Assembly (NCBI RefSeq): GCF_947170395.1
Contig: NZ_CAMVTE010000009.1
Span: forward strand, 1 to 64,000
Length of the DNA: 64,000 nucleotides
Direction of reading: 5' to 3'
DNA from: an uncultured Methanobrevibacter sp.
GTDB lineage: Archaea; Methanobacteriota; Methanobacteria; Methanobacteriales; Methanobacteriaceae
In this document: positions 1 through 64,000 of the stretch, in pieces
Layout: each line of letters opens with the position of its first letter
Position numbering within the stretch: position 1 is the first letter of the stretch
The notes under the pieces: generated by a model
What the model saw: only the letters and a program-made list of their open reading frames with translations
The model's database searches: none
Told to the model about the DNA's origin: nothing
Made by a program: the position numbers and the translations under genes

Positions 1-838
1 CATCTAAAACTTCTTGAATGGTTTCTTCTTTTACCTCTTCTTTTGGTTCTTCAGCTTCTAAAACTTCTTGAATGGTTTCTTCTTTTGGAGTTTCTTCTGC
101 TTCTATAACTTCCTGGATTGTTTCAGGCTTTTCACTTTCAACCTGATTGATAATGTCCTGAATTGTTTCCTCTTTAGTTTCTTCTTCAATAGGTTCAGCA
201 TCATCTTCATTATTCAGGATTTCTGCAATTTCTTCATCGGCCAAAATCTCTTCGATGAGTTTTTCTTCAACCTCATCGCCTTCCTGTCTTTTTTTGATGC
301 TTTCTTTAATCTCAGTTGTATCCTCGTCTTCTTTTTGGATTTTTTGAGATTCTTTTTCTCTTTCACTGTCTTTTCTTTTAGATTCTTTAATAAGTTCGTC
401 AATAGTAAATAAGTCTTTTAATTCATGTTTTTCATTGTTAGAGTCGTTATTAGGTGTCATAATATCAATCTGAGTTTCGTTCATTGGTTCTTGGAATTTT
501 TTAACTTTATTTTCGTAATTAATAAGTACCTGATTTTGAGATTCATAGTCTATGTTTTTGTAGTCGGTATCTTCAACCTCCACTTCATGTAAAATCTCAT
601 AATCATTGTCAATAGCATAATCTAGATTAGGTTGGGCAAAATTATTTTGGGAAATTTTATTTTCATCAGATGCTTTATTTTGACCATATGATAGAATTCC
701 ATCAAATGTTTCCTTAGAGATAACTGGTTTTTCATCAGTTTCCAATTCTTTGCCTCCATAATGTAGTTTAACTACAATTATGGCAATAGCACCAATAACT
801 AATATTGTAACCCATAATAATACTGTTAATCCGTTCAT
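1..838 (-). CDS. Membrane-anchored acidic repeat protein (partial, C-terminus off window)
   Basis: The frame is open from an ATG at 838 to the window edge (279 full codons seen). Residues about 4-23 form one hydrophobic segment (LTVLLWVTILVIGAIAIIVV), followed by a long hydrophilic region very rich in Glu, Asp and Lys. Towards the left edge the motif ETIQEVLEAEE recurs with slight variation. Inferred topology is a single N-terminal anchor with a charged, probably disordered or helical domain. No enzymatic motif was seen and the family was not recognised; an undetected folded domain may lie beyond the window. It is divergent from dapL, with about 320 bases between them. Confidence 0.6.
   Translation of the reverse strand, partial: MNGLTVLLWVTILVIGAIAIIVVKLHYGGKELETDEKPVISKETFDGILSYGQNKASDENKISQNNFAQPNLDYAIDNDYEILHEVEVEDTDYKNIDYESQNQVLINYENKVKKFQEPMNETQIDIMTPNNDSNNEKHELKDLFTIDELIKESKRKDSEREKESQKIQKEDEDTTEIKESIKKRQEGDEVEEKLIEEILADEEIAEILNNEDDAEPIEEETKEETIQDIINQVESEKPETIQEVIEAEETPKEETIQEVLEAEEPKEEVKEETIQEVLD
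3..86 (-). repeat. Direct repeat encoding ETIQEVLEAEE motif
   Basis: A 30-base stretch at 3-32 is repeated identically at 57-86, a 54-base (18-codon) period. A diverged third copy starts near 102 and a weaker fourth near 150. The spacing preserves the reading frame of the minus-strand acidic protein, so this is an in-gene coding repeat and not a mobile or CRISPR repeat. Confidence 0.75.
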
Positions 839-1103
839 TTTTCCCAACTTCAATCCTTTGTTTATAGTATAATATATTTATGTAAAATCGTTAATTTAAA
901 TATTTTCATGCTTTTTTAGATTTTTTCTATTTTTTGTTTAATTATTTTGTAACTTAAAATTTATGGTTCAATGGGGCTGATTTTTTATTATAAGTTTTCA
1001 TTTCAAAAAATAATATTTAAAATTCTTGTTTTTATTCGGACTTTTCTTAATTTTTATTTTTTTAATTTTTAGTAAAATATTAAGATTTTTTGCAATACAT
1101 CAT

Positions 1104-1111
1104 TTTATATA
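1104..1111 (+). promoter_or_regulatory. TATA box for dapL
   Basis: TTTATATA lies about 50 bases before the dapL ATG, in the 320-base gap between two divergent genes. A TGAGGATT ribosome-binding site sits just before the ATG. The rest of the gap (839-1103) is AT-rich with poly-T runs, and no gene was seen in it. Confidence 0.5.
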
Positions 1112-1158
1112 TTCTAAAATTAAAATATAAATTAGATTAATATTTATGAGGATTAATC

Positions 1159-2394
1159 ATGGTTGTTAAAATTAATGAAAACTATCTTAAATTAAAAAGC
1201 AGTTATCTTTTTGTCGAAGTGGCAAGAAGAGAAGCGGAATTTGTAAAAGCAAATCCTGATGCAAACGTTATTAAAATGGGTATTGGTGATGTAACTAAAC
1301 CGTTAGTTCCTGCTGTTGTAAAAGCGTTCCATGATGCAGTTGAAGAAATGGGCAAAGCAGAAACTTTCATGGGTTATGGGCCTGAACAGGGATATGACTT
1401 TTTGGCTGAAGCCATTATTAAAAACGATTATAATAAGTATGGAATCGAGCTTGATACCGATGAGGTCTTTATCAGTGACGGTGCAAAATGTGACACAGGT
1501 AACATTCAGGAAATATTTGGAATCGACAATAAGATTGCAGTAACCGATCCGGTCTATACAGTTTATGTTGATACAAATGTAATGGCTGGAAGAACCGGTG
1601 AGATGGGTGATGACGGAATGTATGAAGGCTTAACTTATCTCAAATGCAATACCGAAAATGGTTTTGTGCCTGAACTTCCATCAGAACCTGTTGACATTAT
1701 CTATTTATGTTATCCGAACAACCCTACCGGAACCACTCTTACAAAAGACCAACTGAAAGTATTTGTTGATTGGGCAAAAGAAAATAAAGCTATCATTTTA
1801 TTTGATTCTGCTTATGAAGTATTCATCAATGAGGATAATGTTCCGCACAGTATTTATGAAATTGAAGGGGCAAAGGATGTAGCTATTGAATTTAAAAGCT
1901 TTTCAAAAACTGCAGGATTTACAGGAACCCGTTGTGCATACACAGTCGTTCCTAAACAATTGAAAGGATATGACAGTGAAGGAAATGGAGTGGAAATAAA
2001 TCCGTTATGGAACAGAAGACAAACCACAAAATTCAATGGTGTTTCATACCCTGTACAAAGGGCTGCTGAAGCAACATATTCTCCAGAAGGAAAACAGCAA
2101 ATCAAAGAGGTCATTGACTACTACATGGCAAATGCAGAAATCATTAGACAAAGCCTGTCCGATTTGGGTCTTGAAGTTTATGGTGGCGTAAGTTCACCAT
2201 ATATTTGGGTAAAGACTCCTAATGATATGGATTCATGGGCATTCTTTGATTTATTGTTAAATGAAGCTAATGTTATCGGAACTCCGGGGTCCGGCTTTGG
2301 TCCAAGTGGAGAAGGTTATTTAAGATTAACTGCATTCAACACTTTAGAAAATACTAAAGAGGCAATGGACAGAATTTCAAAATTGGAGTTTTAG
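1159..2394 (+). CDS. dapL: LL-diaminopimelate aminotransferase
   Basis: This is a 411-residue fold-type I PLP aminotransferase. It converts tetrahydrodipicolinate with glutamate directly to LL-diaminopimelate in the lysine pathway, as known for methanogens. Seen: the N-terminal GIGDVTKPL motif typical of DapL, YPNNPTG at 185-191, and the PLP-lysine motif [12 protein letters not shown] with K250. Length matches the family. The start is supported by a TGAGG site and a TATA box. In this order the product feeds protein lysine and, by inference, the lysine of pseudomurein. Confidence 0.93.
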
Positions 2395-2403
2395 GTGTTT
2401 AAT

Positions 2404-3099
2404 TTGAAAGCTAAATTTGAAAAACCAGTAGAAATAGAGCCTGGAGATTCATTTAAGATAGTTTTGTCCAAATATGGTGCTGTTGCATTGGACAAACAGG
2501 AAAACTTGTCAGATTTACTTGGTGATGCAAAGGGAGATTTGGATTTGGAAAAAGGCAGTCTCATTTTTGAAGATTTTGAATTGCCAATTCAGGTCATCGG
2601 ATTTTTCACCGAAGAGTTTAATCAATGGTCATGGGCATGGGATAACGACAGCATAGGCTTGGATGACAGCATTATCCAATCCGCTCGCCAAATGAAAGCT
2701 ATTGGGGATGAATTCAGCATTCCTCAATTGAACACTCCAATCATTGAGACTGATTTGGATACCTGCCATACTTTTGCAATGGTTACAACTTCAGTTTTGG
2801 ATTTGGATGCATATTATGCAGTGCCTGAAGACGGACTCATTATCTTTGTAGCTGTAAACTCTGATTTAATCAAGGATAATGACTCTCCTGAAAAATTCAG
2901 AATAAATTATGCTATTTTCCAGAAAAACTTCAATGTATTTCCTAGAATAGCTTTTGAAGCATATACCAAACTTAAAGGTTACACTTTCAAACCCAATGAT
3001 GATTTTGCCGTTGCCAAAATAGGTGAAAGCAGAGTTATTGTAGGATTTACTGAAAGAGGAAACGTAACCCATATTCAATTGCTTTTAGAGGAAGATTAG
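2404..3099 (+). CDS. DUF6882-like protein
   Basis: This soluble protein has about 231 residues. The tryptophan-rich stretch WSWAWDN followed by SARQMKAIGDE and a later DAYYAVP block resembles DUF6882, judged from memory. Two starts are possible: TTG at 2404, placed six bases after AGGTG, or GTG at 2395, directly abutting the dapL stop and preceded by GGAG. The TTG reading mimics the AGGTG-spacer-start pattern used elsewhere in this window. It lies in a run with two further small genes and probably shares the dapL transcript. The function is unknown. Confidence 0.6.
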   Translation: MKAKFEKPVEIEPGDSFKIVLSKYGAVALDKQENLSDLLGDAKGDLDLEKGSLIFEDFELPIQVIGFFTEEFNQWSWAWDNDSIGLDDSIIQSARQMKAIGDEFSIPQLNTPIIETDLDTCHTFAMVTTSVLDLDAYYAVPEDGLIIFVAVNSDLIKDNDSPEKFRINYAIFQKNFNVFPRIAFEAYTKLKGYTFKPNDDFAVAKIGESRVIVGFTERGNVTHIQLLLEED

Positions 3100-3106
3100 G
3101 GATATT

Positions 3107-3700
3107 ATGAATAAGGATTTGGTTGAGGAAATTGAATACATGATAGATTTACTTGCTAAATCTGGATTTTTTGATGTCAGTGAAATAGAAGAAATCTTGG
3201 AGGATCAGTTTATCGATGAGGACATTGATTTTTCCAAGTTCGACATTTCTTTAAATAGTTTTGATAATGTTAATTTTAATAAACTGGAAAATGTTTTCAA
3301 AGCACTGGCCAATGAAGATATTGTAGCTATTCATAATTGCGGTTATGATTTACAGGAAGGAGTTGGCGATGCTTTTGAACTCAATGTTCATTTAAGAAAC
3401 AATAAATTCAATCCCAGGGGGTTTTGCTTTTACACCTTTGAGGATATTGAGGATGCAATTTGGGATAACAAATTGAAAATAACCTTCGGTGATTTTGAAG
3501 ACAGTGAGAAAAAGGCATTGGAAATAGGCAGAACTGTCAAAAAATATCTTGAAAAAGATTTTACAATTGTTTGGGATGAAACTGTAAACAATCAGATTGA
3601 AATTAATCCTTTTAAATGGGATAAGTCTTTTGACGGTCAAAAGGAATATGAAATAGAAGGTGCATATGATATTTTCATTAATAGACAGGTGTTAAAATGA
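3107..3700 (+). CDS. DUF6891-like protein
   Basis: This 197-residue soluble acidic protein has the features I associate with DUF6891: an N-terminal 'LLAKSGFFDVSEIEEI' helix, ALANEDIVAIHNCGYD, the block GFCFYTFEDIEDA, then FGDFED, a GRTVKKYL helix and a Trp-Asp near the C-terminus. It starts seven bases after the DUF6882-like gene and overlaps the next gene by four bases, so the three are likely co-translated. The biochemical role is unknown. Both DUFs occur in bacterial lists of accessory or immunity-like proteins, but that is a weak hint only. Confidence 0.6.
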   Translation: MNKDLVEEIEYMIDLLAKSGFFDVSEIEEILEDQFIDEDIDFSKFDISLNSFDNVNFNKLENVFKALANEDIVAIHNCGYDLQEGVGDAFELNVHLRNNKFNPRGFCFYTFEDIEDAIWDNKLKITFGDFEDSEKKALEIGRTVKKYLEKDFTIVWDETVNNQIEINPFKWDKSFDGQKEYEIEGAYDIFINRQVLK

Positions 3701-4293
3701 ATACTCGTTCACTAAAATTAATTCGTGAAGTAATGGTTAATTCAGGCAAATGGATTTCTATAGAAATAGCTCAGGATTCAATTTATCTTGGATTTAAGGA
3801 TGTCGAGTTAGGAACTCCTAAGGAAACTGAAGACTTTTTCCTTACAGTCCGATTTGCTGCTGAATCATTTGTTTCTATTTTCTACAACAACATTTGGGAT
3901 ATCGATTTTTTAGCCAAATATGATTTTAAAAACCAACTGTTGAGTGAAAATGTATTGTTTGATATTGAAGAGGTCAAGTTTATTGATTTTGAATATCTCA
4001 ATACCTTTTTCTATGACTATAAAAAAGAAAAAACAATCTCTGTCGATGAGGAGTTTGATATTCATAATATACGCAATGACTTTTTCATGCTGATTAAAAC
4101 CAAGGAGATAGGAATTGTTGTTGGTGGAAATCAGATGGATTTCTTCACCAATCACGAAAGGCTTGATGATTCTTCACTTAGGGAGCTATCCAACCAGTGG
4201 ATGCTTTACTTTTTAAAGTATCACATGAAAAGAAATATCATAATTAAAGATCCGATGTGTGAAAATCATCCGTTGTTAAACACTAAAAAATAG
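3697..4293 (+). CDS. Uncharacterised soluble protein
   Basis: This is a 198-residue protein whose ATG overlaps the stop of the preceding gene (ATGA), which implies translational coupling. It has no transmembrane segment or signal peptide and no motif that I recognise. It is rich in aromatic residues (repeated Phe and Tyr) with a mixed alpha/beta pattern. It is the last gene of the dapL-DUF6882-DUF6891 run and is followed by a hairpin. Confidence 0.55.
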   Translation: MNTRSLKLIREVMVNSGKWISIEIAQDSIYLGFKDVELGTPKETEDFFLTVRFAAESFVSIFYNNIWDIDFLAKYDFKNQLLSENVLFDIEEVKFIDFEYLNTFFYDYKKEKTISVDEEFDIHNIRNDFFMLIKTKEIGIVVGGNQMDFFTNHERLDDSSLRELSNQWMLYFLKYHMKRNIIIKDPMCENHPLLNTKK

Positions 4294-4296
4294 TTG

Positions 4297-4323
4297 AATA
4301 GATATTATTTTTAAATATCTATT
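4297..4323. terminator. Hairpin terminator between convergent genes
   Basis: AATAGATATT at 4297-4306 pairs perfectly with AATATCTATT at 4314-4323 across a seven-base loop. T-rich sequence follows on the plus strand. It starts four bases after a stop codon and separates the plus-strand run from the minus-strand signalling operon, so it may serve both directions. Confidence 0.5.
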
Positions 4324-4348
4324 AAATTATATTTTCTCATTTTTAAGT

Positions 4349-4972
4349 TCAATGTGGAATATGGCCTACAATGAAGTCATAAATGTGCCATATACCTGAT
4401 ACAAAACCATTATACTCATTATTGTGGATATTACTCATATCATCTTCAATACGGTCGTCAACCTCTTTTATGAAGGTTGTGTTGTTGTAATCGTGTTCTG
4501 TGAAATAATGAACCTGTATTGCGTAATTTGTATCCTCTTTTGAAAATACGTAATTCACACCAATAGGGCTCCAGATTTCATCAGTGTCTCTTGAAGGATT
4601 TGTGAAATACTGTTTTGAAACAGGCACTCCACCTATTGTACTGTTTTCATTTTTGATTACTTTATATCCCCCATCTTCCATGGACCTAAATTTTGCTTCC
4701 GATATGGAGGTTATATGGTCTTCAGGCCAGTCATCCCAATGGTCTATATAGACATATTCATTGGTAATTGCGTGTGGGGTTTTGGACATGTTGGTTAAAT
4801 TCAGTTCATCTGTTGTATTCCATGCTTGAGGCACAACGGTTATACTGTGGCCGAAATCAACAGTTCTGTCTGTCTGGAAGCTTAAAAAGCTATTGATTCC
4901 ATTAATGTTAACTGCAATGAAAATAATGAAAACTATGATAATGAATGTTCTTACAATATCCTGTTTTCTCAT
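4349..4972 (-). CDS. Membrane-anchored extracytoplasmic protein, unknown
   Basis: This 207-residue protein has a basic N-terminus and one hydrophobic segment at about 9-27 (TFIIIVFIIFIAVNINGI), followed by an extracellular-looking domain with several Asn-x-Ser/Thr sites and many aromatics. The pattern of beta strands recalls PsbP-like surface proteins, but no family can be assigned. Its ATG overlaps the stop of the upstream glycosyltransferase gene by four bases, so the two are translationally coupled. Inferred role: surface partner of the glycan made by the transferase. Confidence 0.55.
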   Translation of the reverse strand: MRKQDIVRTFIIIVFIIFIAVNINGINSFLSFQTDRTVDFGHSITVVPQAWNTTDELNLTNMSKTPHAITNEYVYIDHWDDWPEDHITSISEAKFRSMEDGGYKVIKNENSTIGGVPVSKQYFTNPSRDTDEIWSPIGVNYVFSKEDTNYAIQVHYFTEHDYNNTTFIKEVDDRIEDDMSNIHNNEYNGFVSGIWHIYDFIVGHIPH

Positions 4973-6711
4973 TGGTCTTTTCCTCCTTTATGCACTGTTT
5001 TTGCCCATTTTCTTTCTTTTCTTGTCATCATGTTATGCATTGTCAAGAAAAACAATGGAATTAAATGGAAACAATAAATGTAATATTTGACTAAATCTTT
5101 TACAAAGTCAAGAGGTCCTAATTTATCTCTTAAAAGAGCTAAAATCATTCCTGGGAAAAATGCAATAGCTGATAATATTCCTACAATAATAGGGGCTTCC
5201 ATTCTGATTAATGTAACGTTCTGGAAGAAGAACCAGGAAATTGCATTGAGTATTGTAATTACAAATCCGAAGAAGATTAATAAGTTGAAACTGTAAAATG
5301 AAATGTGTTCTATTACATTGAATTTTTTTAATAGCGGAATGTTTGATCTTAAAATTTGAGGAAGATACACAAATAATGTTTCAAAGTTACCTATAGCCCA
5401 TCTTGTTCTTTGCCTAAAGAAAGCTTTCCATTCAGTAACTGCTTCCTGATATACTGCACATTCTCCGCAGTAACTGATTTTTCCGCCCTGAAGGATTATT
5501 TTAATAGCTAAATTTAAATCTTCAGTAACTGCAAATCCGTCCCATCTTCCGCAATCAATAATGGCTTGTTTTTTTACGAATTGGCCGTTTCCACCTAAAA
5601 ATCCGGTATGGCCTAAATTATCTTTTGCGATTAATGTATTTCCAAAGGTTGAAAATTCAACATGCTGCATACGGGCAAGGAAGTTCTCGTTTTTATTGAA
5701 CATTTTTACCCTTGACTGAACACCGTCAATGTCTTCTCCAAGATATTGGACGACAGTCTGGAGATAATCCGGTTTGATTTGGGTATCTGCATCGAAAACT
5801 CCAATGATTTCTCCTCTGGATAATGTTAATGCATCATTTAAAACAAATCCTTTACCTTTTCCTGACCTTGGAGGGTGTCGGGTAACGATTTTAACTTGAG
5901 GGAGTTCTTTTTTTAAGTCAGCCAATATTTCTCCAGTATTATCAGTTGAACCGTCATTAACGACGATTAGTTCGTATTGTGGTTCTTCATCGATGTGGTA
6001 ATCAAGTCCGCACACGCTTCTCACGGTTTCGGCAATTGTAAATTCCTCGTTGTGTGCAGGGATAAAAATACTGACAAAAGGTAGTGTTTCTGGTGGTTTT
6101 GGTTTTTTCTGTTTCTTGATACTGACTATTGAATTAATAAGCATAGCTCCTGTTGGGATTAACAGAACCCATTGTAGCCATGTTGCATTTCTGGATAAAA
6201 CAGCAATTATGATTAATGATACACATAAAATTAAAAGCAAACTTGAATCGGATTTTTCAATTAGAAGTTCAACGCTTTTTTCTTTGACTTTGGATTGGGC
6301 TTCCTTAATATTTTGAATGTTCTGTTCATGTTTTCTTAAAGCCACCGCCATTGAACGTTGGAATTCTGCCTCGTCAAGAGGTTTGATTAAATATCCATAA
6401 GGATTACTCATCAGTAATTTATCAATGGTTTCATTGAATAAATCTCCAATTATGATAATTATTGGAATGTTGAAAAGCTCCAAATCTTCAGTCAATTTGA
6501 TTAAATCAATATCTGGGATTTCTGAATCTAAGATTATCAGGTTGGCTTCAAGTTCGTCCACTTTTCTAAAGATATCCACTTCTTTGGATGCTGAACCTAC
6601 ATAATCGTAGTCATAATTTTCAACATATTCTTGTATAAAGCCCAATAACTCTTTTTGAGCACTTATTGCAAATATTTTAGGTTTACCTTCAATTAATTGG
6701 AATTCAGTCAT
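4969..6711 (-). CDS. Receiver-like domain fused to membrane glycosyltransferase family 2
   Basis: The protein has 580 residues. Residues 10-125 resemble a response-regulator receiver with D62 in LDSEIPD and K110 in IKP. However, the N-terminal acidic pair is replaced by AISAQ, and the usual Thr/Ser after the fourth strand is Gly, so phosphorylation is doubtful. Two transmembrane segments follow (157-195), then a processive-type GT2 domain with AHNEE, D308-A-D310, TED 396-398 and QRTRW 434-438, then three more membrane segments. This matches cellulose/hyaluronan-synthase-like enzymes that polymerise sugars at the cytoplasmic face and export them. It sits in an operon with two kinases and a regulator, so signal-gated polysaccharide synthesis is inferred. 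Confidence 0.85.
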   Translation of the reverse strand: MTEFQLIEGKPKIFAISAQKELLGFIQEYVENYDYDYVGSASKEVDIFRKVDELEANLIILDSEIPDIDLIKLTEDLELFNIPIIIIIGDLFNETIDKLLMSNPYGYLIKPLDEAEFQRSMAVALRKHEQNIQNIKEAQSKVKEKSVELLIEKSDSSLLLILCVSLIIIAVLSRNATWLQWVLLIPTGAMLINSIVSIKKQKKPKPPETLPFVSIFIPAHNEEFTIAETVRSVCGLDYHIDEEPQYELIVVNDGSTDNTGEILADLKKELPQVKIVTRHPPRSGKGKGFVLNDALTLSRGEIIGVFDADTQIKPDYLQTVVQYLGEDIDGVQSRVKMFNKNENFLARMQHVEFSTFGNTLIAKDNLGHTGFLGGNGQFVKKQAIIDCGRWDGFAVTEDLNLAIKIILQGGKISYCGECAVYQEAVTEWKAFFRQRTRWAIGNFETLFVYLPQILRSNIPLLKKFNVIEHISFYSFNLLIFFGFVITILNAISWFFFQNVTLIRMEAPIIVGILSAIAFFPGMILALLRDKLGPLDFVKDLVKYYIYCFHLIPLFFLTMHNMMTRKERKWAKTVHKGGKDQ

Positions 6712-6721
6712 ATATAATCAT

Positions 6722-7132
6722 TTATTCTGTAAACCCGCTTGCTTCATTGATTCTCTTTTCTTCCAATTTAGCACGGTTAATTGTGATTTTAAGTGTTTTG
6801 TCTAATTTGTTGATATCATATGGTTTTGAAACAAATCCGTAAGAACCTTTGACATTTGACTTTTCAAATGTGTCGGTATCTGTGTTTGCAGTCAAATATA
6901 TGATTGGAATTCTGAGCTCTGAGATAACTTCTGCAGCTTCAATTCCTTCCATTTCTCCTTTTAATTTAATATCCATTAAAACAACATCTGGTACTGTTTC
7001 TGCAGCAGTATCTATTGCGTCTTGACCGGTGTCAACAGTGTCAACTATTTCGTATCCTAATTCTTCTAAACTGTATTTCAAATCAAGTGCTGTAATAGCT
7101 TCATCTTCTACAATTAAAATTCTTTCATTCAT
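6722..7132 (-). CDS. Single-domain response regulator
   Basis: This 136-residue CheY-like receiver is complete: acidic residues E9-D10, phospho-acceptor D54 in LMDIKLKG, T81 in LTAN, and K103 in SKP. There is no output domain. It lies ten bases upstream of the receiver-glycosyltransferase gene and 66 bases downstream of two histidine kinases. The inferred role is to carry phosphate from the kinases and act through protein contact, possibly on the fused degenerate receiver of the glycosyltransferase. Confidence 0.9.
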   Translation of the reverse strand: MNERILIVEDEAITALDLKYSLEELGYEIVDTVDTGQDAIDTAAETVPDVVLMDIKLKGEMEGIEAAEVISELRIPIIYLTANTDTDTFEKSNVKGSYGFVSKPYDINKLDKTLKITINRAKLEEKRINEASGFTE

Positions 7133-7198
7133 TTTATCCTTCCCATTATACTCTAAAATTTTTATTATTCATTTTATTTATAGTTTAACTCTTTTAAT

Positions 7199-9070
7199 TT
7201 ATTCTTCAATAGTATGTTCCATATCAAGTGGGAACGTTAATTTGTATCCGGTTCCATGTTCATATTGAATAAGTTCAATTTTTCCATCCAGTTGTTTTGT
7301 GAGATTTTTAATAATCTCACAGCCAAGATTTTTAGTTATGGCTTTAGGATTTTCAATACCCACTCCATTATCTTTGAGGATTAACTGGCCTGTTGCATTG
7401 TCCAATTTGGATATTTGTTTAAATATCTTTTTGTTAGGGACGCTTTTATCAGGGAATGCGTGTTTGATTGCATTCATGGTCAGCTCATCAATAACCAATA
7501 ATAAAGGAGTAATGACTTCAATGGTTAAATTGATGTTTTCATCCACATCGGATACAAATTCAATTCCATCTCTCAAACCAATCAAACCTCTTAATTGACT
7601 GTCTTGGTCTATAATATACTCTTTTAAGTTAATATTTTTAAAGTCAGTAGTATTATAGGTTTTTTCGTGTAAAATTGCAAGTGAAGAGAGTCTTGATTGC
7701 ATGTGGTCAATGATTATGCTTGGCTTGTTTTTATAAGCTCTTTTCTCTAAGTTCAGGAAACTGTTCAATACTTGCAGGTTGTTTTTAACCCTATGGTGAA
7801 CTTCCTTGATTAAGATCTTTTGATGTTCGTTTGCCTCAATCAATTCTTTTTGTTTATTTCTCTCTTCGGTAATGTCGGTTAAAAATCCAATACTGTGGGT
7901 GGCTTGTCCGAATTCAAACCTTTCAATGTAAATGTCACATGTTTTTTGATGGTTTTCGTCTCCATGCACATTATATGTGAAGCTTGCATCAAGGTCGTTC
8001 ACTTCACCGTCAAACAGTTGTCTGAATCTGCATTTGACATCTTCTTCAACAATATTGTCTATAACTTCTCTTGAGTGATGATATTCCAGTGGGTCAACTT
8101 CGCAAATTTCGTAGAATCCTTCTGAAAATTCATGTTGTTTAGCACTCAATGGTTCGATGAGCAATGCTAATTTTTTACTGTTTTTAAAACCTTTCAATAG
8201 GAAATCAACAGGTCTTGTCATTTTTCTGTTTGAATCTGTACTCACATCCTTCAGCAAACCATAACGACTAACCAGATTTCCGTTTTCATCGAATTTGGAA
8301 TAAAGATTAACTTCAATATATTTTAAAGTTCCGTCATCGGTTCTAATTCTAATGACGGATTCATAATTTGTTCTTCCTTGATCCATTACCCTAAGTATTT
8401 TTTCAAGTATTGGTTTGTCTTCTTGAATAACTAAATCAAAGATAATGTTGTAATATTCATCATTTTCCTCCCTAGGACGGTTGATGATGTTATAGATACC
8501 TTGTGTCCAGCTGTATCTATCCTTAATTTTGTAGTAACTTCCAGTTTGTGAAAAGTATTCAATCAGATGTGCCTTTTCTTCATATCCTTCAGTTTCAGGT
8601 ATAAATAATTTACTTTCGCTGTTGTCCCTGTGTTCTGAAATTAGGATAATCTTACCCATGTCACAAAGGATTTTAATATTTGAAAATCTAGCAAGTTTCT
8701 CATTAAAATGATAATAAAATCTCATTTTTTTCATTTCTTTTGTTTGATAAACTTCTCTAAGTGGTTCAGCTAGAATTTTAAAAAATCCTGGGGAAGTTTT
8801 ACTTAGCAAACGTCCTGCAACATCTTCCTGTTTAATATGGCCTCTAACAAGTGCACTTAAACCTAATCTTTCTATAATAAAATCTTTTCCATCATCATAT
8901 GGAATAAAAAGATCAATATCGTTGGAGATGTTGTTTAATGTTGTTTCAAAAGGCATTTTCATGACTTCAAATTCTGCCGGAACTTGGGTAAACAAGTCTC
9001 TTTCTGAAATATCATAGATACGTACTTCTTCTGTATCTTCTAATTTACGATATTCTTTTTCTATTCTCAT
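7199..9070 (-). CDS. Cytoplasmic PAS-containing sensor histidine kinase (HisKA_2 type)
   Basis: This 623-residue protein has no membrane segment. The sensor half carries PAS-like regions (about 165-285, ending RYGLLKDVS, and about 300-405, ending SIGFLTDITEE). The phospho-acceptor helix reads EVHHRVKNNLQVL, with H426 the expected site. The ATPase part shows the N-box NAIKHAFP (533-540) and G-box DNGVGIE (567-573). This is the HisKA_2/HATPase arrangement common in methanogens. It is a paralogue of the gene seven bases upstream, clearly colinear along the whole length. The signal sensed is unknown; it presumably phosphorylates the adjacent response regulator. Confidence 0.9.
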   Translation of the reverse strand: MRIEKEYRKLEDTEEVRIYDISERDLFTQVPAEFEVMKMPFETTLNNISNDIDLFIPYDDGKDFIIERLGLSALVRGHIKQEDVAGRLLSKTSPGFFKILAEPLREVYQTKEMKKMRFYYHFNEKLARFSNIKILCDMGKIILISEHRDNSESKLFIPETEGYEEKAHLIEYFSQTGSYYKIKDRYSWTQGIYNIINRPREENDEYYNIIFDLVIQEDKPILEKILRVMDQGRTNYESVIRIRTDDGTLKYIEVNLYSKFDENGNLVSRYGLLKDVSTDSNRKMTRPVDFLLKGFKNSKKLALLIEPLSAKQHEFSEGFYEICEVDPLEYHHSREVIDNIVEEDVKCRFRQLFDGEVNDLDASFTYNVHGDENHQKTCDIYIERFEFGQATHSIGFLTDITEERNKQKELIEANEHQKILIKEVHHRVKNNLQVLNSFLNLEKRAYKNKPSIIIDHMQSRLSSLAILHEKTYNTTDFKNINLKEYIIDQDSQLRGLIGLRDGIEFVSDVDENINLTIEVITPLLLVIDELTMNAIKHAFPDKSVPNKKIFKQISKLDNATGQLILKDNGVGIENPKAITKNLGCEIIKNLTKQLDGKIELIQYEHGTGYKLTFPLDMEHTIEE

Positions 9071-9077
9071 GTTATCT

Positions 9078-10970
9078 TTACTCCTTCTCGTCCAGATATT
9101 CTTCTAAGGTATGTTCGAAACTTGTTGGGAATAATATTCTAAATCCAGTTCCAACATCACAGTCTAAAATCTCAATTCTTCCATTTATTTGTCTTGTTAA
9201 ATTATTGATTATCTCCCATCCTAAATTGTGGTTTGTCAAAGCTTCAGGATCTTTCAATCCTACTCCATTGTCTCTAAGTATTAATTCACAGACATTCTCG
9301 TTAATTAAATCAATTTTTTTGGAAATTGTTTTGTCCGGCATGTCCGGGTCTGGAAATGCATGTTTAATAGCATTCATAGTTAATTCATCAACAACTAGAA
9401 GTAATGGTGTTATTGTCTGAATAGACAAATGTATGTCTTTATTTACATCAGATGTGAAATTAATGTCTTTTGCTCCAAACAGCATATGCAGGGTTGAATC
9501 CTGGTCTTGCATGTAATCGTCAAGATTGATGTTAATGAAGTCTTCGGTATTGTAGGTCTTTTCGTGAAGTAGGGCAAGTGAAGATAAACGTGCCTGCATA
9601 TTGTCTAAAATACGATTTGGATTATCTCTATATGCTCTTCTTTCAAGATTTAAGAAACTGTTCAGTACCTGCAGGTTGTTTTTGACCCTGTGGTGAACCT
9701 CTTTAATTAAAATGTTTTTGGTTGCATTGGATTTAATCAGTTCCTGCTGTTTTTTACGTGAAAGTGTAATGTCAGTTAAAAATCCAATACTGTGGTCCTG
9801 ATTACCATATTTGAAGCGTTCAATGAATAATTCGCATATTTTTAAGTTGTCTTCATCGCCATTGACTTTATAGGTAAATACCTGATTTAATTCATCTATT
9901 TCGCCATCAATTAATTGATATAGTTCTTTTTTTACATTTTCTTCCATGATATTTTCAACCACGTCTTTGGTGTGGTGATATTCGTTTTTAGGAATTTCAA
10001 TCATTTTGTAAAATCCTTCACTGAACTCATATCTTTTGCTCAATGGCTCTACAAGCAGGGATAATTTTGAATGATGATTGAATCCGTTCAACATAAAATC
10101 AACAGGTCTGGTCTTATGTTTGTGGGAGTCTATACTGACATCTTTGAACAGTCCATAATGACTAATTTCTTCACCGTTTTCATCAAATTTGGAGTAAAGG
10201 TAAGTGTCCAGATATTTGATGTGGCCTCCGGGAGTTTTGATACGAATGATGTTTTCATAAGTGTCGGTTTCAGGGCTCATGGTTTCAAGCAGCTCCTTGA
10301 CCAGCGGTCTGTCTTCGGGAATAACTAAATCAAAGATAATGTTGTAATATGAATCACTTGATTCTTTTGAACGATTGATTATATTGTATATGCCTGGTGT
10401 CCAAGTATATTCGTCATGAATCTTATAATAGCTTCCGGTTTGAGAGAAATATTCTATTAAGGTGGCTTTATTTTCCTCTTCTTCTCTTTTTTGTTCTTCT
10501 GGAGTTTTGCCCGCCTCTTCTGCTCTTCTCAAATCAGAAATTGCATATATTTCACCTTCATCAGTGATGATGTGGATATTTGCTAGTGCTTGAATTTTGT
10601 CGCTTTGGTAATAGAAGATTCTCATTGCTTTTGTTGTTCCATTTTTTAAAACATCTTTAAAGGTGTCTTTAAATATGTCAAAATAAAATGGTGAGCATTC
10701 GCTTAATTTACGACCTTCAACGTCTTCCAATTTTAAATTTAACCTTTCAAGTAGATTCCACCCAATTCTTTCAACAATAAAGTCTTCACCATCATCAATT
10801 GGCAGGAATACATTGATGTCTGATGGAACATGTTTCATTACATTGCTGAAACGAACTTTTTCAGGTTTCTTTACGGGGGGAACATCATTAAATATTTCTT
10901 CAGGGTTCATATTATAAACCTTGATTTCTTCAATGTTTTCTAGTTCTCTAAATTGTCTTTCAATATACAT
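9078..10970 (-). CDS. Paralogous PAS-containing sensor histidine kinase (HisKA_2 type)
   Basis: This 630-residue soluble kinase leads the signalling operon. It shares architecture and many identical stretches with its downstream neighbour (EYFSQTGSYYKI, GIYNIINR, EVHHRVKNNLQVLNSFLNLE, NAIKHAFPD). H427 is the likely phospho-acceptor. A Glu-rich insert at about 150-168 distinguishes it from the paralogue. The two kinases could form heterodimers or sense different inputs. The N-terminal region before residue 150 is conserved between the pair but not recognised as a known domain. Promoter elements should lie in the 194-base gap shared with purA. Confidence 0.9.
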   Translation of the reverse strand: MYIERQFRELENIEEIKVYNMNPEEIFNDVPPVKKPEKVRFSNVMKHVPSDINVFLPIDDGEDFIVERIGWNLLERLNLKLEDVEGRKLSECSPFYFDIFKDTFKDVLKNGTTKAMRIFYYQSDKIQALANIHIITDEGEIYAISDLRRAEEAGKTPEEQKREEEENKATLIEYFSQTGSYYKIHDEYTWTPGIYNIINRSKESSDSYYNIIFDLVIPEDRPLVKELLETMSPETDTYENIIRIKTPGGHIKYLDTYLYSKFDENGEEISHYGLFKDVSIDSHKHKTRPVDFMLNGFNHHSKLSLLVEPLSKRYEFSEGFYKMIEIPKNEYHHTKDVVENIMEENVKKELYQLIDGEIDELNQVFTYKVNGDEDNLKICELFIERFKYGNQDHSIGFLTDITLSRKKQQELIKSNATKNILIKEVHHRVKNNLQVLNSFLNLERRAYRDNPNRILDNMQARLSSLALLHEKTYNTEDFININLDDYMQDQDSTLHMLFGAKDINFTSDVNKDIHLSIQTITPLLLVVDELTMNAIKHAFPDPDMPDKTISKKIDLINENVCELILRDNGVGLKDPEALTNHNLGWEIINNLTRQINGRIEILDCDVGTGFRILFPTSFEHTLEEYLDEKE

Positions 10971-11113
10971 GCGAATTACCTAAATTCATAATTTATATTG
11001 AATTATATTTTTGTTATATGTAATATTTATATTATATATGAATTTTTGTTGTTATAATAGAAGTATAATGTTGGAAAAAATTTTTAAATAATAAATGATA
11101 AAATAATAGTGGT

Positions 11114-11138
11114 ATGAAATTTTTGATAAATATTTCAT
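11114..11138. promoter_or_regulatory. Inverted repeat in purA leader
   Basis: ATGAAAT at 11114-11120 is inverted as ATTTCAT at 11132-11138 with an 11-base spacer. It lies 27 bases before the purA ATG and just before the GGAG site (11154-11157). It could be an operator or a leader stem. TATA-like sequence (ATATTTATATTATATA) occurs near 11024-11040 in this divergent gap. Confidence 0.3.
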
Positions 11139-11164
11139 TATTAATGATTAAAAGGAGTTATTAA

Positions 11165-12184
11165 ATGACTTGTAGTATTTTAGTTGGTGGAGCATGGGGT
11201 GATGAAGGTAAAGGAAAATGTATTACTTACCTCTGTGATGCTGATAAACCAGATATTATTGCCCGTGCAGGAGTTGGACCTAATGCGGGACATTCTGTTG
11301 AATTCAATGGAGAAAAATATGGTTTAAGATTAACCCCCTCAGGTTTTGTACATACTGATGCTAAACTCATGATTGGAGCTGGAGTTTTAGTTAATCCGGA
11401 TGTTTTATTCAAAGAATTTGAAGATTTAAAAAAATATAACGTTAAAGAAAGGATGTGTGTGGATCCCAGATGTGCAATAATCTCACAGGATCATATGGCC
11501 AGGGATAAGGGATCAGAGCATTTGGCGAAAAAGATTGGAAGTACAGGGTCAGGTTGCGGTCCTGCTAACTCAGACAGAGTATTAAGAACAATTGATTTGG
11601 CACGTGATATTCCTGAACTTGAAGAATATATCACAGATGTATCTCTTGCAGTCAACGAATCAATTGACAACGGTGAGGATGTATTTATTGAAGGATCTCA
11701 GGGTTTTGCCCTTTCACTTTATTATGGATCTTATCCTTTTGTAACCAGTAAAGACACTACAGCTTCCACTTTCGCAGCGGATGTTGGTGTTGGACCAACT
11801 AAAGTCGATGAAGTCATTGATGTGTTTAAAGCTTATATTTCCCGTGTTGGAGAAGGTCCTTTCCCAACTGAAATGAGTCAGGAAGAAGCTGAAAGCAAAG
11901 GTCTTGAAGAGTATGGTGTTGTAACTGGACGTAGGCGCCGTATCGGTTATTTTGATATGGAACTTGCTAAGGAATCATGCAGAATTAACGGTGCAACCCA
12001 AATAGCCTTAACCTGTGTTGACAGATTGTTTGACTGTGCACGTGTACAGAACTATGATGATTTGTCCGGTGAAACTAAGGCTTTCATTGAAGATATCCAG
12101 ACCGAAACAGGTGTTCCGGTAACCATTATTTCAACAGGTCCGGATTTAAAGGATACAATTGATTTAAGAAAAGAATTGTTATAA
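11165..12184 (+). CDS. purA: Adenylosuccinate synthetase
   Basis: The enzyme couples IMP and aspartate with GTP to give adenylosuccinate, the first committed step to AMP. Seen: the N-terminal [11 protein letters not shown] nucleotide loop, the VGPNAGHSV catalytic-histidine region, [10 protein letters not shown], and [11 protein letters not shown] near the C-terminus. At 339 residues it is the short archaeal form; bacterial PurA is about 430. The start has a well-placed GGAG. It is monocistronic, with T-rich sequence after the stop (12187-12220) that may end transcription. Confidence 0.95.
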
Positions 12185-12302
12185 TTCTTTTTAATACTTT
12201 TTTCTATTTTTTTTACATTTTAATAAAATTTATTATGTGTCATTTATATAACTATAGTTATCGTTAGTAATAATTTTTAGTTAAGTTTAATAGGGGATGA
12301 GA

Positions 12303-13691
12303 ATGAATTTATTAAATTTATCAAAAATGCATCCAAATGAAATATTGGCTGGTTCATTTGGAATAGAATGGGAAAGTTTAAGAGCAAAGGATGAGGGTAA
12401 ATTATCTTTAACTCCTCACCCCAAAGTTTTTGGCGATAAATTAAAAAATCCTCTTGTAACCACTGATTTTTCTGAAAGCCAGATTGAAATAATCACCCCC
12501 ACATTCGACACTATTGATGAGGCATTCGACACTTTTTCAATAATCTCTGACATTGTCAACCATTCCCTTCCTGAAGATGAATATCTTTGGTTTCAGTCAC
12601 TTCCCTGTATTCTGCCATATGGGGATGAAATTCCGATAGCCCAATACTCAAAAGAGGGTGAATCGTCCCAAAAATACCGTGAGAATTTGGCTAAAAAGTA
12701 TGGGGTCAAAAAACAATTGATTTCAGGTGTTCACTTTAATTTTTCATTTTCAGAGGATTTTTTAAAAAAATATCATGCTCTTGAAAATCCTGGTTTAAGT
12801 TTTAAGGAGTTTAAAAACAACATTTATCTAAAAATTACCCGAAACTATCTGAGATATTGCTGGCTGATAATATATTTGACAGGATGTTCAATCGGATCTC
12901 ATGAAACGTTTTCCACTGACTGCATTCATCTGATGGATGCAAAAGACGATTTTGGCAGTTATTACTCCACTAAAGGACCATCATTTAGAAATTCATCCTG
13001 TGGATATAAAAATCTGAAAGATTTACATCCGTCATATGATTCGATTAATGAATTTACCAATGATGTAGGGAGTTTTATTGAAAATGGGGATTTGTCTGAA
13101 GCTAAGGAATTATATACTCAAATCAGACTTAAACCAAAACATCCTGAAGACATGCTGGATTCTCTTAAAAATGATGGAATAGAATATATTGAAATTAGAA
13201 CTTTGGATATCAATCCGTTTTATAAATGCGGTCTTGTAAAACGGGACATGATGTTTCTCCATCTGTTTTTAATATATTTGCTTGTTAAAACTGAATCTGA
13301 TTACTCAGATTGGCAAAAGGAAGCAAAGATTAATGAAGAGCGCAGTGCGGAATGCGCATATGTTGAATCAATGAGGCTGCTTAGGGATGGTCGGCAGGTA
13401 ACCCTTAAAAGTTGGGCGGCTGATATTATCAATGAGATGTATGGGATGTGTGAAGTATTGGGTTTGGATGACTATCATACCCTGAATTTAATGCTTAATC
13501 GCATTTCAAATCCTGATTTGACTTATGGAAAAAGGCTTTTAAAATTGATTGAAAAAAATGGATACATCAACACTCATGTTGAGCTGTCAAAGAACAATAA
13601 GCAGACAAGCCTCAATATTCTTAAAAACATTGATTCTGATGAGTGTGATGAGCTGAAAAAATATTATAACATTGCGTTGTGGCAAAAATAA
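12303..13691 (+). CDS. gshA: Glutamate-cysteine ligase homologue (GCS type 1 / GshF N-domain-like)
   Basis: The protein has about 462 residues. GIEWESLR at 20-27 and the later SGVHFNFS motif match the gamma-glutamylcysteine synthetases of the GCS type-1 group, where these blocks bind glutamate, ATP and metal. There is no fused ATP-grasp domain, so it is not a complete GshF. ATG at 12303 is preferred because the in-frame ATG at 12297 lies inside the GGGGATGA ribosome-binding site. The reaction is glutamate plus cysteine plus ATP to gamma-glutamylcysteine. No glutathione synthetase is nearby, so gamma-glutamylcysteine itself or another gamma-glutamyl amide may be the product. Confidence 0.75.
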   Translation: MNLLNLSKMHPNEILAGSFGIEWESLRAKDEGKLSLTPHPKVFGDKLKNPLVTTDFSESQIEIITPTFDTIDEAFDTFSIISDIVNHSLPEDEYLWFQSLPCILPYGDEIPIAQYSKEGESSQKYRENLAKKYGVKKQLISGVHFNFSFSEDFLKKYHALENPGLSFKEFKNNIYLKITRNYLRYCWLIIYLTGCSIGSHETFSTDCIHLMDAKDDFGSYYSTKGPSFRNSSCGYKNLKDLHPSYDSINEFTNDVGSFIENGDLSEAKELYTQIRLKPKHPEDMLDSLKNDGIEYIEIRTLDINPFYKCGLVKRDMMFLHLFLIYLLVKTESDYSDWQKEAKINEERSAECAYVESMRLLRDGRQVTLKSWAADIINEMYGMCEVLGLDDYHTLNLMLNRISNPDLTYGKRLLKLIEKNGYINTHVELSKNNKQTSLNILKNIDSDECDELKKYYNIALWQK

Positions 13692-13697
13692 TTTCAA

Positions 13698-14453
13698 TTA
13701 AAGTTCATCCAGTGAAAATGAACTTAAATCGAGCAGGTCAAATGTCAATATTTTTGGAGCTACAGTAACTTTACCTGCTCCAGTAATTATTTTGTAAGCT
13801 TCAAAAGCTTCAAGACAACCGATTAAGTTTGGTGTAGGTCCGATTACAGGTGGAACTCCTGATGTAACATTTTTTAATTTTTCAATTGTATCTGCAGTTA
13901 ATTCCTGTCCTATGGATGGTAAATTAAACATTTCTTCATATGTCTTTTCGCTGTTCGGTAGGAATACTGTAGTTTGGCCTAATGTGCCATGAATTGCTCC
14001 ATGGATATATGGAATGCCTTTTTCTTTTGCAGCTCTTGAAACGATTACTCTTGTTAAAACATTATCCAGTGCATCAATTACAATGTCCGAATCGCCTATG
14101 ACCTTATTGATATTGGTTTCATCAACATGTTCATTAAAAACGGTTACTTTAACATAAGGGTTAATCAGTCTTACTTTTTCTTTAGCTACGGCACTTTTAT
14201 CAAGACCTAAGTTTTTAACAGTGGCTAATGTTTGCCTGTTAAGGTTTGACAAATCGAATGCGTCCTTATCGACTAAAACCAGTTCTCCAATTCCCATTCT
14301 TGCAAGCATTTCAATGGTTTCACCGCCAATGCCTCCGCAGCCGATAACTGTGATTTTTGCATCTTTAAATCTTTCCTGCTGACTTCTAGTTACTATGCTC
14401 ATTTGACGGGAAGCTATTTCCCAGTATCCATCTCCAATATATCTTGTTGGCAT
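13698..14453 (-). CDS. HesA/MoeB/ThiF-family E1-like protein
   Basis: This 251-residue Rossmann protein has IGCGGIGG near the N-terminus, the DKDAFDLSNLNRQ ATP-binding block and DALDNVLTR, all typical of enzymes that adenylate ubiquitin-like proteins in sulfur transfer. The only cysteines seen are in IGCGG and IGCLEA, so the paired CxxC zinc motif and the usual catalytic cysteine are missing. ATG at 14453 is chosen because AGGTG lies just upstream; a longer frame to 14483 has none. It is convergent with the ligase gene, with a six-base gap. The partner protein is not adjacent. Confidence 0.8.
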   Translation of the reverse strand: MPTRYIGDGYWEIASRQMSIVTRSQQERFKDAKITVIGCGGIGGETIEMLARMGIGELVLVDKDAFDLSNLNRQTLATVKNLGLDKSAVAKEKVRLINPYVKVTVFNEHVDETNINKVIGDSDIVIDALDNVLTRVIVSRAAKEKGIPYIHGAIHGTLGQTTVFLPNSEKTYEEMFNLPSIGQELTADTIEKLKNVTSGVPPVIGPTPNLIGCLEAFEAYKIITGAGKVTVAPKILTFDLLDLSSFSLDEL

Positions 14454-14516
14454 ATTTACACCTGTTTCATAATTATATAACAATAGTTATTTTTTTACAA
14501 ATATTTAAATATTTTG

Positions 14517-14538
14517 AATATCAAAGATGGTTGATATT
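14517..14538. promoter_or_regulatory. Inverted repeat between divergent hesA-like and msvR-like genes
   Basis: AATATCAA at 14517-14524 and TTGATATT at 14531-14538 are perfect inverse arms around a six-base spacer. The site lies in the 223-base divergent region, about 80 bases from TATA-like sequence of both genes. It is a candidate operator, possibly for the HTH-V4R regulator itself. Confidence 0.4.
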
Positions 14539-14621
14539 TTATTTAAATTGTTTTAATGTTGTTTTTTATTAAATAAATTATTAAGATTTCTTAAAACAAA
14601 ATTTAACCCTAAAAACAAACA

Positions 14622-14629
14622 TTTATATA
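14622..14629 (+). promoter_or_regulatory. TATA box for msvR-like gene
   Basis: TTTATATA is preceded by an A-rich BRE-like stretch (AAAAACAAACA) and lies 47-55 bases before the ATG at 14677. This is standard archaeal promoter spacing with a short leader. Confidence 0.6.
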
Positions 14630-14676
14630 CTATTAAGGCAATTATATAAATTTAATAATTAATGGGGGATAATTTC

Positions 14677-15435
14677 ATGACTACGTCCGACCCGATTCAG
14701 ATTCTTTTAAACAAGAAGAAGAATAAAAAAAGGGTAAATATAGACATTATTAAAAGTCCGATGAAATATGAGATATTGGATTTGCTGAGACATGGTGAAA
14801 TGAACTTCGAAGACATTGTTAAAAATCTTTCTAAAACTAAAACAGCCGTTTCACTTCATCTAAAGGATTTAAGGGATGAAAAAATTGTGGATTATAGGAT
14901 AGACTCCTCAGATAGCCGAAAAAGAATTTACTTCATGAAAGCAGAAATGCTTGGAAGTGTTGATTCGGATAATGTCCGATCCAAAAACAAAACAAAAAGA
15001 TTGATTAGAAGCTTCATTCAGGAAGGCGACATTGAATACAATTTGCTTTTGGTTCACACCTTTAAAACAATTTTGATGGAATACGGGATGGAAATTAACC
15101 ATGTCATGAAAAACATAGGAAATCATATTGGGGATTACATATTTGCCCAGGTTTATAATGAGAATTTCGATGATTTTTTATTTAATATTTCTAAATATTG
15201 GGCGGACAATAATTTGGGCTTTTTAAGCTTTGAATTAAGACATAATATTCAAATTACATGCAGACAGTCTTTTGAATCTGTCAAACTTGAAGAGACAGGT
15301 TTTCCTGAGTGTCATTTGGAAGTTGGAATGTTTGAGTCAATATTTGGCAATTATTTCAATTTGGATATGAATGTCCGTGAAACAAAATGTCATTCCATGG
15401 GTGATGATGTCTGTTTGTTTGAAGTAGGTCCTTAA
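14677..15435 (+). CDS. msvR: MsvR-like redox regulator (HTH plus V4R domain)
   Basis: The protein has about 252 residues. Residues 20-90 form an ArsR-like winged helix (SPMKYEILDLLRHGEM, then a TKTAVSLHLKDLRDE recognition region). Residues about 110-250 fit a V4R domain ending in VRETKCHSMGDDVCLFEV. C195, C212, C238 and C246 are candidates for redox-active or metal-binding residues. MsvR is known in methanogens as a redox-responsive regulator of its own gene and of oxidative-stress genes. ATG at 14677 is chosen because GGGGGAT precedes it; the ATG at 14662 overlaps that site. The usual F420H2-oxidase neighbour is absent, so target genes are uncertain. Confidence 0.6.
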   Translation: MTTSDPIQILLNKKKNKKRVNIDIIKSPMKYEILDLLRHGEMNFEDIVKNLSKTKTAVSLHLKDLRDEKIVDYRIDSSDSRKRIYFMKAEMLGSVDSDNVRSKNKTKRLIRSFIQEGDIEYNLLLVHTFKTILMEYGMEINHVMKNIGNHIGDYIFAQVYNENFDDFLFNISKYWADNNLGFLSFELRHNIQITCRQSFESVKLEETGFPECHLEVGMFESIFGNYFNLDMNVRETKCHSMGDDVCLFEVGP

Positions 15436-15481
15436 AGTTTAAATATTAATTATGTTAATAAGTATGTTTAGGGATTCAATA

Positions 15482-15560
15482 TAACAATTGTTAATAAAAT
15501 GAATAAGTAATTTATTTATAGTTTACTTGAGATAGTAGTATTGTAGATAAGTTAACTTAT
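15482..15560. promoter_or_regulatory. Cluster of palindromes before substrate-binding protein gene
   Basis: The perfect palindrome TAACAATTGTTA is at 15482-15493. A second, ATAAGTTAACTTAT, is at 15547-15560, only 20 bases before the start codon. Half-sites AAGTAA and TTACTT occur between them. A TATA-like TTTATTTATAG lies near 15511. This looks like a regulated promoter in the 145 bases between a regulator gene and its neighbour. Confidence 0.45.
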
Positions 15561-15580
15561 TTATTATTCGGTGATTATAG

Positions 15581-16552
15581 ATGAATAAAAAAATTACATT
15601 CGTTTTAGTGTTGGCACTTGCTGCATTTTTAGTAATGGGTTCAGCCAGTGCAGGTCTCTTTGACTTTTTAGGAGGGGGAGACGACACTGTAAAAATAGGT
15701 TATTTACCTTCCGATCACGATGCTGCATTATTTGTAGCAGAAGCTCAAGGTAAATATGCCGAAAAAAACATTACTGTAGAACTTGTTCAATTTAACAATG
15801 GTGGAGACTTGATGACTGCTATGGCCAGTGGTGAAGTCGATGTTGGATATGTAGGAATTGCACCTGTATTGTCATCTGTTGCAAAAGGAGTTCCTGTAAA
15901 AGTTATTTCCTCCGCTCAAACTGAAGGTAGTGGAATTGTTGTAACTGAAGACTCCGGAATCAATTCAGCAGCTGATTTAAAAGGCAAATCAATTGCAACT
16001 CCTGGTGAAGCTTCAATTCAATATGTATTACTTACATACTACTTGAAAGAAAATAATTTATCTGCTGATGATTTAAACATTTCTGCTATGAAAGTACCTT
16101 CAATGAATGACGCTTTAAAAACCAAACAAATTGATGGAATTATCACTTTCCAACCTTATGTGAGCATTGCTACAAACGATAGTGGAAACAAATTGTTAGA
16201 AGACTCTTCTGAAATTTTACCAAACCACCCATGTTGTGTAGTTGTTGCATCCGATGACTTTATCAAAAACCATGAAGACAATGTAAAAGACATTATAGCT
16301 ATTCACGAAAACGCTACTAACTTCATTAACGAACAAATTGAAGCAGGTAACGCTAGTGCAGTTGTAAAACTTTTACCTGAAGACATTGTTTCTGATGCAG
16401 ATTTAGAAGCTCTTTCATTAGAAAGTTTCCCATTCATCTCAGGTATTGATGACAGTTTCAAATCTGATGTGGATGCATTCCAAAAATTAGAAGTGGAAAT
16501 TGGTATCTTAAACAGTACCATCCCACAAGATAAATTGTACTGGGAAGCATAG
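15581..16552 (+). CDS. ABC transporter substrate-binding protein, NMT1/SsuA-like
   Basis: This 323-residue protein has a signal peptide (residues 1-25, ending GSASAG) and no lipobox cysteine. The mature part matches the nitrate/sulfonate/taurine/thiamine-precursor binding group: KIGYLPSDHDAALFVAEAQG, ASGEVDVGYVGIAPVLSS and DLKGKSIATPG. It would bind a small anion or pyrimidine-like solute outside the membrane. No permease or ATPase gene is adjacent, so it is an orphan. GGTGATT precedes the ATG. It follows the MsvR-like regulator, and the promoter region between them carries palindromes. The ligand cannot be told from sequence. Confidence 0.85.
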   Translation: MNKKITFVLVLALAAFLVMGSASAGLFDFLGGGDDTVKIGYLPSDHDAALFVAEAQGKYAEKNITVELVQFNNGGDLMTAMASGEVDVGYVGIAPVLSSVAKGVPVKVISSAQTEGSGIVVTEDSGINSAADLKGKSIATPGEASIQYVLLTYYLKENNLSADDLNISAMKVPSMNDALKTKQIDGIITFQPYVSIATNDSGNKLLEDSSEILPNHPCCVVVASDDFIKNHEDNVKDIIAIHENATNFINEQIEAGNASAVVKLLPEDIVSDADLEALSLESFPFISGIDDSFKSDVDAFQKLEVEIGILNSTIPQDKLYWEA

Positions 16553-16569
16553 TTAAATTAACTATGCTT
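16545..16569 (+). terminator. Stop-codon-overlapping hairpin terminator
   Basis: AAGCATAGTTAA at 16545-16556 and TTAACTATGCTT at 16558-16569 form a perfect 12-bp inverted repeat around one base. The TAG stop of the binding-protein gene (16550-16552) lies inside the first arm. A T-rich run follows (16568-16583), as in intrinsic terminators. Confidence 0.7.
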
Positions 16570-16613
16570 TAATTTCTTTTTTTAGTAAAAATTAATTCGT
16601 TTTGTATTCCTCT

Positions 16614-16961
16614 TTAGTGAGTTTCATTTATCATTTCCTGCTGTGCTGGAAATGCGCTGGCAATTTTATTCAAGTTTTCAAAAACATTAATCAAGGACTC
16701 TAAACTGTCTTTGATATCTTCATTTTCAATATCCTTCAATGTTTGAATGTATTGTGGAAATACGGTCTTTCCATTTTCAAAAAACATATAATAGTCATTC
16801 ATTTGAATTTCTTCTAGGTTCAAATCATTAACTACGTCCTGATAAAACTCTTGGAAATTACCACAAACTTCTTCAAAGGATGTTTTGTCTAATGTCTCAA
16901 GAGCGTTATTCAAACCAATTATAGAAATAGTATATAATTCTAAATCAAGCTCACCATTCAT
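16614..16961 (-). CDS. Small helical protein, unknown
   Basis: This 115-residue acidic protein is predicted by eye to be mostly helical (amphipathic runs such as GLNNALETLDKTSFEEV and LESLINVFENLNKIASAF). It has no signal peptide, membrane segment or known motif and a single cysteine. It is transcribed from the minus strand after the acetyl-CoA synthetase gene, but a terminator lies between them, so it may have its own promoter. Function unknown. Confidence 0.5.
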   Translation of the reverse strand: MNGELDLELYTISIIGLNNALETLDKTSFEEVCGNFQEFYQDVVNDLNLEEIQMNDYYMFFENGKTVFPQYIQTLKDIENEDIKDSLESLINVFENLNKIASAFPAQQEMINETH

Positions 16962-16980
16962 GTTATCACATTTTGGTTTA

Positions 16981-17020
16981 AAAAAAGAAAAAAGAGTAAT
17001 TTCTCTAAATTGAGAAATTA
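16981..17020 (-). terminator. Intrinsic-type terminator of ADP-forming acetyl-CoA synthetase gene
   Basis: On the plus strand TAATTTCTC (16997-17005) and GAGAAATTA (17012-17020) are perfect nine-base arms around a six-base loop. Read on the minus strand, the stem begins at the gene's TAA stop (17020-17018) and is followed by a T-rich tract (16996-16981). Confidence 0.7.
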
Positions 17021-19114
17021 TAATTTGATTTTAATATCGAGTGCGGATGAACCTTCTTCGTAAACGAAGATTGGGTTAATGTCCAACTCGGTAATTTCAG
17101 GGAAGTCTAAAGTTAATCTTGCTACTCTTTTGATAGCTTCTTTAACTTCTTCTACATCGCAAGGTGCTTCTCCTCTGTAACCTTCAAGTAATTTGGATAC
17201 TTTGGTGTTTTCAATTTGTTCTTCAATTTCCTGTGAGGATAATCCTTTAGCCAAATTGAATGCCACGTCCTCAATGAGGTTAACATAGATTCCGCCCATA
17301 CCGAATGCAATCATTGGTCCGAATTGTTTGTCTTTAATCATACCTACGATTACTTCTTCACCTGAATCCATCATTTTCTGTACTTCCACACCATCCGGGA
17401 TGATATCCGGGTGTGCTGCTTTTGCGTTTGCAATGATTTCATCATATGCTGCTTTTGCTTCGTCTTCATTTTCAATTCCGACTTTTACACCGCCAATATC
17501 GGACTTGTGTAGGATTTTGTCTGATGCGATTTTAAGTACAACAGGGAATTCCATTTCTTTTGCAAGCTCTGCTGCTTCATCAGCACTTGTTGATAATTTG
17601 ATTGGTGCTGCTGAAATTCCGTAAGCTTCAGCTACTGCATAAGCTTCACTACCGAGTAATGTGTCTCTTCCGTCAGCAGTTACCTTGTCGAATATTGCTT
17701 TTACTGCATCTTTGTCGACGTCATCGATATTTTCAACAACATCGTCATATTGTCTTGCAGGCAATTTTGCATATCTGGTCATTGCTTCGAGTGCTGTTAC
17801 TGCAGTTTCAGGGAATACGTATGTTGGCACTCCATTTGCTCTTAAAGCTTCATTTGCAGCTTCAAAGGATGGTCCGCCCATGTTAACTACAATGATAGGT
17901 TTGTCAAATTCTTTTCTTTCCTCTAAAATTGCTTGTGCAATTCCATCCGGATCTGCAGATGCGGTAGGACATACCATAATGATTAGACTGTCAACTTCAT
18001 CGTATCCGAGTACAATTTCAAGGGATTCTTTGTATCTGCTTACAGGTGCGTCACCCAATACGTCAATAGGGTTTTTTGCACTGCCCTCTTCAGTAACGCA
18101 TTCTTTTAATTTTGCGGTGGTTTCCTCATCGAATTGGACAAGGTTTAAACCAGCTTTTTCCATAGCGTCTACAGTTAAAACTCCTCCTCCACCTGCGTTG
18201 GTGATAATAGCTACGTTATCACCTTTTGGAAGTGGTGCTTTGGAGAATGCTAAACCTAAATCGAATAATTCTGCCATGGTTTCTACACGCATGATTCCTG
18301 ATTGTCTAAATGAGGTATCAAATGCCAAATCACTGCCTGCCAATGCTCCTGTGTGTGAGGATGCAGCTTCTGCTCCTGCACTGCTTGAACCGGATTTGAG
18401 GATAATGATTGGTTTTTTAACTGCTGTTTCCCTCATTGTTCTTACAAAGTCTTCATCTTCGGAAATGGATTCTAAATAACAGATGATTACTGCAGTTTCG
18501 TCATCTTCAGCAAGGTATTGTAACAATTCAATTTCATTTACTCCTGCTTTGTTACCTAAACTAATTACTTTACTGAATCCAATTCCTGAAGTTACACTCC
18601 AGTCGATGATTGCAACCATCATTGCCCCACTTTGGGAAATGAATGCAATGTTTCCTGTTGGTGGCATCATTTGTGAAAATGATCCGTTTAATGGAGTGTG
18701 TGAATCGGTAATTCCTAAACTGTTTGGTCCAATAATGTTTATTCCATATTCTTTACCAAGAGCTGTTAGTTCAGCTTCTAATTTAGCTCCTTCTCCGCCA
18801 ACTTCTTTAAATCCTGCGGTAATAACTACCATATTTTTAACGCCTTTTTCACCGCATTCTTTAACGGCAGGGTTTACAAATGGAGATGGGATTGTAATGA
18901 TTGCTAAATCAACTTCTCCAGGAATTTCAGTAATGTTTGTATATGCTTTCTTACCTAAAATTTCTCCACCTTTTGGGTTTACAGGATATATTTCGCCTTC
19001 AAATCCATCGTTGATGAGATTGTCGACAATAATGTATCCAACTTTTCCAGGTGTATTGGAAGCACCAATAACAGCCACGGAATCAGGTTTAAACATTTTA
19101 TTGAGATCTATCAT
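17018..19114 (-). CDS. acd: Acetate-CoA ligase (ADP-forming), alpha-beta fusion
   Basis: This 698-residue enzyme interconverts acetyl-CoA, ADP and phosphate with acetate, CoA and ATP, or acts on related acyl-CoAs. Seen: an N-terminal CoA-binding Rossmann domain (VAVIGASNTPGKVG), a succinyl-CoA-ligase-like domain with the phospho-histidine H254 in SSHTGALAG, and a C-terminal ATP-grasp domain from about 470 (VVLKIASDKILHKSDIGGVK, then ELDINPIFV). In some archaea these are two subunits; here they are one chain. It has its own TATA region and terminator, so it is monocistronic. In a methanogen it could serve acetate recovery or amino-acid breakdown. Confidence 0.92.
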   Translation of the reverse strand: MIDLNKMFKPDSVAVIGASNTPGKVGYIIVDNLINDGFEGEIYPVNPKGGEILGKKAYTNITEIPGEVDLAIITIPSPFVNPAVKECGEKGVKNMVVITAGFKEVGGEGAKLEAELTALGKEYGINIIGPNSLGITDSHTPLNGSFSQMMPPTGNIAFISQSGAMMVAIIDWSVTSGIGFSKVISLGNKAGVNEIELLQYLAEDDETAVIICYLESISEDEDFVRTMRETAVKKPIIILKSGSSSAGAEAASSHTGALAGSDLAFDTSFRQSGIMRVETMAELFDLGLAFSKAPLPKGDNVAIITNAGGGGVLTVDAMEKAGLNLVQFDEETTAKLKECVTEEGSAKNPIDVLGDAPVSRYKESLEIVLGYDEVDSLIIMVCPTASADPDGIAQAILEERKEFDKPIIVVNMGGPSFEAANEALRANGVPTYVFPETAVTALEAMTRYAKLPARQYDDVVENIDDVDKDAVKAIFDKVTADGRDTLLGSEAYAVAEAYGISAAPIKLSTSADEAAELAKEMEFPVVLKIASDKILHKSDIGGVKVGIENEDEAKAAYDEIIANAKAAHPDIIPDGVEVQKMMDSGEEVIVGMIKDKQFGPMIAFGMGGIYVNLIEDVAFNLAKGLSSQEIEEQIENTKVSKLLEGYRGEAPCDVEEVKEAIKRVARLTLDFPEITELDINPIFVYEEGSSALDIKIKL

Positions 19115-19143
19115 ATGTTTTTCTCCTAATAAGTTTTTGTTAA

Positions 19144-19163
19144 CATTATAACTATTTATAATG
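19144..19163 (-). promoter_or_regulatory. TATA box/inverted repeat of acetyl-CoA synthetase gene
   Basis: CATTATA (19144-19150) and TATAATG (19157-19163) are inverse arms with a six-base spacer. Read on the minus strand it contains TATAAATAG about 40 bases before the start codon. The element may be both the core promoter and a binding site. Confidence 0.4.
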
Positions 19164-19397
19164 ATAAATAATTAACAATTATTATAATCATATTTATTGT
19201 TATATTCATATTTAAATATGTTGTTTAAACATCAATCTAATTTCTTTTAAAATAATTTTAATGCTTGTTTATTCTTTTTTATAATATTTGAAAAATTTTA
19301 TTTCTTTTTTCAATAATTAATTTTCAAAATTAATTCAATATTCCATTAAACTATTTAATAGATGATTAATATAATTATATATAATTAATAAATTCTT

Positions 19398-19422
19398 GAT
19401 ATTTTAAAAATTTTAAAATATC
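19398..19422. promoter_or_regulatory. Perfect inverted repeat before DUF2121 gene
   Basis: GATATTTTAAAA (19398-19409) and TTTTAAAATATC (19411-19422) are 12-bp inverse arms around one base, six bases before the GGGGAT ribosome-binding site. A TATA box (ATTATATATAATT) lies upstream near 19373-19386. The repeat could form a leader hairpin or be an operator. The rest of the 323-base gap (19115-19397) is AT-rich, with no gene seen. Confidence 0.45.
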
Positions 19423-19437
19423 TAATTAGGGGATATT

Positions 19438-20358
19438 ATGAGCTTAATTATCGCTTACATAGGTAAAAAAGGATGTGTAATGACCGGAGATAAAAGAAAG
19501 ATAGGATATTTCGGTGATAAAGAGAATTTGGAAGAGTTGGAAAAAGAATTATATAACGGAAAAATAAGAACTGATGATGAGTTTAAAAAACGTGCAGGGG
19601 AGCTGGGAATTTCCATTAAAATAACAGATGATGCAACCAAACTGAAAATTGTCGGCAACTCCGTTCGTGGTGAAGTCAGTACCAAAGGAACATTTGAAAC
19701 CAAACGCAGAAGAATTTACGGTACCACCAACGGTTACCAGATTGTTGAACTGTTGGGTTCAGAGACAAAATCCCGTAAGGCCGGTGAAAAGGGCATCATA
19801 ATATTTGGAAATAATCATGCAAAACAGTTGGCCCAGACACTTATACAAAGAAAATGGAAGCCTTCACAAAGCTTAAAGTATATGGGTGAGGTATTTGAGG
19901 GCATTCTGGCTGAAGTTTCATCCCAAACACCGACAGTTGGTGACAAGTTTGATACATTAATACAACAGCCTGTTTTCAATAGTTCCCAAGCTCAAAAACA
20001 TCTCAACATTACTATTGACAATGACATTAAGGTATTGACAAAATTCAGACAGGAATTGACAGAACAGCTAGTTCAGCAAAATATCGCAATTGACATGGCC
20101 AGTAAAATCATTGACAAGGGTGAAATAGGCAAGGTCGTTTCCATTGATGGAAATATGCTTTTTGTTCAGCTCAACGATAAGACTCAGGCAATGGACGGCA
20201 ATTGGAAGCAGAAGGCGGCACCCGGTCAGAATGTGTTGATGTTTACTGACAGTGACAATGTCAAGATAGGGGATAAGGTAGTCATTGAAAATGAAGATTT
20301 ATGTCTTAAAAAGGATAAGTCCCCTCTAAAATGTGATATAATATTGTGTTCATTATGA
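19438..20358 (+). CDS. DUF2121 family protein (methanogen-conserved)
   Basis: This 306-residue protein is typical of methanogens. Its first 30 residues (SLIIAYIGKKGCVMTGDKRK) resemble the start of proteasome-type N-terminal nucleophile proteins, which is why such a fold is suspected, but the N-terminal nucleophile cannot be confirmed. A C-terminal beta-rich part (about 225-306) follows a helical middle. It starts after GGGGAT and ends 11 bases before a metallo-beta-lactamase-fold gene, probably in the same operon. The function is not established. Confidence 0.7.
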   Translation: MSLIIAYIGKKGCVMTGDKRKIGYFGDKENLEELEKELYNGKIRTDDEFKKRAGELGISIKITDDATKLKIVGNSVRGEVSTKGTFETKRRRIYGTTNGYQIVELLGSETKSRKAGEKGIIIFGNNHAKQLAQTLIQRKWKPSQSLKYMGEVFEGILAEVSSQTPTVGDKFDTLIQQPVFNSSQAQKHLNITIDNDIKVLTKFRQELTEQLVQQNIAIDMASKIIDKGEIGKVVSIDGNMLFVQLNDKTQAMDGNWKQKAAPGQNVLMFTDSDNVKIGDKVVIENEDLCLKKDKSPLKCDIILCSL

Positions 20359-20369
20359 TGGGGATTTAA

Positions 20370-21293
20370 ATGAAAATTACATTTTTAGGCAGTGGGGGCG
20401 GAAGGTTTTCCGCCATTTCACAGCGAAGAATGACTGGGGGATTCAGGATTGATAATTTGGGTGGAAAGAATTATCATGTTGATCCGGGTCCTGGAGCATT
20501 AATCAGAACCTATCAGTTTGGCTTTGATCCCCGTAATTTGAGCGGTGTTTTTGTAACTCATGCACACACAGACCACTATAATGATGCTGAAATACTCATA
20601 GAATCAATGACAAGAGGAATGACCAGAGATTTCGGAACAATCTTTGGAAGCGAAAGTGTTTTGAAAGGTTATGAATCTTGGGGTCCATGCATTTCCAGTT
20701 ATCACCAGTCAAAATCAAAGAAAGTACTTCTAAAACCTGGTGAAGCTCAGGATGTTGACAATATCACCATTAAAGGTACAAAAACAGAACATGGTGATCC
20801 GACAGGTTCCGGTTTTCAAATAGATTATAAAGGGTTTAAAATTTCATATACTTCAGATACCGGTTATTTTGATGGTCTGGCTGATTATCATGAAGGTTCA
20901 GATATTCTGATAGCTAGCGTGTTGAGGCCGGGCAACAGAACAATCAACGGTCATATGTGCACTCGAAATTTCATAGACCTGATAAATGAGGTAAAACCTA
21001 AAGTTGCGGTTATGACTCATTTGGGATTGAAAATGATTTCAAACAATCCTGTTACCGAAGCCAAAAAGATTTCAAAGCAAACTGGTGTAAAGACAATTGC
21101 AGCATTCGACGGTTTGTCATTTAATGTGAACTATAACAATCCTCGCAGATTCAGGCTGATTTCACTAAAGGATGTCAACTCACCAAGTCACAGTACAAAT
21201 CATAAACTGTTCAATGCCGAGAGGAAAAACTCATATCAGTTGTCATTTAAGCACAATGAGTTTGATGAAGTTTCATTCATGAAAAAGCATTAA
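20370..21293 (+). CDS. Metallo-beta-lactamase-fold hydrolase
   Basis: This 307-residue protein has the metal motif [11 protein letters not shown] near residue 65, a GHMC region and HLG, plus SDTGYFDG providing the bridging aspartate. These give a binuclear zinc site as in RNase Z-like and phosphodiesterase members of the fold. The substrate is unknown. It follows the DUF2121 gene closely. Its TAA stop overlaps the stop of the convergent aroC gene in a shared TTAA (21290-21293). Confidence 0.8.
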
Positions 21294-22387
21294 CTTTTAG
21301 ATAAGTTTGTAGGATGTATGAATCCTGAGCGAATCATATGGTCTGCAAGAACAATTGCAGTGCTTGATTCAGCCACTACTGTCACTCTAGGGCAGATGCA
21401 AGGGTCATGCCTTCCTTTAATTTCTATTTTTTCATTTTTCATTGTTTCAAGATTAATTGAATTCTGACATTTGGAAATCGATGGGGTTGGTTTAACAGCA
21501 ATTCTTGAAACTATTGGCATTCCGTTGCTCATTCCACCGATAATTCCGCCTGAATTGTTGGTTTTTGTTGTAATTTTATTATCTTCAATTTGATATTCAT
21601 CATTTATCTGTGATGCTGTATGTGTGGCAACGCCAAATCCAAGTCCGATTTCCACGCCTTTCACGGATCCTATATTCATTAATATCCTTGCAAGGTCTCC
21701 ATCAAGTCTTTCAAAAACAGGTTCTCCAAGACCTTGCGGAACTCCAACAGTTATTGTTTCTACAATTCCACCTACAGAATCCCCTTCCGCCTTTTTGGCC
21801 AAAATCAACTCTTCCATTTTTTTGCTGGCATCCAAATCTCCACATCTGATTGGAGTTTTTTCAATATTTTCTTTGATGGTTTTTAAATCCTGAGGCTCTG
21901 CTTTAACATCTCCAATTTGGACTACATGTGAAATGATTTCAATATTTTGGGTTTTTAGTAGTTTTTTAGCTATCGCACCACCAATTACATGGCCGATGGT
22001 TACTCTTCCACTGCCTCTTCCACCCCCATTGTAATCGTAGTTTCCGTACTTTGTCATCCATCCGAAATCTCCATGTGAGGGACGTGGAGTACTTTTAAAC
22101 ATGGAATAATCTTTGGAATGTTGGTTTTTGTTAAAAATCACTCCTGTAATTGGGGTCCCATCTGTTTTTCCTTCAAAAATACCGGATAATATTTGAACTT
22201 CATCAGCTTCTTTTCTGGCTGTTGTAACTTTGCTTGTTCCAGGTTTTCTTTTATTCAGCTCTTTTTGAATGTCTTCTGCACTTAATTCAAGATTTGCCGG
22301 ACATCCATCAACAACAGCTCCAACGGCCACCCCATGGCTTGCACCAAAAGTTGTAATTTTAAATTTTTCTCCAATTGAATTTGACAT
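21290..22387 (-). CDS. aroC: Chorismate synthase
   Basis: The enzyme removes phosphate from EPSP to give chorismate, using reduced flavin, in aromatic amino-acid synthesis. Seen: the N-terminal [19 protein letters not shown] motif, [21 protein letters not shown] and the C-terminal RHDPCICPR block. At 365 residues it has normal length. ATG at 22387 is chosen because GAGAGG precedes it; the frame extends further to 22435 without a good site. Stop codons are shared with the convergent hydrolase gene. Confidence 0.95.
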
Positions 22388-22490
22388 TTTAAGCCTCTCT
22401 GATATAATTAATTGTAATATTGGTATTTTAAACATTTAAAGTATATGTTTTAAATAATTTTAAATCAAAATTATTAATTAAGTGATTATT

Positions 22491-23495
22491 ATGGAATTTC
22501 CAACTACAAGAATGAGAAGATTAAGAAAAAATGCCAAGATTAGAGATATCGTTCGTGAAACTAAACTTCAAAAAGAAGACCTGATTTATCCGATTTATTT
22601 TAAAGAGGAACTTCAGGCAATGCAAAAAGAGGAAATATCTTCACTTCCCGGAGAATTCAGATATTCCCTTGATGCAGGTGTTGAATTTGCAAAACAGCTC
22701 GAAAATAAAGGTTTAAAATCAATCATTGTATTTGGAATACCAAAAGAAGAAACAAAAGATGAAATAGCCTCTCCGGACTACTCCGCAACTGGAATAGTTC
22801 AAAAGGCAATCAGAAAGCTTAAAAAGGAAACCAACCTCGTAATTATCAGTGATGTGTGTCTGTGCCAGTACACTTCCCATGGCCATTGCGGAATGATAAA
22901 GGAAAATGATGATACTGATGATGGAATTGAAATATTGAATGATGAATCTCTTCCATACATCGCAAAGGTTGCCCTATCCCATGCTGAAGCGGGAGCTGAC
23001 ATTGTTGCACCTTCCGACATGATGGATGGAAGGGTCGCAGCTATCAGACAGACTTTGGATGATGAGGGATACGAAAATGTAATGATAATGTCATATTCCG
23101 CCAAATATGCATCAGCATTTTATGAACCGTTTAGGGTTGCGGCATGCTCATCACCACATTTGGGTGATAGAAAATCTTACCAGATGGATCCGGGCAATGC
23201 AATTGAAGCTATTAGGGAATGCGAACTTGATGTCATTGAAGGTGCTGACTTTTTAATGGTAAAGCCTGCACTGCCATACCTTGATGTTGTAAGGATGGTT
23301 CGTGATGAATTCATGCTTCCTTTGGTTGCATATAACGTAAGCGGAGAATATTCAATGATAATGGCTGCAATCGAAAAAGGATATCTCACCGAAAGAGCCA
23401 TTTCGGAATCCTTGATTTCAATCAAAAGAGCTGGAGCAGACTTAATAATCACTAATTTTGCACCATATTTACTGTTGAATGATGTGATAGAATGA
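22491..23495 (+). CDS. hemB: Porphobilinogen synthase (delta-aminolevulinate dehydratase)
   Basis: The enzyme condenses two 5-aminolevulinates to porphobilinogen for siroheme, cobamide and F430. Seen: zinc-site cysteines C123, C125 and C133 in [15 protein letters not shown], and the Schiff-base lysines K205 ([10 protein letters not shown]) and K258 ([11 protein letters not shown]). Length is 334 residues. ATG at 22491 follows GTGAT; the upstream GTG at 22482 is part of that site. The stop overlaps the next start (ATGA). Related genes hemD and cobA are elsewhere in the window. Confidence 0.95.
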
Positions 23496-24370
23496 ATCCC
23501 AATGAAATTGCTAAAATTGCACAGATTGCATCTGCACTTGAAGTGAGCGGCTATCCGAAACCTGGAAACGTCCACAGAACCCGTGATTATGACGACATGG
23601 AGTTTGAAGATTTTATCATAAGCGGAATTGTAATCGGAGATACCATTCGTGAAGCATGCAGCGATGTTGATGTTGAAAACCCGATGTTGGGCAAATACAT
23701 CCTCCAGGCAGTTGCTGAAACAGACAGATGGATTAAAAACAATACCAATTTGGGTATTGTAATGATGACCACACCAATAGCAGTGGCGGCAGCAATCAGT
23801 TCTTCATTTGATGAGATTCGTGAAAACGTAAAAGAATTGATGGCAAATACATCAGTTGATGATGCATGTGATTTGTATGATGCAATCAATATTGCAGATG
23901 CCGGCGGAATGGGAGACCAGGATGAATATGATGTGGCAAGCGATAATGCTAAAAATGAGCTGCGGGAAAACGGACAGACAATGTTTGATGTGCTTAAAAT
24001 CTCAGCTCCATGGGACATGCTGGCCCGTGAGATGACCTCTGACATGCCTGCTGTCTTTGAAATAGGTTATCCTACATATCATGAGTTAAAAGAAGTGAAA
24101 TCCCAAAATGATGCCTGCGTCCTGACATTTCTGACAATTCTATCGCAGGTTCCTGATACATTGATTTCAAGAAAATACGGCTCTGATGAAGCCCTGAAAA
24201 TATCAATGATGACAAGGGATTTGCTTAATTTGAAGGATGAATCAGACTTTGGCGAAAGGCTTAAGGAGTTTGATGAATATCTCTTTAAAAACAAGTACAA
24301 TCCTGGAACTACAGCCGATTTGACTGCAGCATCCATTTTTGTCAGCTATTTAAAATCCAATTTCGAATAG
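23492..24370 (+). CDS. CitG/MdcB-like triphosphoribosyl-dephospho-CoA synthase family protein
   Basis: This 292-residue helical protein has the family's [16 protein letters not shown]-terminal motif and [13 protein letters not shown] in the middle. Bacterial CitG makes the 2'-(5''-triphosphoribosyl)-3'-dephospho-CoA prosthetic-group precursor of citrate lyase. No citrate or malonate lyase genes are nearby, so the substrate in this archaeon is uncertain. It is translationally coupled to hemB by a four-base overlap and ends two bases before the convergent C_GCAxxG_C_C gene. Confidence 0.75.
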
Positions 24371-24372
24371 CT

Positions 24373-24783
24373 TTATATTATTTTTTTTGTAATTTTTGCC
24401 GCTGATTCAACCATTTTCGGACAGAGTTCCTTAAACAGATTGTTTTCAACTGCAAATTCCACACCTTCTTTGGTTTTAATGTCGCATCCGAGAAGTTCGT
24501 TGCAGATGTATGATCCGTTTTCACTTTCAAATTCATCTAAAAACCTCTCACAGACTTCATTTGATTTTTCCTTGCTTTCACCATATTTCAAACCCAATGC
24601 CATTAAAGCACCGGTGCAGGCTCCACAAACTTCTCCTTTTCTCATGCCGCTTCCAAAACATGCTCCAATTTTTAAGGCCTGCTCTTTATCGAGACCCAAA
24701 TCAGGTGAAAATGCTGCAAAAACAGCCTGTGAACACACGTATCCATTCTCGAACAGTTGTACTGCTTGTGTAATTTCATTCAT
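24373..24783 (-). CDS. C_GCAxxG_C_C family protein
   Basis: This 136-residue protein has eight cysteines (17, 42, 53, 56, 78, 94, 100, 121), including the signature CGACTGALMALG at 53-64. The family is thought to bind a redox cofactor or metal cluster and often occurs in anaerobes near redox enzymes, but no reaction is established. No partner gene is evident. The upstream 119 bases carry inverse arms AATATATGTT (24809) and AACATATATT (24858), which include TATA-like sequence for this gene and pheS. Confidence 0.85.
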   Translation of the reverse strand: MNEITQAVQLFENGYVCSQAVFAAFSPDLGLDKEQALKIGACFGSGMRKGEVCGACTGALMALGLKYGESKEKSNEVCERFLDEFESENGSYICNELLGCDIKTKEGVEFAVENNLFKELCPKMVESAAKITKKII

Positions 24784-24902
24784 AATTAATTATTTTCAAG
24801 TAATGTTAAATATATGTTTGTTTTTCAATTTTTACATCATCTTTATAAATGTTTTTGAACATATATTATCATATTATATAATCTTAAAATTATGGTGTTT
24901 AA

Positions 24903-26444
24903 ATGAGTGAGGATATTAAAAAAACCATTAGTGAATTGCATATTTATGAAAAGAAACTTTTAAAGGAACTGGAAGCAAATCCAGAAGCAACTCCTGAAGA
25001 GATTGCTGAAAATACGGGCATGGACATTAAATCCGTTATGAGTGCAGCAGGTTCACTCGCATCCAAAGACATAATTGAAATGCACAAGGATGTTGAGGAA
25101 ATCTATTCATTAACCGAAGACGGAATTGAATATGCTGAAAAGGGACTTCCTGAACGTAGAATATTGGATGCCTTGGCAAACAAGGAACAAATCCACATGA
25201 AAGACCTGTCCGATGAAACAGGTGTGGATAAAAAGGAAACCAATATTGCAATAGGTTGGCTGCGCCGTAAAAACTGGGCGAACATCGATAAGGGAATGGT
25301 TACAATCACAGATTTCGGTAAGGATTTCGTATCCAAAATGGATGTTGATGAACAAACCTTGGATTATCTTAAGGCCAATGCTGATGGTGTTAAACTTTTC
25401 ACTGATGATTTGATGAGTGGTATTAAAAAACTCACCGGTAGAAAAAATATTTTAAATGTTAAAAAGGAAACCTCACACTCTTTTAAACTTTTACCTAAAG
25501 GTGAAGCCATTCTTGAAGTTGGATTTACAATTCAGGAACAGGCTACCCAATTGACTCACGAACACTTGAAGGAAGGAGAATGGAAAAGCTTACAGTATCG
25601 TCCTTATGATATTAATGCGGAAGCTCCTGTTGTCTTTGCAGGTAAAAAACACCCATTAAGAGTAATCATTGATGAAATTAGAGATATCTTTTTGGACATG
25701 GGTTTTGTTGAAGACAAGGGAGAATATGTTGAATCTGCATTCTGGAACTTCGACTCACTTTTCCAACCTCAGGACCATGCGGCACGTGAAATGCAGGATA
25801 CATTTTATCTTAAAAATCCTTTAACCTGTGACTTGCCTGATGATGCTCTTGTTCAGCTTACAGCCGAAACCCATGAAACAGGTGCTGACACAGGGTCCAT
25901 TGGTTGGCAGTATGACTGGAGTGAAGACATTGCTCGCCAAAGTGTTTTAAGAACTCACACAACAGGAATATCAACAAAACACCTGTTTGAGCATGAACCT
26001 CCAATTAAAATGTTTTCAGTTGGAAGGGTATTCAGAAGAGAAACCTTCGATTATAAGCATTTGCCAGAATTCCACCAGGTTGAAGGGCTTGTCTGTGGTG
26101 AAGGAATCAGCTATCAAAACCTGCTGGGTGTCTTAAAGGAATTCTACAAAAAATTAGGATTTGAAGTAAGGTTCAGACCTGCATATTTCCCTTACACTTA
26201 TTTGTCTACCGAAACTGAAATCTATTTGGAGGAAAAGGAAAGCTGGATTGAACTTGGAGGTGCAGGAATGTTCAGACCGGAAGTATTGAAACCTCTTGGA
26301 ATAGACCAGCCTGCCTTAGCTTTCGGTTTAGGTATTGAAAGACTTGCAATGATCAGATACGATGTTGAAGACATTCGTATGCTTTATAAAAGTGACATCA
26401 AATGGCTTCGTGAATTGCCTATTGATAATGGAGTCGAATTATAA
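24903..26444 (+). CDS. pheS: Phenylalanyl-tRNA synthetase alpha subunit
   Basis: This 513-residue archaeal-type alpha subunit has an N-terminal winged-helix region (about 1-150) followed by the class II catalytic core. Seen: motif 2 around [25 protein letters not shown] and motif 3 around [14 protein letters not shown]. It attaches phenylalanine to tRNA with the beta subunit, which is not in the window. GGTG lies seven bases before the ATG. The stop and the next start overlap in TAATG, so the endonuclease gene is coupled. Confidence 0.95.
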
Positions 26445-27217
26445 TGTCAATAAAGCTGGTTTCATGGAATGTGAATGGGATCAGGGCTGTTTCAAAAAAA
26501 GAGGATTTTTGGAATTGGTTTGATAATAGTGATGCTGATATCATTAACTTTCAAGAAGTAAGGGCAACAGAAGAGCAGATTCCCAAGAAATTGGCTGAAA
26601 TTGAAGGATATCATAAATGTTATAATGAAGCTGAAAAGAAGGGTTACAGCGGAGTTGGAACATACTCCAAAATCGAACCCGTCACCGTCACCAAGGGTCT
26701 TGGCGTTGAAGAGTTTGATGCAGAAGGCAGGGTTTTGAAAATCGAATATCCTGACTTTATCCTATTCAACATTTACTTCCCAAATAGTGGAATGGAAGGT
26801 AAAAGACTTGATTTTAAGGTTGGATTTTGCAATGAACTCTTAAGGCAGCTCGTCGAGCTTAAAAATCAGGGAAAGAATTTGGTCATAACCGGTGACTACA
26901 ATATTGCCCACAATCCTATTGATGTCTACAATCCGAAAAACTGTGAAGGAAAATCAGGATATCTGCCAGAAGAGCGTGCATGGCTTGATGAGCTTGAAGA
27001 AGCAGGTTTTGTAGACACTTTCAGAATGTTTGATAAAAGTGAGGGTAACTTCAGCTGGTGGAGTTATCGTTTCAAGGCCCGTGAGAGAAATTCCGGATGG
27101 CGCCTGGATTATTTCTTTGTCAATGAAGAAATAAAGGAAAATGTAAAATCTGCTAAAATTCTATCAGACATCTATGGCTCAGATCACTGTCCGGTAACTT
27201 TGGAACTTGAATTTTAA
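26444..27217 (+). CDS. xth: Exodeoxyribonuclease III / AP endonuclease
   Basis: This 257-residue member of the endonuclease/exonuclease/phosphatase superfamily acts in DNA base-excision repair. Seen: LVSWNVNGIRA, INFQEVRA with the metal-binding glutamate, ITGDYNIAHNPIDVYNPK and GSDHCPVTLEL with the catalytic Asp-His. Length and motifs match ExoIII and the Methanothermobacter homologue that also cleaves at uridine in DNA, but that extra activity cannot be read from the sequence. It overlaps pheS by one base. Confidence 0.93.
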   Translation: MSIKLVSWNVNGIRAVSKKEDFWNWFDNSDADIINFQEVRATEEQIPKKLAEIEGYHKCYNEAEKKGYSGVGTYSKIEPVTVTKGLGVEEFDAEGRVLKIEYPDFILFNIYFPNSGMEGKRLDFKVGFCNELLRQLVELKNQGKNLVITGDYNIAHNPIDVYNPKNCEGKSGYLPEERAWLDELEEAGFVDTFRMFDKSEGNFSWWSYRFKARERNSGWRLDYFFVNEEIKENVKSAKILSDIYGSDHCPVTLELEF

Positions 27218-27237
27218 AAAATAGTTAGTTTTGGTGA

Positions 27238-27933
27238 TTATAAAATAGTATTTACATCACCAATATCATTAACAATAGTAATGTCTAATTTTTCTTTTTT
27301 AATGTATTCTCTGTCATCTTCTGTAACGTCAGAGTTTACAAGAATTGCACGTAATCCTGCATTGACAGCACCAAGAGCATCAGCTTTGAATTTGTTTCCA
27401 ATCATCACTGATTTTTCAGGATTTCCATGCATTTTTCTAAGTGCAACGTCATAGATTAATTTTTCAGGTTTTTCCTTTCCAACTTCCTCTGAGGTTATCA
27501 CTGCATCAAAGAAGGAATGAATGTTGAGTCTTACAAGTTTTTCCCATTGTTTGATTGTAATTCCGTTTGAAATTACTGCAAGACGATATCCCTGACTTTT
27601 CAGATAAATCAATGTATCGATTGTTTCTGGAAATGGTCTTAAAAGAGCCATTTTAACGTTGTGGTATGTTATCATTCCAAGTGCTACAAGCATTGGGTCT
27701 TCATGTCCCAATACCACTTGGGTTAATACATTGAAATGTTTTCCATAGTTGGAACCTTTTTCACGGATAATTGTTTTTAAAACACCGTATGCTTCATCCT
27801 TATCCAATGGCAATCCATTGTCAACCATCAATCCGATAGCAGCTTTTCTTGCGGTTTCGGCAAAATCTGATGTGTCAAGCAATGTGCCGTCGATATCGAA
27901 AAAAACTACGCTGTCATTATCTTCATTTATCAT
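27238..27933 (-). CDS. HAD-superfamily hydrolase (subfamily IA)
   Basis: This 231-residue phosphatase-like protein has motif I FFDIDGTLLDTSDFAE, motif II VISNGI, a lysine in EEVGKEKPEK and motif IV MIGNKFKADALGAVNAG. This is the archaeal HAD-IA group related to phosphoglycolate phosphatases. The substrate is unknown. It is followed on the plus side by the convergent xth gene. Confidence 0.85.
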   Translation of the reverse strand: MINEDNDSVVFFDIDGTLLDTSDFAETARKAAIGLMVDNGLPLDKDEAYGVLKTIIREKGSNYGKHFNVLTQVVLGHEDPMLVALGMITYHNVKMALLRPFPETIDTLIYLKSQGYRLAVISNGITIKQWEKLVRLNIHSFFDAVITSEEVGKEKPEKLIYDVALRKMHGNPEKSVMIGNKFKADALGAVNAGLRAILVNSDVTEDDREYIKKEKLDITIVNDIGDVNTIL

Positions 27934-27971
27934 ATGAATTTTATTATAGTTTTGAAATTATTTAAATTTTT

Positions 27972-28655
27972 TTAGAAGAATGCATCCAAACTTTGTTGGA
28001 CTTCACCACGGGCCATGTCCTCAAGGTCCTTTCGGGTATATCCGAAGGCATACATGATTCTCTCAACGGCCGGAATCAACTGATTGTTGATATAGTAGTC
28101 CTTGTCATATGCATATCCCTCGCTGTATTCGTATGGAACGGCTCGCTGGCTGATTGATCCCTTTCCCTTGATGATTATATACTGGATGATGGTTCCTCTG
28201 CTTACTTTGATGCCGTGCTCTTCAATCTTTCTTGCTGCAACCACATGGGGACCGACCTGTTTGTATTGATCAAGAGGTTTGGTGATTTGTGTGTGGATAA
28301 CTAGTTCCTTGTTTTCAACTTCGCCCTTTTTAATTCTTTTTAAAACTTTTTTAACGGCTTTTATGGCTTTTTCGGAATCTCCTTCCTTTAAAATGGCCAT
28401 CAATATTTCTTCCTGTGTCTTTTTGACTATGGGTGCCCAGTCCCTTCTCACCAGTTCCAATCCCTTTGCAATTATTTCTCCGTCTTCGATAACTGCATAT
28501 CTTTTTTTGCTTACGAAAAATCCCCTTCTGTAAAATCCTTCATATTCAAGCTCCATGCTTTCCGGAAGGGTTGAATTGAGATATGTAAGAAATTTTTGAG
28601 CCTGCTGTTTGATTTCGGCTTCAAGTTCAATTTGTTGTGGGCTTTCCTCACTCAT
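27972..28655 (-). CDS. polB2: DNA polymerase family B, C-terminal subunit (split PolB)
   Basis: This 227-residue protein corresponds to the thumb/C-terminal part of family-B DNA polymerase. [25 protein letters not shown] is the KKRYA-to-VRRDW region that normally follows the DTD motif, and the C-terminus has [21 protein letters not shown]. The exonuclease and polymerase active-site parts are absent. This is a known gene split in Methanothermobacter and relatives, where a separate gene encodes the catalytic part. It is therefore a functional subunit and not a truncation. The larger partner gene is outside the window. Confidence 0.9.
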
Positions 28656-28835
28656 ATTGACTAATTTATTGTATCTTGTTAATATTCTTTTTTGAAATCA
28701 ATTTTATAAATCTGCATCAATTTTGTTGTCCTGATAGTGTATTATTTACCTAATGAAGCTTGTATATTACTCTTCAAATGCTCTCGGACTTTATTAATAT
28801 GTAATTAAAACTAATCTATTCATGGAGTTGATATA
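28656..28835. other. Intergenic gap before orphan DUF2283 gene
   Basis: This 180-base gap separates divergent polB2 and the DUF2283-like gene. It has slightly higher GC patches (28715-28790) than other gaps, but no open frame of note, no tRNA and no clear hairpin was seen. GGAG near 28823 serves the downstream ATG. Confidence 0.3.
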
Positions 28836-29183
28836 ATGGAAAAACAAAGATTGATATCAAGTTATGATGAGGTAAACGATACCTTTGTAGGTAAAATTGA
28901 CGGACGAGATGGATATTGTGCTGATTATGGTATTTCAGATGGTGTTTTCCTAAGCATCGATAAGGACAACATTCCAACATCAGTATTTGTAAACAATGCC
29001 TCCAAAGTCTTTGACATCTCAAAAAAACTTTTGGAAAATTCCAACGTTAAAATAGACATTGACTGTGACAGCATATGTCTATATTTCACAATGTTTATTG
29101 AAAATCTGAAGATATGTTCCATCAGATGCAAAAACAGCTATGGAATTCCAAACATAAATGTTGAAATGGATAGTAACTACTGA
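28836..29183 (+). CDS. DUF2283-like protein (orphan antitoxin-like)
   Basis: This 115-residue protein aligns by eye with the DUF2283 protein at 41981-42343. Shared features are YDEVNDTF near the N-terminus, FLSIDKDNIPTSVFV, NNASKVFDISKKLL and the C-terminal NSYGIPNI. DUF2283 proteins are often antitoxins paired with DUF4258 or similar toxins. Here there is no partner on either side, so it is an orphan or a solitary regulator. It ends inside a hairpin terminator, so it is monocistronic. Confidence 0.6.
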   Translation: MEKQRLISSYDEVNDTFVGKIDGRDGYCADYGISDGVFLSIDKDNIPTSVFVNNASKVFDISKKLLENSNVKIDIDCDSICLYFTMFIENLKICSIRCKNSYGIPNINVEMDSNY

Positions 29184-29193
29184 GGTTACTATC
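29169..29193 (+). terminator. Hairpin overlapping stop codon
   Basis: GATAGTAAC (29169-29177) and GTTACTATC (29185-29193) are perfect nine-base arms around a seven-base loop that contains the TGA stop (29181-29183). A weak T-rich sequence follows. It separates the DUF2283-like gene from the acidic-protein genes. Confidence 0.55.
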
Positions 29194-29244
29194 TTCAACT
29201 TTTAAATATGATTTAATCATAAAGTATAATCTGGAGATGATAAT

Positions 29245-29526
29245 TTGAATAATCAGCATATTGAAGTTAAGCCCGGAGATGAAATCGTCATTGTCCTACC
29301 TGAAAGTGCTGTCGAAGGTGATGAAATCAATATAGATTTGGATGAATTGGGTATTGATTTGGAATCCCTGGGGGATAATGTAAATATTGTGGTTCAAATT
29401 GAAGGCGACGATATCGGTGAGGAATTCTTCGATGATGTGGATGATGAGATAATCGAGCCGAACGAATGGTATTTTGATGATGATCCATATGAGATTGTCT
29501 ATTATGAGTTCCCGGATTTTGACTAG
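29245..29526 (+). CDS. Extremely acidic small protein
   Basis: This 93-residue protein contains 32 Asp/Glu, one Lys and no Arg, giving a net charge near -31. The first half predicts as beta strands (IVIVLPESAV, VNIVVQIEG) and the second half is DD/EE-rich with aromatics (EWYFDDDPYEIVYYEF). The TTG start is supported by GGAGATGA at 29233-29240. It directly abuts a second small acidic gene. No family was recognised. The charge pattern would suit a nucleic-acid mimic or a binder of basic proteins, but this is only inference. Confidence 0.55.
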   Translation: MNNQHIEVKPGDEIVIVLPESAVEGDEINIDLDELGIDLESLGDNVNIVVQIEGDDIGEEFFDDVDDEIIEPNEWYFDDDPYEIVYYEFPDFD

Positions 29527-29535
29527 GTGTTTTTG

Positions 29536-29769
29536 ATGGAAGACGTTCCCTATTATATTTTTGATGAGGATGAAAATGCTCGTTTAAGCTCAAATGGTGA
29601 AGCATACATTGACGATGAGGAATTGAGGGATTTGTTGATTGAACTTCTTGGTGAGGATGTTCCCGAAGAGGAAATCCAAAAGGTTCTCAGGGCTGCATCC
29701 GACAAGAATATTTCCGAAGAGGATTTCGACAGGATGGTCGATGATTTTATTTTTAAACACAAATCATAA
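29536..29769 (+). CDS. Small acidic protein, unknown
   Basis: This 77-residue protein has 25 Asp/Glu and eight Lys/Arg. It looks helical, with an EF-hand-free pattern such as DDEELRDLLIELLGEDVPEE and a SEEDFDRMVDDFIF end. ATG at 29536 is preferred because AGGTG lies six bases upstream; the GTG at 29527 belongs to that site. It probably forms a two-gene operon with the preceding extremely acidic protein. Function unknown. Confidence 0.5.
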   Translation: MEDVPYYIFDEDENARLSSNGEAYIDDEELRDLLIELLGEDVPEEEIQKVLRAASDKNISEEDFDRMVDDFIFKHKS

Positions 29770-29800
29770 AATTTTCTATTTTTAAGCAGAAAAATAAACA

Positions 29801-29810
29801 TTTATATATA
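29801..29810 (+). promoter_or_regulatory. TATA box of rps8e
   Basis: TTTATATATA lies about 155 bases upstream of the rps8e ATG. Transcription starting about 25 bases downstream would give a leader of roughly 130 bases, long for an archaeal gene and containing the nested hairpin below. Confidence 0.5.
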
Positions 29811-29844
29811 ATGATAGAGTAATATTTTATTATCATTATTCTTT

Positions 29845-29915
29845 AAGGCTCTTTTTTGCTCTCAAAAATTAGGCTATTAATTATCTTGCAAATAGTTTTA
29901 ATTGAAAAGAGGCTT
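29845..29915 (+). ncRNA. Structured leader RNA upstream of ribosomal protein S8e gene
   Basis: Outer arms AAGGCTCTTTT (29845-29855) and AAAAGAGGCTT (29905-29915) pair with one mismatch. Inside, AATTAGGCTATT (29867-29878) pairs with AATAGTTTTAATT (29891-29903) through two G-U pairs and one bulge, with a 12-base loop. The arms on the 3' side are nearly contiguous. This nested stem lies between the TATA box and the GGTGAAAT ribosome-binding site. It may be an autoregulatory element for S8e or a small RNA; no known family was recognised. Confidence 0.4.
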
Positions 29916-29964
29916 ATAGACTGCGATTATTATATTATTAAATTATATTTATTTAGGTGAAATA

Positions 29965-30339
29965 ATGGCAATTTCTCAAGGAAAATCAACAAGAAGTCCA
30001 TCCGGTGCAAGAAATGTTGCAAACCGTGGAAAAAGGAAATCAGAATTAGGAAGAGATCCTGCTGAAACTAGATTAGACGAAAAAAAATTAAGAAAAATCA
30101 GAACCCGTGGCGGAAACGAAAAACTCAGATTAGCTACCGGTAATAAAATCAACGTTACTGACGCTAACGGTAAAACCCAAGTTTTAGACATTCTTGGTGT
30201 AATCGAAAACACCGCAAACCCTAACTACGTAAGAAGGAACATCATTACCAAAGGTGCTATCGTAGAAACCCCTGAAGGTAATGCTAAAGTAACATCCAGA
30301 CCTGGTCAAGACGGTGTTATCAACGGAATTTTAATTTAA
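29965..30339 (+). CDS. rps8e: 30S ribosomal protein S8e
   Basis: This 124-residue basic protein is the archaeal/eukaryotic small-subunit protein S8e. Seen: the GKSTRSPSGARN start, KRKSELGRDPAETRL, KIRTRGGNEKLRL, NPNYVRRNIITKGAIVET and the GRPGQDG-like end. AGGTGAAATA precedes the ATG. It stands alone with its own promoter and long leader, and a T-rich stretch follows the stop (30342-30378). Confidence 0.96.
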   Translation: MAISQGKSTRSPSGARNVANRGKRKSELGRDPAETRLDEKKLRKIRTRGGNEKLRLATGNKINVTDANGKTQVLDILGVIENTANPNYVRRNIITKGAIVETPEGNAKVTSRPGQDGVINGILI

Positions 30340-30448
30340 GATTTTTTCTTAAATTCTCTCTTTTTTTTAAATTTTTCAATCAGATTAACTATAATTATAT
30401 ACTTGTTTTTACATAATCATATATTGATAATAGATTATAGGAGATATA

Positions 30449-31468
30449 ATGTCAGACGATAAGATTAGTATGAATCACGGTGCTGGTGGAGAAGTAATGG
30501 CAAAGTTGATTTCCAGCACTGTTTTGGATAATATCACCAAAAAAAGCGTTAATGGTGGTATTAGTTTGGATGCATTGGATGATGGAGCTTCCATTCCAAT
30601 AGATGATTGGGAAATTGTTGTAACAACCGATGGTCATACTATCGATCCGTTGTTTTTCCCAGGAGGAGACATTGGAAGAATTTCAGCTGCAGGAACAATC
30701 AATGATGTTTCTGTTATGGGTGCTCGTCCGTTGGCTATTTCCAATGCAATAATTATGCAGGAAGGTTTTCCGATCGATGATTTGGATAAAATCATGAAAT
30801 CCCTAAACGAAACCTGTGAAGAAGTTGATGTGGCGGTCATTACCGGAGACACTAAGGTAATGCCTCAGGATAAGCTTGACGGTATTGTCATGGTCACTAC
30901 AGGTATAGGTATAGCCAAAAAAGGCGAGGTGATTCGTGATTCAACTTTGGAAGTTGGCGATAAGATTATCGTTACAGGCAGTTTAGGTGACCATGGTATG
31001 AGTCTGATGTCATTCAGGGAAGGTTTCGGATTTGACACAGATTTGAAATCTGATGTTGCTCCTATGTGGAATATTATTAAAAAAGCTCTTGATATTGGTG
31101 GAGTTACTGCCATGAAGGACCCTACCCGTGGAGGATTTGCAAATGCCATAAATGAAATGGCATCAAAAGCGGGTGTTGGTGTTGTTCTTGAACAGGATGC
31201 AATTCCAATCAGGGAAGAGGTTCATGCAGTATCTGAAATGTTGGGCATTGATCCGTTTGAAGTAGCCAATGAAGGAAAAGTTGTCATGGGTGTTAGACCA
31301 GACAAGGCCGAAGAAATCCTTGAAGCTATCAAAGGCGAAAAATATGGTGAAAATGCAGCAATAATTGGTGAAGTTGTTGAAGGGGATTATGTTGTTGTCA
31401 ACACTCCTATCGGAGGGGAAAGAATCCTTGAAGCACCAATTGCCGATCCGGTTCCTAGAGTTTGTTAG
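30449..31468 (+). CDS. hypE: Hydrogenase maturation protein HypE
   Basis: This 339-residue PurM-like ATPase dehydrates a carbamoyl thio-group to the cyanide ligand of NiFe hydrogenases. Seen: MNHGAGGEVMAKLI, the VTTDGHTIDPLFFPGG region, GTINDVSVMGARP, PTRGGFANA and the essential C-terminal PVPRVC with the carrier cysteine as the last residue. TATA-like ATTATATAC is near 30392 and AGGAGAT precedes the ATG. Methanogens need it for the F420-reducing, Mvh and Ech/Eha/Ehb hydrogenases. Confidence 0.96.
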   Translation: MSDDKISMNHGAGGEVMAKLISSTVLDNITKKSVNGGISLDALDDGASIPIDDWEIVVTTDGHTIDPLFFPGGDIGRISAAGTINDVSVMGARPLAISNAIIMQEGFPIDDLDKIMKSLNETCEEVDVAVITGDTKVMPQDKLDGIVMVTTGIGIAKKGEVIRDSTLEVGDKIIVTGSLGDHGMSLMSFREGFGFDTDLKSDVAPMWNIIKKALDIGGVTAMKDPTRGGFANAINEMASKAGVGVVLEQDAIPIREEVHAVSEMLGIDPFEVANEGKVVMGVRPDKAEEILEAIKGEKYGENAAIIGEVVEGDYVVVNTPIGGERILEAPIADPVPRVC

Positions 31469-31476
31469 GTGATAAT

Positions 31477-31875
31477 ATGGTAAGTGTCTTTTCAAGAAGG
31501 ATTATTGCTTATGTTTTAGATTTCTTTGTCGTTTCAGCAGTAGTGTGGATTATCACATTTCTTTTGTCTTTAATATTTGGTCCTATGGATATTCTTTCAG
31601 TCTATTCAGTATTTCCATTTATTGTGCCTATATTAGGGTTTGCTTATTTTGTTTTCCTTGAAAAATCCAAAGGAGCAACCATTGGAAAAGCTTTGATGTA
31701 TCTGGAAGTGAGATCCAGAAACGGCGCAAACATCAATTGGCCGCAGGCTATTGTACGTAACCTGACTAAAATCTACTGGATTCCTATAATATTCGATTGG
31801 CTTATCGGCAGAATTATGAAAACAGACAGATTATTCGGAAATCTTACAAAAACAGTTGTTGTAAATATGCTTTAG
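31477..31875 (+). CDS. RDD family membrane protein
   Basis: This 132-residue protein has the RDD signature: RRIIAYVLDFFVV in the first membrane segment, a second segment (SVFPFIVPILGFAYFVF), then GATIGKALMYLEVRSRNG and WPQAIVRNLTKI. RDD proteins are small polytopic membrane proteins of uncertain, possibly ion-transport, function. ATG at 31477 follows AGGTGATA, which overlaps the hypE stop, so it is probably co-transcribed with hypE. Confidence 0.8.
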   Translation: MVSVFSRRIIAYVLDFFVVSAVVWIITFLLSLIFGPMDILSVYSVFPFIVPILGFAYFVFLEKSKGATIGKALMYLEVRSRNGANINWPQAIVRNLTKIYWIPIIFDWLIGRIMKTDRLFGNLTKTVVVNML

Positions 31876-31902
31876 GCATATTTCATTATTTATTTTGATT
31901 TT

Positions 31903-32526
31903 ATGATAAAAAAAGTACAGGTTCTCTGGTATTTGAACAAGGAAGATTTGGAAAATTATTGCATTGATTTTAAGGAGTACAAATCCCATAAACTCGAAGG
32001 ATATGAAATCTGTGATGTTGATGAGGATTTGATTTATGATTTATGTGATAGGGACCCTGATAGATTGGAGCCTCTTGGTTATTTCAAAAACATTAAGGAA
32101 ATTGAAAACTATCTGTCCGACACAATAACCAACAACGAATTTGATTTGGAGATAGGCTCTCCTGAACTTGAAGCCAAAATTAAAAAGGCATGTGAAAATA
32201 TCGAATTTTCCGGTGAAGACTATTATATCTCAATCGATGACGGTGAAAGAATAGCCAGCTGGTTTGATGCCTTAAGAGCGGAATACAACAGTTCTTCTAA
32301 GGAGAACATGTGGGTTCTGGCGGTAACCGGCTACGACCCTTATGATTTGTCTTTGACAGGCAAGACACTTTCATATGTTCTTGCAGATATCCTGAACTTA
32401 AACGAATCATCACTTGACAGCATGATTCCAAACAAAAACCACATTACAGTTGAAGAGTGGAATGAAATTTTGGATAAGGTTTATAAGAAAAATAAAATTT
32501 ATTTGGGCCTGCATAGAGTTGTTTAG
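31903..32526 (+). CDS. Uncharacterised acidic protein
   Basis: This 207-residue soluble acidic protein is rich in Asp, Glu and Tyr and has no recognised motif. It lies 27 bases after the RDD gene without a strong ribosome-binding site in front. The C-terminal third (VEEWNEILDKVYKKNKIYLGLHRVV) looks helical. It ends exactly where the convergent SNase-like gene ends. Confidence 0.5.
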   Translation: MIKKVQVLWYLNKEDLENYCIDFKEYKSHKLEGYEICDVDEDLIYDLCDRDPDRLEPLGYFKNIKEIENYLSDTITNNEFDLEIGSPELEAKIKKACENIEFSGEDYYISIDDGERIASWFDALRAEYNSSSKENMWVLAVTGYDPYDLSLTGKTLSYVLADILNLNESSLDSMIPNKNHITVEEWNEILDKVYKKNKIYLGLHRVV

Positions 32527-32994
32527 TTATATTTCTCCTTTTTTAAACTCACTTGGCTCAAAATAACTAATTTTTGCTAAATTACTATCTATTAACTCCT
32601 TGTTGATGTCTTCCGTATCGGTGTATACTATTGCCAATGTCCTTCCGTATTTGTCTGTAGGCTGTTTGTCATCAATATTCAGATAAACTGTTTTTCCAAG
32701 GCATTTGTCTTCAACAAACTTTTTGGCATCGCTGAAACCGGCTTCATTTGTATTGGGTGTTTTCACCTGGACCAGCTGAACCTTGCCGATGCCGTAAACC
32801 TGAATGGTATTTCCGTCAATGACATCAACGCATTTTCCGGCATTTTCATAATGCACGGTTTTGCCGTTGATGGCCAGTGTTCCGGTCTGATTTTCAACCG
32901 TGTTATTTTCATTCAAAAGGGCATTGGCTAGCGTTAGGCCAATTGTTATTAAAAAAATCACAAGAAGAATTACGGAAATCTTTTGCTTATTCAT
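32527..32994 (-). CDS. Secreted/anchored SNase-fold protein with degenerate active site
   Basis: The protein has about 155 residues. Residues 6-26 form a hydrophobic N-terminal anchor or signal. Residues 55-150 match the thermonuclease fold (VDVIDGNTIQV, then TDKYGRTLAIVY). Lined up with staphylococcal nuclease, the metal ligand Asp21 becomes N62, Arg35 becomes Q73, Asp40 becomes K78 and Glu43 becomes N81; only Arg87 (R118) is kept. It is therefore probably not a nuclease. Its ATG at 32994 overlaps the Cas4-like gene by eight bases, so it is coupled. Inferred role: extracellular binding domain. Confidence 0.75.
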   Translation of the reverse strand: MNKQKISVILLVIFLITIGLTLANALLNENNTVENQTGTLAINGKTVHYENAGKCVDVIDGNTIQVYGIGKVQLVQVKTPNTNEAGFSDAKKFVEDKCLGKTVYLNIDDKQPTDKYGRTLAIVYTDTEDINKELIDSNLAKISYFEPSEFKKGEI

Positions 32995-33679
32995 TTTTGA
33001 AATGCTCACAGTAACGTTTGTATCTGCATGATCTGCATTTGTTCGGATTTTTGGTTGCAATGAATGGTTTGGAACCGTCAAGCAATCCCTGCATACGTTC
33101 GATTGTGAATTTTATTTCATTTTCAATTTCGGGTGTGAATATTTCAATCCAGAATAGGTTTGATGTTCCACGTTCCCTTAGTGCAGCCTTCATTTTACGT
33201 GTATCTCCGGTCATGCTTTTGAATGCAAGGCAGTATGCCCTTACCTGATTCATAGTTGAGATGTATGGTGTGCGACCAGGTTTGTCATCGATTATCACTA
33301 TTTCATCGGGTTTCATCCATATCTCGTCAATGTATCCTCTGATTCCGTATTCCGGTGCAACCACAAAGCATTCTCTTGACATTATTGCATTTTCCTTTGA
33401 TGCTTCCACGGCTTCATCGAATGTTGCAGGTGTGGATTCCTGTTTGAATATGTCTTCAAGCTGCTGGTGGATGTCGCTTCCATGGGTCATTTCAGCTGTA
33501 GGTGCTGTTTCAATACCTTTCATGTATTGGAGATATATCTGATATTCACAATATCCCTGCTGGTTGAGCCAACTGATGGGGAAATTGTTTTTACCTTCAA
33601 TTATTTGAACACCTTTTATTGATGGATGGTCTTTAATTGAGTATTCTTTTTCATATTCGGTAATGTTTTTTTGTTCCAT
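32987..33679 (-). CDS. Cas4-like PD-(D/E)XK nuclease with Fe-S cysteines
   Basis: This 230-residue protein has all expected parts: C44 in QGYCEYQIYL, H71, D118 in GYIDEIW, D131-D132-K133 in VIIDDKPG, the QVRAY motif (Q145, Y149), and the C-terminal cysteine trio C215, C218 and C224. Together the four cysteines suit a 4Fe-4S cluster as in Cas4 and Dna2-type exonucleases. No CRISPR array or other cas gene lies in the window, so a role in DNA repair or another process is as likely as adaptation. It overlaps the SNase-fold gene. Confidence 0.8.
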   Translation of the reverse strand: MEQKNITEYEKEYSIKDHPSIKGVQIIEGKNNFPISWLNQQGYCEYQIYLQYMKGIETAPTAEMTHGSDIHQQLEDIFKQESTPATFDEAVEASKENAIMSRECFVVAPEYGIRGYIDEIWMKPDEIVIIDDKPGRTPYISTMNQVRAYCLAFKSMTGDTRKMKAALRERGTSNLFWIEIFTPEIENEIKFTIERMQGLLDGSKPFIATKNPNKCRSCRYKRYCEHFKNE

Positions 33680-33726
33680 ATTTTTATTTTGTCTTCCGTA
33701 ATACTAATCATTTGCTCTTGGCATTT

Positions 33727-33735
33727 TTTTATATA
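33727..33735 (+). promoter_or_regulatory. TATA box giving a probably leaderless transcript
   Basis: TTTATATAC lies about 28 bases before the ATG at 33759. In archaea the start point is normally about 25 bases downstream of the TATA box, so transcription would begin almost at the ATG. No Shine-Dalgarno sequence is present before it. Confidence 0.5.
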
Positions 33736-33758
33736 CTCATTTTGATAAAGATTATTTC

Positions 33759-34619
33759 ATGCATTACGTCAATTCAAAAACTATCCTCTCCAAAAATAAT
33801 GGGATGAATCTCTATAGGGGCTGTACCCATGGATGCATCTACTGTGACTCCAGAAGCAAGGTTTATGGCATGGAACATAAGTTTGAAGATGTTGAGGTAA
33901 AAAGAAATGCATTGGATTTGCTTAAAAGGGAACTTAAGAGAAGACCTCCATCAATGATTGGAACAGGGGCAATGACAGACCCCTACATTCCTCTTGAAAA
34001 ACATTTGGAATATGTCAGAAAATCCCTGAATATGGTATATGACTATGGATTTGGGTTTACATGCATTACAAAATCAGATTTGATTTTAAGGGATTTGGAT
34101 TTGCTTAAAAAGATAAACGAAAAGACAAAGGCAGTCGTGCAGATGACAATAACGACGGCCGATGACGGGTTGTGCAGGATACTGGAGCCGAATGTTTGTG
34201 TGACCTCAAGGCGTGCTGAGGTTTTAGCCAGATTAAGGGATGAGGGAATACCTGCGGTTGTCTGGTTATGCCCAATATTGCCCTACATCAATGATGATGA
34301 AGATAATGTTAATTCCATATTGGATATCTGCATTGACAATGACGTTAAGGGTGTACTTTGCTTTGGAATGGGATTGACATTGAGAGACGGCAATCGCCAA
34401 TACTTTTACAGTAAACTTGATGAACATTTTCCGCAATTGAAGGAAAAATACATTAAAAAATATGGAAATAGCTATTCAATTCCATCACCGAATGAAAAAC
34501 AGCTTATGGAAATTTTTAAAAGAAGAACATCTGAAAATGGAATTCTAAATAATCCTGATGAAATATTCAGGTATCTGCATGAATTTCCACAGAAATCCTA
34601 TCAGACTAAACTAATTTAA
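33759..34619 (+). CDS. Radical SAM protein (SplB-like, COG1533 type)
   Basis: This 286-residue protein has the cluster motif C22-x3-C26-x2-C29 in RGCTHGCIYCD, followed by a TIM-barrel-like pattern (GTGAMTDPYIPLEK, VQMTITTADD, LCPILPYIND). This is the group containing spore photoproduct lyase-like and DNA-repair-associated radical SAM proteins, widespread in archaea. The substrate is unknown. It is followed 24 bases later by a helicase gene with no ribosome-binding site of its own in evidence. Confidence 0.8.
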   Translation: MHYVNSKTILSKNNGMNLYRGCTHGCIYCDSRSKVYGMEHKFEDVEVKRNALDLLKRELKRRPPSMIGTGAMTDPYIPLEKHLEYVRKSLNMVYDYGFGFTCITKSDLILRDLDLLKKINEKTKAVVQMTITTADDGLCRILEPNVCVTSRRAEVLARLRDEGIPAVVWLCPILPYINDDEDNVNSILDICIDNDVKGVLCFGMGLTLRDGNRQYFYSKLDEHFPQLKEKYIKKYGNSYSIPSPNEKQLMEIFKRRTSENGILNNPDEIFRYLHEFPQKSYQTKLI

Positions 34620-34643
34620 ATATCTGTTTTTTTAAATATTAAC

Positions 34644-35927
34644 ATGATGAATTTCAGGGATTTTGATATTTCAGATAATGTTTTAAAAGCCATTGATGAT
34701 ATTGGGTTTGACAAAACCACTCCAATACAAAGTAAGGCAATTCCTCTCGGATTGAATGGAAGGGACATCACCGCACAGGCCCAAACCGGAAGCGGAAAGA
34801 CAGTTGCATTTGTCATACCTATTCTTGAAAAGGTGTTTGTTCCCGACAGATCTCCCCAGGCAATTGTTTTGTGTCCGACAAGGGAGCTGTGCATTCAGGT
34901 GGCCGGAGAAATTGAAAAGCTCTCCAAATACATTAAAAAATTCAAGGTCTTGGCGGTTTATGGTGGCCAACCAATTGGAAAGCAAACAAGGGTTCTTAAA
35001 AAGGGAGTACATGTTGTTGTCGGAACTCCTGGCCGTGTAATTGACCATATTGAAAGGGGTAATATGGATTTGATTGGCATTGAAACTGTGGTTTTGGATG
35101 AAGCCGATGAAATGCTTGACATGGGTTTTAGACAGGATATTGAAAGGATATTGCAAGCCACTCCACACCAAAGACAGACTCTGCTTTTCTCAGCAACCAT
35201 CCCTCAGGAGATTAAAAGGATAGCAAAAAATTATCAAAAAAATCCCAAGTTTATAAAAATTGATTCAAACAGGAAAAACACTCCAAGAATCACTCAGTAT
35301 TCATTCAAAACAAATCACAAACATAAATTCGATGATTTATGCAGGCTGTTTGATGCTTATGGCATAAAATCTGCATTGATATTTGCAAACACAAAAAATG
35401 GTGTTGATTTTGTTTTTAAAAATCTCAAAAAGAGAGGTTATCCATGTGAAGCCCTTCATGGGGACATGAGCCAAAAAACAAGGGACAGGGTAATGAACAA
35501 GTTCAGAAATGGAAATGTCAGCTTTTTGGTTGCAACAGATGTTGCTTCAAGAGGACTGGACATCACAAATCTGGATTTCATTGTAAACTATGATGTGCCT
35601 CAAAATTATGATTCATACATTCACAGAATCGGAAGAACTGCAAGGGCAGGAAGTTCAGGTCAGGCCTTTACATTGGTAAGTTCACAGGACATTTCAACAT
35701 TCAATGCCATTAAAAAACAAAGCAAAGCTAAAATCATCGAGAAAAACATCCCAACAGATAGTGAAATTGAGGATATAAAAAATAAGTCAGTTTTAAAGGA
35801 AATAAAAAAATCAATTAAAACTGATAATTTAGAAAAAGAAATAGAATTGATTAAAAAAAATTCTTCTAATGATTTAACTAGTGAAGAGATAGCTGCTGCC
35901 TTATTAAAAAAATTGAGGGAAAATTAA
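34644..35927 (+). CDS. DEAD-box RNA helicase
   Basis: This ATP-dependent RNA helicase of about 427 residues contains the Q motif (TTPIQSKAIP), motif I AQTGSGKT, PTRELC, GTPGR, DEAD at motif II, SAT, and ATDVASRGLDI and HRIGRTARAG at motifs V-VI. The C-terminal 60 residues are Lys/Ile-rich without a known domain. Start codons ATG at 34644 and 34647 are adjacent. It likely aids RNA folding or decay and ribosome assembly at low temperature. It ends abutting a convergent regulator gene. Confidence 0.93.
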   Translation: MMNFRDFDISDNVLKAIDDIGFDKTTPIQSKAIPLGLNGRDITAQAQTGSGKTVAFVIPILEKVFVPDRSPQAIVLCPTRELCIQVAGEIEKLSKYIKKFKVLAVYGGQPIGKQTRVLKKGVHVVVGTPGRVIDHIERGNMDLIGIETVVLDEADEMLDMGFRQDIERILQATPHQRQTLLFSATIPQEIKRIAKNYQKNPKFIKIDSNRKNTPRITQYSFKTNHKHKFDDLCRLFDAYGIKSALIFANTKNGVDFVFKNLKKRGYPCEALHGDMSQKTRDRVMNKFRNGNVSFLVATDVASRGLDITNLDFIVNYDVPQNYDSYIHRIGRTARAGSSGQAFTLVSSQDISTFNAIKKQSKAKIIEKNIPTDSEIEDIKNKSVLKEIKKSIKTDNLEKEIELIKKNSSNDLTSEEIAAALLKKLREN

Positions 35928-36734
35928 TTATTTTCCGCCGTCAATAATGTTGTATTTGATTTTTTCATTTTCGAGTTCACGTGTAAATGCCTTGCTCATA
36001 TCCCCAACACATATGGCCAAAACATTCAATCCTTTACGTGCTGCATTTGCAGTTGCCTGCGGTGCTGCATATTCAATATCTAAAGGTAAGCCTAATTTTT
36101 GAATTACAGCTCTTGAAACAGTTCCAGCAGCCGCTACTTTATCAATAGCCTCACCAGTGTTGGTTCCTTTTTCATAAACATTTTTAATCAAATCTAAATC
36201 ACAGCTTTTGGATCCGCCATCTTTTATTGTTGGCACGTTAATGACGGTAACTTCTCCAACGGTCATGTCAATAAGTCCTGTTAGGTTAGTTAAAGCCACA
36301 TCCATGTTTTCTTCGGCATCGGATAGTACAACGCCGGTTGCATTTTCTTCTTTTTTGTGAGCATATAAGACTCCATCTTCCATAAATAGTCCAACTATAT
36401 CGTCCTTTTTAAGTTCTTCTTTTGCTATTGCGGGCCAGATGGTTTTATAATGGTTCATAGTTTCTAAAACGGAGTCTGAATATTTTCTCAAGCTAATTGC
36501 ATCCTTTTTGACTTTATCGATACCTGCTTGTGTAATTTTGTATGGTGATCTTCCGTCTTTGGAAGTTATATAGCCTAATTCGATTAATGTTTTGATATTT
36601 TCAGAAACAGCTTGTATAGTAATTCCCAATGTATTAGCCAAATCTTTTTGTTTGAGATGAGGGTCCTGTTTGGATATTTCACTTAATATTTGGAAATGTG
36701 TTAGTGCACCCCTTTTTTTAAATGCTTTCATCAT
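35928..36734 (-). CDS. Winged-helix transcriptional regulator with C-terminal ligand-binding-like domain
   Basis: The protein has about 268 residues. Residues 5-75 form a winged helix (KDLANTLGITIQAVSENIKTLIELGYI). The remaining 190 residues contain VINVPTIKDGG, GTVSRAVIQKLGLPLDIEYAAP and a Rossmann-like LNVLAICVGDMS segment that suggests effector binding. The third codon (36734) is preferred, seven bases after GAGG. It lies next to a strong inverted repeat that may be its operator. It is the last gene of the hemD-to-DHH minus-strand run. The regulon is unknown. Confidence 0.75.
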   Translation of the reverse strand: MMKAFKKRGALTHFQILSEISKQDPHLKQKDLANTLGITIQAVSENIKTLIELGYITSKDGRSPYKITQAGIDKVKKDAISLRKYSDSVLETMNHYKTIWPAIAKEELKKDDIVGLFMEDGVLYAHKKEENATGVVLSDAEENMDVALTNLTGLIDMTVGEVTVINVPTIKDGGSKSCDLDLIKNVYEKGTNTGEAIDKVAAAGTVSRAVIQKLGLPLDIEYAAPQATANAARKGLNVLAICVGDMSKAFTRELENEKIKYNIIDGGK

Positions 36735-36757
36735 ATTCATTCCTCAATTTAAATTGA

Positions 36758-36797
36758 TATATAGTATATTTTTATTTTATATTATATATACTATATA
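36758..36797. promoter_or_regulatory. 12-bp inverted repeat before HTH regulator gene
   Basis: TATATAGTATAT (36758-36769) and ATATACTATATA (36786-36797) are perfect inverse arms with a 16-base spacer. The right arm runs through the stop codon of the DHH gene. On the minus strand both arms contain TATA-like sequence for the regulator gene, so the element could be operator, promoter or stem. Confidence 0.45.
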
Positions 36798-38197
36798 GTT
36801 AATTTTCCGGTTAATTCGTCATTAAAGCGTTCAAGGAACTCTGATTTTTTTTCAAGTGGAATGTAGGCACCACATGCCATAGCGTGTCCGCCGCCACTGC
36901 CACCAACATCGGATGCAATTTTTCTAATTATATTTCCAAAATGAATTCCTCCATATGAAAGGAGTCTGGAACATCTAAGGGAAACCTTAAGTCCATGTTC
37001 ATCGGTTTGTGTAAATCCGATTACTGGTTTTTGCCAATTGCAGTAACCCAGTATCATTCCTGCAACGGTTCCTACAATTTCAGGTTTGATGCCGTCACCG
37101 TCAAAGTACTGGAGGTTTTCCATCTCGACAATGGCGCTTTGCTCACCTTCGGCAACTTTATTAATTGAAGTTGCAAGGTTGTATCTGTGGGTTTTGCTGA
37201 CAGCTTCAAGCTGGTCTAAGGCTTCAATTCTATCCCCTTTTAGAACTTCCATGGCTATTTCCTCTTCATGATTTCTTCCACATGCGTTCATGGCTGTTGA
37301 AAACTCAGAACCGTCCCTTAGAAAGCTTGTTTCATCTTCCTTTATAAAGGTGTAGGAATCGCCAATAATCAATTGGGGAATATATCGAACATATTTCCCC
37401 GGAACGACTTTTGAAATCATCTCAACAAGTCTTTGGAAAAGCTTTCCCTTTTCCTCATCGGTAAGTTCATTCAATTTTTTCCTGTTGTGCTTTTCATCAA
37501 TGCCCAATTCCTCCAGGATGGCCATGGTTTCGGTGGTGTTGTTTGTAATTGGAAGCCTGACGTCACTGAAGTATGACAGCGCAACAAAAAGCGGTCGGGT
37601 ATTTCGCCCGTAAATGTTCAAATCATTTTCGATAACTTCAAGATATCCTTCGTCAATGGCGTCCTGCTGGATTATTCTGTTCAATCCTTCAAATCGACCT
37701 GTTTTTGTATTTTGCATATCTCCGATTGCGGATAAAACTCCAATCCAACTTAAATCCATGTATCCGAATTCACGTGCAAGGAAATAGCATAATCCTCCAC
37801 CGCAAACATCGTATGATCCGTCAAATCCATGATGCATTGGATTGATTTCGAGGTATGTGTAGTCTTTTCCTTTACAATAGTCAATGTCTCTTAGGGGAGG
37901 GTGGTGGTCCAGGATGATGATTTTTTGGTCTTCCATTGCCTTGGTGTCAATGCGTTGGCCTGAACCCAAATCGGAGAAGATTGTAAGTTCATGGGTTAGT
38001 TCAATATCATCGAGAACATCCAAATTTACAAATTCGATTTCATGAGTCTTATTCTGTCTGTCTAGTATGGTTGATAGGATTGCACCTGAACAGATTCCAT
38101 CGCAGTCAATGTGGGAGTAGACCTTAATGTCATCGGAATTTTCGATAATCTCCTTTGCCCGGATGTATTGTTCGTGCATTTGTTGTGGTATTTGCAT
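36791..38197 (-). CDS. DHH-family phosphoesterase (archaeal RecJ-like)
   Basis: This 468-residue protein has DHH motif I VYSHIDCDGICSGAI, the LDHHPP motif and the DHHA1 C-terminal GGSGGGHAMACGAYIP. Archaeal relatives are RecJ-like single-strand or RNA exonucleases, some bound to the GINS/replisome. Which type this is cannot be decided by eye. It begins five bases after srp19 in the same direction, so it is part of the operon. Confidence 0.85.
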   Translation of the reverse strand: MQIPQQMHEQYIRAKEIIENSDDIKVYSHIDCDGICSGAILSTILDRQNKTHEIEFVNLDVLDDIELTHELTIFSDLGSGQRIDTKAMEDQKIIILDHHPPLRDIDYCKGKDYTYLEINPMHHGFDGSYDVCGGGLCYFLAREFGYMDLSWIGVLSAIGDMQNTKTGRFEGLNRIIQQDAIDEGYLEVIENDLNIYGRNTRPLFVALSYFSDVRLPITNNTTETMAILEELGIDEKHNRKKLNELTDEEKGKLFQRLVEMISKVVPGKYVRYIPQLIIGDSYTFIKEDETSFLRDGSEFSTAMNACGRNHEEEIAMEVLKGDRIEALDQLEAVSKTHRYNLATSINKVAEGEQSAIVEMENLQYFDGDGIKPEIVGTVAGMILGYCNWQKPVIGFTQTDEHGLKVSLRCSRLLSYGGIHFGNIIRKIASDVGGSGGGHAMACGAYIPLEKKSEFLERFNDELTGKLTI

Positions 38198-38202
38198 AAT
38201 AA

Positions 38203-38472
38203 TCAGTTTCTAATTTCTTTAATTTTTAAGCTAACTTCTTTGAGTAATTCCAGTTTTGTCTTATCCCATTCGACAAGTATCCTTCCGGATTTCTCATACC
38301 ATTTTCCAGGATATGCCCTTTGCTTGTCGACACTGTATTGAAGACCCATTCTTTTCAATGCCCTTTCAATGTCTGAAAGGCTTGGCTCCTTGACTGCCAG
38401 TTCTTTTGATATTTTGCGGCCTTGGGATAAGCTTAGGTTTTTGTCTAAATATTGTGGCCAAATTGTAATCAT
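38203..38472 (-). CDS. srp19: Signal recognition particle 19 kDa protein
   Basis: This 89-residue protein has the SRP19 start MITIWPQYLDKNLSLSQGRK followed by AVKEPSLSDIERALKRMG and AYPGKWYEKSGRILV. It binds SRP RNA and promotes SRP54 assembly for co-translational membrane targeting. It is a typical archaeal housekeeping gene. It lies eight bases downstream of glf and five bases upstream of the DHH gene. Confidence 0.95.
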   Translation of the reverse strand: MITIWPQYLDKNLSLSQGRKISKELAVKEPSLSDIERALKRMGLQYSVDKQRAYPGKWYEKSGRILVEWDKTKLELLKEVSLKIKEIRN

Positions 38473-38480
38473 CTAATCAC

Positions 38481-39575
38481 CTATTTAATTTGATTTTCAA
38501 AGACTTCAAGTGCATCCTTAACTACCAAGTCCATATTGTAGTATTTGTATTTTGCAAGTCTTCCCAAAAAGATAACGTTGTCTTCCTTTTCCATTTCCGC
38601 TTCGTACAACTTGAATTTGTCAAGATATTCCTGTGTTGGATACGGATAGCATTTCTCACCGTTGAATCCAGGATATTCCCTCATGATGGCGGTTTTGCCG
38701 TCAACTTCCTGCCAGGTTAACTTTTTAAACTCGGTTATTCTTGTAAAGTAAGGGTCATTCGGATAGTTGACCACAGCAACATCCTGATAGGAATCCTCAT
38801 CTACAATTTCATATACAAAGTTCAGACATCTGTATAACAGTTCCCCGTATTTGTAGTCATAGAAATAGTCGATAGGGCCTGTATAGATAAGGGTTTCATA
38901 ATCTATTTTATCAATGTAGTCCTTATAGTCTGAATTGAGTCCGACATGAATCCTGTCTGATTTGATCATGTTTTCACACATCTTGGTGAAGCCTTCCTTA
39001 GGCATTCCCTGATATGCATCGGCAAAGTATCTGTCGTCATGGTTGAATCTGAATGGAATTCTTGAAATGACTGATGAGCTTAGATTGGCAGCTGAAGTTC
39101 CCCACTGCTTTTCTGTGTAGTTCTTGAATAACTTGTTGTAAATGTCACGGCCGGCATTTTTTAAAACGACATCCTCTGAGGATTTTACCTCATCGATGTC
39201 TTCCTTGTGCTCGTCAATCCACTCCTTCATGGATTCTTCATCCAAATCCAAATCGTAAAGCGCATTTAAAGTGTCAATGCAGATTGGCATCGGCACGAGT
39301 TTCCCGTCAACGTAACTTAGAACCCTGTGGACATAGTCGTTCCATTCTGTAAACTGTGAGAGGTAGTCATGTACCTTTTTGTCGTTTGTATGGTAGATGT
39401 GAGGTCCGTATTTTTGAACAAGAAGTCCGTCATCATAAAAGTCATAAACGTTTCCTCCGATGTGGTTACGCTTTTCTATAATCAGTACCTCTTCATCCAG
39501 TTCGTTTGCAATTCTTTCTGCTATTGTAAGACCGGAAAGTCCGGCCCCTACAATCACGTATTTATAATTAGCCAT
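38481..39575 (-). CDS. glf: UDP-galactopyranose mutase
   Basis: This 364-residue flavoenzyme interconverts UDP-galactopyranose and UDP-galactofuranose. Seen: FAD-binding VGAGLSGLTIAERIA, IIEKRNHIGGNVYD, GPHIYHTN, FKNYTEKQWG, RIPFRFNHDDRYF and the C-terminal GRLAKYKYYNMD. It supplies galactofuranose for surface glycans. It is in the same transcription direction as the GT2 gene just upstream, with a five-base gap, which could use the sugar. Confidence 0.94.
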   Translation of the reverse strand: MANYKYVIVGAGLSGLTIAERIANELDEEVLIIEKRNHIGGNVYDFYDDGLLVQKYGPHIYHTNDKKVHDYLSQFTEWNDYVHRVLSYVDGKLVPMPICIDTLNALYDLDLDEESMKEWIDEHKEDIDEVKSSEDVVLKNAGRDIYNKLFKNYTEKQWGTSAANLSSSVISRIPFRFNHDDRYFADAYQGMPKEGFTKMCENMIKSDRIHVGLNSDYKDYIDKIDYETLIYTGPIDYFYDYKYGELLYRCLNFVYEIVDEDSYQDVAVVNYPNDPYFTRITEFKKLTWQEVDGKTAIMREYPGFNGEKCYPYPTQEYLDKFKLYEAEMEKEDNVIFLGRLAKYKYYNMDLVVKDALEVFENQIK

Positions 39576-39580
39576 AATTA

Positions 39581-40684
39581 TTACTCCTTTTGAATTTGTA
39601 TTTTGGATTCCAGTGCAGTTGTCATGGAAGACAATAACATTCTTGATTTCAAATCGCTTTTATGGATTTTTTTAAGCTTTTTTACCTTTTCAAGCAGCAG
39701 CTTGTTTTCTGCTTTGGTGAAAGGTGAACCTTTCCAGGTGTGCATCCAGTGAAGCAGGTGCGGATTCAGTGAGACAGTCTGCACCTCTTTGGAAAATCCT
39801 TCGGTTTTCTTTCTGCAGTAAATGTAGGCTTCCATCAACTCGTCCAGAAGCCTAACGTTGACAGTGTTTGTAATGGATTTATCATCAGGCAAATCACGAA
39901 TATAATAATCATAAGACATGAAATTATTTAAGTATACAATTCCTTTGGCGTTTAAAAGGGCTTCAAGGGTAAATGCCATGTCGTCTCCGGTAACGTATTT
40001 CTGGAATCTCAAATCATTATCCATTATGAGTTCCCTTTTATAGATTTTACACCATACTGAAGGCTGCATTTTTAAAAGGTCAGGTTCCTGCTCGATATTG
40101 TCGACATGGATTATGTCCAATGGTTTGTCTCTTGGATATGTTACTTCCAGTGTTTTTCCGTATAAAAATCTCTCGACAACATTGTCCCATAGGGCATCGG
40201 GAATATCCAGGAAGTTTGCAGACTCAAAGGTTTCATCAGGATATACACTTTCCAAATCATCCTTATATGGGGAATATGACTTTTGAACGCTTCCACCGTA
40301 TTCGAATATTCTCCTGAATCTTGCGAAAGCCAACTGAACGTCATATTTTTTCACCGCTTCATAGAGCTTTTCACAGGCATCTGGTGTGTATCTGTCATCA
40401 GGGTCTAAAAACATTATATAATCACCGGTACATGCTTCAATACCTGTGTTGCGGGGAGTGTGTGCCCCTCCACTGTTGGTTTTGTGATGAATTGCAACAC
40501 AGCAGTCATATTTTTCAGCATATTCATCGACTACTTCGCCAGATCCGTCGGTTGAGCAGTCGTTGACCATGATTATTTCCAAATTTTCATTTCCGATTGT
40601 CTGGTTTATAAGAGAGTCGATTCCACCTCGGAGGTGGTCTCCAACATTAAAGATTGGCAGGATAATACTTATCTTATCATTCAT
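39581..40684 (-). CDS. Glycosyltransferase family 2
   Basis: This 367-residue GT-A transferase has ISIILPIFNVGDHL, MVNDCSTDGSGEVVDEYA and the DxD region MFLDPDDRYTPDA. There is no membrane segment, so it acts in the cytoplasm on a lipid-linked or protein acceptor. The first 130 residues closely resemble the GT2 encoded at 46015-47052. It overlaps hemD by eight bases and precedes glf, so galactofuranose is a possible donor sugar. Confidence 0.87.
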   Translation of the reverse strand: MNDKISIILPIFNVGDHLRGGIDSLINQTIGNENLEIIMVNDCSTDGSGEVVDEYAEKYDCCVAIHHKTNSGGAHTPRNTGIEACTGDYIMFLDPDDRYTPDACEKLYEAVKKYDVQLAFARFRRIFEYGGSVQKSYSPYKDDLESVYPDETFESANFLDIPDALWDNVVERFLYGKTLEVTYPRDKPLDIIHVDNIEQEPDLLKMQPSVWCKIYKRELIMDNDLRFQKYVTGDDMAFTLEALLNAKGIVYLNNFMSYDYYIRDLPDDKSITNTVNVRLLDELMEAYIYCRKKTEGFSKEVQTVSLNPHLLHWMHTWKGSPFTKAENKLLLEKVKKLKKIHKSDLKSRMLLSSMTTALESKIQIQKE

Positions 40685-41447
40685 TTTCTTCTCTCCATGT
40701 CTTGAATAAGAGTTCCATCATGTCCCGGACGGTATAGGTGTCTGGGTAAATGTAGGTAATTCCATATATGTCGAGGATTCTTGCTGTAATCGGACCGATG
40801 CAGACTGTTAACAGGTTTTCATTCAATAGTTTGGCAAGTTTTTTCTTCTCATCAGCTATTTCAAAGAAGTTTCGAACAGTTAAAGGGCTTGTAAAAGTAA
40901 TTGCATCAATCTGATTATTTTCAATTTTTTCGATAAGCTCTTTTACTGCATCCTCATTCATCGGAAAGAGTGACATGTATGCTTCAGCCAGAATTACTTT
41001 ATTTCCAAGTTCCTCAAGGCCTTCTGGTAAAGTTGCTCTTGCAGAGGCGGTTCTTGGAATTCCGATGGTCTGACTGGTAATGTTTCGCCTTTCAAATTCT
41101 TCTATAAGGCCTTCGGCCGTAAAATCATGAGGCATCAAATCGACTTTAAGTCCTTGCTTTTCAACCAGTCTTCCGGTTTTATTTCCGATAACGGCTATTT
41201 TGCAATCAAGACTTTTTAAAAAGTCAGGGTAGAATTTATTCAGTGAAACAATGGTTGTCGGTGATGTGAAAATAATCCAATCAAGTTCATCTTTTCTTTC
41301 GACTAATTCCTTTAAGGATTGTGAATTTGTAGGTTTCAAATCAAGTGTCGGGGCCAGAACTGCCTCGCCACCCAATTCTTCAACAATATCACAAGCATTT
41401 TTTGCCCTATCTTTTGGCCTTGTTATTGCAACAACAGGTTTTGACAT
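40677..41447 (-). CDS. hemD: Uroporphyrinogen-III synthase
   Basis: This 256-residue enzyme cyclises hydroxymethylbilane to uroporphyrinogen III. HemD is poorly conserved, but AITRPKDRAKNACDIVEELGGEAVLAPTLDL at the start, DWIIFTSPTTIVSL, and ITFTSPLTVRNFFEI with CIGPITARI near the end are characteristic. It heads the minus-strand run and overlaps the GT2 gene, an unusual neighbour. With hemB and sumT elsewhere in the window it belongs to tetrapyrrole synthesis (F430, cobamides). Confidence 0.85.
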   Translation of the reverse strand: MSKPVVAITRPKDRAKNACDIVEELGGEAVLAPTLDLKPTNSQSLKELVERKDELDWIIFTSPTTIVSLNKFYPDFLKSLDCKIAVIGNKTGRLVEKQGLKVDLMPHDFTAEGLIEEFERRNITSQTIGIPRTASARATLPEGLEELGNKVILAEAYMSLFPMNEDAVKELIEKIENNQIDAITFTSPLTVRNFFEIADEKKKLAKLLNENLLTVCIGPITARILDIYGITYIYPDTYTVRDMMELLFKTWREENE

Positions 41448-41527
41448 TTAAATTACCCTCATTAATTTATAATGTTCTATATTTTGTTTTTATTTGTTTA
41501 TAATGTTTGTTAATTTATTTTTTTATA

Positions 41528-41584
41528 AAAATTGTTTTAACTATGTAAAATTGCTTTAATTTAGTAAAATTGATTTTATCATGT
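41528..41584. repeat. Three 19-bp tandem direct repeats (iteron-like operator)
   Basis: AAAATTGTTTTAACTATGT (41528), AAAATTGCTTTAATTTAGT (41547) and AAAATTGATTTTATCATGT (41566) follow each other with an exact 19-bp period. The core AAAATTGnTTT is invariant. They lie about 25 bases upstream of a TATA-like ATATATATTT (41611) that precedes the DUF4258/DUF2283 operon. They are a good candidate for cooperative binding of an autoregulatory protein. The surrounding gap (41448-41669) otherwise holds only AT-rich sequence. Confidence 0.6.
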
Positions 41585-41669
41585 TTTATTTTCTTTTTTA
41601 AAATAGAAAAATATATATTTTTTAAAATACATAATAATATCTTCCTTTAAAGTAATTTGGGGTGGATAA

Positions 41670-41981
41670 ATGAGTTATAATATTAACTATTTAATGCAAA
41701 CTTTAGATAAAATAAAGGATAATCCATATGGGATAAGATATACAAGTCATTTTTTGAAAAGGTCATTTTATCGTAATGTTGATATAGACATGGTAAATAG
41801 GAAATTGTTGTCTGAAGTCCCTGTTGGTATTCAAAAGACTTTAGGCTATGATAATAGATTCGAATTAATTTTTGAATACACAAAATATGAGGATTTATAT
41901 ATAGTTGTGGATATATCTAATTGTAATGAAATAATCATCATTACTGCAATACCTAAAGAGAATGAGAGGAGGAAACATTGA
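41670..41981 (+). CDS. DUF4258 family protein (toxin-like)
   Basis: This 103-residue protein has the DUF4258 pattern: IRYTSHFLKRSFYRNVD with H27, R31 and R35, then ELIFEYTKYEDLYIVVDIS and IIIITAIPKE. This is related to RelE-like small toxins. The family is often encoded upstream of DUF2283, and together they are treated as type II toxin-antitoxin modules. It starts after GGGGTGGAT and overlaps the next gene by one base. Toxicity is inference. Confidence 0.7.
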   Translation: MSYNINYLMQTLDKIKDNPYGIRYTSHFLKRSFYRNVDIDMVNRKLLSEVPVGIQKTLGYDNRFELIFEYTKYEDLYIVVDISNCNEIIIITAIPKENERRKH

Positions 41982-42343
41982 TGAAATCTAAATTGGATTA
42001 TATATATGATTGTGAACATGATTTGATTGATATTACTATTGATGAATCCTTTAAATATGGCAAATCAATAGAAATCACAAGTGGAATTATATTGGATTTA
42101 GACGAAAACGGTTTTCCTGCATCAATTGAAATAATTAGTGCTTCAAAAATATTGGGAATTGATAAGCAAAATCTCATATCTCCAAATATTGATATGGGTA
42201 TTATTATTAGCGATGAATTAATTTGTATTCAAATTAAATTTACTTATTTTGTTTTTGAACAAGAGCAAGATGTTTGCTTTAAACAGAATTTGGCTAATAA
42301 TTATGGAATTCCTGCAATGGAGACTATTTTTTCTACAGCATAA
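41981..42343 (+). CDS. DUF2283 family protein (antitoxin-like)
   Basis: This 120-residue protein has the DUF2283 features YDCEHDLIDITIDE, GIILDLDENGFPASIEII and SASKILGI. ATG at 41981 follows AGGAGG and overlaps the toxin-like gene's TGA; a TTG one codon earlier is less likely. It is homologous to the orphan at 28836-29183, including the C-terminal NYGIPAMET. It probably neutralises the DUF4258 protein and may bind the 19-bp repeats upstream, though no classic DNA-binding domain is visible. Confidence 0.7.
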   Translation: MKSKLDYIYDCEHDLIDITIDESFKYGKSIEITSGIILDLDENGFPASIEIISASKILGIDKQNLISPNIDMGIIISDELICIQIKFTYFVFEQEQDVCFKQNLANNYGIPAMETIFSTA

Positions 42344-42472
42344 TATTTTTTTTAAAATTTTTCAAAATGTTTTATGGTTGTAAAAATTTTAATTTGTTAA
42401 CTGTAAGATAGTAATTGTTGCGAATATAAACAATTATATATTATCAAATATAATTTTTACATAGGTGATAAA

Positions 42473-42934
42473 ATGAGCAATGTATTAATCGCATATTTTT
42501 CAGCTAGCGGTGTAACTAAAAATGTGGCCGAAAAAATAGCTGATCAGAATGGCTATGATATTTTTGAAATAGTGCCTAAAGAAATCTACACTCCGGCCGA
42601 TTTGGACTGGACTGACAAAAACTCAAGGTCAACAGTTGAAATGAACGATAAGGAATTTAGGCCGCCAATAAAAGAAACCTGTGACGTTTCACCTTATGAA
42701 ACTGTTGTAATAGGTTTTCCTGTATGGTGGTATACTGCCCCGTCAATCATCAACACGTTCATAGAAAGCGTAGATCTTAAGGGAAAAACAGTTAAACTTT
42801 TCTGCACATCAGGCGGTTCTGGAATCGACAAATGCGTAAGTGACCTTCAAGATACATATCCTGAACTTGACTTTGCTAAAGGCATGAGATTCATGGGTGA
42901 TGTATCAAAAGCAAGAGAATGGATTGAAAAATAG
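42473..42934 (+). CDS. Flavodoxin
   Basis: This 153-residue FMN protein has the phosphate-binding loop YFSASGVTKNVAEKIA, followed by VVIGFPVWWYTAPSIINTFIE and CTSGGSG. The loop differs from the short-chain flavodoxins of electron transport and is closer to the 'flavodoxin-like' oxidoreductase group. A TATA-like ATTATATATTA lies near 42435, and GGTGATAA precedes the ATG. It is monocistronic and convergent with the adhesin-like gene. Confidence 0.88.
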   Translation: MSNVLIAYFSASGVTKNVAEKIADQNGYDIFEIVPKEIYTPADLDWTDKNSRSTVEMNDKEFRPPIKETCDVSPYETVVIGFPVWWYTAPSIINTFIESVDLKGKTVKLFCTSGGSGIDKCVSDLQDTYPELDFAKGMRFMGDVSKAREWIEK

Positions 42935-42940
42935 AAAAAT

Positions 42941-42963
42941 TAGGAAAGAATTAATCTTTCCTA
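42941..42963. terminator. Bidirectional hairpin between flavodoxin and adhesin-like genes
   Basis: TAGGAAAGA (42941-42949) and TCTTTCCTA (42955-42963) are perfect nine-base arms around a five-base loop. The right arm contains the TAG stop of the minus-strand gene (42963-42961). On the plus strand it begins six bases after the flavodoxin stop. Confidence 0.6.
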
Positions 42964-44475
42964 TCCTTTATATGGATTTGAACTGTCGTATTTTTGACCG
43001 TTGACGGTTAATGTGAAGCTGCCATAGTCAATTTCACCAGTTAATTCTAAACTAGACACGGAACTGTCACCAGTTAATGTCCAGGTTGAACCGCCGGCAA
43101 CATTAACGGTAGTGTTTCCGGTTGAATTTATTGCTCCTTTAAACTGGGTGTTTGTCATTGTCCAGTTAAGTGAGCTTATGGAATCGACAATAACATTTCC
43201 TTCAATGTTTTCATTTTCTGTGTTTACTTCAGCCACACCACCGTTGGAACCGGTAGTTCCCCACTGATTTTGACCTGCAATTTCCAGAAATGTTCCGCTA
43301 CCGAAGCTTAACTCAGTATTTACCAGGTTGATTACGCAAGCTGTGTTTGTCACATGAAACATCGGAGCTTCTTTATATACTGAAGAATCAGAAGCTATTG
43401 AGAGTTTTGAGTTTTCGGCTGTAAAGAGTGATGTTCCGACATCAGCATCTCCGCTCATGGACTGATAGATGAATATTCCACCCAAATCAACGTAGTTATC
43501 ACCATCTTTTCTGTTACCTTCTGCGTAACCTGTCAGGTCACAGTTTGAAAGTTCGATTGAGTTTTTACCTTCAATACAGGCTATTTGTGAAACATAGGCA
43601 GTTCCCTTGGTATTCTTAGCAGTAATGTTTCCGGTTGAATAGATTAAAGGTGATCCTCTCCCGGAATCTTTGCTTACTCCTGTGTTGATTTCAGAGTTTG
43701 AAACATGCACTTCACCTTCACCACGGTCGGTTGCAAGAGCAGCACAGCTTTGACCGTCAGTGTTAATGACAACGTTATCAGCAGTTATCTTACCGTTGTA
43801 GGTTGCATCAAGTCCTCTTGATTTATCGGAGTGAGTTGTGATTTTAACGTTTTTGATTGTGGCTTCGGTGGTTCCGGACACTGTAGACTGACCTGGTTGG
43901 CCGCCTCCGCCTTGTCCTTCACCGCTTCCTTCACCGGATGGCATTTCAGGGGGTTGGCCTCCGTCTCCTCCTTGTCCTTCACCGCCAGTTGCCTCCGGAG
44001 GCTGTCCTCCAGCACCACTGGATGTATTTTCGCCGGCTTGTGATGAATTGCCTGTTGAAGATGATTCGGCATTTGTTACAAAGATACCGTTTGATCCTTT
44101 GGAGTTTGTATTGATTTCAACATTTGAAATGTCCAGTGTTCCATTAGTATTTACTAAAATTGCGGAGTTGACACCATAAAAGTCAGCATCATCTCCTGAA
44201 GTCTGTGTATCTCCGGTTTTATTTAAAATGGAGTTGGCAAGTTTTAAAACTCCTCCATTTTTAACTAGGATGGTGTTTGTATCGCCGGAGTCTGTGTGAT
44301 AATATCCGTTATTTTCATCCAAGCTTTTAGAATCAACAACAATGTTTCCCCTATCTTCCAGTGCATTTGCATCAATGTTAGATTGTGTATTTGTTGATGT
44401 TGCAGTTAGTGCAAAAGCAACACCGCATAATATAATAAGTATTGCTGCAAGTGCAATAATGATTTTTTTGTTCAT
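42961..44475 (-). CDS. Secreted beta-helix adhesin-like protein with Gly/Gln/Pro-rich linker
   Basis: This 504-residue protein has an N-terminal signal/anchor (IIIALAAILIILCGVAFALTA). Residues about 40-135 and 205-500 show repeated short beta strands with Asn/Ser/Thr turns, typical of parallel beta-helix surface proteins. Between them (about 135-200) lies a low-complexity stretch of Gly, Gln, Pro and Glu. No catalytic motif or C-terminal anchor was seen. Very similar designs are common in gut Firmicutes, so transfer from bacteria is possible, but base composition alone does not prove it. Inferred role: cell-surface attachment. Confidence 0.65.
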   Translation of the reverse strand: MNKKIIIALAAILIILCGVAFALTATSTNTQSNIDANALEDRGNIVVDSKSLDENNGYYHTDSGDTNTILVKNGGVLKLANSILNKTGDTQTSGDDADFYGVNSAILVNTNGTLDISNVEINTNSKGSNGIFVTNAESSSTGNSSQAGENTSSGAGGQPPEATGGEGQGGDGGQPPEMPSGEGSGEGQGGGGQPGQSTVSGTTEATIKNVKITTHSDKSRGLDATYNGKITADNVVINTDGQSCAALATDRGEGEVHVSNSEINTGVSKDSGRGSPLIYSTGNITAKNTKGTAYVSQIACIEGKNSIELSNCDLTGYAEGNRKDGDNYVDLGGIFIYQSMSGDADVGTSLFTAENSKLSIASDSSVYKEAPMFHVTNTACVINLVNTELSFGSGTFLEIAGQNQWGTTGSNGGVAEVNTENENIEGNVIVDSISSLNWTMTNTQFKGAINSTGNTTVNVAGGSTWTLTGDSSVSSLELTGEIDYGSFTLTVNGQKYDSSNPYKG

Positions 44476-44544
44476 AAAAGTAATAACTCGGATGTTATAT
44501 TTAATGATTTTTGTATGAATTAAACACCACTACTGTCTTAATAT

Positions 44545-44765
44545 ATGGTGTTTTTGATAAAACATATGAAAGCTGCCATGAGAGGAATATTGTACATGCA
44601 AACATCACGGGGAACAATAAGTGGAGTTAGGATTTTAAGCTTGGCACGCCATTTTTCCTATGTCATGGAAGTGCATCTGGCCAATTATCTGGAATTATGC
44701 TGTCAACGGACCAAAAAGAAGTCAACATAATCGATAATAACAGTTATTATTGCAAATGCGCTTAA
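44545..44765 (+). pseudogene. Possible gene remnant
   Basis: Within the 427-base gap 44476-44902, a 62-codon frame runs from 44545 to 44730 without a ribosome-binding site. In another frame coding-like residues (TPFFLCHGSASGQLSGIML, then STDQKEVNIIDNNSYYC) run to a TAA at 44763, interrupted upstream by a TAG at 44628. This looks more like decayed coding sequence than the surrounding AT-rich gap, and an inverted repeat (ATAATAAC/GTTATTAT, 44734-44750) lies within it. I cannot name a parent family. The remainder of the gap to 44902 is plain AT-rich sequence. Confidence 0.25.
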
Positions 44766-44902
44766 AAAAAAATCGTTGTAAAAAATTATCTATTTTTTGT
44801 TTTCATTATAAATATTTTATAGTATTAATAATATATAATAAATATAAAAATTAATTTGACATTTAAAAAATAAATTTTTATAGTTATAATTGAGTTGATT
44901 AA

Positions 44903-45937
44903 ATGAATTTTGAGAGATTATATTCAAAGTTGCCTGATTTTATAAAATACAATCGCCATATTTTAAATTTCTTTTTAAAGATTCCTAAACTATTATCAAA
45001 GTTTAATAAAAAATCAAGAATGTTCCATTCTCACAATCAGTTATTTGAATTAATTTTTTTACATTCAGATTTTCAATTCACTGGAACTCCAAGGAACATA
45101 CAACTTTTGTATATAGAATTGTTGCGTTTTATTGATAATGTATGCAATAAATATGACATTGATTACTGGCTGGACTGTGGCACTCTTTTAGGTGCTGTTC
45201 GTCATGGTGGTTTTATTCCATGGGATGATGATATTGATTTGGGTATTATGAGGGAGGATTATAATAAGTTAATTGAAGTTTTACCCAAGGAAATTTCTAA
45301 ATATGACTACCTTAAACAGGAATGTGGACTTTCTTTGTTAAGGGAAAATAAAGAAAACTATTTTAAGGATTTTAAAAGTGTTTATGATTTTGAAGATCCA
45401 AAAGGTTTGCTTGATGAAGCAAAATTTTTATTTTTGCAGTTTGCTTGGCTTAAACCATATATAAAAGTAGACTTTTTCCCTAAGGATTATGTTTTAGAAG
45501 AAAAATTAGATTACTTTAAAAAGAATTATCTTTCAACAAAATATGAACTCAATAAAAGGGTTAAGCAAGGAAATAAAAATTTTGATGAATATATGCAGTT
45601 AAAAAATAAAAAGATAGGTTTTTCCAGTGAAAAAGCTAAATATATCACGGATTCTTTGGATGTTTTACAATTGTCAGATGCATATATTTTTGAAACTGAT
45701 AAAGTATTCCCTTTAACCACTATTAATTTTGAAGGATATGATTTTAAATGTCCTAAAGACACTGATCATTGTTTGAAAAGTCTTTTTGGTCCTAATTATA
45801 TGAGTTTACCTAGTATAATAGAAAGACACAATATTGATTTATTTATTAAAACTCAATTTAAATCAAAAGAAGAAATGGATGATAAATTTAAAAAAGATAT
45901 TGAATATTTAAAAGAGATTAATGATAATTTTGAATAA
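44903..45937 (+). CDS. LicD family phosphotransferase
   Basis: This 344-residue protein has the LicD core YWLDCGTLLGAVRHGGFIPWDDDIDLGIMRED at about residues 92-123, with the DDDID metal site. LicD enzymes move phosphocholine, ribitol phosphate or similar groups from a CDP donor to glycans. This copy is longer at the N-terminus (85 basic, aromatic residues) than the two other LicD proteins in the window. It is monocistronic, very AT-rich, and at the edge of the glycan island. Confidence 0.85.
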   Translation: MNFERLYSKLPDFIKYNRHILNFFLKIPKLLSKFNKKSRMFHSHNQLFELIFLHSDFQFTGTPRNIQLLYIELLRFIDNVCNKYDIDYWLDCGTLLGAVRHGGFIPWDDDIDLGIMREDYNKLIEVLPKEISKYDYLKQECGLSLLRENKENYFKDFKSVYDFEDPKGLLDEAKFLFLQFAWLKPYIKVDFFPKDYVLEEKLDYFKKNYLSTKYELNKRVKQGNKNFDEYMQLKNKKIGFSSEKAKYITDSLDVLQLSDAYIFETDKVFPLTTINFEGYDFKCPKDTDHCLKSLFGPNYMSLPSIIERHNIDLFIKTQFKSKEEMDDKFKKDIEYLKEINDNFE

Positions 45938-46014
45938 ATGCATTTTAACAGATGATAGTATTTTTATGAATTATTAATTAACCCTTTGAGCATAGTTGCA
46001 GTTCTAATTATGTA

Positions 46015-47052
46015 TTATGATCTAGATTTTCGGTAAATCTTTCTAATTGTAGTATTGTTGTATAAAAAGGAATATATTTCTGATAGAATTATTGCAAGAG
46101 TATAATGTTTTTTTAAAATTAAAAGGTATAATAATTTTAATTCTTTTAAGTCCATTTTTACTTCATCATCAATTATATTTTCAAACTCATTTAATTTTAC
46201 AACACATTCTTTTTTATCTTTTATATTCAAATTTGAAAAAATTAAAAGTAAACTGTTCATGTCTGAAAAAAGGATTCTTTCTTTTGTGTAAGTGATATCC
46301 TTAAATAAATCCAAAATTGCATAAACCCCTCTCAAATAACTGTTGAATTTTTCTAAATCGTGTGTATGAATTAATGATTCACCAGATTCAAAAACATTAT
46401 AGATGTATAATTGGTCATTTGGCAATAATGTAAATTTTTTTGACTTTAAAAGGATACTATAGTAAAAATTAGAATCTTCACATACAGTATCTTCTAAAAA
46501 CTTGATATTATTGTCCATAATTAGTTTTTTATCAAAAATTTTTCCCCATGATGCCACATTGTGATAAGTGGTAATTCTAAAATTTCTTTCATTTAGCATT
46601 GGATTAATATTTACCACATCTGAAGTATCATTGCATTCATGCAAAATATTTATTTTATGCATATCTCCATCAAGATTCCAATAATGGGAGCCCATTACCA
46701 AATCCGATTTTTCACGAGTAATTGTGTTGTAATATAATTCAAATGCATTCGGAAGATATTCGTCATCAGCATCTAAAAAAACTAAATACGGTGCTGTTGA
46801 AGCTTCCATACCTATATTTCTAGGTCTTCCGCAAAAACCTGAATTTTCAGGTAAATGAATTCCAATAATATTCTCATATTTTTCACAATATTCATCAATG
46901 ATTTTTCCAGAATTGTCTGTTGAATTATCATTTACAAGAATCAATTCAATGTTCTCAAATCCTATTGTTTGATTAATGACAGAATTTATAGCAGTTTCTA
47001 AGTATTTTTCAGCATTATAAACTGGTGTAATAACACTAATTTTATAACCCAT
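46015..47052 (-). CDS. Glycosyltransferase family 2
   Basis: This 345-residue GT-A protein has ISVITPVYNAEKYLETAI, LVNDNSTDNSGKIIDEYC and FLDADDEYLPNA. It resembles the GT2 at 39581-40684. The C-terminal third lacks hydrophobic membrane segments and looks helical. It ends the minus-strand CDP-ribitol-type operon after a 97-base gap, so it is probably part of the same surface-glycan pathway. Confidence 0.85.
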   Translation of the reverse strand: MGYKISVITPVYNAEKYLETAINSVINQTIGFENIELILVNDNSTDNSGKIIDEYCEKYENIIGIHLPENSGFCGRPRNIGMEASTAPYLVFLDADDEYLPNAFELYYNTITREKSDLVMGSHYWNLDGDMHKINILHECNDTSDVVNINPMLNERNFRITTYHNVASWGKIFDKKLIMDNNIKFLEDTVCEDSNFYYSILLKSKKFTLLPNDQLYIYNVFESGESLIHTHDLEKFNSYLRGVYAILDLFKDITYTKERILFSDMNSLLLIFSNLNIKDKKECVVKLNEFENIIDDEVKMDLKELKLLYLLILKKHYTLAIILSEIYSFLYNNTTIRKIYRKSRS

Positions 47053-47149
47053 TTATTATTCTCCAATACTCTTTAATTGATAGAATTATTAATTCTATTA
47101 TTTTTATTTAAATTTTATATAGTTTTCTCATAACTATTTTAATTTTAAA

Positions 47150-47830
47150 TTAGTCCCATCCAATAACATTCCTTTTAGTTTTGATAATTTCTTTAATTGA
47201 TTTTTCAGAGTTCATAAATAAACTAGATGTTCCAGATACGAATATTGTTGCTCCTTTATTATATAATATTGAAGCATGTTCGATAGAAACATTTCCATCA
47301 GATTCAATATCCAAATCTAAATTAAGTTCATCTAAGTATGTTCTCAACTCTTCAACTTTATTTATTGTTTCAGGTATTAATTTTTTACCCGCAAAGCCCG
47401 GAGAGGTGTGCATAACTAAAATACCATCTAATTGGGGAAAATATTCATCTAAACAATGAAAATTTGTCTCAGGGTTAATTGCAATAAATTTTCTGGCACC
47501 TAATCTTGTTAAGTAATCAATACACCCTTGAATTGTATCATTGTTCTCAAAATGGAATGAGACTTGATCTCCTTCTCTTATATCAAACCAAGTCATTTTT
47601 TCTAAAGGATTATTTACCAAAAAATGGTAATCAAATGGAATATCTGTTATTCTTCTCAGACTTTTAACATAATCTGTTCCAAGAGCAAAATTTGGAACGA
47701 ATTGTCCATCCATTATATCAATATGCAAATATTCCAAATTCACTTCTTTAAATTCGGTTAAAAAGTAAAATAATTTATCTAATCCCGCACACATCATTGA
47801 TGCTGAGAGTTTTCCTTTTTTCTTATTCAT
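47150..47830 (-). CDS. Ribulose-phosphate 3-epimerase-like protein
   Basis: This 226-residue TIM-barrel protein shows LSASMMCAG, the metal motif HIDIMDGQFVPN, and DYHFLVNNP with the expected histidine. MHTSPGFAGK replaces the usual VNPGFGGQ, and DIESDGNVS carries the second aspartate. It is divergent from housekeeping Rpe but keeps the key residues. It would interconvert ribulose-5-phosphate and xylulose-5-phosphate or a related sugar phosphate. It overlaps the dehydrogenase gene by eight bases, which suggests supply or editing of that enzyme's substrate. Confidence 0.75.
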   Translation of the reverse strand: MNKKKGKLSASMMCAGLDKLFYFLTEFKEVNLEYLHIDIMDGQFVPNFALGTDYVKSLRRITDIPFDYHFLVNNPLEKMTWFDIREGDQVSFHFENNDTIQGCIDYLTRLGARKFIAINPETNFHCLDEYFPQLDGILVMHTSPGFAGKKLIPETINKVEELRTYLDELNLDLDIESDGNVSIEHASILYNKGATIFVSGTSSLFMNSEKSIKEIIKTKRNVIGWD

Positions 47831-48854
47831 TTTTAAACATAACCTTTAATTTTTTTTCGTTTGAATTTCTTAGATAATCAAAAGCTTTATTATAATCCTG
47901 CATTGAAAATTCTTTACTTATCAATGATTCAAAGGGAATGTCTCCTTCAGTCATTAGATTCAATATTTCTTTCCAATCATTAACTTTTGAACTATAGCTT
48001 GAGTTCCAGATTCCTTTTAAGATAAGTTGTTTTCTCAATATTTTCCAATAAATTTGTTTATCAAGTAAAACATCATCTTTGGGATTCCCAACCAAGATAA
48101 CAGTCCCAAAATTATCTGTCAAATCAATAGTTTGATTGATTGATTCATTATTTCCAACAACTTCGAATACTTTATCAAAAGTTTTATTTTTCAGTTCAGA
48201 TGTTAATAATATATTAAATCCTAATTTCTTTGAAAATTCTAAACTTTCATCGCTTCTCCCTATTACAGTAACATTAGCATTTCTACTTTTAACTATTAAT
48301 GCTATCATCATACCAATAGTTCCAGTTCCACTAATCGCTATATTCTCATCTTCTTGAATATTTCCAATATTAACAGAGTGAATTGCAACGGCTCCCGGCT
48401 CACAAAGAGCAGCAATTTTATAATCCAACTTATCATTAAATAAAACTAAATTCCATTTAGGGACAAGTAAATATTCAGAATATCCTCCATCACATCTGGA
48501 TCCAAAGTAATTGTAAGTAGCACATTGTGCAAATTCTTGTTTTTGGCATGCATCGCATTTAAAACAGGGCATTAATGGAAAAATTGATGTTTTTTTACCC
48601 AATAACTCTTCATCTTCATCATTAACAGCTACAATTTGGCCGGACATTTCATGGCCAGGGATTGTAGGAAAGTTATATGTTCCATTTATAAAAACTCTTT
48701 CAATATCACTAGAACAAATTCCGCAGTATTTTATTTTGACTAAAACATTGTCTTTTGTTAGTTTATAAGTTTCTTTTTTTTCGAATCTTAAATCACCAAT
48801 TCCATATAAGTTTAACACATTCATCAATTTTGGAATTTCTTCAATAGTTTTCAT
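47823..48854 (-). CDS. Zinc alcohol dehydrogenase, TarJ-like (ribulose-5-phosphate reductase candidate)
   Basis: This 343-residue MDR-family protein has the catalytic zinc region CGICSSDIERVF, GHEMSG, four structural-zinc cysteines in PCFKCDACQKQEFAQC, and the NAD(P) loop SGTGTIGMM. The family includes TarJ, which reduces ribulose-5-phosphate to ribitol-5-phosphate, and several polyol dehydrogenases. The choice rests on its neighbours: it overlaps the cytidylyltransferase gene by four bases, as tarI and tarJ pair in bacteria. Confidence 0.75.
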   Translation of the reverse strand: MKTIEEIPKLMNVLNLYGIGDLRFEKKETYKLTKDNVLVKIKYCGICSSDIERVFINGTYNFPTIPGHEMSGQIVAVNDEDEELLGKKTSIFPLMPCFKCDACQKQEFAQCATYNYFGSRCDGGYSEYLLVPKWNLVLFNDKLDYKIAALCEPGAVAIHSVNIGNIQEDENIAISGTGTIGMMIALIVKSRNANVTVIGRSDESLEFSKKLGFNILLTSELKNKTFDKVFEVVGNNESINQTIDLTDNFGTVILVGNPKDDVLLDKQIYWKILRKQLILKGIWNSSYSSKVNDWKEILNLMTEGDIPFESLISKEFSMQDYNKAFDYLRNSNEKKLKVMFKNE

Positions 48855-49573
48855 AAGTCACCAACTTCTTTTTTTAAGATTATATGTTCTGCAAGTTCTA
48901 AATCTGCATCAGTTGTAATTTTAAAATTATTTGTATTTCCTTCAATCATTTTTATCGGATAATTATTCAATGTACAAACTTGAGAGGTCCCGGTAATAAT
49001 ATCTTTTTGGGAGTTAGTTAATCTGCTTTCTAGTTCTATGAATGTTTTTAGATTAAAGCTATCAGGAGATTGGCCATTGAATAATGTCTTTCTAATTGGA
49101 ATTCTATCAACATAATCTCCTTTTTCTGATAATAATATTGTATCATTTACTGGAACGGAAGTTACTGTTGCCCCATATTTTTTTGCTCCTTCAATGTTAT
49201 CTAGAATTATCTTTTCAGTTACAAATGGTCTAACTGCATCATGAATAACAATGATGTCATCATCATTTATCTCACGTACTTTAATGGATTTTATAACATT
49301 ATGAATGGAATCAATTCTTTCAGCTCCACCATTAACTAGGGTAATTTTAGAAATATCGTTTTCGCTAATATGTTTTTCCAGCATGGAATTAACTAAATCA
49401 CTAAATTTCTCATTAACTGCAATATAAATATAATCAAAGCATTCAATCTCAATAAATGTTTTTAAGGTGTAAATTATTATGGGTTTTCCATTTATTTCAT
49501 GATATTGTTTTGGAATATCAAGTTGTTTCATTCGACTTCCAGATCCCCCGGCTAAAATTACACCATAATTCAT
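48851..49573 (-). CDS. IspD/TarI-family cytidylyltransferase (CDP-ribitol synthesis candidate)
   Basis: This 240-residue protein has the nucleotide motif LAGGSGSRMKQLDIPKQY, the IVIHDAVRPFV block and TDADLELAEHI. The family contains IspD (MEP pathway) and TarI (ribitol-5-phosphate cytidylyltransferase). Archaea make isoprenoids by the mevalonate route, so IspD activity is unlikely, and the adjacent TarJ-like gene points to CTP plus ribitol-5-phosphate giving CDP-ribitol. It is coupled to the dehydrogenase by a four-base overlap. Confidence 0.8.
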   Translation of the reverse strand: MNYGVILAGGSGSRMKQLDIPKQYHEINGKPIIIYTLKTFIEIECFDYIYIAVNEKFSDLVNSMLEKHISENDISKITLVNGGAERIDSIHNVIKSIKVREINDDDIIVIHDAVRPFVTEKIILDNIEGAKKYGATVTSVPVNDTILLSEKGDYVDRIPIRKTLFNGQSPDSFNLKTFIELESRLTNSQKDIITGTSQVCTLNNYPIKMIEGNTNNFKITTDADLELAEHIILKKEVGDL

Positions 49574-49671
49574 TACATCACTTCATTAAAATTTTAAATC
49601 ATTTTTATAATAATATTATAATTGAATAATATATTTAAGTATATAAGTTTTATTGAGTTAAATTAAATATT

Positions 49672-50505
49672 TTAATATTTTCCAAAATCTAATTTTTCCG
49701 GAGCGGGTCTAAATCTTTTATTCTTTGGTGGTAATTCCATATAATTTCCATAAAGTCTAGTTAATATTTTATCATAATTGTTGGGAACATTTATTTCAAT
49801 ATTTTCAAATTTACATTTTTTTAAAGGTAAAAAATCTTTTTTATTATAAATTGGCATGTGCATAAGGCTTGGAAAATCACAAACTTCGTTACAATTAATA
49901 TTTTCATATTTTCTGTATGTTTTTATACATCTTTTCTTGATTGTCATTGGGGAAATGGGAATCAATTTTAAAAAATAATATGCGCTTTGCTGAATAATTT
50001 CTTTAATTTTAGATTCATTTTTAAACTTAACCAATGAGTATTGAACCATTTGATTAAGAGTAAATGAACTCCATCTATGAATAAATCTTTTTAATTTATT
50101 ATTTGGGATGTTGTCCATAATAAAGATGTCTAAAAAAATATTCACAGTATAGTCTACTTGTTTAGCCCACCATTCATTGAGAATAGTATTTTTTAGATTA
50201 AATCTTCCCCATGTATAATGATAGGTTTCTTCATTTAGAACATTGATTAGATGGTATTTATCATTAGGGTTATTGCTCATAATACTATTTAACTTCTCAA
50301 AGTCTTCTCTAAACATTATTACATCAATATCGTCATCCCATGGGATAAATCCTTGATGTCGTATTGCTCCAAGTAATGTTCCTCCAATTGCAAAGTAAGT
50401 TATATTATTTTTTTCACAAATTTTTATAAAATCTTTTAACATCATTAATTGGACTTTTTGTAAATGCTTTAGTGTTTCATCATCATATCTTTTTGATTTA
50501 AACAT
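49672..50505 (-). CDS. LicD family phosphotransferase
   Basis: This 277-residue protein has the LicD motif AIGGTLLGAIRHQGFIPWDDDIDVIMFRED and a conserved end RLYGNYMELPPK. It resembles the LicD at 56807-57649 far more than the one at 44903. It is first in the minus-strand operon, so a CDP-ribitol-type donor made by the next two genes is its likely substrate. The acceptor sugar or lipid is unknown. Confidence 0.85.
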   Translation of the reverse strand: MFKSKRYDDETLKHLQKVQLMMLKDFIKICEKNNITYFAIGGTLLGAIRHQGFIPWDDDIDVIMFREDFEKLNSIMSNNPNDKYHLINVLNEETYHYTWGRFNLKNTILNEWWAKQVDYTVNIFLDIFIMDNIPNNKLKRFIHRWSSFTLNQMVQYSLVKFKNESKIKEIIQQSAYYFLKLIPISPMTIKKRCIKTYRKYENINCNEVCDFPSLMHMPIYNKKDFLPLKKCKFENIEINVPNNYDKILTRLYGNYMELPPKNKRFRPAPEKLDFGKY

Positions 50506-50628
50506 AATTCCCCATCAAATTACCATTTTTAAAAATTTAATTAAATCTTATATTTTATTTATGTGTTGGAAATTTTTAAATATTTCTTTTTTTATAAATA
50601 ATATATTATATAATAAAAGGTAATGACT
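50506..50628. promoter_or_regulatory. Divergent promoter region of the two glycan operons
   Basis: This 123-base AT-rich region separates the start codons of the minus-strand LicD and the plus-strand PEP mutase genes. Plus-strand TATA-like ATATATTATATAATA (near 50602) and a GGT site precede the ATG at 50629. The two operons could thus be co-regulated from one control region. Confidence 0.4.
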
Positions 50629-51936
50629 ATGAAATCTGATAAACCTATTGTTTATACTTGTTTTTGTACTGATGTAATCCATGATGGGCACTTAAATTTA
50701 ATTAATGAGGCTAAAAAGTATGGTGAAGTTATTATTGGCGTCCTCTGCGATTCTGAAATGGTTAAATACAATAAATTTCCATTAAAATCAACAGAAGAAC
50801 GTGTTGAATTAGTCAAATCAATTCCAGATATTAAAGAAGTTGTCATCCAAAATCAAGTTATGTATAATGATATTGTAAAAGAATTACGTCCAAATTATGT
50901 TATTCATGGGGATAATTGGTCTGAAGACTCAATGAAAGTTATTAGGAAAAATATTCTAAAAGTTTTAGAGGAATATGGTGGGGAGTTAATTGAAGTTCCA
51001 TATACATTCAATCCTCATGTTCAAAAAATTGACCGGCAAATGAGAGAAAAATTAGCAATGCCCGAACTTAGAAGGGCCAGATTAAGGCAATTATTAGATA
51101 TGGTTCCTATTGTAAAGACAATTGAAGTTCATAGCGGTTTAACAGGTTTAATTGCAGAAAAAACTGTTATTGCTGAGGATGAATACATTGACCAGTTTGA
51201 AGCTATGTGGATTTCTAGTTTATGCGATAGTACAGAAAAGGGAAAACCTGACATTGAACTGGTGGATATGACCTCCAGATTCAGAACTATCACTGACATC
51301 ATGGAAGTTACAACAAAACCTATTATTTTTGATGGGGACACTGGTGGAATTGCAGAGCACTTTGTCTACACAGTAAGATCTCTTGAACGTATGGGAGTAT
51401 CAGCAATTATAATCGAAGATAAAGTGGGTTTAAAGAAAAATTCGTTGTTTGGAACTGAAGTGGAACAAACCCAAGATGATATCGAACATTTCTGTGAAAA
51501 AATAAGAGCTGGTAAAAATGCACAGCTATCAGACGATTTTATGATTATAGCTAGAATAGAAAGTCTTATTCTTGAACAGGGAATGGAAGATGCATTAACT
51601 AGAGCATTTGCATTCAGAGATGCAGGTGCTGATGGAATAATGATTCACAGCAGACGCAAAGAACCTGATGAAATATTGGAGTTCTGCGATAAATTCAGAG
51701 CAAAGGATAAAGAAACTCCAATAATTGTTGTTCCTTCATCATATAATACCATTACAGAAGATGAACTTGTTGAACATGGTGTTAATATTGTTATTTATGC
51801 TAATCAGTTGTTGAGAGCAGCATTTCCTGCAATGCAAAATGCGGCGAAAAGTATTTTAAAATATCATAGAGCACATGAAATTGATGAAGAATTATTGTCT
51901 ATTAAAGATATTATCACATTAATAGATGAATTATAG
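50629..51936 (+). CDS. pepM: Phosphoenolpyruvate mutase with N-terminal cytidylyltransferase-like domain
   Basis: The protein has about 435 residues. Residues 5-135 resemble CTP:glycerol-3-phosphate-type nucleotidyltransferases (IHDGHLNLI with H18/H21, then STEER). Residues 145-435 are the PEP mutase/isocitrate-lyase barrel with FDGDTGG (234-240) and the diagnostic EDKVGLKKNS (263-272), as in true phosphoenolpyruvate mutases. PEP mutase forms the carbon-phosphorus bond of phosphonopyruvate. ATG at 50629 is preferred over 50623, which lies too close to the AAAGGT site. The fused domain suggests later CMP activation of a phosphonate. Confidence 0.9.
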   Translation: MKSDKPIVYTCFCTDVIHDGHLNLINEAKKYGEVIIGVLCDSEMVKYNKFPLKSTEERVELVKSIPDIKEVVIQNQVMYNDIVKELRPNYVIHGDNWSEDSMKVIRKNILKVLEEYGGELIEVPYTFNPHVQKIDRQMREKLAMPELRRARLRQLLDMVPIVKTIEVHSGLTGLIAEKTVIAEDEYIDQFEAMWISSLCDSTEKGKPDIELVDMTSRFRTITDIMEVTTKPIIFDGDTGGIAEHFVYTVRSLERMGVSAIIIEDKVGLKKNSLFGTEVEQTQDDIEHFCEKIRAGKNAQLSDDFMIIARIESLILEQGMEDALTRAFAFRDAGADGIMIHSRRKEPDEILEFCDKFRAKDKETPIIVVPSSYNTITEDELVEHGVNIVIYANQLLRAAFPAMQNAAKSILKYHRAHEIDEELLSIKDIITLIDEL

Positions 51937-51944
51937 AGAGTCAC

Positions 51945-52673
51945 ATGTCAAAATATGCTATATTATCAGATATTCATGGAAACCTATTTGCTCTAAAAGA
52001 AGTAATCAATGATTTAAATAATCAGAATATCGAATCAGTTATTCTTTTAGGGGATTTGATAGATTATGGGATGCAATCCAATGAAGTAATTGAGTTTATT
52101 GAAAATAATTTATCAGATAAAATTATTTGCAGTATTTGGGGCAATCATGAAAAAGCTATTCTTACAAAAGATTTTAATCATTTTTCAAGTCAAAGAGGAA
52201 TAGATTGCGCAAAATTTACAGCTTCACAGTTAAATGAAGATTCTAAAAATTATTTGAATAAATTAACTCAAGAAGGTAAATATCAATTTGATTTGGATGG
52301 AAAACGGATTTTGGCAGTTCACGGTTCTTTGAGTGATTGTTATTGGAAAGCTATTTTTCCGGATAATTTAAATGGAGATTATTCTGAATTTGACATTGTT
52401 TTATCAGGCCATTCTCATTATCCTCACGTTTTTCAAAAGTTTTATGAGGTGGACAATCCTGAAATGAGAAATAAAAAAGCTGTTTTATTTATTAATCCGG
52501 GCTCTGTTGGACAACCTAGAAATCAGAATCCTTATGCTCAATATGCAATTTTAGACACAGAATCAATGAGTGTGTCTTTAAAAGCAGTGAAATATCCTAA
52601 AGAAAAAGCCATGGCTTTGTATAATGGCAGTGTTGATGAATTTTACATGAAAAGATTAGAAAATGGAATTTAG
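51945..52673 (+). CDS. Calcineurin-like metallophosphoesterase
   Basis: This 242-residue protein has all five motifs: LSDIHGN, LGDLIDYG, WGNHE, a histidine in AVHGS, and SGHSHYP. It resembles the YfcE/ApaH-like group that cleaves phosphodiesters or phosphomonoesters. The gene starts eight bases after pepM, so a role in the phosphonate pathway (for example recycling CMP or pyrophosphate products or cutting a phosphonate ester) is plausible, but the substrate is unknown. Confidence 0.82.
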   Translation: MSKYAILSDIHGNLFALKEVINDLNNQNIESVILLGDLIDYGMQSNEVIEFIENNLSDKIICSIWGNHEKAILTKDFNHFSSQRGIDCAKFTASQLNEDSKNYLNKLTQEGKYQFDLDGKRILAVHGSLSDCYWKAIFPDNLNGDYSEFDIVLSGHSHYPHVFQKFYEVDNPEMRNKKAVLFINPGSVGQPRNQNPYAQYAILDTESMSVSLKAVKYPKEKAMALYNGSVDEFYMKRLENGI

Positions 52674-52691
52674 AAAATGGGGTAAATAATT

Positions 52692-53696
52692 ATGAAAGTT
52701 TTGTATGTAATTAGCGGTGTTACTGGAATGACTGGTAATGAGTTAGTAAGACAGCTCATTAATCAAAGTGATGATGAAGTTGAAATTATCGGTTTTGATA
52801 ACTTTTATGCTTCTTCAATTGATACTGTTGCAGATTGTTTGGATAATCCCGGTTTTACTTTTTTTGAGTATGATTTAAATAACTCAGAACAGATGGGTGA
52901 AATTGAAACTTTGGTTGTAAGATCTAAAAGTGAATTTGATGAGGTAATCTACATTAATTGTGCGGCTGTTGTTCACACAGAACATTTCTATAATGTTTAT
53001 GAAACCTACGAAACCAATGTGGTTGGTATGAATGACTTTTTAGCCCAGGCCATCCGTGTGGGTGCTGATAAATACATTAACTGCTCTACTTCTGAAATTT
53101 ATTCCATGAACTCCTGGAACGAAGACGGAGGAGTAAAAGAATCAGATTACATTACCATGGCAGATGCGGAGCACAGCCAAAGAACCAGTTATGCAACAGG
53201 AAAACTATTGACTGAGTTTTTCATGAAAGATGCAGTTGACAACGGTAAAATCAAAGGCTGTTCCATTCGTTTTGCTAATGTTTACAGTAAGGATGAAAAA
53301 TACCCAAAACACATCATACCTCACATAATCGACAGTTTCAAAAATACTGGGGAAGTAACATTACTTGAAAACTCCAAAAAGAACTGCAGAACATTTTTAA
53401 ACAATTGTGACAGCTGCAGTGCAGTATTAGCATTGGCAAAAACAGATTCAGCATTAGACGGTACAATTTACAACGTCGCAACAGATGAAGAAATATCAAT
53501 CATCGATTTAACTAAACTGATTGCTGAAAAAATGGGTATCGATGAACCTGTCATTAAATTTGAAGGTTACAGAGAATCTGATCCTGAAAGAAGATTATTA
53601 TCCACTGAAAAATTAAGAACTAAAACTAATTGGGAGCCAATTGTTGATTTGGATAAAGGATTGGATGAATGTGTTGAAAATTATACTAAAAATTAG
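52692..53696 (+). CDS. NAD-dependent sugar epimerase/dehydratase
   Basis: This 334-residue extended SDR has the loop GVTGMTGNELVRQL and the active-site YATGK in RTSYATGKLLTEFF. The C-terminal part (EGYRESDPERRLLSTEKL, then TNWEPIVDLDKGL) is typical of nucleotide-sugar epimerases and dehydratases. It starts after a GGGGTAAA site. In this operon it probably makes the sugar that carries the phosphonate, though it might act on the phosphonate itself. Confidence 0.82.
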   Translation: MKVLYVISGVTGMTGNELVRQLINQSDDEVEIIGFDNFYASSIDTVADCLDNPGFTFFEYDLNNSEQMGEIETLVVRSKSEFDEVIYINCAAVVHTEHFYNVYETYETNVVGMNDFLAQAIRVGADKYINCSTSEIYSMNSWNEDGGVKESDYITMADAEHSQRTSYATGKLLTEFFMKDAVDNGKIKGCSIRFANVYSKDEKYPKHIIPHIIDSFKNTGEVTLLENSKKNCRTFLNNCDSCSAVLALAKTDSALDGTIYNVATDEEISIIDLTKLIAEKMGIDEPVIKFEGYRESDPERRLLSTEKLRTKTNWEPIVDLDKGLDECVENYTKN

Positions 53697-53706
53697 AGGG
53701 TTTTAA

Positions 53707-54477
53707 TTGAAAATCGCAATTATCACAGTGGCTGGAATTTCTTCCAGATTCAACAAGAACATTCCGGAAGATGAAAAAATACTCAAATGCCTGTATTATA
53801 ATGAAAAACCACAGGACACATTAATTTATCAAATGCTTGAAAAATTGGAATATGCCGACAGCATCATTATTGTTGGAGGATATAAATTCCAGGATTTAAA
53901 AGCCTACATCAACAAACAAATTCCACAGAACTTGCAGGAAAAAATAATTACTGTTGATAATCCTCATTATCATGATTTAAGTTCGGGTTATAGCTTATAC
54001 ATGGGCATTAAAGAAGCATTGGATAATTTTAATGACATAAATGAAATATTATTCGTTGAAGGCGACTTGGACATTGACAGCGAATCATTCTCAAACGTTG
54101 TCAATTCTAAAGCGAATGTTTTAACATATAATCATGAACCGATTTATTCAAACAAGGCAGTAGTGCTATATCAAAATGAAAAAGACGACTATCATTATTT
54201 ATTTAACAGTGACCACGGAATGTTAGCTTTAGATGAACCTTTTAAGGCTATTTTTAATTCAGGTCAGGTTTGGAAATTCCAAGATATCGATTTGCTTAAA
54301 AAGGCAAACGATAACTTCAAGGAAAACTTAATAGAAGACACCAATCTAGGAATAATCCAAAAATATTTTGATTTAATAGACAATAACTCAATTGAAGTGA
54401 TTGGTTTTAGCCACTGGGTAAACTGCAATACACGTAAAGATTATGAATTTATAAAGAAATACTGGAGTGAAATATAA
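53707..54477 (+). CDS. LicC/PntC-like nucleotidyltransferase
   Basis: This 256-residue protein has a degenerate NTP-transferase start (ITVAGISSRFNKN at about 7-18), the LSSGYSLYMGI block at 91-101 seen in phosphocholine-type cytidylyltransferases, and GDLDID at 119-124 in the metal position. The start is TTG at 53707. In this context it is a candidate for CTP-dependent activation of a phosphonate, as PntC does for 2-aminoethylphosphonate. It is coupled to the next gene by a one-base overlap (TAATG). Confidence 0.7.
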   Translation: MKIAIITVAGISSRFNKNIPEDEKILKCLYYNEKPQDTLIYQMLEKLEYADSIIIVGGYKFQDLKAYINKQIPQNLQEKIITVDNPHYHDLSSGYSLYMGIKEALDNFNDINEILFVEGDLDIDSESFSNVVNSKANVLTYNHEPIYSNKAVVLYQNEKDDYHYLFNSDHGMLALDEPFKAIFNSGQVWKFQDIDLLKKANDNFKENLIEDTNLGIIQKYFDLIDNNSIEVIGFSHWVNCNTRKDYEFIKKYWSEI

Positions 54478-55658
54478 TGAAAACTTTAGATGAAAGATTA
54501 AAAATAGTTGAAAAACACGTTAAAGATGATGAAATTACAATAATGATTATAGGTTTAGGAAGTGTCGGAACATATTTACTGGATTATCTTGTTAGCATGA
54601 ATGATCCTGCAGTTAAAATAGTTGTTGTGGGAAGAAATGCAGATAAGATGCAGTCCGATGTTAATATTGTCCGTGTTGCAGGCCTTATACGTGAAGTAAA
54701 TAAGTCACAAATCATTGTTGAAGGCGGAGTTGATTTAGAAGACATTGATTCAATCGAAAAAGCAATTGCTAAACATAGTCCTGATTTTATTGTAAACTCA
54801 AGCAGAGCATATGCAGGAATAAAATACGGCAGTATCTCCTGGCACAATATAAGAGCATACGGTATCTGGACACCATTATCAATTAAATTCACAAAAAATA
54901 TAATGGGGGCATGCGACAAGGCAGATACTGATGCGGTTGTAATTAACACTTCATATTCCGATGCGGTTATTCCTTGGCTTAAAAGTGCAGGAAAAGCTTA
55001 TCCAGACTTTGGAAGCGGAAACCTAAATCACCTGATTCCAAGAATGAAATTTGCAGTAGCAAATAAATTAGGCGTAGACGATTTCTGGAATGTTGGATTT
55101 AATTTTGCTGCAGGACATTTCCATGATGTCGTAATAAGTAAAGAAGGCCAAACCGAAGGTGTCACATTACCATTGAAAGTTTATTACAATGGTGAAGAAC
55201 AGGACATTCCTGCCGATGAGATTTTCAGCGAATGTTCCATCAGTATGCCTGTCGACCAAAAAAGAAACATGATGAACGCATCCAGTAATTACAGGATTAT
55301 CAAAGCTATTCTTGACGCAATCAGAACCGGTGAAAACCAACAAATATTCTCACCAGGAGTATTCGGCAATATCGGAGGATACCCAGTAATCATCGGTTAT
55401 AAAGATGATGAAATTTCTGCTTGGATTGACGAGTCAGTATTCAGTTTTGAAGAAATGAATCGTGCAGACAGAGAATCCATTGCATTGGACGGTGTTGAAG
55501 ATATTATTGACGGCACTTTATATTACACTGACGATTTAATCAAAAAAGTGAAAGATGTGTTCGGCGCAGATCTTCCAAAAACTGTCGCATATGAAGACAT
55601 TGAAAAAACCGCCAATTTCCTGATTGAAGAAATTATCAATCCGCAATTAAACAAATAA
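54477..55658 (+). CDS. Unassigned Rossmann-fold oxidoreductase in phosphonate operon
   Basis: This 393-residue protein has an N-terminal dinucleotide-binding loop IIGLGSVGTYLLDYL at about 23-37 and acidic/basic positions that could fit NAD(P). The rest contains NSSRAYAGIKYGS, VGFNFAAGHFHDVV and SPGVFGNIGGYPV, which I cannot assign to a family. It lies between the nucleotidyltransferase and the phosphonopyruvate decarboxylase genes. It is the best candidate in the operon for reducing phosphonoacetaldehyde or oxidising a sugar or phosphonate, but this is inference from position only. Confidence 0.6.
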   Translation: MKTLDERLKIVEKHVKDDEITIMIIGLGSVGTYLLDYLVSMNDPAVKIVVVGRNADKMQSDVNIVRVAGLIREVNKSQIIVEGGVDLEDIDSIEKAIAKHSPDFIVNSSRAYAGIKYGSISWHNIRAYGIWTPLSIKFTKNIMGACDKADTDAVVINTSYSDAVIPWLKSAGKAYPDFGSGNLNHLIPRMKFAVANKLGVDDFWNVGFNFAAGHFHDVVISKEGQTEGVTLPLKVYYNGEEQDIPADEIFSECSISMPVDQKRNMMNASSNYRIIKAILDAIRTGENQQIFSPGVFGNIGGYPVIIGYKDDEISAWIDESVFSFEEMNRADRESIALDGVEDIIDGTLYYTDDLIKKVKDVFGADLPKTVAYEDIEKTANFLIEEIINPQLNK

Positions 55659-55675
55659 ATAAGAGATAGTATATT

Positions 55676-56794
55676 ATGAATGTAGAAGATTTTGTAAACG
55701 TTTTGGATTCAGATTTTTACACTGGAGTTCCAGATTCACAATTGAAAGCGTTATGTAATTATTTGATGAATACTTATGGCATTGATAGAAAACATCATAT
55801 TATTGCTGCAAATGAAGGTAATTGCGCGGCATTAGCTGCAGGTTATCATTTGGCTACTGGTAAAGTTCCTGTTGTTTATATGCAAAATAGTGGTGAGGGC
55901 AATATTATTAATCCTGTTGCTTCTTTACTTAATGATCAGGTTTATGCTATTCCTTGTATTTTTGTTATCGGTTGGCGTGGCCAGCCAGGTGTTCATGATG
56001 AACCTCAACATATCTATCAGGGCGAAATAACCTGCAAATTACTTGATTTAATGGATATTAAGAATTTTGTAATAAGTAAAGATACTACTGTGGGCGAGCT
56101 TGAAGAAATAATGGTTAAATTCCGAGAAATCTTAGAATCTGGTAAGAATGTTGCTTTTGTTGTTGAAAAAGGAGCATTAACATATGATGTTAAAGTGAAA
56201 TACAGTAACGATAATGATTTGGTTCGAGAAGAAATCATTGAACATATTGTTGATGTAACTGGTGAGGATCCTATTGTTTCCACTACCGGTAAGGCCAGCC
56301 GTGAGTTATTTGAAATTAGGGAGAGAAATAATCAGTCTCATAAATATGATTTTTTAACCGTTGGGTCTATGGGTCATACTTCGTCAATTGCATTAGGGGT
56401 TGCTATCAACAAGCCTGATGAAAAGGTTTGGTGTATTGATGGTGACGGTTCTGTTTTGATGCATATGGGGTCCATGGCTGTTGCGGGTAATTTCAAACCT
56501 GGAAATTTGGTTCATGTTGTGATTAATAATGGTGCTCATGAAACTGTGGGGGGAATGCCTACTGTTGCTGTCAGTATGGATTTGGTTGAAATTGCAAAAT
56601 CCTGTGGTTATGAGTATGCAGTATCAGTTGATAATTTTGATGATTTGGACGTGGAACTTGAAAAAGTCAAATCAATGGATAAATTTTGCTTTATTGAAGT
56701 ATTGTCATCAATTGGCGCTCGTGATGATTTAGGAAGGCCAACAACAACAGCCTTGGAAAATAAAGAGAATTTCATGAATTTTTTAAAAGAGTAA
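55676..56794 (+). CDS. aepY: Phosphonopyruvate decarboxylase
   Basis: This 372-residue ThDP enzyme converts phosphonopyruvate to phosphonoacetaldehyde, pulling the unfavourable PEP mutase reaction forward. Seen: the N-terminal YTGVPDSQLK, catalytic-type E47 in AANEGNC, GQPGVHDEPQH and the ThDP/Mg motif CIDGDGSVLMHMG (from 253) ending at VVINNG. Length and single-chain layout match bacterial Ppd. Its presence with pepM is the standard signature of phosphonate synthesis. Confidence 0.92.
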   Translation: MNVEDFVNVLDSDFYTGVPDSQLKALCNYLMNTYGIDRKHHIIAANEGNCAALAAGYHLATGKVPVVYMQNSGEGNIINPVASLLNDQVYAIPCIFVIGWRGQPGVHDEPQHIYQGEITCKLLDLMDIKNFVISKDTTVGELEEIMVKFREILESGKNVAFVVEKGALTYDVKVKYSNDNDLVREEIIEHIVDVTGEDPIVSTTGKASRELFEIRERNNQSHKYDFLTVGSMGHTSSIALGVAINKPDEKVWCIDGDGSVLMHMGSMAVAGNFKPGNLVHVVINNGAHETVGGMPTVAVSMDLVEIAKSCGYEYAVSVDNFDDLDVELEKVKSMDKFCFIEVLSSIGARDDLGRPTTTALENKENFMNFLKE

Positions 56795-56806
56795 TTAAGT
56801 GATAAC

Positions 56807-57649
56807 TTGAAATATACCGAATATGATGAAAAAATCTTAAAACATTTGCAGAGTCTTGAATTAATGATTTTAAAGGAATTCATTAAGATTTGTGAAGAGA
56901 ATAATTTAACTTATTATATGTATGCCGGTACTCTTTTAGGAACTATCAGGCATAACGGATTCATTCCTTGGGATGATGATTTGGATGTAATAATGTTTAG
57001 AGATGATTTTGAAAAATTTAAACAAGTTTTCATTTCCAATCATCCTGATAAGTTAAAATTATTGTCCATTGAAACTGAAGAAGAGTATTTTCATCTTCTT
57101 TCAAAATTAATGCTTAAAGATACTCTTTTTGAAGAAGACTGGGTAAATCAAGTTGATTTCAATATTGGTGTTAATATAGATATTTTTGTTTTAGATGATT
57201 TAAGCAACAGTAATTTTAAAAGAAATTATCAGCTTAAAAAGGCCTTTTTATACAATAAACTTTTGATAATGTCAAAAATTAAATTAGATGATTTGCCTTT
57301 CTTAACTAAATTAATAACACATTCAGGTTATCATATTTTAAATTTATTGGGGATTAAACCTAAATGGATTAATAAAAGATGCTTGAATTTTTTAAGTAAA
57401 TATCGGGATGAAAATGCAGAATGTGTTTTTGATATTTCAGCCACAGCTGAAGAATACCCTCAGATTTTTAATAAAAAGAAATTTAAAGAGGTTAAAAGAG
57501 CAACATTTGAGGATATTGAAGTTAATGTGCCTGGAAATTATGATGAAATTTTAAAAAGTCTTTATGGTGATTATATGCAATTGCCTCCAAAAGAAGACAG
57601 GTATAATCATATAACTGAAAACTTGGATTTCGGACCTTACGCACTGTAA
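56807..57649 (+). CDS. LicD family phosphotransferase (phosphonate operon)
   Basis: This 280-residue protein has the LicD core YAGTLLGTIRHNGFIPWDDDLDVIMFRDD and the C-terminal SLYGDYMQLPPKED. The TTG start follows GTGATA. It is the last gene of the phosphonate operon. By analogy to LicD using CDP-choline, it should move the CMP-activated phosphonate onto a glycan. The T-rich region after the stop is a likely transcription end. Confidence 0.85.
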   Translation: MKYTEYDEKILKHLQSLELMILKEFIKICEENNLTYYMYAGTLLGTIRHNGFIPWDDDLDVIMFRDDFEKFKQVFISNHPDKLKLLSIETEEEYFHLLSKLMLKDTLFEEDWVNQVDFNIGVNIDIFVLDDLSNSNFKRNYQLKKAFLYNKLLIMSKIKLDDLPFLTKLITHSGYHILNLLGIKPKWINKRCLNFLSKYRDENAECVFDISATAEEYPQIFNKKKFKEVKRATFEDIEVNVPGNYDEILKSLYGDYMQLPPKEDRYNHITENLDFGPYAL

Positions 57650-57784
57650 AAATTCATTATCATTTGATTAGCTAATTTTTATTATTCATTTATTTTTAAA
57701 CATTTTTTTTCAATTAATCTAAACCTATTTATTACTCAATTGACAAAAATACAAGACATAATATTAATAGGAAAATGGGAAATT

Positions 57785-59272
57785 ATGGCAGATAAAAATG
57801 AATGGGGCAGTAACCTTTCATTTATTTTGGCAATGATTGGTTCTGCAGTTGGACTTGGAAACATTTGGAGATATCCTTATGTACTGTACTCTAATGGGGG
57901 AGGAGCTTTCTACATTCCTTACATTGTGGCTATTCTTTTGATGGGAATGCCGTTTTTGATTTTGGAGTACGGTGTTGGATATAATTTTAAATCTTCTTTT
58001 GCAAAGGCAATTACAAAAATCAACTCCAAATTTGAATATTTGGGCTGGCTGTTGCCTGTTGCGGTATTTATGATTATGATCTATTATTCGGCTATTTTGG
58101 GCTGGGATGGAATTTATATGATTTTAAGTGTCTTTAAGGGTTGGGGAGCAGATCCCAATACTTTCTTTACAACAACTCTCCTGCAATCTTCTGACTCTTA
58201 TTTAGGATTATTTAATTTCATTCCACTTATTGCTGTTGCAATGCTTGTCGGTTGGGTAATTATTTGGTTTATATCTCACAGGGACTTGGAAGCAGGTCTA
58301 GGTAAGGTTTCAAAGGTTTTGGTGCCGGCATTATTTATTATAATGGTTGTTATTGTCGGATTTTCTCTGACTTTACCGGGTGCATCAATTGGACTGGCGG
58401 AATTATTCAATCCGGACTGGTCGCTTTTATTTAACTTTAACATCTGGATGGCTGCGTTTGGACAAATTGTTTTCTCTTTAAGTTTGGGAATGTCAATTGC
58501 GTTTACATATGCAAGCTACACCAAAGACGATGCGGATTTGATTACAAACACTATTTCAATAGCACTTGCTAATTCACTGTTTGAAAACTTTGCTGCTTTG
58601 GGCGTGTTTTCAATTTTAGGCTATATGTCATTTCAGTCAGGCACTGCAGTGGCAGACCTTGTAACTCAGGGAACCGGACTGGTATTTATAGCATATCCTA
58701 CAGTATTTAATGTGTTAGGTCAATGGGCGGTTATTTTAGGGCCTCTATTTTTCCTGAAAGTTTATCTGGCAGGTCTTACAAGCATATTGTCTACAATCGA
58801 GCCTTTATCCTTTTCAATCCAAAACAAGTTTGGTCTTACAAGGTCAAGGACAATGACAATATTGATTATTGTTGGGGCATTAATTTCAATGATTTATGCA
58901 ACATCCTTTGGAGGATCCCTTTTAGGTTATGTGGATACGTTCATCAACCAAATTGCACTTCTATTTGGAGTTATAGTTGAGTGTATTGTATTTGCATGGG
59001 TATTTAAAGCTGAAAAATTAATTGATTTTTTAAATGCAAGAACAAAAACCATAAAACTCGGTAAATGGTGGATTGTTGTTGTAAAATATGTTCTTCCAAT
59101 TGTTATTTCAGTTGTTTGGATTGGAGGTATGATTGATGTTATCAACAACAGTACTATTGGCCAGTTGAACTTTACAATAGTCTCAGCAATACTTCTTTTA
59201 GGGGCAGCATTAGTATTTACTTTGCTTCCGGCCAAAAACAAGGATTGGGATAAAGCCGAAGAAAGGGTTTAG
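57785..59272 (+). CDS. Sodium-dependent neurotransmitter:sodium symporter (NSS) family transporter
   Basis: This protein of about 495 residues has 12 or so predicted membrane segments. The first contains the NSS signature GSAVGLGNIWRYPYV, followed by the N-G-G-G-A unwound region. Relatives take up amino acids such as tryptophan, leucine or tyrosine with sodium. Substrate cannot be read here. ATG at 57785 is preferred over a TTG 45 bases upstream because MADKNEWGS is the usual family start. Its TAG overlaps the convergent small gene's stop. Confidence 0.92.
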   Translation: MADKNEWGSNLSFILAMIGSAVGLGNIWRYPYVLYSNGGGAFYIPYIVAILLMGMPFLILEYGVGYNFKSSFAKAITKINSKFEYLGWLLPVAVFMIMIYYSAILGWDGIYMILSVFKGWGADPNTFFTTTLLQSSDSYLGLFNFIPLIAVAMLVGWVIIWFISHRDLEAGLGKVSKVLVPALFIIMVVIVGFSLTLPGASIGLAELFNPDWSLLFNFNIWMAAFGQIVFSLSLGMSIAFTYASYTKDDADLITNTISIALANSLFENFAALGVFSILGYMSFQSGTAVADLVTQGTGLVFIAYPTVFNVLGQWAVILGPLFFLKVYLAGLTSILSTIEPLSFSIQNKFGLTRSRTMTILIIVGALISMIYATSFGGSLLGYVDTFINQIALLFGVIVECIVFAWVFKAEKLIDFLNARTKTIKLGKWWIVVVKYVLPIVISVVWIGGMIDVINNSTIGQLNFTIVSAILLLGAALVFTLLPAKNKDWDKAEERV

Positions 59273-59478
59273 GTAAAAAACTTATCTAAATTACTTTCAT
59301 TATTTTCTTTTTTTTCTAGATTGATGGTGATTGTTCCGTTTGAATCTTCATGAATTACTTCTTTGGTATCATAAGTTTTCATTGTAGGTTCTGTGGATTC
59401 ACTATAGTAAACCCCTACAATCAAACCTAAAATACATAATAAAAATATAAGAAGTATTGTGGCATTTTTCATATCCAT
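59269..59478 (-). CDS. Small single-pass membrane protein
   Basis: This 69-residue protein has one hydrophobic segment at about 7-24 (TILLIFLLCILGLIVGVY) followed by a polar, Glu/Asn/Thr-rich tail outside. Stop codons overlap with the convergent transporter gene. No known motif was seen. It could be a partner or quality-control peptide of the transporter, or unrelated. Confidence 0.45.
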   Translation of the reverse strand: MDMKNATILLIFLLCILGLIVGVYYSESTEPTMKTYDTKEVIHEDSNGTITINLEKKENNESNLDKFFT

Positions 59479-59573
59479 GATTTAATATTATTTTTTTTGA
59501 TATATAAATTGATAGAAAAGTATTTTAATGGCTTGGGTCATATTGTAACTGAAAGCTTTATAGGGGTGAGAAT

Positions 59574-59933
59574 ATGAAAAGCTTTATTGTAATCCTTTTA
59601 GGGATTTTTGTAGCATTGCTGGTTGTTGGCGGTGCTGTAACATATTCTTTCATGGATGAATTAGGTGTTAATATGGAAAATATCGATTCGAATATAGAAA
59701 AAATAAATAATAAAGTAAGTAATGTCGCATCTTCTGAAAGTTCTGATTCTTCAAGCTCAGGCGATGGAGACATTGTAAGTGAAATTGTCAAATTCAATGA
59801 GCAAAACGGTGAAGGATATTATCGTGAAGTAACCTACAAGGACGGTGGATTCAGACAATATGATGTTGATTCCGGTGAATTGATAGGTTCTTCATACAAA
59901 TCAGATCAGGCAAATCTGCCAACTCTGGAATGA
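59574..59933 (+). CDS. Small membrane-anchored protein, unknown
   Basis: This 119-residue protein has an N-terminal hydrophobic segment (IVILLGIFVALLVVGGAVTYSF) followed by a Ser/Asp/Asn-rich stretch (SSESSDSSSSGDGD) and a compact 45-residue end containing EGYYREVTYKDGGFRQYDV. GGGGTGAG precedes the ATG. It overlaps the next gene by four bases. Inferred to be a surface protein. Confidence 0.55.
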   Translation: MKSFIVILLGIFVALLVVGGAVTYSFMDELGVNMENIDSNIEKINNKVSNVASSESSDSSSSGDGDIVSEIVKFNEQNGEGYYREVTYKDGGFRQYDVDSGELIGSSYKSDQANLPTLE

Positions 59934-60223
59934 TTAAAATGATACTTGAAGAATTATTGGATCATTTTGGAATTGATGATGAATTTCCGGAGTATTTGCT
60001 TGAACAAACATTCAATGAGGTCTTCCTTGACGGGGACCTCACTAAAAATGAAAATAATTATAAAATAGCAATTACAACTCGCCAGAATGTTACACATCAG
60101 ATGTTTTTAAAGCCGGATGAGGATTATCCTGTTGTTATCATGTCAGTTCTTCCGAATGGTAAATTGAATGGCATGAAGTTTGGCCGCAAAAAAGGGCAAG
60201 TTGCATATACCAATGAATTATAA
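59930..60223 (+). CDS. Small cytoplasmic protein, unknown
   Basis: This 97-residue protein is coupled to the preceding membrane protein by ATGA overlap. It has an alpha-beta pattern, ending in VVIMSVLPNGKLNGMKFGRKKG. No family was recognised. A second in-frame ATG at 59939 is possible. Confidence 0.5.
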   Translation: MIKMILEELLDHFGIDDEFPEYLLEQTFNEVFLDGDLTKNENNYKIAITTRQNVTHQMFLKPDEDYPVVIMSVLPNGKLNGMKFGRKKGQVAYTNEL

Positions 60224-60232
60224 TATATAATT

Positions 60233-60835
60233 ATGAATAAAAAATTGATTTTTGTATTGTCTATTTTTTTAATAGTCATTTCTATTTCATCAGTTTCAGC
60301 TGCTGATAATTCAACAGTTTTAACATCCTCTGATGATGATGTCCTTCAGGATAATGGGGATGTTACAGACCAGTATGTTAAAACAAAAATTGTGGCGGAT
60401 TCGATCATTGGTGAGGATGGCGATTCAATCTATGTTCCCATTGAGGTTTTAGATGAAAATGACAATCCTGTAATGAATGGGACTGCTACATTAGTTATTG
60501 GTGAGGTGCTATACACTAGTGAAGTTAAAAATGGAAGCGCTGTCTTTGAAAGTGTTTTAATCCAGGAGGGAATGACAAAAGCAACATTCGGTTATATGGG
60601 TAACGAATATTATGATTCATGTGACTTGGAAGTTATCATTTATGTTGTTCATGAAACATATCCTGACATTCCAATTGGTGATTCACCGGACATTTCAAAT
60701 GCAACTGTTATTCAAAGTCAGCCGAGTAGTGTCAAAGCAATCACTGATTCTAAAGCAACCGGAAATCCAATTTTAGCAATTTTATTATCTTTGATGATTG
60801 TCTCTTCAATGAGTATAATAAATCGTAAAAGATAA
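60233..60835 (+). CDS. Small Ig-like-domain surface protein
   Basis: This 200-residue protein has a signal peptide (residues 1-24, ending SSVSAA), one Ig-like beta-sandwich domain (about 45-145: EVLDENDNPVMNGTATLVIG and similar strands) and a C-terminal membrane segment followed by NRKR. This is the design of the adhesin-like proteins that Methanobrevibacter carries in large numbers, but much shorter than most. It starts nine bases after the previous gene, without a clear ribosome-binding site. Confidence 0.65.
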   Translation: MNKKLIFVLSIFLIVISISSVSAADNSTVLTSSDDDVLQDNGDVTDQYVKTKIVADSIIGEDGDSIYVPIEVLDENDNPVMNGTATLVIGEVLYTSEVKNGSAVFESVLIQEGMTKATFGYMGNEYYDSCDLEVIIYVVHETYPDIPIGDSPDISNATVIQSQPSSVKAITDSKATGNPILAILLSLMIVSSMSIINRKR

Positions 60836-60930
60836 TTTTATTTTTCTTTTTTTAAATACTCATTAAATAGTATTATATAATATTTTAACTAAAAATTATA
60901 ATATAATAATTTAATAATTTTGTTGATATC

Positions 60931-61662
60931 ATGGACAAAAAAGAGTTAATTAATGGTGGAAAAGTAAAAAGTGTATTCACTACAGACAACGAAGACGAAG
61001 TCATCATCGAGTTTAGGGATGACATGACTGCCGGTGACGGTGCAAGAAAGGAAGTAATGAATAAAAAAGGAGCGTATAATGCCATAATTTCTACTAAAAT
61101 TTTCAAGGTTTTAGAGGAAAACGGTGTTGAAACCCAATTCATCGACTTGCCTGAGCCTAATGTCATGCTTGCAAAAAAACTTGAAATGATTCCGATTGAA
61201 GTGATTGTAAGAAACATTGCCACAGGCAGTTTAGTTAGAAAATATCCGATAGCTGATGGAACAAGACTCAATCCTCCGATTGTACAAATGGATTTTAAGG
61301 ATGATGAATATCACGACCCTATGCTTAATGATTCTTTAATTAAAGCATTAGGTATTGCAACACAGGAAGAAATCGATATCTTAACCGAAAAGGCATTGAA
61401 AATCAATGAAGTTTTAACCAAATTTTTTGCTGATGCTGGAATTATACTGGTTGACTTTAAAGTTGAATTCGGTAAGGATAAAGATGGAAACATTCTTTTA
61501 GGTGATGAAATATCTCCTGACGGATGCAGACTATGGGATAGTGAAACATTAGAAATGTTGGATAAGGAATTATTTAGAAAAGGTAAAGATGATGAAGTTA
61601 TGGCTGCTTATATAGAAGTATATAACAGAATTATTCCGGACGATGAAAAATTTGATTTTTAG
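60931..61662 (+). CDS. purC: SAICAR synthetase (phosphoribosylaminoimidazole-succinocarboxamide synthase)
   Basis: This 243-residue ATP-dependent enzyme joins aspartate to CAIR in purine synthesis. Seen: GKVKSVFTTDNEDEVIIEFRDDMTAGDGARKE, the EVIVRNIATGSLVRKYP block and GDEISPDGCRLWD. It starts a purC-purS-purQ run. Confidence 0.95.
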   Translation: MDKKELINGGKVKSVFTTDNEDEVIIEFRDDMTAGDGARKEVMNKKGAYNAIISTKIFKVLEENGVETQFIDLPEPNVMLAKKLEMIPIEVIVRNIATGSLVRKYPIADGTRLNPPIVQMDFKDDEYHDPMLNDSLIKALGIATQEEIDILTEKALKINEVLTKFFADAGIILVDFKVEFGKDKDGNILLGDEISPDGCRLWDSETLEMLDKELFRKGKDDEVMAAYIEVYNRIIPDDEKFDF

Positions 61663-61670
61663 GTGATTAG

Positions 61671-61937
61671 ATGTTATTTGATATTGAAGTGAAAATTTCT
61701 CTTAAAGACGGTATGTTAAACCCTGAAGCTACCCAAGTTGAAAGGTCTCTTGACTTATTGGGCTATGAAGTTAAAAACGTTAAAACAGTTGAAATCATCA
61801 AATTCCAGATGGAAGGCGAAGACAGGGAAGCAATCAGGGAAAGTGTAGTTGACATGTGTGAAAGATTACTCTGCAATCCTGTAATTCATAATTATAAAAT
61901 CAATGTTATTCCACAAAATATGGCTTGTGGTAAGTAG
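61671..61937 (+). CDS. purS: FGAM synthetase subunit PurS
   Basis: This 88-residue small subunit has the PurS layout: a beta start [33 protein letters not shown] and the C-terminal [10 protein letters not shown]. With PurQ and PurL it forms the formylglycinamidine synthase complex and passes ammonia to PurL. It lies between purC and purQ; purL is not in the window. Confidence 0.93.
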
Positions 61938-61947
61938 AGGGATTTAT

Positions 61948-62592
61948 ATGAAAATTGGTGTAATTAGATTTCCGGGAACCAATTGTGACAGGGATGTTGC
62001 ACAGGCTATTGAGTTAGCTGGCCTCACTCCTGAATACATCTGGTGGAGTGAAGAAAACCTCACAGACTATGACGGCATTGTTATTCCTGGGGGATTTTCA
62101 TATGGGGACTACCTAAGAGCAGGAGCAATGGCTTCCATTACTCCGGTAATCGATGGAATCAAAGCTTTGGTAAAAGAGGAAAAACCGGTTTTGGGAATCT
62201 GTAACGGTGCGCAGATTTTAGGAGAAATCGGACTTGTTCCTGGAATTTTCATAACAAATGAATATCCAAAATTCAACTGTGAATGGGTTGACCTGAAAGT
62301 TGCAACCAACAGAACTCCATTTACAAAAGCATTCAAGAATAATCAGACAATCAAGCTTCCGATTGCACACGCTGAAGGAAGATTTTACACTGAAGATATT
62401 GATTTAATAAAAGATCAGGACCAGATAGTATTGCAGTTTGAAGGCAAAAACCCTAATGGATCCATGGAAGCAATCACAAGCGTATGTGATGAGTCAGGCC
62501 TTGTCTGTGCAATGATGCCTCACCCAGAAAGGGCATGCGAGGAATTATTTGGTTCAGATGATGGTTTAAACTTTTTTAAAGGATTTTTATAG
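61948..62592 (+). CDS. purQ: FGAM synthetase glutaminase subunit PurQ
   Basis: This class I glutamine amidotransferase of about 214 residues supplies ammonia for formylglycinamidine synthesis. Seen: [14 protein letters not shown] start, [16 protein letters not shown], nucleophile cysteine in [10 protein letters not shown] and the His/Glu in [12 protein letters not shown] at 61948 follows AGGGATT; the frame upstream overlaps purS and is unlikely to be used. Confidence 0.95.
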
Positions 62593-62600
62593 TGATTTAA

Positions 62601-63320
62601 ATGGTAGTTTATTTGATTGGTGCAGGACCTGGAGATGCTGATTTAATAACTCTTAAAGCCGTTAAAGCTTTAAACAAAGCTGATGTTGTTTTATATGATT
62701 ATCTTGCTAATGAAGAAATATTGGCACATGCTCCTGATTCTGCAGAAAGGATTTATGTTGGTAAAAAAGCAGGTGAACATTATAAGACACAGGATGAAAT
62801 CAACGAATTAATTATTGAGCAGGCAAAAGCTTATGAAAATGTAGTCAGACTTAAAGGTGGTGATCCTTTTGTCTTTGGTCGTGGTGGAGAAGAGATTTTG
62901 GCTTTGATGGAACATGATATCAAATTTGAAGTTATTCCAGGTGTAACTTCTGCTATTGGAGCACCAACTTCACTGGGACTGCCTGTAACTCATAGGGCAG
63001 TTGCGACTTCCCTAACTATCGTAACTGGTCATGAAGACCCAACTAAAGCTGAAAGTCAGGTTCATTGGGATTATACTGCTGATACATTAGTTATTTTAAT
63101 GGGTATTGGAAATATCAAGGAGAATACTTCTGAGATTATGAAATATCGCTCAGCGGATACTCCTGTTTGTGCTATTGAAAGCGGAACACTTCCTAATGAA
63201 AATCTTGTTTTCGGAACCTTGGGTGATATTTCCGAGAAAAAAATCAACACTCCGGCTATATTGATTATTGGAGATGTTGTAAACATGTATAGGGATATTT
63301 ACGAGTATCAGGGTGATTAG
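62601..63320 (+). CDS. cobA: Uroporphyrinogen-III C-methyltransferase
   Basis: This 239-residue SAM-dependent enzyme makes precorrin-2, the branch point to siroheme, cobamides and F430. Seen: [20 protein letters not shown] start, [17 protein letters not shown] and [20 protein letters not shown]. It follows purQ by eight bases and directly precedes glmS. The related hemB and hemD are elsewhere in the window. Confidence 0.95.
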
Positions 63321-64000
63321 ATGTGCGGAATTGTAGGTTGTATATTAAAAAATGATGAAGATGTAGCACCAATCCTCTTTGATTGTATATCCAAACTGGA
63401 ATACAGAGGTTACGATTCAATTGGTCTTGCAACATTTTCAGAAGGTAAAATTCACATCAAAAAAGATAAGGGAAAAATTGAGGAAGTCGACAAAAGCTTA
63501 AATCTTACTGATATGTCAGGTAACTTCGGGATTGCTCATGTAAGGTGGGCAACACATGGGGATCCATCTAAATTGAATGCTCATCCTCATGTTGATGAAG
63601 AAAATACTGTTGCAGTCGTTCACAATGGAATTATTGAAAATTATTTGGAAATTAAGGAAAAATTAACTCTTGAAGGTCATGTATTTAAATCAGATACCGA
63701 TACAGAAGTAATTCCTCATCTCATTCAAAAGTTCATGGATGAAAAATTTGATCTCGAACATGCAGTTAGAAAAACCATTGAAATCATTGAAGGAGCATAT
63801 GCAATTGCAGCAATTAGCGTAAATGAACCTAACAAGATAGTTGCAACACGTAAAGACTCTCCTTTGATTGTCGGTTTGGGTGAAAACGGATATTATCTTG
63901 CTTCTGACTCTCCGGCCATTTTAAAATATGCAAAAGACATAATCTATCCTGAAAAGGGTGAAATTGTCATAATTGATAAGGATGGTGTCGTTGTCCATGA
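63321..64000 (+). CDS. glmS: Glutamine-fructose-6-phosphate aminotransferase (partial, C-terminus off window)
   Basis: The visible 226 residues are the N-terminal glutaminase domain, starting MCGIVGCILKN so that cysteine becomes the nucleophile after Met removal. YRGYDSIGLATF, HVRWATHGDPS and HNGIIENYLEIKEKL match GlmS. It makes glucosamine-6-phosphate for amino sugars of pseudomurein and surface glycans. The ATG abuts the cobA stop after GGTGAT. The sugar-binding domains lie beyond the right edge. Confidence 0.95.
   Translation, partial: MCGIVGCILKNDEDVAPILFDCISKLEYRGYDSIGLATFSEGKIHIKKDKGKIEEVDKSLNLTDMSGNFGIAHVRWATHGDPSKLNAHPHVDEENTVAVVHNGIIENYLEIKEKLTLEGHVFKSDTDTEVIPHLIQKFMDEKFDLEHAVRKTIEIIEGAYAIAAISVNEPNKIVATRKDSPLIVGLGENGYYLASDSPAILKYAKDIIYPEKGEIVIIDKDGVVVH

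Follow-up and report, generated by a model that had tools for sequence, protein, structure and literature searches.

A predicted CDP-polyol gene module, distinct from TarI–TarJ, that probably serves the cell surface of a gut-type archaeon

Among the described systems closest to the locus analysed here is the TarI–TarJ pair of S. aureus (6xhp, 6xh9), where, as here, genes for an IspD/TarI-family cytidylyltransferase and a zinc dehydrogenase adjoin within a locus for a surface polymer. AbpA of S. pneumoniae is an IspD-family enzyme of about 240 amino acids, which in 17F reportedly uses D-xylulose 5-phosphate, and the CDP-D-arabinitol pathway of 17F employs an SDR-type reductase. In 17F/24F this AbpA/AbpB pathway, which combines an IspD-family enzyme with a reductase, leads to a CDP-pentitol other than CDP-ribitol (PMC10118250). 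AlsE (D-allulose-6-phosphate 3-epimerase, 3ct7), with which we group AgmD of angustmycin synthesis by its described function, and GatD (4a2c), which acts on a hexitol phosphate/2-ketohexose-6-phosphate pair in a PTS catabolic setting, are the relevant enzymes of hexose phosphate metabolism. The LicD-domain proteins FKTN and FKRP use CDP-ribitol as the donor when they transfer ribitol phosphate (PMC4873967). Homologues of teichoic-acid genes, together with high, teichoic-like wall phosphate in unidentified polymers, were reported for Methanobrevibacter in 2010 (PMC2812497), and the general idea of teichoic-type genes in this genus is already known. Our search of the literature found no description of an epimerase-containing variant, of its separation from TarIJ, or of cassette swapping.

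The window, by which we mean the whole 64,000-nucleotide stretch of DNA analysed, contains four open reading frames, for LicD, a cytidylyltransferase, a dehydrogenase and an epimerase, that we confirmed in position and frame (Table 1). Compared with the S. aureus pair, its dehydrogenase belongs on the GatD side, its cytidylyltransferase is sister to TarI, and an epimerase has been added. Compared by description with AbpA/AbpB, the reductase is a GatD-like zinc enzyme and there is a dedicated epimerase, while an SDR-type reductase is absent from the module. The epimerase shares phosphate-loop length, loop residues and catalytic residues with AlsE, but is ∼31% identical to it, forms no joint clade with it and has a different gene neighbourhood. 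The dehydrogenase, unlike GatD, lies in a biosynthetic setting, and LicD, which has its domain in common with FKTN and FKRP, would fit the phosphonate or choline-type neighbour operon as well.

Table 1. Features of the predicted polyol locus and its surroundings, in window coordinates.
Feature	Position	Strand	Basis
LicD-family phosphotransferase, candidate mover of polyol phosphate (or of a phosphonate or choline-type group)	49672..50505	-	PF04991, 145 bits (gathering score 22.6)
TATA-like element CTTATATAC, in the gap between LicD and the three-gene unit	49639..49647	-	read in the sequence
IspD/TarI-family cytidylyltransferase (TarI-B), predicted CTP:polyol-phosphate cytidylyltransferase	48851..49573	-	NF001183, solved relatives, tree
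Zinc-dependent medium-chain dehydrogenase, GatD-like polyol-phosphate dehydrogenase	47823..48854	-	4a2c best solved relative
Rpe/AlsE-superfamily ketose-phosphate 3-epimerase with AlsE-type phosphate loops	47150..47830	-	PF00834, 150 bits
Family 2 glycosyltransferase	46015..47052	-	PF00535, 118 bits; 97 bp downstream of the epimerase
Divergent phosphonate-biosynthesis operon	50623..57649	+	TIGR02320, 411 bits, and TIGR03297, 463 bits, both above cut-off

A sequence-only reading had described all four genes as an overlapping series. The last three do overlap, by 4 bp (ATGA) between cytidylyltransferase and dehydrogenase and by 8 bp between dehydrogenase and epimerase; LicD lies upstream across a gap of 98 bp, and the TATA-like element within it (49647–49639) could be the three-gene unit's own promoter. 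GC content is 29% in this AT-rich unit and 34% in the window, and Rfam gave no match within 43–60 kb of the window. The family 2 glycosyltransferase probably belongs to the same surface-glycan locus. The phosphonate operon, which encodes a PEP mutase with an N-terminal cytidylyltransferase domain, a phosphoesterase, an NAD epimerase, a DUF6564 protein, a dehydrogenase, phosphonopyruvate decarboxylase and a second LicD, is a neighbour of the polyol module and lies outside it. We take the host to be a methanogen because it is related to the Methanobacteriaceae set and because the window encodes an archaeal PheS; McrA had no match in this genome, the assembly of which is 89% complete.

The probable product of the three-gene unit is an activated sugar alcohol, destined for the cell surface of this gut-type archaeon. 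Our tentative reading, for and against which the case is nearly balanced, is that it forms a dedicated CDP-polyol module, separate from TarIJ, for a surface polymer, most likely running from fructose 6-phosphate through allulose 6-phosphate and a hexitol phosphate to CDP-hexitol. In this scheme the epimerase would convert D-fructose 6-phosphate to D-allulose 6-phosphate. Reduction at C2 by the GatD-like dehydrogenase would give a hexitol phosphate (allitol or D-altritol type), which the TarI-like enzyme would join with CTP to form CDP-hexitol. The final transfer of hexitol phosphate to a surface glycan would fall to LicD or to a transferase of TagF/TarL type, such as the one in the related genome G038. 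We know of no natural glycopolymer that contains allitol or altritol. AgmD offers a precedent for the biosynthetic formation of allulose 6-phosphate from fructose 6-phosphate (PMC8599513). The genes, their families, their conserved linkage and their separation from TarI, TarJ, IspD and Rpe are direct observations, as is the preservation of the predicted catalytic and zinc residues; the substrates, the order of steps and the final acceptor are what we infer from them. With more reserve, we suggest that archaea and Clostridia may share such a CDP-hexitol pathway via allulose 6-phosphate, that allitol or altritol phosphate may occur in their surface polymers, and that the genus may exchange CDP-polyol cassettes at a single locus.

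We reject chance clustering of the module genes, because the module recurs in distant bacteria. Within the Methanobacteriaceae it is found in one further genome, G038, at 81–89% identity, so that all three genes are together in both archaeal cases. A scan with the dehydrogenase alone across 84,980 bacterial and archaeal species genomes returned seven loci, all in Lachnospiraceae, and in every one of them epimerase, TarI-like gene and dehydrogenase lie side by side; four additional loci with all three genes bring the Clostridia total to 11. Two genomes, G368 and G494, keep TarI and dehydrogenase together and carry a module-type epimerase elsewhere. Among 391 genomes of the class, a TarI-like gene or an epimerase lies close to each of the 14 best dehydrogenases; among the 16 that follow, two are close to an epimerase and none is close to TarI. 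The nearest bacterial relative, L164 (epimerase 62%, dehydrogenase 50%, TarI 46% identical), adjoins an ABC exporter and has TarI fused to a PF04464 teichoic-type transferase (Glyphos_transf), and in L167 TarI is fused to the dehydrogenase; these fusions tie the functions of the module together. A capsule locus of Parabacteroides distasonis combines TarI, an SDR reductase, a long-loop epimerase and two PF04464-type transferases. We agree with the earlier proposal of a CDP-polyol pathway built on teichoic-acid logic.

The choice of a hexulose phosphate rests mainly on the epimerase, in which the catalytic H36, D38, H69 and D178 are invariant across the alignment. Its description as Rpe-like holds at the level of PF00834 and of the broader model NF004076 (170.8 bits; cut-off 165), and does not extend to the housekeeping enzyme. 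It falls below both the Rpe equivalog TIGR01163 (163.6 versus 212.6 bits) and the AlsE equivalog PRK09722 (144.2 versus 271), with the NCBIfam rpe models outscoring the AlsE model, and we therefore rejected curated cut-offs as a discriminator between the two. The fold search, which placed the Rpe structure 2fli above AlsE 3ct7, was set aside for the same purpose because both fit. E. coli AlsE is said to accept hexulose 6-phosphates because its β8 loop is one residue longer than that of Rpe, a rule reportedly drawn by Chan et al. in 2008 from a comparison of E. coli AlsE with S. pyogenes Rpe. The loop after β8 in the window epimerase, SGTSSLF, is long like that of AlsE and one residue longer than in Rpe, and phmmer aligns it without a gap to 3ct7 and with one gap to 2fli. 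In an alignment of 44 sequences this loop is short in all 19 housekeeping Rpe and long in all 13 module epimerases, in two unlinked module-type copies, in AlsE, and in eight epimerases from dehydrogenase/epimerase pairs that lack TarI. The β6 (PGFAG) and β7 (DGN) loops of the module epimerases are also AlsE-like, and these two loops divide the sequences as the β8 loop does, L178 being the one exception, at β6. In a tree built without the loop, a single change explains its length, and a 93/91 branch separates the 19 Rpe from the window epimerase; the module epimerases do not group with AlsE in it, and a long loop could be ancestral. A probable ribitol operon of Ligilactobacillus salivarius serves as a natural control for loop type: it encodes a short-loop Rpe, a TarJ-type dehydrogenase, transketolase, phosphoketolase and a mannose-type PTS, and it resembles the ribitol operon described in L. 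casei.

The dehydrogenase (ADH_N and ADH_zinc_N domains) fits a hexitol phosphate product. E. coli galactitol-1-phosphate 5-dehydrogenase, 4a2c, matches it at 156 bits and the next solved structure at 95, although it lies far below the GatD equivalog cut-off (190.2 versus 550 bits). The predicted ligands of the catalytic zinc (C47, H68, E69 and E152) and of the structural zinc (C97, C100, C103 and C111) are invariant across the module family. It had been called TarJ-like, which the tree contradicts: the enzyme falls in a GatD-side clade (100/100) and outside the TarJ clade (100/100) that unites 6xh9 with the archaeal core TarJ, and 6xh9 is not among its 60 best solved relatives. GatD likeness alone is no proof of a hexitol, since in Listeria a GatD-like dehydrogenase adjoins a short-loop Rpe.

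The strongest alternative, which we regard as unlikely but serious, is a pentitol product: the epimerase would turn ribulose 5-phosphate into D-xylulose 5-phosphate, from which dehydrogenase and cytidylyltransferase would make CDP-D-arabinitol or CDP-xylitol. The synthesis of CDP-D-arabinitol in S. pneumoniae 17F by the IspD-family AbpA and a reductase speaks for it (cited in PMC10118250), as does the SDR reductase that adjoins both the closest archaeal cytidylyltransferases (G043, G126 and G096, 55–59% identical) and the long-loop Parabacteroides version. Family searches, on which all gene absences given for this genome are based, found no transketolase and no Rpe other than the window epimerase, so that xylulose 5-phosphate would require the latter; and one long-loop epimerase/dehydrogenase pair, L177, adjoins a ribulokinase, which counts against a hexitol. 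Against a pentitol stand the AlsE-type phosphate loops of the module epimerases, and the absence of an epimerase from the archaeal SDR-type loci even though their genomes lack Rpe too. Moreover, the bacterial carriers of the module already have a housekeeping Rpe, and an extra epimerase makes most sense there if the sugar phosphate it acts on does not belong to the pentose phosphate pathway; it would be unneeded for a pentulose phosphate and needed for allulose 6-phosphate.

It is improbable that the module is another route to CDP-ribitol in which the epimerase supplies ribulose 5-phosphate from xylulose 5-phosphate. This reading draws on the cytidylyltransferase, which reaches 238 bits against NF001183 (ribitol-5-phosphate cytidylyltransferase, cut-off 166), a subfamily model that a GpsA-associated copy also passes at 285 bits, and which has TarI structures (6xhp, 4jis, 3f1c and 2vsh) as its four best solved relatives. 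To that extent the protein is TarI-like, as had been proposed. In a tree of 53 sequences, which includes ten housekeeping IspD, B. subtilis IspD and the four solved TarI, it nevertheless stands outside the TarI clade (100/99), formed by the solved TarI and the conserved archaeal core TarI, and falls in a sister clade (98/93) whose other members are four archaeal relatives and a clostridial protein. The suggested phylogeny against IspD and TarI hence places it outside IspD, and beside TarI instead of within it. The conserved archaeal TarI, 37–42% identical to the window protein, is found beside TarJ through most of the genus (in the relative G043 the TarJ, on which homology was shown, matches S. 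aureus 6xh9 at 371 bits), and this genome has its own TarI–TarJ pair on another contig (G000:C48:5893-7612). Ribitol, if made, therefore probably comes from that pair and not from the window module.

The supply of ribulose 5-phosphate argues in the same direction. True Rpe-family proteins occur in three of 139 Methanobacteriaceae genomes, namely this one, G038, in which the epimerase of the same cassette is 89% identical, and G025. The weaker Rpe-family matches in Methanobacteriaceae fall within frames of about 410–430 amino acids, which we interpret as the hexulose-phosphate-synthase part of Fae-Hps. In genomes of this kind Fae-Hps should supply ribulose 5-phosphate, and a ribitol pathway then needs no epimerase, so that its presence in the module speaks against ribitol; xylulose 5-phosphate, for its part, would lack the transketolase to provide it. 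With the placement of dehydrogenase and cytidylyltransferase outside TarJ and the solved-TarI clade, and with the AlsE-type loops, we do not support the assignment to ribitol made in the sequence-only reading. Its view of an IspD function as improbable stands, and we consider an isoprenoid IspD acting on methylerythritol phosphate refuted despite the Pfam family name (PF01128, 134 bits), since the IspD clade of ten housekeeping and B. subtilis enzymes (100/99) excludes the protein, the ispD equivalog TIGR00453 is not reached (154.4 versus 181.3 bits), family searches of this genome found no IspF, and its sole DXR match is a 34-residue fragment inside a 313-amino-acid frame.

The present analysis divides the genes into units that can be tested separately: a TarI–TarJ pair, conserved across the genus and meant for ribitol, and exchangeable cassettes (GatD-like with epimerase; SDR; GpsA-like) that lie beside LicD and phosphonate or choline-type genes and predict strain-specific surface chemistry. 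Were the product of the module a hexitol phosphate, an activated sugar alcohol would be added to those known and AlsE-type enzymes would gain a new role; were it arabinitol or xylitol, the module would be another way to make a rare CDP-pentitol.

The place of LicD in the pathway can be kept only in part. It is adjacent, belongs to PF04991 and weakly matches the fukutin-related protein 6kaj (E 1.4e-5), and it is the local candidate for the transfer step because a locally built profile found no PF04464 transferase in the window. We rejected it as a fixed fourth member of the module, since the G038 locus has no LicD and carries a PF04464 protein in that position, and since copies 66–76% identical adjoin polyol cassettes of three different kinds in related genomes. 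LicD may for this reason act for the neighbouring phosphonate or choline-type operon instead of the polyol module. PF04464 itself is present in 120 of the 139 Methanobacteriaceae genomes.

The better candidate for archaeal CDP-ribitol synthesis is a TarI–TarJ pair outside the window, conserved in Methanobrevibacter; the TarJ of one such locus (L041) scores 371 bits against S. aureus TarJ. PF04464 CDP-glycerol:polyglycerophosphate transferases occur in 120 of the 139 Methanobacteriaceae genomes searched, with up to 14 per genome.

The three-gene module itself likely originated from dehydrogenase/long-loop epimerase pairs that lack TarI, as found at L169–L175, L177 and L178. These pairs, often adjoined by DeoR-like regulators or by kinase or PTS genes, probably serve polyol catabolism. 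An ordinary short-loop Rpe is present in one Methanobacteriaceae genome (L056, G025:C212; genome contamination 5%), and may be an acquired or foreign sequence.

The phosphonate operon beside the module is kept in several relatives, and is replaced at L038 and L039 by genes for a methyltransferase, an aminotransferase, a CTP_transf/GFO_IDH fusion and LicD. Relatives also carry other TarI-family cassettes, of which the pairing of archaeal TarI-B with an SDR reductase is reminiscent of AbpA/AbpB in the CDP-D-arabinitol pathway.

Coordinates of related cassettes and neighbouring genes
Feature	Location	Remark
TarI–TarJ pair	G000:C48:5893-7612 (L036)	Methanobrevibacter, conserved
TarI–TarJ pair, further example	L041:9428-11147	Methanobrevibacter, conserved
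Phosphonate biosynthesis operon	window 50623-57649; also L050, L051, L052	PEP mutase with fused N-terminal cytidylyltransferase domain
GpsA-like glycerol-3-phosphate dehydrogenase adjoining TarI-family enzyme	L050:7983-9672, L052:8319-9995, L054	another cassette
SDR reductase adjoining archaeal TarI-B	L039:9061-10866, L038:7356-9131, L040:4844-6859	without epimerase
UDP-galactopyranose mutase (GLF) adjoining family 2 glycosyltransferase	window 38481-40684	same region

In one clostridial genome (L163:8875-16796), a gene for an 1814-aa flagellin immediately precedes the three-gene module, an arrangement that suggests a role of the module in flagellin modification there.
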